From Candidatus Bathyarchaeota archaeon (GTDB taxonomy: Archaea; Thermoproteota; Bathyarchaeia; Bathyarchaeales; Bathycorpusculaceae), in contig JAOAIV010000005.1 in the NCBI GenBank assembly GCA_026414525.1, forward strand, positions 1 to 32,522: DNA of 32,522 nt. The letters run 5' to 3'. The position numbers and the translations under genes are program-made. This document shows positions 1 through 32,522 of the stretch, piece by piece; position 1 is the first letter of the stretch; each line of letters starts with the position of its first letter. The notes beneath the pieces were generated by a model. That model searched no databases. It was not told the origin of the DNA and saw only the letters and a program-made list of their open reading frames with translations.

Positions 1-2345
1 TCGAACCTCGCGATTACCGTGTATTTGCCTGGAACTGGCGGCGTGAAGGTGGCGCTGTAGAAGCCGTTTGCGTCGCTTGTTGTCCTCGCCACTTCATAGT
101 AGTTGCCGTTGGGGTCAAGCACTTCAATGACCACTTCAACACCCTTAACGTTAGCAGGGCATTCGAATTGCTTGTAAACATATAGCATCCATTCGCTCAT
201 GGATTCGTCAGCGACTGCCGGAACGCCGTTCGGGAACCGCTTCCGCAGGACTATGTCGTCAGTTCCCGGTGAAATATCGGTGACTGTGCCTTCTACGAGG
301 ATTTTGCTGCCATGAGTAGAAACTTTCGGCGATGCAGTTACAGTTGTTTTGCTGGGTCCCTTGCCGATGGCGTAGATTCGCTGGTCGTAGGTGTCCATTG
401 TCGCGATTATGCTGTCGCCAATAACGGCATTACCACCCCAGCGGGTGCCACGGAACATGCCGTTAACGCGCCAGATGACATCGCCAGTCTCTGCATCCAA
501 GCACACGAAGGGTGCGCCACGAGGCAGAGGTTGCTCAGCGCTGTGCTCACAGTGGCCTAGGTATACTTTGCCATCAGCGATTAAGGCAATCCAGCCCCAC
601 CAGTTTTGGCCTGTAACAGACTCGCTATATGGATCGTTTAACGTGTAAGTCCACACAGTTTTGCCAGTTTTCAGATCATAGACGTACAAGATGCCGCCTA
701 CGCCGACCGAGTAGAGTTTCCCGTAAGCGAAGTACCATGTGTGTTCAACGTTACCCCAGCCGTAAGCGTCTAGGAAGTGCTCAGATTCTGTTTCCCATAG
801 ATAGTTGCCGTTTTCAACGCTGAAACCATAGTGTTTTCGCAGTTCTTTGCACCAGACTGCGATTACGCCGTCTTTGACTTCATTTGATGCACCAGTATAG
901 TGCAGTGTGACAGCGCCGTCAGCCCAGATGGCAGGTGGCGTCCATGTTTTGTCGAATAATGTGTATGTTGACGTGGAAGTTTTGCTCAGGCCCTTAGTGT
1001 TTAGAGCCCAGACTCGGACAAGTGTGCGGTTGTAAAATACACCTACAACGCGGTCATCATATATTTTTAGGGTGCTTGCGCCAAAGGATGTTGAAACTTG
1101 TAAGCCGGCAGGTATGGTTACGTTCCATGAGTATGCGCCGGTTGTGTTAGCAGCGAAGGTTGCTCCGTGGACAAGTGGGCGCATGTAAGCAGCCCAGCTG
1201 CCATAGTTGCCTGGATCTCTGAAGTTGGGGTTGGCTTGGCCTGCTGCGGTTGAGTTCCACATGGCCATCCAGCGGTTAGCAACATCCAACTGGAGGATGA
1301 GGATTTCTCCGCTTGGTCCACGTGTTCTCGTGCCTGAGGGGACGTTGGTCATTGTGTAAATCCATGCGCCGTTGAATGGATCATATGCATGCCAAGTGGT
1401 GCCTGATACGGACCAAAGGTAATTGTAGGAGCCGTCCATGTTCCAGCCGTTGAAGTAGAGAATTTGGCCAAAGGATAGAGAGACGCCTAATTTTTCCCAG
1501 AGGAATTCGCCCGTATGTAGGTCAACAGCAACAATTCCAGTGTTGTTAGAGACAGTTGCGGAGTCTCTGTTGTAATAGAGAATACCATTCATTACTACTG
1601 TGTTAGTGAATTTGCCTTCATATGGGTCGCCTGTTTCAGCTCCAACAGGTAGCTGTGCATCGCCCCAGTATCCGCCGTTCAAGCCGCCCGTGGTTAGCTG
1701 TCTAACCCACAATACGTGAGCAGTTTCAGGCGCATCGTCATTATAAAGCGCCAGCGAGTTAGCAGGACGCTCAAGCCAATTGCCTGAAACTACTGCCCAT
1801 TCGCGTAATTGTGGATCGATGGGTCGGCTCCAGTATTCTGTTGGCAGCGGGTGGCCTGGGTAAGTTGCACGTTTCTCCTCGACCACTTGGAACTCCATTT
1901 CAAGCGTGCTGCCTTTTATGGTTGTTCCATTGTATATCCAGTTGCCGCCTTCAACGTTGTAGAAGTTGCCCCACTTCCAGATTTGCTCAGGGAAATTCAT
2001 TTTCACCTTGTACGTGCCTGTTCGCGTGGGAACATAGTTCATGAATGTCGCTCCAGTAGAGTCAGTCTTGAACGGACCGAAGGATTCGGTGGTTCCATCG
2101 GGCTTTGTGATTGTAAGGGTTAATCCTTCGTAGCCATCGTATACGCTTGGTAGCTGCTGCATTACACCGAAGCGTATGATTGCGGTTTCGCCTACGCCAA
2201 CAGGGTTAGGAACGACGTCAAGGATGGGGAACGATGCTAAGGTTACGCCGGGTTGTGCTATGGCCGGTAAAGCAACAAGTGATAGTGCCATTGCAAATGT
2301 TAGAAGTGCAATTGCGGCATAGGTCTTGCATTTGATCAACTTCAT
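1..2345 (-). CDS. Secreted PQQ-like beta-propeller repeat protein with N- and C-terminal Ig-like regions (C-terminus beyond the window start)
   Basis: Reverse-strand frame open from ATG at 2345 to position 1 with no stop, so absent from the ORF track. N-terminus MKLIKCKTYAAIALLTFAMALSLVALPAIAQ is signal-peptide-like. Repeats such as VAVDLHTGEFLWEK, VYDLKTGKTVWTY and VCLDAETGDVIWRV are PQQ-propeller-like. Confidence 0.85.
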   Translation of the reverse strand, partial: MKLIKCKTYAAIALLTFAMALSLVALPAIAQPGVTLASFPILDVVPNPVGVGETAIIRFGVMQQLPSVYDGYEGLTLTITKPDGTTESFGPFKTDSTGATFMNYVPTRTGTYKVKMNFPEQIWKWGNFYNVEGGNWIYNGTTIKGSTLEMEFQVVEEKRATYPGHPLPTEYWSRPIDPQLREWAVVSGNWLERPANSLALYNDDAPETAHVLWVRQLTTGGLNGGYWGDAQLPVGAETGDPYEGKFTNTVVMNGILYYNRDSATVSNNTGIVAVDLHTGEFLWEKLGVSLSFGQILYFNGWNMDGSYNYLWSVSGTTWHAYDPFNGAWIYTMTNVPSGTRTRGPSGEILILQLDVANRWMAMWNSTAAGQANPNFRDPGNYGSWAAYMRPLVHGATFAANTTGAYSWNVTIPAGLQVSTSFGASTLKIYDDRVVGVFYNRTLVRVWALNTKGLSKTSTSTYTLFDKTWTPPAIWADGAVTLHYTGASNEVKDGVIAVWCKELRKHYGFSVENGNYLWETESEHFLDAYGWGNVEHTWYFAYGKLYSVGVGGILYVYDLKTGKTVWTYTLNDPYSESVTGQNWWGWIALIADGKVYLGHCEHSAEQPLPRGAPFVCLDAETGDVIWRVNGMFRGTRWGGNAVIGDSIIATMDTYDQRIYAIGKGPSKTTVTASPKVSTHGSKILVEGTVTDISPGTDDIVLRKRFPNGVPAVADESMSEWMLYVYKQFECPANVKGVEVVIEVLDPNGNYYEVARTTSDANGFYSATFTPPVPGKYTVIARF

Positions 2346-2407
2346 TCTCCCGATTCTCTCCTTATTTCTTGTGCTACAACGCACGAACCTCATAAAATAC
2401 CAGTAGA

Positions 2408-2425
2408 ACTATATAAAAGCTATTC
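2408..2425 (-). promoter_or_regulatory. Putative TATA box for the PQQ-like protein gene
   Basis: Reverse strand reads AGCTTTTATATAG about 65-75 nt upstream of the ATG; archaeal TATA-like. Confidence 0.35.
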
Positions 2426-2622
2426 CAGATCTGCCCTTTTGATATGTCAGCGCACAGATTTTCACGTTGCGCCGGTTACATGTGCATAACAGTTACTGAT
2501 AAGTGAACCATTGAGAAGACGCCAGCAATTAGTTTAATTTAGGACATATATCGCGAATAGTAATTCAATACTTAAATACGCAACGCGCCATATATGGAAG
2601 TTGAGAAAGGAGAGGACAAGCA

Positions 2623-2979
2623 TTGCTTAAGGGCCTGAGAGTTCCTTGCTTATCGCTTATTCTGATGGGCTCCATGGATTGGCTGACGACAATTATAGGC
2701 ATAGCGTATTTTGGAGCTGTAGAGGGCAACCCGTTCTTGGCTGAAATAACGAGAACAAGTTTGCCGGCATTTACAGCAATAAAACTCTCCACAACACTCA
2801 TTGTGAGCTTACTTTTTTATAACGCAGAGAAAATGCTCCTAAAGACTCAGGATAAGAACAGCTGCGCGTTCAAGCTTACACGCTTCACATTGAGAGGCGC
2901 ATACATTGCAGCCACTTTGCTTCTACTAGCAGCAGTTTTGAACAATCTATTTGTGGTTGTAAGCGCTGCTGCCATTTAA
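2623..2979 (+). CDS. Small integral membrane protein (DUF5658-like?)
   Basis: TTG start preceded by GAAAGGAGAGG; about three hydrophobic segments, MDWLTTIIGIAYFGAVEGNP motif. Confidence 0.65.
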   Translation: MLKGLRVPCLSLILMGSMDWLTTIIGIAYFGAVEGNPFLAEITRTSLPAFTAIKLSTTLIVSLLFYNAEKMLLKTQDKNSCAFKLTRFTLRGAYIAATLLLLAAVLNNLFVVVSAAAI

Positions 2980-3041
2980 CGCATAGAAAACGCGAACATT
3001 TATTAAACAAAAGATTACTTATCTGCTTTGGCGCAAGCAGA

Positions 3042-3203
3042 TTGCAGGCTAACTTCAAGCCGCTGATTGTCTGGCTTATTCTGAATGGGAAAGCAGAAGA
3101 AGCTCTTGAGCATCTTGCCAATGCCTGTGGAATAAGCACTCCGAAGCTGAAGGTGGCTTGCCAAAGGGTGCAAAAAGAAAATTTTAGCTTGTTATACGGC
3201 TAA
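3042..3203 (+). CDS. Possible small protein of 53 aa, unknown function
   Basis: TTG-initiated frame MQANFKPLIVWLILNGKAEEALEHLANACGISTPKLKVACQRVQKENFSLLYG; protein-like composition but below the track length cutoff. Confidence 0.3.
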   Translation: MQANFKPLIVWLILNGKAEEALEHLANACGISTPKLKVACQRVQKENFSLLYG

Positions 3204-3526
3204 AAATAAAACAATTGCATTACTTAACAGCGACACTCTGAGGAATCCTTTTGTTATTTTACATTAAGTTTTATAATCACTTGCGCACGCAACCCATTGA
3301 CAAGCAGCGCAAGGGCACCGAAAAGCATGCCAACAAATTTGCAAAAGTTCTCCGCGCATATGAAAACGCAGATACATGCAAAGTTTAGGTGAATCTTGAT
3401 GCATCGCCGTTATATTTGGTGCAGACAACAAAGTTATATCTTATAATAATAAATTAGCGTGCTAATTGTGCAGAAAGAGGGAGTTATTAATCTTGCTATT
3501 ACGCAGCTATTGACTTGAAAGCAATA

Positions 3527-4024
3527 TTACACTGAGAATAATTCAATCAGTATTTTCATGATTTCTTCTGCGGTTGTTTGAACTCTTGGTGTTAAGCCTT
3601 CTCCGAACTCGGTGTTTTCAGGCTCAATTAGCAACAAAGCAATTTTAGCGGTGGTCATTTTTTTGATGTATTCGCAGAAAATGCGCAGTGGCAGCACATG
3701 TGTGGTTACAGCAGCAAAATTTGCCACTTGCTCGGGGGAAACAAGGCGGACGGCGCCCGGTTGGAGCCCAAGAAATGCAGCGTCGATTATCAGCACATGA
3801 CTTGGTTTGAAATCAACTATGTCTTGTATGAAGCTTTCAGGGACTGTTTCGCATTCAATCAAACATATGTTTGCGGGTGCTTTACCTTTAAGGTCTTGGA
3901 CTATTTTCATGCCTACGAAGTCATCTCTTCGAATGGGGTTTCCAATGCCCGCAACTACAACTTTGTCCGCATAGGCAAACCACTTGTGTAGAGCATCACG
4001 AATAGAAACGGCTTTATTAACCAA
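3527..4024 (-). CDS. Hydrogenase maturation protease (HycI/FrhD family)
   Basis: VVVAGIGNPIRRDDFVGMKIVQDL and HVLIIDAAFLGLQPG motifs; TTG start; directly downstream of the hydrogenase large subunit. Confidence 0.85.
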   Translation of the reverse strand: MVNKAVSIRDALHKWFAYADKVVVAGIGNPIRRDDFVGMKIVQDLKGKAPANICLIECETVPESFIQDIVDFKPSHVLIIDAAFLGLQPGAVRLVSPEQVANFAAVTTHVLPLRIFCEYIKKMTTAKIALLLIEPENTEFGEGLTPRVQTTAEEIMKILIELFSV

Positions 4025-4067
4025 ATTGTATTCCAGCTAGAGAGGGGAAAGAGGAAATAAAAAAGGT

Positions 4068-5522
4068 TTAGCGCTGAATTATCTGTATAAGCTGCTTTTG
4101 TCTGTCATAAACTTCTATGGTCAGGGGCATCTGCCCAACCGCGTAGTGTGTTGCGCATGCAAAGCATGGGTCGTAAGCCCTGAATGCCATCTCCACCTTA
4201 TTCAGCACGCCCTGGTCAACTTTGCCGTTGCGTATCAAGCCCTTTGCGGCGTCGCGGATGGATATGCATATTGCCGGGTAATTGTTGGTGGTGGCCACGA
4301 TCAAGTTTACGTCCTTGACGAGCGCGTCTTTGTCAAGCACGTAGTGATGATAAAGCGTGCCCCTTGCAGCCTCAACAACTCCCACACCTTCACTTGGCTC
4401 ACCAGGCTTATTGCGCACGTTTGTGCTTGTGATTTCAGGGTCTTTTGCCAACTCGAGCGCACGCTCAGCAGCATAAAGCAGCTCAATCAGCCTTGCCCAG
4501 TGGAAAGCTAAAGTGCCGTGCACTGGTTTGCCGCCTAAGGTCTTGTACATCAGTTCGTATTCGGCTTGTGCAAGCGGGGTAGCCATGCCATCAGCCGCGT
4601 TTAGGCGCCCAAGCGGGCCTACGCGGTAGATGCCGCTGTCGGCGCCGTAGATTAAACCTTTCCATCCGACTTTCTTTAAGAATGGAAACTTGGAGTATGT
4701 CCATGGCTCCACGTGCTCGCCGATGTGCTGGAGGTAATCTTTGGGTTCGAACTTTAAGAATTCACGGCCATTTGGGTCTGTTACGCGGATTTTTCCATCA
4801 TAGAAGTTGACTCTGTTCTTGTCATCCACAAGGCCCATGTAGTAGGTCTTCATTGTGTACGCGTCGCTTTTTATCATGTCAACGTAAGCGCTGTTGCCTA
4901 AAACTATGTCGTGGAAAAGTTTCAAGGTGAGCTTCGCGAATTCAACGGATGAAGCAGCCATCTTCTCGATTTCTTGCCTCTTCTCCTCGCTTAAGGGTTT
5001 AGAGACACCGCCGGGTAAGCCGCACACTGGATGTGTAGCTTTACCGCCGAGAATCTCTGTTATCTTCTGTCCGTAGGCTCTGTGCTTTATGACCTCTTTG
5101 CCTATGTCTAGGCCTGCTTTTTCTATGACGCCTAAGATGTTGCGCTTCTCTGGTGGCGCATCTGGACCGACAATGAAGTCTGGTCCGCCTAAGTAGTAGA
5201 AGTGCAGTGTGTGATCGTATATGTAGTATGCTACATACATGAGTTCTCTGAGTTTCTTGGCAGCTGACGGTGGTTCAACTTTGAAAGCGGAGTCTAAGGC
5301 TTTGACTGAGGCAAAGTGGTGGGCGACAGGGCAGACTCCACAGATTCTTGTTGTCAAGATGGGCAGGAGTTCAGCGCGTCTTCCTTCACAGAATTTCTCG
5401 AAGCCTCTCAGTTCGGGAACTTTCAGGTAAGCATTTTCCACTTCGCCCTTATCGTTGAGGAATATGGATATGCTACCATGGCCTTCGAGGCGAGTTACTG
5501 GGTTTATACTTATTTCTTTCAT
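4068..5522 (-). CDS. mvhA: NiFe hydrogenase large subunit, F420-non-reducing (Mvh, group 3) type
   Basis: N-terminal [11 protein letters not shown] and C-terminal DPCFACATH Ni-ligand motifs, followed by a 25-residue tail that would be removed by the protease. Confidence 0.92.
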
Positions 5523-6499
5523 TTCTTTATCACCTTTCTTCGGAGAATTGAAGCTGGAAGAGAATACATATAGAACGTGCCAACAGGATCCTTCACTTGG
5601 GCCATTATTTTCTCAATGTTTTCTGGATCTGCAGACTTCTCATCGTAGCCAAGTATGGAAGCTAAAGCGGTTATCATTCCAGCGCCAAGTTCGGGCATGT
5701 TTGGTGCAGCTCCACCACAGCCAGTGCATGGCATGTCCACTTTTAAGCACTGTGCGCCGCAGCCGCTACGGGTAGCAAGACCCATACAGAGTATTCCTTG
5801 CTCAAGCAAACATTTCTCTGGCTCCGGAGTCTTCTCGTACACACGATAAATCTTTGAGATTTTCTTGTTTTCTCTTTTTCGCGGGCATTCGTCGCAAACA
5901 GCCTTTAGCGGCGCAAGCACGGAGCCTTTTGGTGGAAGCTCATTTTTCGCGATGGCATCGACAGCGTTAACGATGAGTGGAACAGGCGGTGGGCAACCAG
6001 GCAGATAGTAATCTACGTCAACTGTCTGCGCCAAGGTTTTAACGGTATCATAGAATTCCGGGATCTCCAGGACACCTTCTTTCACTTTGGTCTCGGGTTG
6101 AGGTATAACTCCTGCAGGGTTAACTACAGACTTCTCGTTAAGATAAACATGCTCAAGGATTTCTTTGCTGTCATGCAGATTAGCTAATCCCGGTACGCAT
6201 CCTTCGTGTGCGCATGAACCGAAAGCCACTAGCAGATTGGACTTTTTCCGCAAAAGCTTGGCCATGTACTCTTGTTCGCTGTTACGGATAGAACCATTAA
6301 AGAATGTGATGTCAATGTACTTGTCAGGCATTGCTTCAACATCGGCATATTTGACGTCGAGAGCTACAGGCCAGAACACGATGTCAGCAATTTTCACTAC
6401 GTCAAGGATTTTCTCGTTCATGTCTAAAACTGCTATTTCACAGCCGCCACAGCTTGCAGCCCAGTAGAAGGCTATTTTCAGTTTTTTGTTTGTATTCAT
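5519..6499 (-). CDS. mvhG: NiFe hydrogenase small subunit, F420-non-reducing (Mvh) type
   Basis: N-terminal CGGCEIAVLD, YYLPGCPPPVP, further FeS cysteine motifs (MPCTGCGGAAPNMPELGAGM); 4-nt overlap with mvhA. Confidence 0.9.
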   Translation of the reverse strand: MNTNKKLKIAFYWAASCGGCEIAVLDMNEKILDVVKIADIVFWPVALDVKYADVEAMPDKYIDITFFNGSIRNSEQEYMAKLLRKKSNLLVAFGSCAHEGCVPGLANLHDSKEILEHVYLNEKSVVNPAGVIPQPETKVKEGVLEIPEFYDTVKTLAQTVDVDYYLPGCPPPVPLIVNAVDAIAKNELPPKGSVLAPLKAVCDECPRKRENKKISKIYRVYEKTPEPEKCLLEQGILCMGLATRSGCGAQCLKVDMPCTGCGGAAPNMPELGAGMITALASILGYDEKSADPENIEKIMAQVKDPVGTFYMYSLPASILRRKVIKK

Positions 6500-6796
6500 T
6501 TATTTTGCACCTTCAGAGGCTCTTTCAAGTTTTGGGGAATGGTGACTTGGGGCTTTACGTTTTTGCAACATTTTTTAGGCACCATTCATGGATAGCTTTT
6601 CAAATTGCATAACAACTACATAAAGCTTAAGCCGCGCTTTCATTGATTTCTCCATTCTGGGAAAGTTTTAAGCGGAAGATTTGACGCGACAATACTCGCG
6701 CTAATAAAAGGGTATCTCATTGACATATTCTGCAGCGCTTAGCTACCGTCAGTCAAATATGGCGACAAATTACTCGGAATACCTAGGAGGCATTTA

Positions 6797-7144
6797 TCAA
6801 ACTATGTAGAAAACATTACTTTTTTGGCCACTTTGCTTTTTCAACCAGTTTTCACTCATCAGACACCATTTTGACTCTTTTCCATCGATACGAAGTAACA
6901 GTATTAAATCGTCGCTGTCAAGTTTGGCATATTCAACCAGCATGTTATAGGTATCTTGCGTAATTTCAATTTCTAGGTCTTGAATTTGCCCGTCATTGGC
7001 TCTCCGTGCATGAAAAACCGCTTTGAGCATATCGCTGCCTTCTTGCAGTTTAACATTAACGCGATTTACAAAGTATATCGTGCTGCCATAGCTAAGGATG
7101 ACGTTGTGTGCGTTTTCAGATTTAACTTCGCTGTGCTCCCCCAA
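6797..7144 (-). CDS. Hypothetical protein, 115 aa, downstream of cheA
   Basis: ORF collinear with the che operon; no recognised motif. Confidence 0.55.
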   Translation of the reverse strand: MGEHSEVKSENAHNVILSYGSTIYFVNRVNVKLQEGSDMLKAVFHARRANDGQIQDLEIEITQDTYNMLVEYAKLDSDDLILLLRIDGKESKWCLMSENWLKKQSGQKSNVFYIV

Positions 7145-7275
7145 CTTGCAGTCAACTTCCCTTAGTTAACTGCAATGAAGGAGGAAATTAAGCGCTTTTC
7201 CATTTACGGGAATATTATATATTCCGACTGGCACGTCAAAATAGTGGAAAGCCATTTTATAAAGAAAAAAGAGGC

Positions 7276-9522
7276 TCAAGCATTTTTCCGCGCTGTGTTT
7301 ACGAATTGACCTACATCCAGCACCAGAACCACTTGGCCGTCGCCTAGAATTGTGGCGCCGCTGATTCCTTTAATTCCCTTTAAGGTTTCGCTGAGAGGCT
7401 TCACCAGAATGTCCTGTTGGCTTATAACCGAATCTACTATTAAGCCGATCTTTGTCTTTTCGTCGCCCAAGTGGGTTATTAATAGTTCGAATTCTTCTTC
7501 TTCTGGACCTTCATAGCCTAGCAGTTTATGCAAGTGAACAACCGGAATTACCTTGCCCCTAACAACTATTGCATCTGTTTTACCCAGCAGTTTTATGTCG
7601 CTCTTCTTTGCACGGATAATTTCTGAGACTTGGCTTGTAGGAATTGTAAATGTCTGTCCTGAATCTCTTACAAGTATTGCCTTAATAATTGCTAATGTCA
7701 ACGGCACTTTTAGGATGATCTTTGTTCCTTTGCCTACACGTGTTTCAAACTGCACAGTGCCACCAAGCGCCGCAATTTTAGTTTTTACAACATCCATACC
7801 TACGCCCCTGCCGCTTGTTTCAGTAACTTCTTTGTTTGTTGAGAAACCAGGCAGAAAAATCAAGCCCACCAACTCATTTCGGCTCATTTTTTCAGCTTCC
7901 TCTTTGCTGATGAAGCCCTTTTGGATAGCCACTGCTTTAATTTTTTCAGGATCAATTCCTGCACCATCATCTTCCACTTCTATGATGACATGTTCTCCGC
8001 TTCGCTGCGCTGCGAGTCTTATTTTTCCAACAGGATCCTTGTTCAATTTCTTTCTTTCTTCAGGCGGCTCTATTCCATGATCAATGCTATTTCTTAATAG
8101 ATGGATAAGTGGTTCTCCGATTTCATCTAACACTGTTCGATCAATCTCTATGTCTCTTCCTTCCATCACAAGCTCAATTAACTTTTTTCTCTTTAGCGAA
8201 AGATCTCGAACTAATCTCGGGAATCGGTCAAAAATTTGACTCACTGGAACCATTCGCACTTGCATAACGAGATCGTGTAGATCAGATGTAAGCCGGTCAA
8301 TGTTCTCAGCGATTCTTTTTAACTCATTGCTTCTATTATCCGAAATTAACTGAAGCAAGGCAATTTTGTTAATGACAAGTTCACCCACTAAATTCATGAT
8401 CTTGTCGAGTTGCTCAAATTTAACACGGACAGTTTGAGTAGCTCTTACCTCCGCAAAAAGTTTCGTTGCCTCTGTTATTTGTTTACTTTGTTCATCAATG
8501 CAACGCCTTAAGGAAGATGCATTATCTGATAGAGGAGCGTTCTCCGTTTTTGCAGATGTCACTGTTGACGTTTCAACAAGAGAAACCTGATTTGTTCCTT
8601 CGACATTCTGCTCAAGGGCTACACAAAACGTGTTAAGTGCTTGTTTAGCTTCTATCTGATTCTCAGTTTTAAATGGAACCAGTGTCTCGGTTTTAATTTC
8701 AGGTTTAGTCTCTTTTTCTGGTAACACGGGATTGTAATGCGCAACATGTACATCCTCGATTTCACAGACTTGGCGGATGCATTTTTCAATTTCCTCAGCG
8801 CTACATTTGCTGATAATCGCTAGCTTAAAGCCAGCATCAAGCTCATCTTCTTTAAAAGCTTCAAGCGCTTTTTGATCGGGATGGGTCTTAATTACTTCGG
8901 CTAACTCTGAGATCTTGCTTAGAACAAGGATCGCTCGAACGCTTTTGAAAGCGCAATCTTTGCTAAACTTCAAATCTACAAAGTAACAATGCTCACCGCA
9001 TACTTCAGCGTTTATTATCGCCTCTTTTTCAGTTTCAGTGAGCTCTATGAACACCGTAGTTGTTTCTACAGGCAAAACTTCCTTCTTGATTTCGACAGGT
9101 GAAACCTCCTGCTTTATCTCTTTAACTTCTTCAATCGTAGTCAACTCTGTTGCTTCTTGGAGTCTTTGAAGCAAAATTGGAACTTTAATTTCCTCTTCAT
9201 TCATGTTCTGTATGTTTTCTAATCTCGAAGACAAAGCGTCTGCACATTCAAGAAGCACGCTGATTAGATTACTCGAGGGCTTAAGACCCTTCCGTAGGTC
9301 ATCGAAAACATCTTCCATTGCATGCGTCAGCTCTTGCATATCTTTATAGCCCATCATGCCTGAGCACCCTTTTAGAGTGTGCGCTGCCCTGAAAAGCACA
9401 TTGACGAGTTCTATGTTTTGCGGATCTTTTTCTAGACTTAGCAGTGATTGTGTGAGAGTATCTATGTGCTCCCTTGCCTCTTCAATGAAAACTTCTCTGT
9501 ATTGGTTACAGTCTGTTGGCAA
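7276..9522 (-). CDS. cheA: Chemotaxis histidine kinase CheA
   Basis: HPt AHTLKGCSGMMGY, P3 dimerisation region, ATPase boxes (HLLRNSIDHGIE, DDGAGID, GRGVGMDVVK), C-terminal CheW-like domain. Confidence 0.96.
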   Translation of the reverse strand: MPTDCNQYREVFIEEAREHIDTLTQSLLSLEKDPQNIELVNVLFRAAHTLKGCSGMMGYKDMQELTHAMEDVFDDLRKGLKPSSNLISVLLECADALSSRLENIQNMNEEEIKVPILLQRLQEATELTTIEEVKEIKQEVSPVEIKKEVLPVETTTVFIELTETEKEAIINAEVCGEHCYFVDLKFSKDCAFKSVRAILVLSKISELAEVIKTHPDQKALEAFKEDELDAGFKLAIISKCSAEEIEKCIRQVCEIEDVHVAHYNPVLPEKETKPEIKTETLVPFKTENQIEAKQALNTFCVALEQNVEGTNQVSLVETSTVTSAKTENAPLSDNASSLRRCIDEQSKQITEATKLFAEVRATQTVRVKFEQLDKIMNLVGELVINKIALLQLISDNRSNELKRIAENIDRLTSDLHDLVMQVRMVPVSQIFDRFPRLVRDLSLKRKKLIELVMEGRDIEIDRTVLDEIGEPLIHLLRNSIDHGIEPPEERKKLNKDPVGKIRLAAQRSGEHVIIEVEDDGAGIDPEKIKAVAIQKGFISKEEAEKMSRNELVGLIFLPGFSTNKEVTETSGRGVGMDVVKTKIAALGGTVQFETRVGKGTKIILKVPLTLAIIKAILVRDSGQTFTIPTSQVSEIIRAKKSDIKLLGKTDAIVVRGKVIPVVHLHKLLGYEGPEEEEFELLITHLGDEKTKIGLIVDSVISQQDILVKPLSETLKGIKGISGATILGDGQVVLVLDVGQFVNTARKNA

Positions 9523-9578
9523 GAGACCACCAACCTTGAATTTTTATGTATTTCATTATTCGTATGGGCGCGAAGAGT

Positions 9579-10511
9579 TCACCGACGTACAATTGTTCCT
9601 TGTCCCCCTGTTAGATTATTTAGACTAAGTGTGTCAACTTGCGCTACACCTAAACGGTACTCTGACGTTGGAGAGGAGTCTTTGGAGGGCTTTTGGTATA
9701 CACGACAGTTAACATCTATACATAAAAACTTCGCACACGGCTCACCGCTAAGTATTTCAGATTTTCCAGTTACTAAATAGCCGCCCTCTCGTAGCGCATT
9801 GTAAAAATGCATGTGAACATGCTGTTGACTTTCTCTCGCGAAGAATATCATAACATTCCTGCATAATATTAAATCCAAATTATTATGCAACGGAGGTTTC
9901 ATCAAATCATGTTTTTCAAAGCGTACCAGTTGTTTTACGAAATCTTTGATTCGGTACGTTGTGTACTCATGCGAGAAGTATTCTTTAATTAGCGAGTCTT
10001 CAACGTCGCATAATTGTTTTTTGGTGTATTCACCTTTTTGGGCTTTTGTTAATGCGTCCTCATCTATATCTGAGGCATAAATTGTGACTTTGTAATTGGG
10101 TAATTGGTCACCTAGCACCTTGTGAACCAAAATTGCGAGGGAGTATGGTTCTTCTCCTGTTGCGCAACCCGCGCTCCAGATAGCGACTTCCTTTGAATTA
10201 AAAAGAACAGGAAGAACTCTCTTTTCGAGATAATCATAAACATCTCTATCTCTGAAAAACGTAGTAAAATTGATTGTTAAATCGTTAAGAATATTATTGA
10301 ATTCTATCGGGTTTTTCTTTAGATAACCCAGGTATTTGCTGAAAGTGTATGTACCAGTTGCTCTTAAACGAATCGATAATCTTCTTTTTAGGTATTCATC
10401 GCGGTAACAACTAAAATTGAGACCGATAGTTTCATGCAACAAGTTTTTTACTTTTTCGTAAGCGATATCTTCAAGAAAATTTTTAGTTTCAACCGTTGCC
10501 ATCGCGCACAT
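9579..10511 (-). CDS. cheR: Chemotaxis MCP methyltransferase CheR
   Basis: AIWSAGCATGEEPYSLAI SAM-binding motif and DLILCRNVMIFF. The track start at 10583 runs deep into cheC; ATG at 10511 (MCAMATVETKNF) after a G-rich stretch is more plausible. Confidence 0.93.
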   Translation of the reverse strand: MCAMATVETKNFLEDIAYEKVKNLLHETIGLNFSCYRDEYLKRRLSIRLRATGTYTFSKYLGYLKKNPIEFNNILNDLTINFTTFFRDRDVYDYLEKRVLPVLFNSKEVAIWSAGCATGEEPYSLAILVHKVLGDQLPNYKVTIYASDIDEDALTKAQKGEYTKKQLCDVEDSLIKEYFSHEYTTYRIKDFVKQLVRFEKHDLMKPPLHNNLDLILCRNVMIFFARESQQHVHMHFYNALREGGYLVTGKSEILSGEPCAKFLCIDVNCRVYQKPSKDSSPTSEYRLGVAQVDTLSLNNLTGGQGTIVRR

Positions 10512-11220
10512 TCCCCCCCTGTGTATAACATACTGTCCCATAGTCGAATATATCATCAACAGCGTGATCAGCGGGTTCTTCATTTATAGAATCGCCTGTT
10601 AACCATCGTTTGCCTTTTTGTATCAGTATTTTTTGAAGTTCATCACCGAGAAAAGTTATGAGGAACCCTTCGGTTGAAGTATTATATCGCTTAAAGCGTG
10701 CATCAAAAATAACTGCAACATCGGAGCATAACGCTTGTTTGATTATGAGACCGTCGATGATCGCATCAAAAGAATCAACAATTAATTGCGGCGGGGTCAT
10801 GACAAGCTTGGTTGATGTGAAATTAGCCATGGCACTAAGGAAAGATGTCAGCACTATCGACCCCATTTCTTCTATGGCAGATCTCTGGATCTCTGGAGTA
10901 ACCTCCATGCCATTGGTCATTAACTCAGCGATTCTCGCACATTCCTTTTCCTCGAAAATCAGCATGACATCGCAGTCCGCTGCACCTCTCAATTGCATGA
11001 ACACAGCAGCGACAATAGTATCGTGTTTTCCGTAGATGCTTGGAACAAGGTGGGGGGATGTCATGTGAACACGGGGCAACTCGATTGCAATAGGTTCTTG
11101 CAATACTTGAGAAAGTGCAGTAGTTGCATGGCCAGCGCCCATGTTACCAATTTCGAGTAGTATATCGCGATCTGTAAGTGATTCAAAGTTATCTATTTTA
11201 GAAGAGACCAATTCATTCAT
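10489..11220 (-). CDS. cheC: CheC family CheY-P phosphatase, paralog B
   Basis: DILLEIGNMGAGHATTALS (site 1) and SAIEEMGSIVLTSFLSAMANFT (site 2). Confidence 0.9.
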   Translation of the reverse strand: MNELVSSKIDNFESLTDRDILLEIGNMGAGHATTALSQVLQEPIAIELPRVHMTSPHLVPSIYGKHDTIVAAVFMQLRGAADCDVMLIFEEKECARIAELMTNGMEVTPEIQRSAIEEMGSIVLTSFLSAMANFTSTKLVMTPPQLIVDSFDAIIDGLIIKQALCSDVAVIFDARFKRYNTSTEGFLITFLGDELQKILIQKGKRWLTGDSINEEPADHAVDDIFDYGTVCYTQGGNVRDGNG

Positions 11221-11960
11221 TAAAGTTCACCAGCCACCTTACTTTTTCGCCTAGTCTTGTCCTGAGCCTTCGTTTCGATTGCCAGATCTCCGGCGAAAAT
11301 CAATTCAACATCACTTCGCTTTCCAGCTTTTTTACTAGAAACTTTGGAACTGTTTATGAGTAATTCCTGAAGTTCATAACTGGGGAATATCATGAGTTGA
11401 GCAGGGGCATAATAACCGCCTTTGCGTTTGAAGCAGGTGTCTATGACTAATGCTTCCCCAGTTGTTCTTGCCAATTTGCCAACGAAGTCGCTAATTATGG
11501 AGTCGAAAGGCGCGCCGATTAAAAGCGGCGGAGTTGAAACCAGGTTTATTCCTGTGAAATCCGAAATTGCTGTCAGGAATGAACCTATTAGAATGTTGCC
11601 AAGTTCCTCAATAGCGGATAATTCAATAGAAGATTCATGCTCTACATAAGAGAGACTCCTTGTCATAAGCGTGGTAATCTCTTTCAGTTCAAGCATTTCG
11701 AAGATGAACAGAAAGTGGCATTCTACGTTTTCTGTGAGATGAATGTAAACTGCAGTTGCAGGCGTGTTCTGACCGTGATAAAACTTCGGCAGCATACCCG
11801 GCGGGATCATGCCAACACGAGGAACATCAATCGTCACAGGTTGCTTAAGAATCTTTGATAATGAGTTGGCAGCATGTTTCGCGCCGATATTGCCTAATTC
11901 AAGAAGTATTTTTAATTTTTTCTTCTCCAAGGCTTTACTTGATTTATTTTTAACTTTCAT
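11220..11960 (-). CDS. cheC: CheC family CheY-P phosphatase, paralog A
   Basis: KILLELGNIGAKHAANSLS and SAIEELGNILIGSFLTAISDFT repeats; one-base overlap with the next cheC. Confidence 0.9.
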   Translation of the reverse strand: MKVKNKSSKALEKKKLKILLELGNIGAKHAANSLSKILKQPVTIDVPRVGMIPPGMLPKFYHGQNTPATAVYIHLTENVECHFLFIFEMLELKEITTLMTRSLSYVEHESSIELSAIEELGNILIGSFLTAISDFTGINLVSTPPLLIGAPFDSIISDFVGKLARTTGEALVIDTCFKRKGGYYAPAQLMIFPSYELQELLINSSKVSSKKAGKRSDVELIFAGDLAIETKAQDKTRRKSKVAGEL

Positions 11961-11962
11961 TC

Positions 11963-12589
11963 TTATAGCTCCCTTATTTCTCCATTAGAAAGACGAACAG
12001 TTACAGTTCCATTTCCAATGTCAAATTCGACTCTCCGCCCGAGTGAACCTCCAACATCTTCTGCGACCAGCTTAATCCGATGATCTTTCAATGCCGCTTT
12101 GACTGCATCAACATTCTTCTTGCCTACGTGCTGATCATTGTTGTTTAAATTTGGGAGTATACAAGCACCACCTGCTATTTTTGCATAAAGAAAGGTGTCT
12201 TTTCCGCTAATTTGCCGCAAAGCTTCCGCGAGAGTTGGTACAGCAGTATCGGCGAATTTTCCTGGAATGTAATCTTGCGACTTAATGACGTTTGGAAGCA
12301 TAATATGCGCTAATCCACCGCATTTGTGTAGTGGATCATACATGCAAATAGCTACGCATGACCCAACATTGGTGACGAATTTAACCGGTTTATTTTCAAT
12401 TTTTATCTCTGCCATTGCTACACGCACTTCCGATATAGGAAGATGCATTTGAAGGCTTGTTAAATGTTGTAATACCGGCTGTGCATGGGTGATTGGTTGC
12501 TCGGGCAATCTCTGCAGCTCTTTGATGCTGCTTAACGGTACAGTTGTTTCTACTTTTACTTCTAGGGGATCTACCACATTGGGTGCCAA
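11963..12589 (-). CDS. cheD: Chemoreceptor glutamine deamidase CheD, with an N-terminal extension of about 50 aa
   Basis: VTNVGSCVAICMYDP and GGLAHIMLP (catalytic Cys and His) plus KIAGGACILP. Confidence 0.92.
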   Translation of the reverse strand: MAPNVVDPLEVKVETTVPLSSIKELQRLPEQPITHAQPVLQHLTSLQMHLPISEVRVAMAEIKIENKPVKFVTNVGSCVAICMYDPLHKCGGLAHIMLPNVIKSQDYIPGKFADTAVPTLAEALRQISGKDTFLYAKIAGGACILPNLNNNDQHVGKKNVDAVKAALKDHRIKLVAEDVGGSLGRRVEFDIGNGTVTVRLSNGEIREL

Positions 12590-12598
12590 AGTTGTTCC

Positions 12599-12985
12599 TC
12601 AGCAGTACTTCGCAAGTGCTTCCATTACTTTCTCAGGCTGAAAGGGTTTCACAATGAAATCTTTTGCGCCTGCTTTGAGTGCTTCGGCTATTAGGGCTTG
12701 CTGACCGTATGAACTTACCATCACGATTTTTGCTGTGGGATTTGCCGCTACTATTTGTTTTAGGGCTTCGATACCATCTTTTGCTTTTGTTCCTGGTGGC
12801 ATGACAATGTCCATTAGAACGAGGTCAGGTTTTGTTTGCTGGAATTTCTGTATGGCTTCGTCGCCGTTGGATGCTTCGGCGATTACTTTGTGTCCGGATT
12901 CTATGATGATTTTTGTGAGTACTGCTCTCATGAATTTGGCATCATCTACTACGAGGACTGTCCCCATATTGTTCTTGCCTCGCAT
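12599..12985 (-). CDS. cheY: Chemotaxis response regulator CheY
   Basis: VLVVDDAKFMR, LVLMDIVMP phospho-Asp, VSS and KPF motifs. ATG at 12967 (MGTVLVVDD) may be the true start. Confidence 0.93.
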   Translation of the reverse strand: MRGKNNMGTVLVVDDAKFMRAVLTKIIIESGHKVIAEASNGDEAIQKFQQTKPDLVLMDIVMPPGTKAKDGIEALKQIVAANPTAKIVMVSSYGQQALIAEALKAGAKDFIVKPFQPEKVMEALAKYC

Positions 12986-13271
12986 GCACTTCTTTTTTTA
13001 TTCGGTATCAGAATATAAAAATATTATGTATTACGATACACTATTATGTATAATCTTGACTTGCAGAAAACACATAAAAACCAAACAAAAAATTCCATAG
13101 AAACAACCATCACAGGCCACAACAAAAAAACCGAGTTTTTATCAAATTTTAAATACGTATTCTCCTTTCATAAAATCTATTTAAATAATTTTAAAACTGT
13201 AGTATTCCAAATTTACTTGGAACAAAACATCGTTATAAACAAGACTAGAACACATAGATAGTGAGGAAAAA

Positions 13272-13670
13272 ATGAGCGTGAACATTGAATTAGAGCAATT
13301 ACAAAATGAAAAAACACGCTTAGAAGAGGAAGCGCGAGACCTAGACGAAGAAATAAAACAGTTAGAAATCCGTTTAAAACTGCTCAGCGAAAAAATAGCA
13401 ATACATGAACTGAGAAAGAAAAACGCCGCTAAAAAAGAAACCATAAATCAACTACAATACAAAATCAATCTATTAGAAACACAACTAGAACAATTATCAA
13501 CAACAGACAAAAGCAGCACAGTTATAGACGAAAACAGTGAAATCGCAAAAGAAGTGCCCGCCATACAAAATGACGACACCATAACTATAACCGCAGTAGG
13601 CGACAATGAAGGAATAATAGAAAATTTTGAAAAAGAATATGCAAAGAAAAAGCACACCATACATTTTTAA
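13272..13670 (+). CDS. Coiled-coil protein, 132 aa, unknown function
   Basis: ATG after GTGAGG; heptad-rich E/K/L sequence; divergent from cheY. Confidence 0.65.
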   Translation: MSVNIELEQLQNEKTRLEEEARDLDEEIKQLEIRLKLLSEKIAIHELRKKNAAKKETINQLQYKINLLETQLEQLSTTDKSSTVIDENSEIAKEVPAIQNDDTITITAVGDNEGIIENFEKEYAKKKHTIHF

Positions 13671-13773
13671 AGCTACATCAGAACTCAGTCATTAAAGCCT
13701 CGATTACAATTTAGCTTCCTAGCTTCCCCATGACAAATTTTAAAAATGCCGCCTCATCCAATTATAATCATAT

Positions 13774-14415
13774 ATGAACATAAAACTCTGCTTCTTAGTT
13801 ACCCTGCTTACTTTATCATTCGCGGTGAACACTACAGTTGCTGAGATTCGGGTTGGAGTGAAAAAAGGCGACTGGATAGAATATCGAGCGGCTTTCACTG
13901 GTACACCACCTGCGGGACATGAAGTAACTTGGGCAAGAACAGAAGTCCTCGATGTTCAAGGGACAGTAATCAACCTGCAGGTTACGACAAAATTTTCTAA
14001 TGGAACATTATGGAATGAAACGATCACGCTGAATCTCGCGACAGGCCAGCTTGGAGATGAGTTTATAATTCCTTCGAACTTGAATGTAGGAGACGCATTT
14101 TTTGATAAGTATCATGGTAACGTAACTATCAGTAAAATCGAGGAGAAAACTTACTCAGGCGCTGTACGCAAAGTTATATCCGCAACTGCAGCGCAAAGCA
14201 CCTATTATTGGGATCAAGCCACAGGTGTTTTAGTTGAAGGTATCTCTGAGTTCCCAGAATATACTATTCACTCGATAGCTGAAAAGACCAACATGTGGCA
14301 ACCTCAAATATTCAGCGTGGAACCAACAGTTTTCTATACACTCACAATTCTGGTTGTCATTCTGATGATTGCTGCGCTAGCCATTCTTACGATGCAGCGT
14401 AAAAAGAAACATTAA
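13774..14415 (+). CDS. Secreted or membrane-anchored protein, 213 aa
   Basis: N-terminal signal-like helix, beta-rich ectodomain, C-terminal TM helix followed by MQRKKKH. Confidence 0.75.
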   Translation: MNIKLCFLVTLLTLSFAVNTTVAEIRVGVKKGDWIEYRAAFTGTPPAGHEVTWARTEVLDVQGTVINLQVTTKFSNGTLWNETITLNLATGQLGDEFIIPSNLNVGDAFFDKYHGNVTISKIEEKTYSGAVRKVISATAAQSTYYWDQATGVLVEGISEFPEYTIHSIAEKTNMWQPQIFSVEPTVFYTLTILVVILMIAALAILTMQRKKKH

Positions 14416-15521
14416 ACGGATAGTTCCTCTGCCAAAGACGTCTCCGGATACGGAAAGACATGCGCTTTTTCTGGTTCAAAGCTTAATGTGATGCTTGCGC
14501 CAACATCAAACCAATTCTCGGTTAGAGAAGGCCGAATAACAATTAGAGAATCGTCGCTTTTCAGCTTAATCTCATATCTCACGAATGTGCCTTCAAACGA
14601 GATTTTTTCAACAACGCCTTTAAGTACATTTTCGCTTTGTGTCTTTTGTCTAGTCATGAAAACTTCAGGTCTTACTGCAACAACGGCCCTTTCGCCTTTC
14701 TTTAGGCCTTCTCCTAAAACTTTGACTTTGTCTCCACCACGCAGTTCTATTAACAACTCGCGGTCTTTAACTTCCATAACCGAACCTTCAAGAAAGTTTG
14801 ATTCTCCAATAAAATATGCGACAAAAAGACTGTTAGGCTTCATGTAAAGCTCTTGTGGCGTGCCAACCTGCACGATTTTCCCTTTTTTCATAACCGCGAT
14901 TCTATCCGAGATTGACATGGCCTCCGCTTGATCATGGGTAACATGAATAGCGGTCAAATTCAGGTCTTTTGCCATTCTACGCATTTCATATCTTATCTCA
15001 TTTCTAACTTTCGCATCTAATTGACCGAGCGGCTCGTCCAGAAGCAAGGTCTTAGCGCCAGCGGCCAGCGCACGTGCAACGGCTATCCGTTGCATCATGC
15101 CGCCGCTTAGCTCATTTGGATAAGCATTTAAGCGTTCATGAAGCTTAACAAGCTCCAGCACCTCATGCCCTATTGTTCCAGCAGCCTTTAAGTCGAAGTT
15201 CTTTACTCGAGGGCCATAATTCACGTTTTCCCAAACAGTCATGTGGGGAAATAACGCGAAAGTTTGAAAAACAAACCCGATTTCCCGGTCTTCAGGCGGG
15301 ACATTATCCACGCGTCTGCCGCCGATATAGATTTCGCCGCTGTCTGGCTCAATTAGCCCGGCTATAAGGCGTAGCAGGGTGGTTTTTCCGCATCCGCTTG
15401 GCCCCAACAGCGAAAAATATTCCTTGTCATGGATTACGAGGTTAACATTATCCAAAGCGACGATGTTTCCAAACTTTTTTGTTAAGTTTACAACACGGAC
15501 TTCAGGCATTTTGATCCACAC
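14412..15521 (-). CDS. ABC transporter ATP-binding protein (Fe3+/spermidine/sulfate/tungstate-type with C-terminal TOBE domain)
   Basis: Walker A GPSGCGKTT, signature LSGGMMQR, Walker B LLLDEPLGQLD, H-loop THDQAEA. Confidence 0.94.
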   Translation of the reverse strand: MWIKMPEVRVVNLTKKFGNIVALDNVNLVIHDKEYFSLLGPSGCGKTTLLRLIAGLIEPDSGEIYIGGRRVDNVPPEDREIGFVFQTFALFPHMTVWENVNYGPRVKNFDLKAAGTIGHEVLELVKLHERLNAYPNELSGGMMQRIAVARALAAGAKTLLLDEPLGQLDAKVRNEIRYEMRRMAKDLNLTAIHVTHDQAEAMSISDRIAVMKKGKIVQVGTPQELYMKPNSLFVAYFIGESNFLEGSVMEVKDRELLIELRGGDKVKVLGEGLKKGERAVVAVRPEVFMTRQKTQSENVLKGVVEKISFEGTFVRYEIKLKSDDSLIVIRPSLTENWFDVGASITLSFEPEKAHVFPYPETSLAEELSV

Positions 15522-15566
15522 CTTCCAGCTTACACTCTTGATGCAGAGAGCTATAATTTTTTCATA

Positions 15567-17219
15567 TCAATATCGACCTTTTCCTTTAGTAACTAGTCTT
15601 AGCAATAGGAGAATCAGGAAGGAAAACACTATTAGAATTCCACAGCCCAATCCAACAACTGAAGGGGTAATATTTGTATTTAAAGCAGGATTCTGTAGTG
15701 CTCTTACCCAATTAACTATAACGACCGGCGCAGTCTGCAAATTTGTCACAACCGCCAAAGTGGCGCCTGTTTCACTTACGCTTCTGGTGAAAACCATTAT
15801 AGCGCCTGAAAGAATTGAATACTTGGTTAGCGGTAACATTATTGTTCGAAATACGGCGAATGGTTTAGCGCCTAGAGTTCTTGCCGCGTCTTCTATGTCT
15901 ATACTTATCCTCTCAAAAGCCGCGGATATCGACCTCACAATGTATGGATAAGTGATTGCAAGGTGAGCGAAGATTAGAAGTATAAATTCAGGTATGAAAG
16001 CAAAGTTTTGCCAGAAAAATTTAAGGGAAACACCCAAAGCGATAGACGGCACTATCAACGGCACGTTAATGAGTAGATCCAGTATAGTTGAGATGGCGCC
16101 GCCAAATTTCTTCCGCGCAATCAATATCGCCATGGGCAAGCCAACGACAAAGCCGATAAGCGTAACAATTGCGCCCAAAAGGTATGAAATAAACAGGCTT
16201 TGCCAATAATTTACCCACACACCTGAACTTGAAATCGCCGCTGAAAAAGTGTCTGTGAACAGTGCTTGAAAAGCGGGCAATGCAACAAAAAGAGAGGGAA
16301 GCAATACTATCACAAGAAAAACAAGTAGGGTAACAGTGTTCCTTGCCGCAGTGGCCTTTGAGTAACTGAATTTTCTTTCCATGGTCGGCCAGACTCGGTT
16401 GAATGGTAATCTCAGCCTTGAACCTAAAATGCGAATCAGAGCAAAAATCGAAAGAGACGTAACTATCAGTATTAGGCTTGCGAACACTGTAGCGCCCTCA
16501 TATGTAGCTTGAGAAACCAAACCGCTGGAATACGCATTTTTCATGTTTTGTAGAAACACTGGGCCATTCTCGAATAATCCGGCAACGATAAACGTTGCGC
16601 CGGTTTCTGAAAGGGACCTTGCAAACGAGAGAATAAAAGCGGCTATCAATGCAGGTTTAAGTATGGGAAAAGTAACTGTTCGCGCTGCTATTAAAGGTGC
16701 TGCGCCAAGTGTTCTGGATGCTTGCTCATATTCGCGCTTATAGTCAAGTAATGCGCCGACAAAAACGCGGACTACAATGGGATAGGAGAACGTGAAATGA
16801 AGAAGCGCAACAAGTAACCAGCCTGTCGAAATCAGTGAACCGCCGAAAAGTGCAGATAACCCCCCAGGCCCATTCCAGAATAGTAGCAGTGAATAGCCAA
16901 GCGCTGCGGTTGGCACTATAAACGGTATGTCTGCGAAGGTGTCGAGAACATTAAGCCATTTTGACTTGCCGCGCGTAATGAGCCAAGCTAATGGGACTCC
17001 TGCTGCTACATCTAATGCAGAAACAAGTAATGCAATCGCAAAGGAATTTACTACTGCATTCAGTGCCCGCTGCATGAGTGCTGGTTGGTCGAGGACCTCT
17101 TGGATGGCGCTCAATTTTGTGAAGATTCCAATTATAGGCGGCAGCAGGATTAATGCGAAGAAAACTGCGACTGCGGCAAGGTACATGGCGTATTTTATTG
17201 GCTTCTTAGCCGACATCAC
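15567..17219 (-). CDS. ABC transporter permease with two fused permease domains (FbpB/ThiP-like)
   Basis: About 12 hydrophobic segments and two EAA-like loops (EQASRTLGAAPLIAARTVTFPILKP; EDAARTLGAKPFAVFRTIMLPLTK). Confidence 0.92.
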   Translation of the reverse strand: MMSAKKPIKYAMYLAAVAVFFALILLPPIIGIFTKLSAIQEVLDQPALMQRALNAVVNSFAIALLVSALDVAAGVPLAWLITRGKSKWLNVLDTFADIPFIVPTAALGYSLLLFWNGPGGLSALFGGSLISTGWLLVALLHFTFSYPIVVRVFVGALLDYKREYEQASRTLGAAPLIAARTVTFPILKPALIAAFILSFARSLSETGATFIVAGLFENGPVFLQNMKNAYSSGLVSQATYEGATVFASLILIVTSLSIFALIRILGSRLRLPFNRVWPTMERKFSYSKATAARNTVTLLVFLVIVLLPSLFVALPAFQALFTDTFSAAISSSGVWVNYWQSLFISYLLGAIVTLIGFVVGLPMAILIARKKFGGAISTILDLLINVPLIVPSIALGVSLKFFWQNFAFIPEFILLIFAHLAITYPYIVRSISAAFERISIDIEDAARTLGAKPFAVFRTIMLPLTKYSILSGAIMVFTRSVSETGATLAVVTNLQTAPVVIVNWVRALQNPALNTNITPSVVGLGCGILIVFSFLILLLLRLVTKGKGRY

Positions 17220-17434
17220 GTTTAGAATGTTACCGATTTTGCGGCGAAACAGCTTTCCTCCTCCAATTTTGTATATTTAATATATTGTTTCTATACTGTG
17301 ATGCCAGGGCTCTATTCTCCCCTCGAACCCAAATAGTACTCTATTTAGCCATCCAGACTTTATATATAATTCATAAATATTTTGTGCACCGCTATTGTGG
17401 AAATGTTAAAAGAAAATAGCGAATAGCGGCGCTT

Positions 17435-17835
17435 TCACTTTTTGGTCTCTGGCGTCTCTATTAATTCAATGTGTTCCATCAGGGTCTTCCACAAACGCTA
17501 TTAACGAAACTGTGGCGGCGAGTCTAAACGGCTCATCTGTTATTGTGACTCCCGCTTTTCTCATAGCCCCAATTGTTTGCTGCATGTCTTTAGCTTCGAA
17601 GGCTATGTTATCAAACACGTGATGCTCATAGTCTGCTTGGATAAACTTCTTTTGGTTGCGGTAGAAGGTTAATTTAAGCGTTGCGCCCCTTGCCTTCAGG
17701 ATCTCTGAGGAAAGCGATCTCGGCGTTGTTTTGCGGGATTTCTCGGCGGCTTACAAGTTTAAGCCCTAAAAAGCGAGGGTAGAAATCGATAGATCTTTCC
17801 ATGTTGCTTGTTCGGATGCTTGTGTAAACAAACAC
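17435..17835 (-). pseudogene. VOC/glyoxalase-like gene disrupted by two frame breaks
   Basis: Reverse-strand frames joined across breaks: VFVYTSIRTSNMERSIDFYPRFLGLKLVSRREIPQNNAEIAFLRDPEGKG | ATLKLTFYRNQKKFIQADYEHHVFDNIAFEAKDMQQTIGAMRKAGVTITDEPFRLAATVSLIAFVEDPDGTH | IELIETPETKK stop. Breaks near 17686-17689 (C4 run) and 17466-17470. Confidence 0.75.
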
Positions 17836-17909
17836 CGCTTTTTACTTATATGTGGAGCGCGTAGTATAAAGACGTTTTGACTTTAAAGCAAACGGTGCCA
17901 AAATGGAAT

Positions 17910-18356
17910 TTAGAGAGAATTGCTCATTGCTTCATCTAGCGTTTGATTGACAAGAGCGTCTGCCCTTTGGATGTAATGGTTAGTTCGAGGCACACTAACA
18001 AAACTTGCTTTTTTGAAGCAGCGACTTAATTCTTTGGCTTTGCTCCAAAGTTTTTTCAGCGCAGAATTTTTCACCGAGTATTCTCCAGTAAGCTGCTTGG
18101 TTACCAGTTCACTGTCAAGATAACAAATGACTTCTTCGACATTATTGTTTACTGCAAATTGCAACGCTGCTATCAGCGCTTCATATTCAGCTTGATTATT
18201 GGTTCGTATGCCGAGGTAACGTGAATTCACAGTTATGATTTGACCATTATCCAGCATAGCTATGAACGCTGCCGCTGCTGGTCCAGGATTTCCTCTTGCA
18301 CCGCCATCGGAAAAAAGCAGCAATTTTTTTTGTATTATGCTTCCTCCAGTATTCAA
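17910..18356 (-). CDS. rnhA: Ribonuclease HI-like (RNase H)
   Basis: LLFSDGGARGNPGPAAAAFI, NNQAEYEALIAAL and CYLDSELV motifs. Confidence 0.9.
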   Translation of the reverse strand: MNTGGSIIQKKLLLFSDGGARGNPGPAAAAFIAMLDNGQIITVNSRYLGIRTNNQAEYEALIAALQFAVNNNVEEVICYLDSELVTKQLTGEYSVKNSALKKLWSKAKELSRCFKKASFVSVPRTNHYIQRADALVNQTLDEAMSNSL

Positions 18357-18439
18357 TATTGCCGTTCACTTTATGTGTTGCTAGCTCCTTTTTTGAGTAT
18401 TATTTTCTTTTTGGTAAACTTCGCAATTGACTGGGGCAC

Positions 18440-18455
18440 AGAAATTTTATATAAC
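18440..18455 (+). promoter_or_regulatory. Putative TATA box for the class II aldolase gene
   Basis: AGAAATTTTATATAACG about 40-50 nt upstream of the GTG start. Confidence 0.4.
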
Positions 18456-18493
18456 GTGCTACACCCACTCCATGTATGTTTAAAAGTTAACAT

Positions 18494-19423
18494 GTGGTGA
18501 ACAAAGTGCTTGTTACAAACAAGGATTTGATGGTTCCTGCGAGAAAAAAGGGCTATGCCATCGGCGCTTTTAACGTCCAAAACCTCGAAAGCACGTTAGC
18601 CATCGTTGAGGCGGCAACAGAAGAGAAATCTCCAGTAATAATGCAGATAACGCCAAGCGTCATCAAATACGCAGGCTTGGCATACATAACCAGCATTGTG
18701 AAAACCGCTGCGCAATCAGCACCCGTGCCAATAGCCATACACCTTGACCATGGAGAAGACTTTGAAACAGCTGCAAAATGCATCGAAGCCGGCTTCACTT
18801 CAGTCATGATTGACGGCTCATTCCTGAGTTTTGAGGAAAACATTGCATTAACGAAGCGCGTGGTGGATGTTGCACATCGGAAGGGTGTTTCAGTCGAAGC
18901 TGAGTTGGGCAAACTTGCAGGTGTAGAAGAGCGCAGCGTCGAAGAAAAAGAAGCCATCCTCACAGATCCAGATGCAGCAGCCGAGTTTGCCGAGAAAACA
19001 GGCGTGGACGCTTTGGCAGTTGCCATAGGCACATCACATGGCGCTTACAAGTTTAAAAGCGAAGCTAAACTGGATTTAGAGCGGCTGAAAGCTATAAGCA
19101 TGAAAGTGGCTATTCCGCTTGTTTTGCATGGCGCTTCGAACGTGCCGCAGTGGATCGTTGAAAAGGCCAACAAGTATGGCGCAGAGCTCAGTGGCGCAAA
19201 GGGTATACCGGAAGAGCAGATAAAGCAAGCTATCGCACTTGGCATCGCAAAAATCAACATCGATACAGACTTGCGCTTAGCATTCACGGCCACAGTTCGC
19301 GAAGTATTAACGAATTCGCCTAAAGAATTTGACCCGCGGAAAATCTTGGGACCCGCAAAAGACGCCATGAAAGAAGTAGCAAAAAGCAAAATGCGCCTCT
19401 TTGGAAGCTCAGGAAAAGCATAA
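18494..19423 (+). CDS. fba: Class II fructose-bisphosphate aldolase
   Basis: GTG start; GAFNVQNLE, IHLDHGEDF (metal site), EAELGKLAGVEE, AIGTSHGAYK, LHGASN, KINIDTDLR. Confidence 0.93.
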   Translation: MVNKVLVTNKDLMVPARKKGYAIGAFNVQNLESTLAIVEAATEEKSPVIMQITPSVIKYAGLAYITSIVKTAAQSAPVPIAIHLDHGEDFETAAKCIEAGFTSVMIDGSFLSFEENIALTKRVVDVAHRKGVSVEAELGKLAGVEERSVEEKEAILTDPDAAAEFAEKTGVDALAVAIGTSHGAYKFKSEAKLDLERLKAISMKVAIPLVLHGASNVPQWIVEKANKYGAELSGAKGIPEEQIKQAIALGIAKINIDTDLRLAFTATVREVLTNSPKEFDPRKILGPAKDAMKEVAKSKMRLFGSSGKA

Positions 19424-19596
19424 CCTCAAAAATTTTCCTTTTTTCACGTAACTAAAATTTTACATAGGGTTTGTTAATAAATTCTTGGAGGACTAAAACG
19501 CATTTTGTGTATGTAAATCCGTTTTCGCGGTCATTAATGGCAAAAAGTTAAAACAGAACAGTGAACCATCCCTTTGCAAAGAAGGAGCGAAGCAGC

Positions 19597-20976
19597 ATGG
19601 TGAATGAGAAAAAACAGGGAAAACCCACAGTAGAGGAGTTGTTGGCTAAAGCCAAAAAACCCGCTTTGATAGCGCCTTCCATGCACCAATTCTATGAGGG
19701 CAAAGTGCAGGTTATGCCGAAATGCGCTATAAGAAGCATAGACGACTTTGCCATCTGGTACACTCCCGGCGTAGCCGCAGCATGCAAAGAGATTCAAGCG
19801 AAGCCAGAAAAAGCCTTCGAGCTTACAAACCGCTGGAACTATGTCGCCGTAGTTACCGACGGCACACGCGTTCTCGGCCTAGGCGACATCGGACCTGAAG
19901 CAGCAATGCCCGTAATGGAAGGCAAAGCGCTACTGTTCAAATATCTCGGCGGAGTAGACGCCTTCCCAATATGTCTCAAAACCAAAGATCCAGACGAGAT
20001 AGTGCGCGCCTGCGAGCTTCTCGAGCCCTCCTTCGGCGGAATAAACCTTGAAGATATAGAGAAGCCGAAATGTTTCCATGTTTTAGAAAAGGCTAGGGAA
20101 AGGCTTCAGATCCCTGTTTGGCATGACGACCAGCAGGGAACAGCCACCGTCATCCTTGCGGGCTTGATTAACGCGTTTAAAATTGTGGGCAAGAAACCAC
20201 AGGAATGCCTCATAACCCTTGTAGGCTCAGGCGCAGCCAACATACGCACTGCTTATGTGCTGATTAGGTGGGGCGTCAAGGCTGGCAACATAATAATGGT
20301 AGACACCAGAGGCATTGTTCACGCGGGCAGAACCGACATAACCCGCGAAGAAGACCCGTGGAAATACGAGTTGGCTCAGAAAACTAATGCTGAGGGCCGA
20401 ACAGGAGACCTCGCGGAGTCCTTCAAAGGCGTAGACGCCGTAGTTGCCGCCTCAAAGCCAGGGCCTGACACTATAAAAAAGGCATGGATTAAGACTATGG
20501 CGGACGACGCGATAGTTTTTGCATGCGCTAATCCTATTCCTGAAATTTGGCCGTGGGAAGCAGAAGAGGCTGGCGCTCGGATTGTGGCGACGGGCAGAAG
20601 CGACTTCCCTAACCAAGTAAATAATAGCTTGGGGTTTCCAGCGATTTTCCGCGGAGTGCTAGACGTTAAGGCGCGAACTGTTACAGATGACATGTGCATT
20701 GCGGCGGCGCAGGAATTGGCGAAGTTCGCCGAGGAAAGAGGCATGGATGAGCGGAATATATTGCCACGAATGGATGAGTGGGAGGTTTTTCCCAGAGAAG
20801 CCGTAGCTTGTGCCCTTAAATCAATTGAGCAAGGCGTTGCCAGAGTGAAGCTGAGTCGCCAAGAACTTTATCAGCGTGCATCCACTATAATTCAGAATGC
20901 AAGAGAAGCAACAGAGCTACTTATGAAACATGGCTTGATAAAGAAGGCGCCTCCTGAAGATAAACTTCTAAAATGA
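19597..20976 (+). CDS. NAD(P)-dependent malic enzyme (malate dehydrogenase, oxaloacetate-decarboxylating)
   Basis: WYTPGVAAACKEI, VTDGTRVLGLGDIGPEAAMPVMEGK, DDQQGTATVILAG, FACANPIPEI. ATG at 19597 after AAGGAG is more likely than the track GTG at 19561. Confidence 0.94.
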   Translation: MVNEKKQGKPTVEELLAKAKKPALIAPSMHQFYEGKVQVMPKCAIRSIDDFAIWYTPGVAAACKEIQAKPEKAFELTNRWNYVAVVTDGTRVLGLGDIGPEAAMPVMEGKALLFKYLGGVDAFPICLKTKDPDEIVRACELLEPSFGGINLEDIEKPKCFHVLEKARERLQIPVWHDDQQGTATVILAGLINAFKIVGKKPQECLITLVGSGAANIRTAYVLIRWGVKAGNIIMVDTRGIVHAGRTDITREEDPWKYELAQKTNAEGRTGDLAESFKGVDAVVAASKPGPDTIKKAWIKTMADDAIVFACANPIPEIWPWEAEEAGARIVATGRSDFPNQVNNSLGFPAIFRGVLDVKARTVTDDMCIAAAQELAKFAEERGMDERNILPRMDEWEVFPREAVACALKSIEQGVARVKLSRQELYQRASTIIQNAREATELLMKHGLIKKAPPEDKLLK

Positions 20977-21067
20977 ATCCCAATACTGCCGCAAAATTCC
21001 GAAAGGATTTCCAAAATGGGAGAAAATTATTTAAGAGATTCCATGAAACATAAGCTCAGGGATTGAA

Positions 21068-21586
21068 ATGCGTTTAGACTACACGTTATACGCTCTAGGT
21101 GCGTTAATTTTAATCATAACGGCAGTGCCCTTTGTTATAACGATAGAAGGCTTCGAGTCAGACACAAGGAATCTCTGGGTGGTATCAACCGTCGTGCTAG
21201 GGCTCTTATCAGTTGGGTTAGGCTACTCCCAGAGACCGAAAACAGTGGCGCAAGCATGCCAACCAACAGCAACAGTGGCATCGCAAGAAAAAGAAAACAC
21301 AGTAACAGCAGCACCTCAAGAAACTGTAACCACGAAAACACAGGAAGCGGCAATTCAAGAGCAGACTGTGCAATTAACCGAAACGCCCGCCCCCGTTGCA
21401 TTAACTTTAGAACTTACAGAAGTAAAAGGAATCGGAGCAAAGAGAGCAGCACAACTAAAGGCTTTAGGGATAAACAACGTTAGCGAGTTAGCTAACGCGT
21501 CTGCTGAAGACATTGCAGGAAAACTACAGATTTCCTCAAAGATAGCTCAAAAATGGATTGATAACGCACGAGAGCTAGTTAAGTAA
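21068..21586 (+). CDS. Membrane protein with C-terminal helix-hairpin-helix domain
   Basis: Two N-terminal hydrophobic helices, Thr/Gln-rich linker, LTEVKGIGAKRAAQLKALGINNVSELANASAEDIAGKL HhH signature. Confidence 0.85.
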   Translation: MRLDYTLYALGALILIITAVPFVITIEGFESDTRNLWVVSTVVLGLLSVGLGYSQRPKTVAQACQPTATVASQEKENTVTAAPQETVTTKTQEAAIQEQTVQLTETPAPVALTLELTEVKGIGAKRAAQLKALGINNVSELANASAEDIAGKLQISSKIAQKWIDNARELVK

Positions 21587-21589
21587 TCA

Positions 21590-21614
21590 TTAAAAACTGC
21601 CCTGTTTACAGGGC
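21590..21614 (-). terminator. Hairpin plus T-run at the end of the 91-aa ORF
   Basis: Reverse strand GCCCTG-TAAA-CAGGGC-AGTTTTTA: perfect 6-bp stem, 4-nt loop, T5 run. Confidence 0.4.
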
Positions 21615-21865
21615 ATTAACTTCACTATATTTCTTTTCTCTAAACGCTTAATGGCATCTAAGCATTCGTCTTTTCTCTTGTCAGCAAGGTTCAAGTTTTG
21701 CATGATGTCCTTGATTGACATGCAAGGCTTTCCCAAATTCTTATGTCTATTATGAAGGTGCTTGACTATGGATTTTTCAAGTTTACCGCAGCGCCATGTG
21801 GTGTTACGCATTAAAACAACTATCGTGTGAATGAGAGTTTGTTCATTGGATTTGCGTTTCCGCAA
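21590..21865 (-). CDS. Small hypothetical protein, possibly winged-helix
   Basis: 91-aa ORF with SIKDIMQNLNLADKRKDECLDAIKRLEKRNIVKLM, wing-helix-like; convergent with the HhH gene. Confidence 0.55.
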   Translation of the reverse strand: MRKRKSNEQTLIHTIVVLMRNTTWRCGKLEKSIVKHLHNRHKNLGKPCMSIKDIMQNLNLADKRKDECLDAIKRLEKRNIVKLMPCKQGSF

Positions 21866-21971
21866 GGCTTCCCTCTCCCCCGCAGTAATAGTCTATTTTC
21901 ATCAACATTTTTAAACGTTTATTCCCAAAGACGCAATTATGGTAACCTTAAATTGAACTTCAAGTGCAAAA

Positions 21972-22445
21972 TTAAACCAAATTTTTTTGGAGATATAGGC
22001 CATGAACATCGCCATAGTATTGCATAAGTTTGCCTGCTTTCCTGTAACCTAGCTTCTGGTAAAGATTCAACCCAGCAATGTTATCTTCCCGGACTTCCAA
22101 GCGGCATTCCTTGACGCCTTTATCTCGAAACATCGATTCAATTTCAGCGAGGAGTTGCTGCGCTATACCTCTACGGCGATAAGCCGGCGCCACATTCACC
22201 GTCAATATATGACCAAATATTGACCCATTTTCAATATCTATGCGAGCTATTATAAAGCCGGCTATTTCAGTATCAACTCTCGCTATCAAACCAACAGTAT
22301 TGTAATCGGTTAACAAGTAGGCTAATTGCTGCTTCGTAAATGCCTCTTGCTCGAAACATTGCTTCTCAATCTCATAAAGCTTATCTAAAAACCTCAGCGT
22401 TGCATCTTCAATTTTTATCGCCATAGCTACCAAAAAATAATGCAT
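21972..22445 (-). CDS. GNAT N-acetyltransferase, RimI-like
   Basis: VAPAYRRRGIAQQLLAEIE acetyl-CoA motif and LEVREDNIAGLNLYQKLGYRKAG. Confidence 0.9.
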   Translation of the reverse strand: MHYFLVAMAIKIEDATLRFLDKLYEIEKQCFEQEAFTKQQLAYLLTDYNTVGLIARVDTEIAGFIIARIDIENGSIFGHILTVNVAPAYRRRGIAQQLLAEIESMFRDKGVKECRLEVREDNIAGLNLYQKLGYRKAGKLMQYYGDVHGLYLQKNLV

Positions 22446-22466
22446 AGAAGAGCAATTTTAGGCTTT

Positions 22467-23525
22467 TTACACAAACGTTGGTGCTAAAGCTGACTTCAAC
22501 TCCAACCACTGCTGTGCCACAAAACCTATGGCAAATTTCAACCAAAGTGTTATAAGCCTAATCAAGATTGTCGCCGTGGCACTTATTTCTGCAGGCACAC
22601 CTAGCGAAGTGTACAGCGTCGTCATCGCTATTTCAGGTAGTCCAACTTCAAAGGGTACCCCTACAGGCATAGATTTGACGGCTAAAACTATAGTTGAAGT
22701 CACGAGAATCACGCCCCACGATACAGGAAACTGAAGCGACAGAAAAACCAAGAAAGGTATGCTTAAACTTAAAATCCAAGAAAAAGAAAGATAAAATAGA
22801 GAAAAAACTATTGCTTTGGGTTTATGCCGAAACTCCTTCATTGAATCATGAAAATTCGCCGCTATTTTGCAAGCCTCTTCCTTAAATTTGGTTAACCACA
22901 TATGCCACCTTCCTTGGCTGAGAAACTTCCCCAGCCTCGTCAGCCAATCGATTATTTTCATGAGCCATAGCACCTTAAAGGAAAAAAGCATGACTAAAAA
23001 GAGAGTAACAGCGACGCCGGCTGCAAGAAAGAGGATTAAATTAAAAATTAAGGGATTAACCTGTGTTTCAGCGAAAAGCAAAAACATACCGGCGACAAGG
23101 ACTATGATGTTAAGACACATGCCCAAAATTCGGTGCATAACAAGAGATGCAACTGCTTGACCGCACTTACTGTTACCATGCTCTTTAGTGATCAAGTAGA
23201 CTCGCAAGGCTTCGCCGCTTATGGACTCCGCTGGGATTATGGCATCCACGAATATGCCATACCACACATAAAGATAAGATTTAACCACAGACAGCTTGAT
23301 GGCAAGAAAATTGGTTAATATTCGCCAGGATAAAGAAAAAAAGAATACTTCCGCTAAACTAAAACCTACCGCCAAAGCGTAAGGCAAGGGGTCAACGCGT
23401 TGAGCTGTAGCGATAATAGTCACGACGTCTACTTGAAAGAGATAAACATACGTAAAGAAGGCAATTAACCCTATCAGTGGAAACAACAAGGTTCTAGGCG
23501 TTACTTTAGGCTTCCGTGTTCCCAT
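22467..23525 (-). CDS. Flippase-like integral membrane protein (lysylphosphatidylglycerol synthase TM region / UPF0104 family)
   Basis: Multiple TM helices with a PVGVPFEVGLPEIAMTTLYTSLGV family-like segment. Confidence 0.75.
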   Translation of the reverse strand: MGTRKPKVTPRTLLFPLIGLIAFFTYVYLFQVDVVTIIATAQRVDPLPYALAVGFSLAEVFFFSLSWRILTNFLAIKLSVVKSYLYVWYGIFVDAIIPAESISGEALRVYLITKEHGNSKCGQAVASLVMHRILGMCLNIIVLVAGMFLLFAETQVNPLIFNLILFLAAGVAVTLFLVMLFSFKVLWLMKIIDWLTRLGKFLSQGRWHMWLTKFKEEACKIAANFHDSMKEFRHKPKAIVFSLFYLSFSWILSLSIPFLVFLSLQFPVSWGVILVTSTIVLAVKSMPVGVPFEVGLPEIAMTTLYTSLGVPAEISATATILIRLITLWLKFAIGFVAQQWLELKSALAPTFV

Positions 23526-23582
23526 TGAGGTCTACACCCAGTAAAGTAAACGCTAAATTGCGGTTTCGGCTGTTATATGCTT

Positions 23583-24455
23583 TTAGTTACGAGGCATGTT
23601 TACCGCACTTTTAGTTGCTGCTCTTTTTTCAACCAACTGACATTTGCTTGCAGAAGGATTGGGTTCGTTAGGCAGGTTACCCCACAATTCTTCAAAGTAA
23701 GCCGCTACGACTCTTATAAATCTCTGATTAGTCGAACATAGACTTGGAACCTCATTATCAGGCAACGTTGCTATGCACATGTTTATCTCTTTCTCATCAT
23801 GAATTACCGCGTTAACTGGAATGGGTGTAGAACTATATTTTATTTCAAATGTCGGATATTTCATGAAAGCCTGTATAATTTTTTCAACATGCCTGTCCTT
23901 TTCGTGCATCTCAGTTATTATCTTAAGCTTTACACCTCTTTTCAGTGCATTTATAATATCGTTGGATCTATTGAAAAAAGTGCTCCGTATAGTTTTCCAG
24001 TTTGCAATGGCAACTATACTTTTCTGTGCAACTTGATCTTTCTCAGAAAGCCTTTTTTGCAGCAACCTTTTCGATGAGATAATACTGAATTGTTCCTCCT
24101 CTTGTGAAGTAACTTCCTCGATTTTATCGTTAAAGTTGCTAAGCAAAAACTTAATTTTCATCTGCAGTTCCATGCATTCTCTTGTTTTATTTTCAAGCAA
24201 AACACAAAGGCTTTCTTTTATTGGCGTAACCTTATACAATGTGGGTGAAGCCACAATTTTCTCTACAAGACCAATACGTTGAAGCGCCGGCATTATTCGA
24301 TAAATATCTTGCCTTGCCACTTTTGAAGTTCTTGAAATTGTTTTTACATCCGCTTTTCCAAGTTTGGCAAGAGCTAAATAGGTTTTTGCTTGCAAAAAGG
24401 TAAGTCCTAACTGCGTTAGTAATTGCACATACTCGTTGTCTTGAATCATGAACAA
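23583..24455 (-). CDS. TrmB-family transcriptional regulator
   Basis: N-terminal LTFLQAKTYLALAKLGKADVKTISRTSKVARQDIYRIMPALQRIGLVEKI winged-helix typical of TrmB; ATG at 24449 is the likely start. Confidence 0.85.
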   Translation of the reverse strand: MFMIQDNEYVQLLTQLGLTFLQAKTYLALAKLGKADVKTISRTSKVARQDIYRIMPALQRIGLVEKIVASPTLYKVTPIKESLCVLLENKTRECMELQMKIKFLLSNFNDKIEEVTSQEEEQFSIISSKRLLQKRLSEKDQVAQKSIVAIANWKTIRSTFFNRSNDIINALKRGVKLKIITEMHEKDRHVEKIIQAFMKYPTFEIKYSSTPIPVNAVIHDEKEINMCIATLPDNEVPSLCSTNQRFIRVVAAYFEELWGNLPNEPNPSASKCQLVEKRAATKSAVNMPRN

Positions 24456-24784
24456 GCCTCAACGGGCTTATTTAGAAAATGTTCGTGGAAGTTTATGAAT
24501 GTTTTTTAATTTTTGTCAGAAGACGAACTTTCTCCATATGTTTAAATCTCGAAAAAAGATTAAAACATCAAGGAGAAAAATTGAGGAATAAGGGGCTGAG
24601 TGGGCTCTGGAGATGTTGGCAACAGCCTTTAATTATAAGTTGCGTTTTTTCTATTCTCCTTTAATCTCCCTATCCAAAGCCCCAGCAAACCCTCCTGAAA
24701 ACCATTTATGCGGATAATTTCTTACCTTTAATCAAGAACCCAATCAATTATTGTCATAAGTGCCGCTTGCTACAAGTCTTTAAG

Positions 24785-24930
24785 TAAATTATCAAGAAAA
24801 TCCTCGTAGAAGGCACAGTCACCGATATTTCGCCTGGCACAAAGGTTGATTGCAGCTTTTTGAGATTGGTTTATATCCATAAGATATTGGTGCGTGCATT
24901 ATTAAACTATGTTTAAACTATGTAGCTGCC
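24785..24930 (+). pseudogene. Short relic of a PQQ-like secreted protein gene (C-terminal Ig-like segment)
   Basis: Frame IIKKILVEGTVTDISPGTKVDCSFL; 24797-24831 is identical over 35 nt to the reverse strand of 271-305 in the PQQ protein gene (SKILVEGTVTDISPGT). Outer limits are approximate. Confidence 0.65.
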
Positions 24931-25419
24931 TGCTTTTTCGAAATCCTTTACAATTTGCATGACTCTTTTCGGCGCATTGAGCGCTTGCACAGGAATATTT
25001 TGTAAAAGAACCCAAGGTGTTTTGAGGGCTATGATCGTTGCTATATGTTTTTCGCCGAAGCATATACGGGTTATATTAACGACATCGCGTCTCACTATTG
25101 TTTCAGATAATTCGCCTAGAGAATGAAGATACTCGTGAAGTAGCAAATTGTAGACTAAAGCGTTTACCACAGGCTTTGAACTTATTGAAGCTTCCACAAT
25201 TTCAACTAGTCTTCTGTTTAACACGATGTTGTTTGTGCCAACGGGGTGATAAGCACCCAACTGAAGAGGCAAATCATCAAGGAAAAGCATCATACTTCCC
25301 CCGCGTTTGCCTAAAGAGAACTCCACAGCGTCCTTGACGACTTGCCAAACCTCAGAATAGCTCTTGGCGGTGTCAAGCCTACTGCGAAACTTTGTTACGA
25401 TTGAATCATCCATATTCAA
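24913..25419 (-). CDS. Conserved-looking hypothetical protein with an HExxH motif (zincin-like?)
   Basis: NALVYNLLLHEYLHSLGELSE resembles a zinc metalloprotease helix; about 168 aa. Confidence 0.6.
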   Translation of the reverse strand: MNMDDSIVTKFRSRLDTAKSYSEVWQVVKDAVEFSLGKRGGSMMLFLDDLPLQLGAYHPVGTNNIVLNRRLVEIVEASISSKPVVNALVYNLLLHEYLHSLGELSETIVRRDVVNITRICFGEKHIATIIALKTPWVLLQNIPVQALNAPKRVMQIVKDFEKAGSYIV

Positions 25420-25487
25420 GGGATTTCACCAGTAAGCAATAGTAATGTCAAAACGCAGTTTTAAACAACACTATAAAAAATAGAAAA

Positions 25488-27116
25488 CTAGTCAAAAGTG
25501 GGTTTGGGCTTACCAAGTTTTCTGTTTAAACAGGCACTGATGAAACCGTAGTATTCAGGAGAAGGCTTACCTGGTCGGCTTTTGAATTCGCCATGGAACT
25601 GAGAAGCAAAGAAGAAATAGCGATCAGGCAATTCCAGTGTTTCCATTCTTTTGCCGTCAGCGCTTTTGCCAGAAAAGCATAAGCCTTTTTCCTTCAAAAC
25701 TTGCAGGTAATCAAGGTTAACTTCATATCTATGTCTATGTCGTTCAAAAATTTCTCGGCGCTTGTATAAGCTATATGCCAACGTGCCTGGTTCTAGTATT
25801 ACTTTATGGGCACCTAATCGCATGGTAGCACCTTTATCCTTCACATCACGCTGTTCAGGCATAAGTGCAATAACCGGATGGGGTGATTCAGGATTAATCT
25901 CCACGCTGTTCGCATCTTTTAAGCCGCATATGTTCCGAGCAAATTCTATAACTGCCAACTGGAAGCCGTAACAGATGCCGAGAAAGGGGATGTTGTTTTC
26001 TCTTGCAAATTTTATGGCAGCCATTTTCCCTTCTGTGCCTCTTGGACCGAAACCATAAGGAACAAATATACCATCGAAATTTGCTAAATCTTTTACACAT
26101 TCGGGATTTCGCTCAAACTTTTCAGCCTCAAAATACGTGATACATACGCGTGTTTTGCATGCTGCTCCGCTGTGGCGTAGTGCTTCATTCATGCTTACAT
26201 AACTATCCGCTAAACCAGCATACTTGCCTATCAGTGCTATGTTAACTTGGTGTTCAGGTTTTAGCAAAGCATTTACAAATTGTTGCCACTCTTGGAAGTC
26301 GTTAACAGTGCAATTATAGCCCAGCCTCTTGCAGATGAAGTCGCCCATGCCCTGTTTATCAAGAATAAGCGGCACTTGATAGACGGATTCAACATTATAC
26401 GAGCAGAAAACGGCATCTTCAGGTATTGTTCCGAAAAGCGCTATCTTCCGCAGGGTTTCCACATCTATCATTTTTGGGCTTCGAGCGACTATTATGTCGG
26501 GTTGAATGCCAATGCGTCTTAGCTCGTTTACACTATGCTGCAGTGGCTTCGTCTTCATCTCGTTAGTAACATCCAGAATTGGAACCAAAGCAACGTGAAC
26601 ATACAAAGTATTCTCAAAACCCTCTTCTAACCGCATCTGGCGTATCGCTTCTAAGAAAGGCAAGCCTTCGATGTCGCCTACTGTGCCACCCACCTCCGTC
26701 AAAACGATGTCAACGTTAGAGTTTTTCGCCACGCTTCTTATGCGATGCTTAATTTCGTTCGTGACATGCGGCACTATTTGGACACAACGACCAAGAAAGT
26801 CGCCGCGCCTTTCTTTCTCAATTATCGTCTTGTACACTAGACCGGTGGTAATATTGTTTTCCCGTGTTAGGCTTAAATCCAAAAAGCGCTCGTACCATCC
26901 TAAATCTAAGTCGGTTTCGCCGCCGTCGTCTGTAACGAAGACTTCGCCATGCATGTAAGGATTCATAGTTCCCGCGTCAACATTCACGTAAGGATCGATC
27001 TTTATGACCGTGGGCTTTATTCCTCTCACTTGAAGCATCTTGCCTATAGAAGAGGTAAGAATACCCTTCCCAACAGAGCTTAACACGCCTCCGGTGACAA
27101 AAATATACTTGACCAT
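25488..27116 (-). CDS. pyrG: CTP synthase
   Basis: KYIFVTGGVLSSVGKGI, DPYVNVDAGTMNPYMHGEVFVTDDGGE, GAT domain GICYGFQLAVIEFARN. Confidence 0.98.
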   Translation of the reverse strand: MVKYIFVTGGVLSSVGKGILTSSIGKMLQVRGIKPTVIKIDPYVNVDAGTMNPYMHGEVFVTDDGGETDLDLGWYERFLDLSLTRENNITTGLVYKTIIEKERRGDFLGRCVQIVPHVTNEIKHRIRSVAKNSNVDIVLTEVGGTVGDIEGLPFLEAIRQMRLEEGFENTLYVHVALVPILDVTNEMKTKPLQHSVNELRRIGIQPDIIVARSPKMIDVETLRKIALFGTIPEDAVFCSYNVESVYQVPLILDKQGMGDFICKRLGYNCTVNDFQEWQQFVNALLKPEHQVNIALIGKYAGLADSYVSMNEALRHSGAACKTRVCITYFEAEKFERNPECVKDLANFDGIFVPYGFGPRGTEGKMAAIKFARENNIPFLGICYGFQLAVIEFARNICGLKDANSVEINPESPHPVIALMPEQRDVKDKGATMRLGAHKVILEPGTLAYSLYKRREIFERHRHRYEVNLDYLQVLKEKGLCFSGKSADGKRMETLELPDRYFFFASQFHGEFKSRPGKPSPEYYGFISACLNRKLGKPKPTFD

Positions 27117-27259
27117 GAATTGCCCCCGTGAATAACTTACCCTCTTTCAGCGGCATTTAATATAACTTTTTTGTGTGTCTGAAAACAGCGGATACGAATG
27201 AAAACATGCAATTTCCAGGTTTACTACATAGAAGGTTTCAAAGCTTTATTTAGATATAA

Positions 27260-27279
27260 GCAGTCGAACTGTTGACTGC
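27260..27279. repeat. Perfect inverted repeat GCAGTC-N8-GACTGC in the pyrG/dnaG divergent intergenic region
   Basis: GCAGTCGAACTGTTGACTGC. Confidence 0.5.
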
Positions 27280-27341
27280 AGAAACATTAAAGAGCAAGCG
27301 CACCCATTTTATAGTCACGTATAGCATAACAGCAAGTAATC

Positions 27342-27379
27342 TCATGTCACGCGAATGATAATTCGTGTCATGCGATTAA
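27342..27379. repeat. Imperfect direct repeat with 21-nt period upstream of dnaG
   Basis: TCATGTCACGCGAATGA (27342) and TCGTGTCATGCGATTAA (27363), 13 of 17 matches. Confidence 0.5.
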
Positions 27380-27416
27380 CCTTAACTGAATGTAACTTGC
27401 ACATTGGAGGTGCACG

Positions 27417-28562
27417 CTTACGGGATCATCACAGACATTTACCATAAAGTATATTATACATGCTAAATTTGAGATAGAAGGCGTAGTAGAGAAACCTGAT
27501 GTTATAGGCGCAGTTTTTGGTCAAACTGAAGGACTTTTCGGGCCTGAACTTGATCTTAGAGAACTGCAGAAAACTGGCAGAATAGGCAGAATTGAAATTG
27601 AGCTACATTCGAAAAATGACCGCACCACGGGCACAATAACGGTGCCAACAAGCTTAGATCGCGTTAGCACAGCATTAATTGCCGCGAGCATAGAAAGTAT
27701 AAACCGCGTCGGGCCTTGTGCAGCCAAGGTTGTGCTAGACCGCGTTGAAGACGTGCGTGAAGCAAGACGTAAATTAATCATCGACCGCGCTAAGGAGATT
27801 CTGCATAAGTGGAATATTGAGTCGATGCCAAGCGTAGATGAAGTCTACAAGCAGATTTCTGACACGATGAAAATTGGTAGGGTTGAGAAATATGGGCCAG
27901 AAGAGCTTCCTGCCGGTCCAGAATTGGAGAATGCAAAGGAAATTATTATTGTTGAAGGCCGCGCAGACGTAATAAACCTAATGCGCTGCGGAATTATGAA
28001 TACTGTAGCGCTTGAGGGCGCGAAGGTTCCAGAATCGATTAAAAAGCTTACACGGGAAAAAGAGGCAACAGCGCTTTTGGACGGAGACAGAGGCGGCGAT
28101 TTGATTCTCAAAGAACTGTTGCAGGTTACGAATATTCGCTATGTTAGCCGTGCGCCTAGAGGCAAAGAAATTGAGGAATGCAATTGCAAAGAAATCTATG
28201 AAGCCTTAGCGGCACGCGTTCCTGTTTCAGAGCTTTTGAAGCCTAAGAAAGAGCGGCCTAAACTTGAAGTACCCGAGGAAATTGTGAAAACAGCAAAGGA
28301 GTTGCAGGGCACGCTTGAGGCAGTTCTTTTAAATGAGAAGCTCGAGCAGATTGAACGGTTGCCTGTGAGCCAATTAGCCGAAAGGTTGCAGCAAGTAGCC
28401 AACGTGGATACAGTAGTTTTCGATGGTATTATTACTCAACGAATTGTGGATATGGCTAGCGAAAAGAACATTAAGCGCATAGTTGCCTCTCGCCTTTCAG
28501 AGGCAGTGAAGCCGGCGTTAAACGTGGAGCTCTTAACCTTTAAGGATGTTCTTCCGGGTTAG
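27417..28562 (+). CDS. dnaG: Archaeal DnaG primase-like protein (Toprim), N-terminus extended relative to the ORF track; start codon uncertain
   Basis: VEGRADVINLM and LLDGDRGGD Toprim motifs. In-frame upstream sequence TFTIKYIIHAKFEIEGVVEKPDVIGAVFGQTEGLFGPELDLRELQKTGRIGRIEIEL is characteristic of archaeal DnaG, so the GTG at 27642 is not the real start. GGAGGTG at 27406-27412. Confidence 0.9.
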   Translation, partial: LTGSSQTFTIKYIIHAKFEIEGVVEKPDVIGAVFGQTEGLFGPELDLRELQKTGRIGRIEIELHSKNDRTTGTITVPTSLDRVSTALIAASIESINRVGPCAAKVVLDRVEDVREARRKLIIDRAKEILHKWNIESMPSVDEVYKQISDTMKIGRVEKYGPEELPAGPELENAKEIIIVEGRADVINLMRCGIMNTVALEGAKVPESIKKLTREKEATALLDGDRGGDLILKELLQVTNIRYVSRAPRGKEIEECNCKEIYEALAARVPVSELLKPKKERPKLEVPEEIVKTAKELQGTLEAVLLNEKLEQIERLPVSQLAERLQQVANVDTVVFDGIITQRIVDMASEKNIKRIVASRLSEAVKPALNVELLTFKDVLPG

Positions 28563-30943
28563 TCACGCATGAAGTCCATTAGACTTCTCGCAGCGCCTTC
28601 TTTTTTCTGAGCCTTCAGTAGGTCTTCTTCAGTTATGCCGAAAAACTCAAGTACACGGGCAGCGGCGGGCGCAACCTGCTTGGTCACGTAATATTCAGTG
28701 TCCACTTCGCCATAAGCAGCGAAGACGTAGGGTTTTACCCTATCGTAAAGGCGTCCTTCGCCAGTCAAGACCACATAGCCTACTTTGTCGCCTACACTCA
28801 TTTTCCAGCCTTTGCGGCTTAGTGCTTTCGCGGCTTCCACGTGCGAGGCTTTTATTTTGTATTCCTCCACGGGTTTTGTGAGAGTTTTCCAGATGATGAG
28901 GTCGCGGAACGGCACTTTCCTTTGTCTTAAATCCGCGATGACATTACGTACATACTCAGCGGCTTTACTGGGGGCCTGTTCTTTTAGGATTATTTCTAAA
29001 ACTTGCTCTTGCACTTTTTTGGCGACTTCTGCCCAGTCTCCGCGGATAACTTCTAAGCCGACGATGTCTATGCTACCATCTGGTAGCAGCCCTGCGTAGC
29101 GTTTTTTGGCTTCAGTGAAGAAAATGCGCGTGTAAAGCTTGTCTCGTTCGATTTCTAAACCTAATTCCTGCTTGATTTGCTTTTCGAGCTCTTGGATTTG
29201 CTTTTCCTCGTAAGCTACGAATAAGCTGTCGGTGTCGCCGTAGATGACTCTTAAGCCCTTCTGTTCAGCCATTTTGATAGCAGCGAGAATTGTGTGTCTG
29301 CCCCATGCGGATGCGGCTTCGGCTACTGGCTTACGGTACCATCTTGCGCCTGTCCAGCCAGCGTATCCATAGGCGGCGTTTGTGATGACTTTAACCGCTT
29401 TTTGTCTGGCATCCAAGACTTGGTATTCGGTGCTCTTCGGGTCTAATGTTTTCATTTTGGCGCGAACTTCATTCCGCGTATCGATTAGGTAGGATAAGAC
29501 TTCCTTGTAGAAGCCTGCTGGTTGTCTTCGGAATTTATGCTTGACTTCAGGCGCTTCGAATATGCCGCTTGGCGGTGCCGGTTCTGATGGTGGGATATAA
29601 GTGTCTGGAGAAAGGTTGTATGTAATCATTATGTTGGGATACATGGATTTGAAGTCCAAGACTGCGATATTAGTGTGAAGACCTGCTTTTGGTTTGAGCA
29701 CGATTCCACCAGCATAAGGCTTGTATGGCTGCTCCACACGTTTTGGTACGAGCTCGCTGATTTTCTGCGCGTGTTTTATGAAGAACCATTCTACGCGGAA
29801 GCCTACCGCGGCGGTCATCACATGATCTAGCGGTAAGCCTACGAGGCTTGAGAGTTGGATAGCAAAATCCAAAAGCGCTACTGTGGCACCTTTTATCCTA
29901 AGCGCGTTTTCTTTGGCGAATGTTTTAAGGGCTTCTCGTTTTTGCTTGCTGTCCCAGTAATCTGCGAAGTCTACATCGTCTATTATCGGGTGCTGCGTGG
30001 TTTTCATGATGCCCAAATAGTCTGCGAGGTTCTGGAGGGTTTTTACTTTAATGTCTGGGAATTCATCTGCAAAGTCTGCGAGATCCAGATTGGCGATTCC
30101 TGTCAGCGATGTGTGGCCGTAAACGCTGGTGTGCGGCTCGGCGCATGCACGGTCAATGCAGAGTTTTATCCCAAGTTTGCTACTTCGCTCCTTCAGGTAA
30201 GACCAACCGACGGTGTTTGTAGCGTAGCCAGCAATAATGTCGGGGTTGAATTTCTTGACGTAGCTTAGGAATTGCTCCAGCAAGGGCTTGTCGTCTTTGT
30301 CCTCGCCTGCAAGAAACTGTTTGTCTTCGCCACTACTTGTTGCTGCAGAGAGTATCACGATTGGATTTCTATCGGGTTTCGGTGAGCCTTCGCGGCTGTA
30401 ACAGATCATCGAGAAGCTGAGAATGCGTAGTGCTGGCAGGTCATGCCTATTCAGCAGTTTAGGCGTTGACGTTGCCGTGTAGATTTTGTCTGCGCGAACA
30501 CCGATAGTGTTTTCTGCTTCCACAGCGTCTACTTCGTGCCAGCTGCATGGAACAACGTTGTTGCTGACGAGGTATTGCATGGTGAAGCGAACGTCATCTT
30601 CGAGGCACATTTCTACACCTTCGATTTCCCGAACTGCTTTTGCAAGCCTTGCCGCTTCATTGGGGCTTCTGCAGTAAACCTTTATGGTCTGCACGGGTTT
30701 ACCGAAGAACCTACGCGGCGCAGCCTCTAACTTCACTATTGATAAGTTATGCGCTTTGCTGATTTCCTCGGCAACTTTCGCCGGCTCAAAGCCCTCTTTA
30801 ATGACCGCGTAAAAGTAACAAACAAAGTTCCGGTCGATAATAAGCACTCTTTCGTCGTTTTCCGTAATTCCCCAGAGCCACAGTTCCGCTACGCCATCTC
30901 GCACCTCGGAGTTAATGTCCAGGAGCCAAAAAGTAATCTTCAC
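28559..30943 (-). CDS. polB: Family B DNA polymerase with apparently degenerate 3'-5' exonuclease motifs
   Basis: Polymerase motifs DFKSMYPNI, RQKAVKVITNAAYGYAGW and YGDTDS present; convergent with dnaG with overlapping stop codons. Confidence 0.95.
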   Translation of the reverse strand: MKITFWLLDINSEVRDGVAELWLWGITENDERVLIIDRNFVCYFYAVIKEGFEPAKVAEEISKAHNLSIVKLEAAPRRFFGKPVQTIKVYCRSPNEAARLAKAVREIEGVEMCLEDDVRFTMQYLVSNNVVPCSWHEVDAVEAENTIGVRADKIYTATSTPKLLNRHDLPALRILSFSMICYSREGSPKPDRNPIVILSAATSSGEDKQFLAGEDKDDKPLLEQFLSYVKKFNPDIIAGYATNTVGWSYLKERSSKLGIKLCIDRACAEPHTSVYGHTSLTGIANLDLADFADEFPDIKVKTLQNLADYLGIMKTTQHPIIDDVDFADYWDSKQKREALKTFAKENALRIKGATVALLDFAIQLSSLVGLPLDHVMTAAVGFRVEWFFIKHAQKISELVPKRVEQPYKPYAGGIVLKPKAGLHTNIAVLDFKSMYPNIMITYNLSPDTYIPPSEPAPPSGIFEAPEVKHKFRRQPAGFYKEVLSYLIDTRNEVRAKMKTLDPKSTEYQVLDARQKAVKVITNAAYGYAGWTGARWYRKPVAEAASAWGRHTILAAIKMAEQKGLRVIYGDTDSLFVAYEEKQIQELEKQIKQELGLEIERDKLYTRIFFTEAKKRYAGLLPDGSIDIVGLEVIRGDWAEVAKKVQEQVLEIILKEQAPSKAAEYVRNVIADLRQRKVPFRDLIIWKTLTKPVEEYKIKASHVEAAKALSRKGWKMSVGDKVGYVVLTGEGRLYDRVKPYVFAAYGEVDTEYYVTKQVAPAAARVLEFFGITEEDLLKAQKKEGAARSLMDFMRD

Positions 30944-31380
30944 AAGTAATCGCCAATAATAGATTAGGCCGCAATCGCCTTTAAATCTTTAAGTGCGGGA
31001 TGCACGGTACAAACTATGGCCCTCTTATATATAAGGCAGAATGCGCCGTCAAACTAAAGCGCATTATTCAGCTATTTGAATTTTGCATTCTGAAGTGCCG
31101 TACTTAAGGGAGACTTTGATTTTTTAATTGCCCACGGCTACTTGTGTGTAGTTTAAGTTATTCTGATTCCACACATTCGGGAAATATGCGTGCTTGGAAT
31201 GCGGCTATTGTGTAGATGCTGGAATTGGGAGAGTAATACATATCATGCAGCCGTAGACTTCCTGTACCTCGGAGTCAAACACTATGTATAATATGGCAAT
31301 GTGGCGCAGTTGTCGGAGTCGTCTTTGCCTATCGGACAGCTAATTTACTGCGGACACCCAAATTACAATGGAATACCTTT

Positions 31381-32522
31381 TCAAGTATTGTTCTTGAGTA
31401 GTGCTATTACGTCTGGAAAGTCTATGCCAAGCGCTTTTACCTTTTCTAGGGTAGGTACGCCGTTGGGTGTCCAGCCACGTCGTTTGTAAACTGCATCCTT
31501 CAGCTTCTCATACTCCGCCTCGCGGTGCTTCCTCAGCAAGGCAATTTTCTCCTCTGTTGACTTACCCACCGGGTCTATGCCAAGCTTTTCCTTAAGCTGC
31601 TTATCATAGCGTTCTCTGCGGCTTTCATATTCCTCCTTCGTGACTGGGCCAACTGCGCGGTAAGGTATGGTGTCGTGCTCACGTGTGCCGTAGCCCATGC
31701 GCAGGGTGAAGCTGCGCTGGAAATTGTCAACCCGCTCGTTCATAAGTATTAAATCGTCCACAGTCACTTTCTTGCCTGTTACCGCATAGAATAGTTTGGC
31801 GTAGTTCTCCACGTGCGCCATGACTTTGGCTGGCTCCTTCGTCTGTTTATTGTTTTCCGGCACGACATCGTTCCAGGGCAGTTTGCATAGGCCGTTAAGC
31901 CCGAACCATGTGCGCCACATGGGGAACCAATGCAGGCTTTCGGCTTTCTGCTCGAACGTGGGCATTAAGTTGTGAACCATGTCTAGGAAGATCAGCCACG
32001 CCTCGTCGTGCTGGGGGCCCTTAAGCGCCAGCCCGTAGCCGCCCTGCTGCGCCAGCGACTCCTTCGTAACGTATTCTGAAAACTCTAAGCCCTTTGCTTC
32101 CATGCCTATGTCGTTCATAACTGCGGGATCGGCGCTGTATTTCTCCGCGAAAATCTTCTTCATCCGCCTTATGCCCTGCCCAACGATGATGCCGAAGCCT
32201 TCGCCACGCGCCATCTGATGCACAAGCTCAAGCGCCGCAGCCTTGTTGCCGAACCGCAAATCTAAGCCGCCTGTGGCTTCCTTGCTGATCAAGCCCATTT
32301 CATAGCATTCCATGGCGAATGCTGTGGCGGTGCCCACGCTAATGGTGTCCAAGCCGTAAATGTCGCAGTAGAAGTTCATTTCGATAACGTGATCTACATC
32401 GAAGATGCCGCAGTTGCTGCCCACAGCCGCAGCCGTCTCATACTCTGGGCCAGTGACGAATACCTTCTGACCCTTGTACGGACCAGTTTTCAACTCGAAG
32501 TCCTTAACCACATGTGCGCAAG
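31381..32522 (-). CDS. aor: Aldehyde:ferredoxin oxidoreductase (tungsten/AOR family), N-terminus beyond the window end
   Basis: HVVKDFELKTGPYKGQKVFVTGPEYETAAAVGSNCGIFDVDHVIEMNFYCDIYGLDTISVG. The frame stays open through 32522 (CAHVVKDF), so the GTG at 32511 is internal. Confidence 0.92.
   Translation of the reverse strand, partial: CAHVVKDFELKTGPYKGQKVFVTGPEYETAAAVGSNCGIFDVDHVIEMNFYCDIYGLDTISVGTATAFAMECYEMGLISKEATGGLDLRFGNKAAALELVHQMARGEGFGIIVGQGIRRMKKIFAEKYSADPAVMNDIGMEAKGLEFSEYVTKESLAQQGGYGLALKGPQHDEAWLIFLDMVHNLMPTFEQKAESLHWFPMWRTWFGLNGLCKLPWNDVVPENNKQTKEPAKVMAHVENYAKLFYAVTGKKVTVDDLILMNERVDNFQRSFTLRMGYGTREHDTIPYRAVGPVTKEEYESRRERYDKQLKEKLGIDPVGKSTEEKIALLRKHREAEYEKLKDAVYKRRGWTPNGVPTLEKVKALGIDFPDVIALLKNNT

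Follow-up and report, generated by a model that had tools for sequence, protein, structure and literature searches.

An archaeal PolB3 lineage with a substituted exonuclease site and an eroded read-ahead pocket: a candidate damage-tolerant polymerase

PolB3 is generally regarded as a polymerase that proofreads. In a 32,522-nucleotide stretch of a Candidatus Bathyarchaeota archaeon genome (assembly GCA_026414525.1, contig JAOAIV010000005.1; hereafter the window), we found a PolB3 gene in which all four catalytic acids of the exonuclease site are replaced relative to the exonuclease-competent structure 5mdn and the polymerase motifs are intact. The loss, far from being peculiar to this genome, is old and extends over a whole clade, and the pocket that stops archaeal PolB at deaminated template bases appears to have been lost along with it. 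The features are collected in Table 1.

Table 1. Features of the PolB3 gene and its convergent neighbor in the window.
Feature	Position	Strand	Details	Basis
Exo-dead PolB3 gene	28559..30943	-	794 aa, GTG start	ORF
N-terminal domain, eroded uracil/hypoxanthine pocket	30554..30943	-	aa 1-130	Alignment, KOD pocket residues
ExoI position	30395..30427	-	RILSFSMICYS, aa 173-183	Alignment with 5mdn RVLAFDIEVYN
ExoII position	30194..30232	-	AGYATNTVGWSYL, aa 238-250	Alignment with 5mdn VGYNSNGFDWPYL
ExoIII position	29894..29929	-	LKTFAKENALRI, aa 339-350	Alignment with 5mdn LMRYVLDDVRST
Polymerase motif A	29630..29662	-	VLDFKSMYPNI, intact	Alignment
Polymerase motif B	29357..29398	-	AVKVITNAAYGYAG, intact	Alignment
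Polymerase motif C	29216..29245	-	IYGDTDSLFV, intact	Alignment
C-terminal PCNA-binding (PIP)-like motif	28568..28585	-	SLMDFM	Aligns with SLLDFL of 5mdn
Archaeal dnaG primase-like gene	27642..28562	+	Convergent, 4-bp overlap with PolB3	NF003108, E 4e-101

The reading frame runs for 794 codons with no internal stop. Its product has Pfam matches to both PF00136 (polymerase domain, E 1.2e-64) and PF03104 (exonuclease domain, E 2.5e-18), and its top PDB match by sequence is 5mdn, the family-B polymerase of Pyrobaculum calidifontis (E 8.6e-217). 5mdn was also the best match in a fold comparison of the AlphaFold model (TM 0.84; mean pLDDT 89), and in this model the fold of the exonuclease domain is retained. 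In a tree that included PolB1 and PolB2-type sequences taken from the same class, the window protein and all other PolB3 rows fell on one side of a branch with an SH-aLRT of 99. The protein is a true PolB3 orthologue of an old lineage. Its likeness to the PolB3 of Thermoprotei (5mdn) covers the whole-length sequence and fold, the polymerase motifs, the PIP-like C-terminus and a convergent dnaG gene. The SLMDFM tail also aligns with the S/K-L-x-D-F ends of relatives and is a putative PCNA-binding motif.

We considered whether the protein might be a PolB2 and rejected this based on the tree, motif C and the neighboring genes. The true PolB2 of the class is a separate gene with the motif C sequence HGIVDS and a Rad51-like neighbor; an inactive RadA gene, a PolB2-type neighbor, is absent beside the window PolB3. 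The class also has further B-family polymerases of 614-669 aa with an intact motif C (L230-L234, L240, L241 and L243). Pfam detected no exonuclease domain in the three of these that were scanned, and one (L230) adjoins a radical-SAM gene.

The preliminary description of this DNA reported a PolB with substituted ExoI and ExoII motifs and intact polymerase motifs, and the sequences that it named (RILSFSMICYS, YATNTVGWSYL, DFKSMYPNI, KVITNAAYGY and YGDTDS) are all present in the reading frame. Alignment with 5mdn confirmed both substitutions. The FDIE of ExoI reads FSMI, with Ser178 in place of Asp and Ile180 in place of Glu, and the NSNGFD of ExoII (NxxxFD) reads ATNTVG (AxxxVG), with Ala241, Val245 and Gly246 in place of Asn, Phe and Asp. 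The description was also right that ExoIII lacks YxxxD, but it placed the motif at ALRIKGATVALLDFA; the true equivalent of YVLDD in 5mdn is FAKEN (FxxxN), about five residues directly upstream, where Phe342 replaces Tyr and Asn346 replaces Asp. The same alignment showed no displaced catalytic acids elsewhere in the exonuclease domain. The other conserved acids there, D235 and D287, are non-catalytic and are also present in 5mdn. Judged from the alignment, the exonuclease site has almost certainly been lost, and the prediction that the enzyme lacks proofreading is strongly supported. Polymerase motifs A, B and C were confirmed as intact against 5mdn, as was the KKRY motif.

Orthologues of the window PolB3 were found at every level from its family through order and class to phylum, and also in genomes of named species representatives. 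The closest, from another genome, is 86% identical, shares the exonuclease loss and has intact polymerase motifs. We compared 100 non-redundant exonuclease-dead (exo-dead) sequences with 77 exonuclease-competent (exo-competent) PolB3s. The ExoI Glu is kept in none of the exo-dead proteins and the ExoI Asp in nine; the ExoII Asp is kept in 69, although not in the window protein; and the ExoIII Asp is kept in none (one has Glu). All exonuclease residues are kept in the 77 exo-competent proteins, but the two sets were sorted by these residues, so that informative comparisons have to come from the tree and from the remaining columns. The uniform replacement of the ExoI Glu and ExoIII Asp (100/100) strongly supports the earlier suggestion of a polymerase that would not proofread.

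In a quick tree built on the polymerase domain only, with SH-aLRT values and no bootstrap, 67 exo-dead PolB3s formed one group (SH-aLRT 97). This group comprises Bathyarchaeota, Brockarchaeota, Korarchaeia and Aigarchaeota- or Nitrososphaerota-labelled genomes. Exo-competent PolB3s come from Thermoprotei, Nezhaarchaeota, euryarchaea and two Asgard lineages (Baldr- and Sifarchaeota). Outliers beyond the exo-dead group (L141, L180 and, in part, L139, L140 and L198) have their own separate losses. A single origin of the loss is favored on this sequence evidence.

Several individual sequences had peculiarities of their own. In two phylum relatives (L139 and L140), polymerase motifs B and C are altered in addition to the exonuclease motifs. 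An archaeal exo-dead PolB3 (L159) sits on a contig whose label is Syntrophaceae bacterium and which is probably misbinned. In one gene (L041, genome G052), motif B is interrupted by an intein-like insertion of about 500 aa. In a near-complete genome (G037), PolB3 lies in two frames of about 580 and 213 aa (L040 and L069), which could be a split gene, a frameshift or an assembly error.

The polymerase site is held constant across the clade. The Asp, Tyr and Pro of motif A and the Lys, Asn, Tyr and Gly of motif B are kept in all 100 members, and both Asp residues of motif C in all 99 readable sequences. Close pairs gave dN/dS values of 0.03-0.10 across the gene, and in most genomes the frame is open. 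Exo-competent PolB3 has 81 invariant columns in its polymerase domain. In the exo-dead group, conservation stays at ≥90% for 74 of these and at half or more for the rest. For the exonuclease domain, 14 of 29 such columns are kept and seven fall below 50%, mostly at motif positions. The ratio of exonuclease- to polymerase-domain rates was 1.31 in exo-dead and 1.14 in exo-competent proteins at matched divergence. This amounts to a modest relaxation of the exonuclease domain with its fold kept. Taken together, the low dN/dS, conserved polymerase columns and kept fold argue for a polymerase that is being maintained, not one that is decaying. Many relatives do have no PolB3, as might be expected of a gene on its way to being lost, but purifying selection of this strength, open frames and catalytic residues conserved across a clade of several phyla make decay or an assembly artefact very improbable. 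Chance or assembly error is excluded by the same loss in the 86%-identical relative and about 100 further orthologues.

PF03104 still matches 26 of 26 family members scanned, so domain annotation alone conceals the loss. These matches, the kept fold and the ExoII Asp that most relatives retain (the window protein does not) could be taken to mean that the exonuclease still works through unusual residues. We consider this hardly credible, since ExoI and ExoIII no longer have their metal-ligand acids, all four are missing from the window protein, and the conservation of alignment columns revealed no newly conserved acid in the exonuclease domain of the clade.

The N-terminal pocket of archaeal PolB captures uracil and hypoxanthine in the template and stops synthesis; its residues have been listed for KOD polymerase (PMC8596578). 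We checked all 17 published positions in the alignment and scored five core read-ahead residues (Y7, P36, P90, R97 and R119, KOD numbering). P90 is the sole core residue kept in the window protein; Y7, P36, R97 and R119 are replaced by Ser12, Cys42, Ala101 and Gln123, respectively. All five are intact in 75 of 77 exo-competent proteins versus 0 of 100 exo-dead ones, and R97 is lost in every exo-dead sequence. Fourteen N-terminal columns are invariant in exo-competent PolB3, nine of them in the pocket, and every one of the six N-terminal columns with less than 70% conservation among exo-dead sequences is a pocket position. It appears that the editing site and the deaminated-base stop were lost together in this clade, and its members are probably natural exo-minus, uracil-tolerant polymerases. 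In 5mdn and related enzymes, the FDIE, NxxxFD and YxxxD motifs and the read-ahead pocket are all present, whereas the window lineage is predicted to be without both functions.

A guardian role beside PolD has been proposed for PolB, acting through uracil and hypoxanthine binding (PMC5045986). The window lineage resembles euryarchaeal PolB (Pyrococcus) in that PolB3 coexists with PolD. Unlike the Pyrococcus enzyme, it has an eroded pocket, so the published role is not simply transferable to it.

The preliminary description had also suggested an accessory role beside a replicative enzyme. The window genome does contain an exo-intact PolB1 and the large subunit of PolD (DP2), the latter cut at a contig end. 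In this 85% complete assembly we found neither DP1 nor a Y-family polymerase; DP1 was found in 8 of 8 relatives tested, the DP1 of four relatives has intact phosphoesterase motifs, and a genome of the same genus has both DP1 and a Y-family polymerase. Among 89 good genomes of the class (≥90% complete, ≤5% contaminated), PolB3 is present in 53 and absent from 36, DP2 is present in 87 (missing from two) and PolB1 in 82 (missing from seven). This patchy distribution, together with the coexistence of PolD and exo-intact PolB1, marks PolB3 as accessory and dispensable, in line with the suggestion. Its presence showed no association in either direction with that of a Y-family polymerase in the class (Fisher p 0.28, uncorrected for relatedness).

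The neighbors of the window PolB3 are dnaG, a CTP synthase gene and an AOR family gene. A convergent dnaG adjoins 63 of 93 testable exo-dead PolB3s and is the only widely recurrent neighbor: we found no damage-response gene beside exo-dead PolB3s and no conserved neighbor able to supply an exonuclease in trans. In the window, the dnaG frame (27410-28562, plus strand) runs upstream of the listed GTG to the expected N-terminus, where there is no ATG, GTG or TTG. The same is true of L146, and a non-standard start codon is possible.

The dnaG neighborhood raises the question of whether the enzyme works like Pol alpha, taking over primers from primase and adding a short stretch of DNA, for which proofreading is unneeded, before PolD continues. 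Pol alpha is likewise an exo-dead, polymerase-active B-family enzyme (PMC7544198). However, a gene absent from about 40% of good class genomes would be odd for a routine replication step, and the convergent orientation of dnaG means that the two are not co-transcribed. Exo-competent PolB3 has the same neighborhood; we saw it around most of the kin of 5mdn, and it is known in crenarchaea (PMC4104785). We regard a primer-extending role as improbable.

We lean modestly towards a proofreading-free, non-stalling accessory polymerase that takes part in lesion bypass, mismatch extension or gap filling. PCNA would recruit the enzyme to a primer end at a stall or a gap, where it would extend mismatched or damaged ends that it is unable to edit and read past deaminated template bases without stopping. 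It would then hand back to PolD or PolB1, both with proofreading of their own. The combination of an intact polymerase site, no predicted editing, no predicted deaminated-base stop and a PIP-like tail fits synthesis where PolD or PolB1 stall. From sequence we infer the absence of exonuclease activity, the recruitment by PCNA and the bypass, extension or gap-filling role alike; translesion synthesis specifically is plausible.

Alternatively, the enzyme may be a general repair gap-filler without lesion specificity, whose proofreading and read-ahead functions became dispensable once PolD and PolB1 replicate the genome. High-fidelity polymerases do coexist with it, two fidelity functions were lost with no obvious new signature, and the exonuclease domain is modestly relaxed. 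The eroded pocket and exonuclease residues could likewise reflect relaxed constraint and not a gained bypass function. Gap filling alone, however, explains neither the complete absence of the ExoI Glu nor the restriction of the loss to a single clade when PolB3 is accessory in other lineages as well. We consider this reading unlikely, though worth keeping in view.

The damage-tolerant role that we prefer would be convergent with those of PolB2 and Pol zeta. Sulfolobus Dpo2, a PolB2, is an exo-less and efficient extender of mismatches and lesions, and the window protein resembles it as a B-family enzyme without predicted proofreading beside an exo-proficient replicase (PMC8764526). Unlike PolB2, it has YGDTDS, a near-complete exonuclease fold and a dnaG neighbor. 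PolB3 of S. islandicus is non-essential, and its loss sensitizes cells to 4-NQO (PMC8100216), a sensitivity measured in another lineage. By analogy, these two enzymes offer precedents for a bypass role. Pol zeta and Pol alpha are also B-family catalytic subunits with an inactivated exonuclease domain and an active polymerase (PMC7544198), but they belong to separate clades and have other subunits. Our searches found no C-terminal metal-binding domain in the window protein. The resemblance to Pol zeta and Pol alpha is functional and convergent.

Inactivated exonuclease motifs have been described for PolB2, Pol alpha, Pol zeta and the C-terminal module of Pol epsilon (PMC4104785, PMC7544198, PMC11791011, PMC2669801). 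In the passages that we consulted in openly accessible papers on archaeal PolBs, we found no description of an exo-dead PolB3 lineage. Standard annotation gives these proteins an exonuclease domain, so the loss is readily missed. The accompanying loss of the deaminated-base sensor is a new point.

We tentatively propose that, in a common ancestor of the Bathyarchaeota, Brockarchaeota, Korarchaeia and Aigarchaeota-type lineages, PolB3 gave up both editing and the sensing of deaminated bases and turned into a polymerase dedicated to damage tolerance, with an origin separate from those of PolB2 and Pol zeta, and that it may have been under selection since. The joint loss across an ancient archaeal branch suggests that the enzyme came to specialize in damaged or awkward DNA. 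As judged from sequence, this whole branch has a PolB3 that can neither proofread nor guard against deaminated bases and whose polymerase site is nonetheless conserved in full. The guardian role as proposed would therefore not be general, and the function of PolB3 alongside PolD can be tested directly in vitro.
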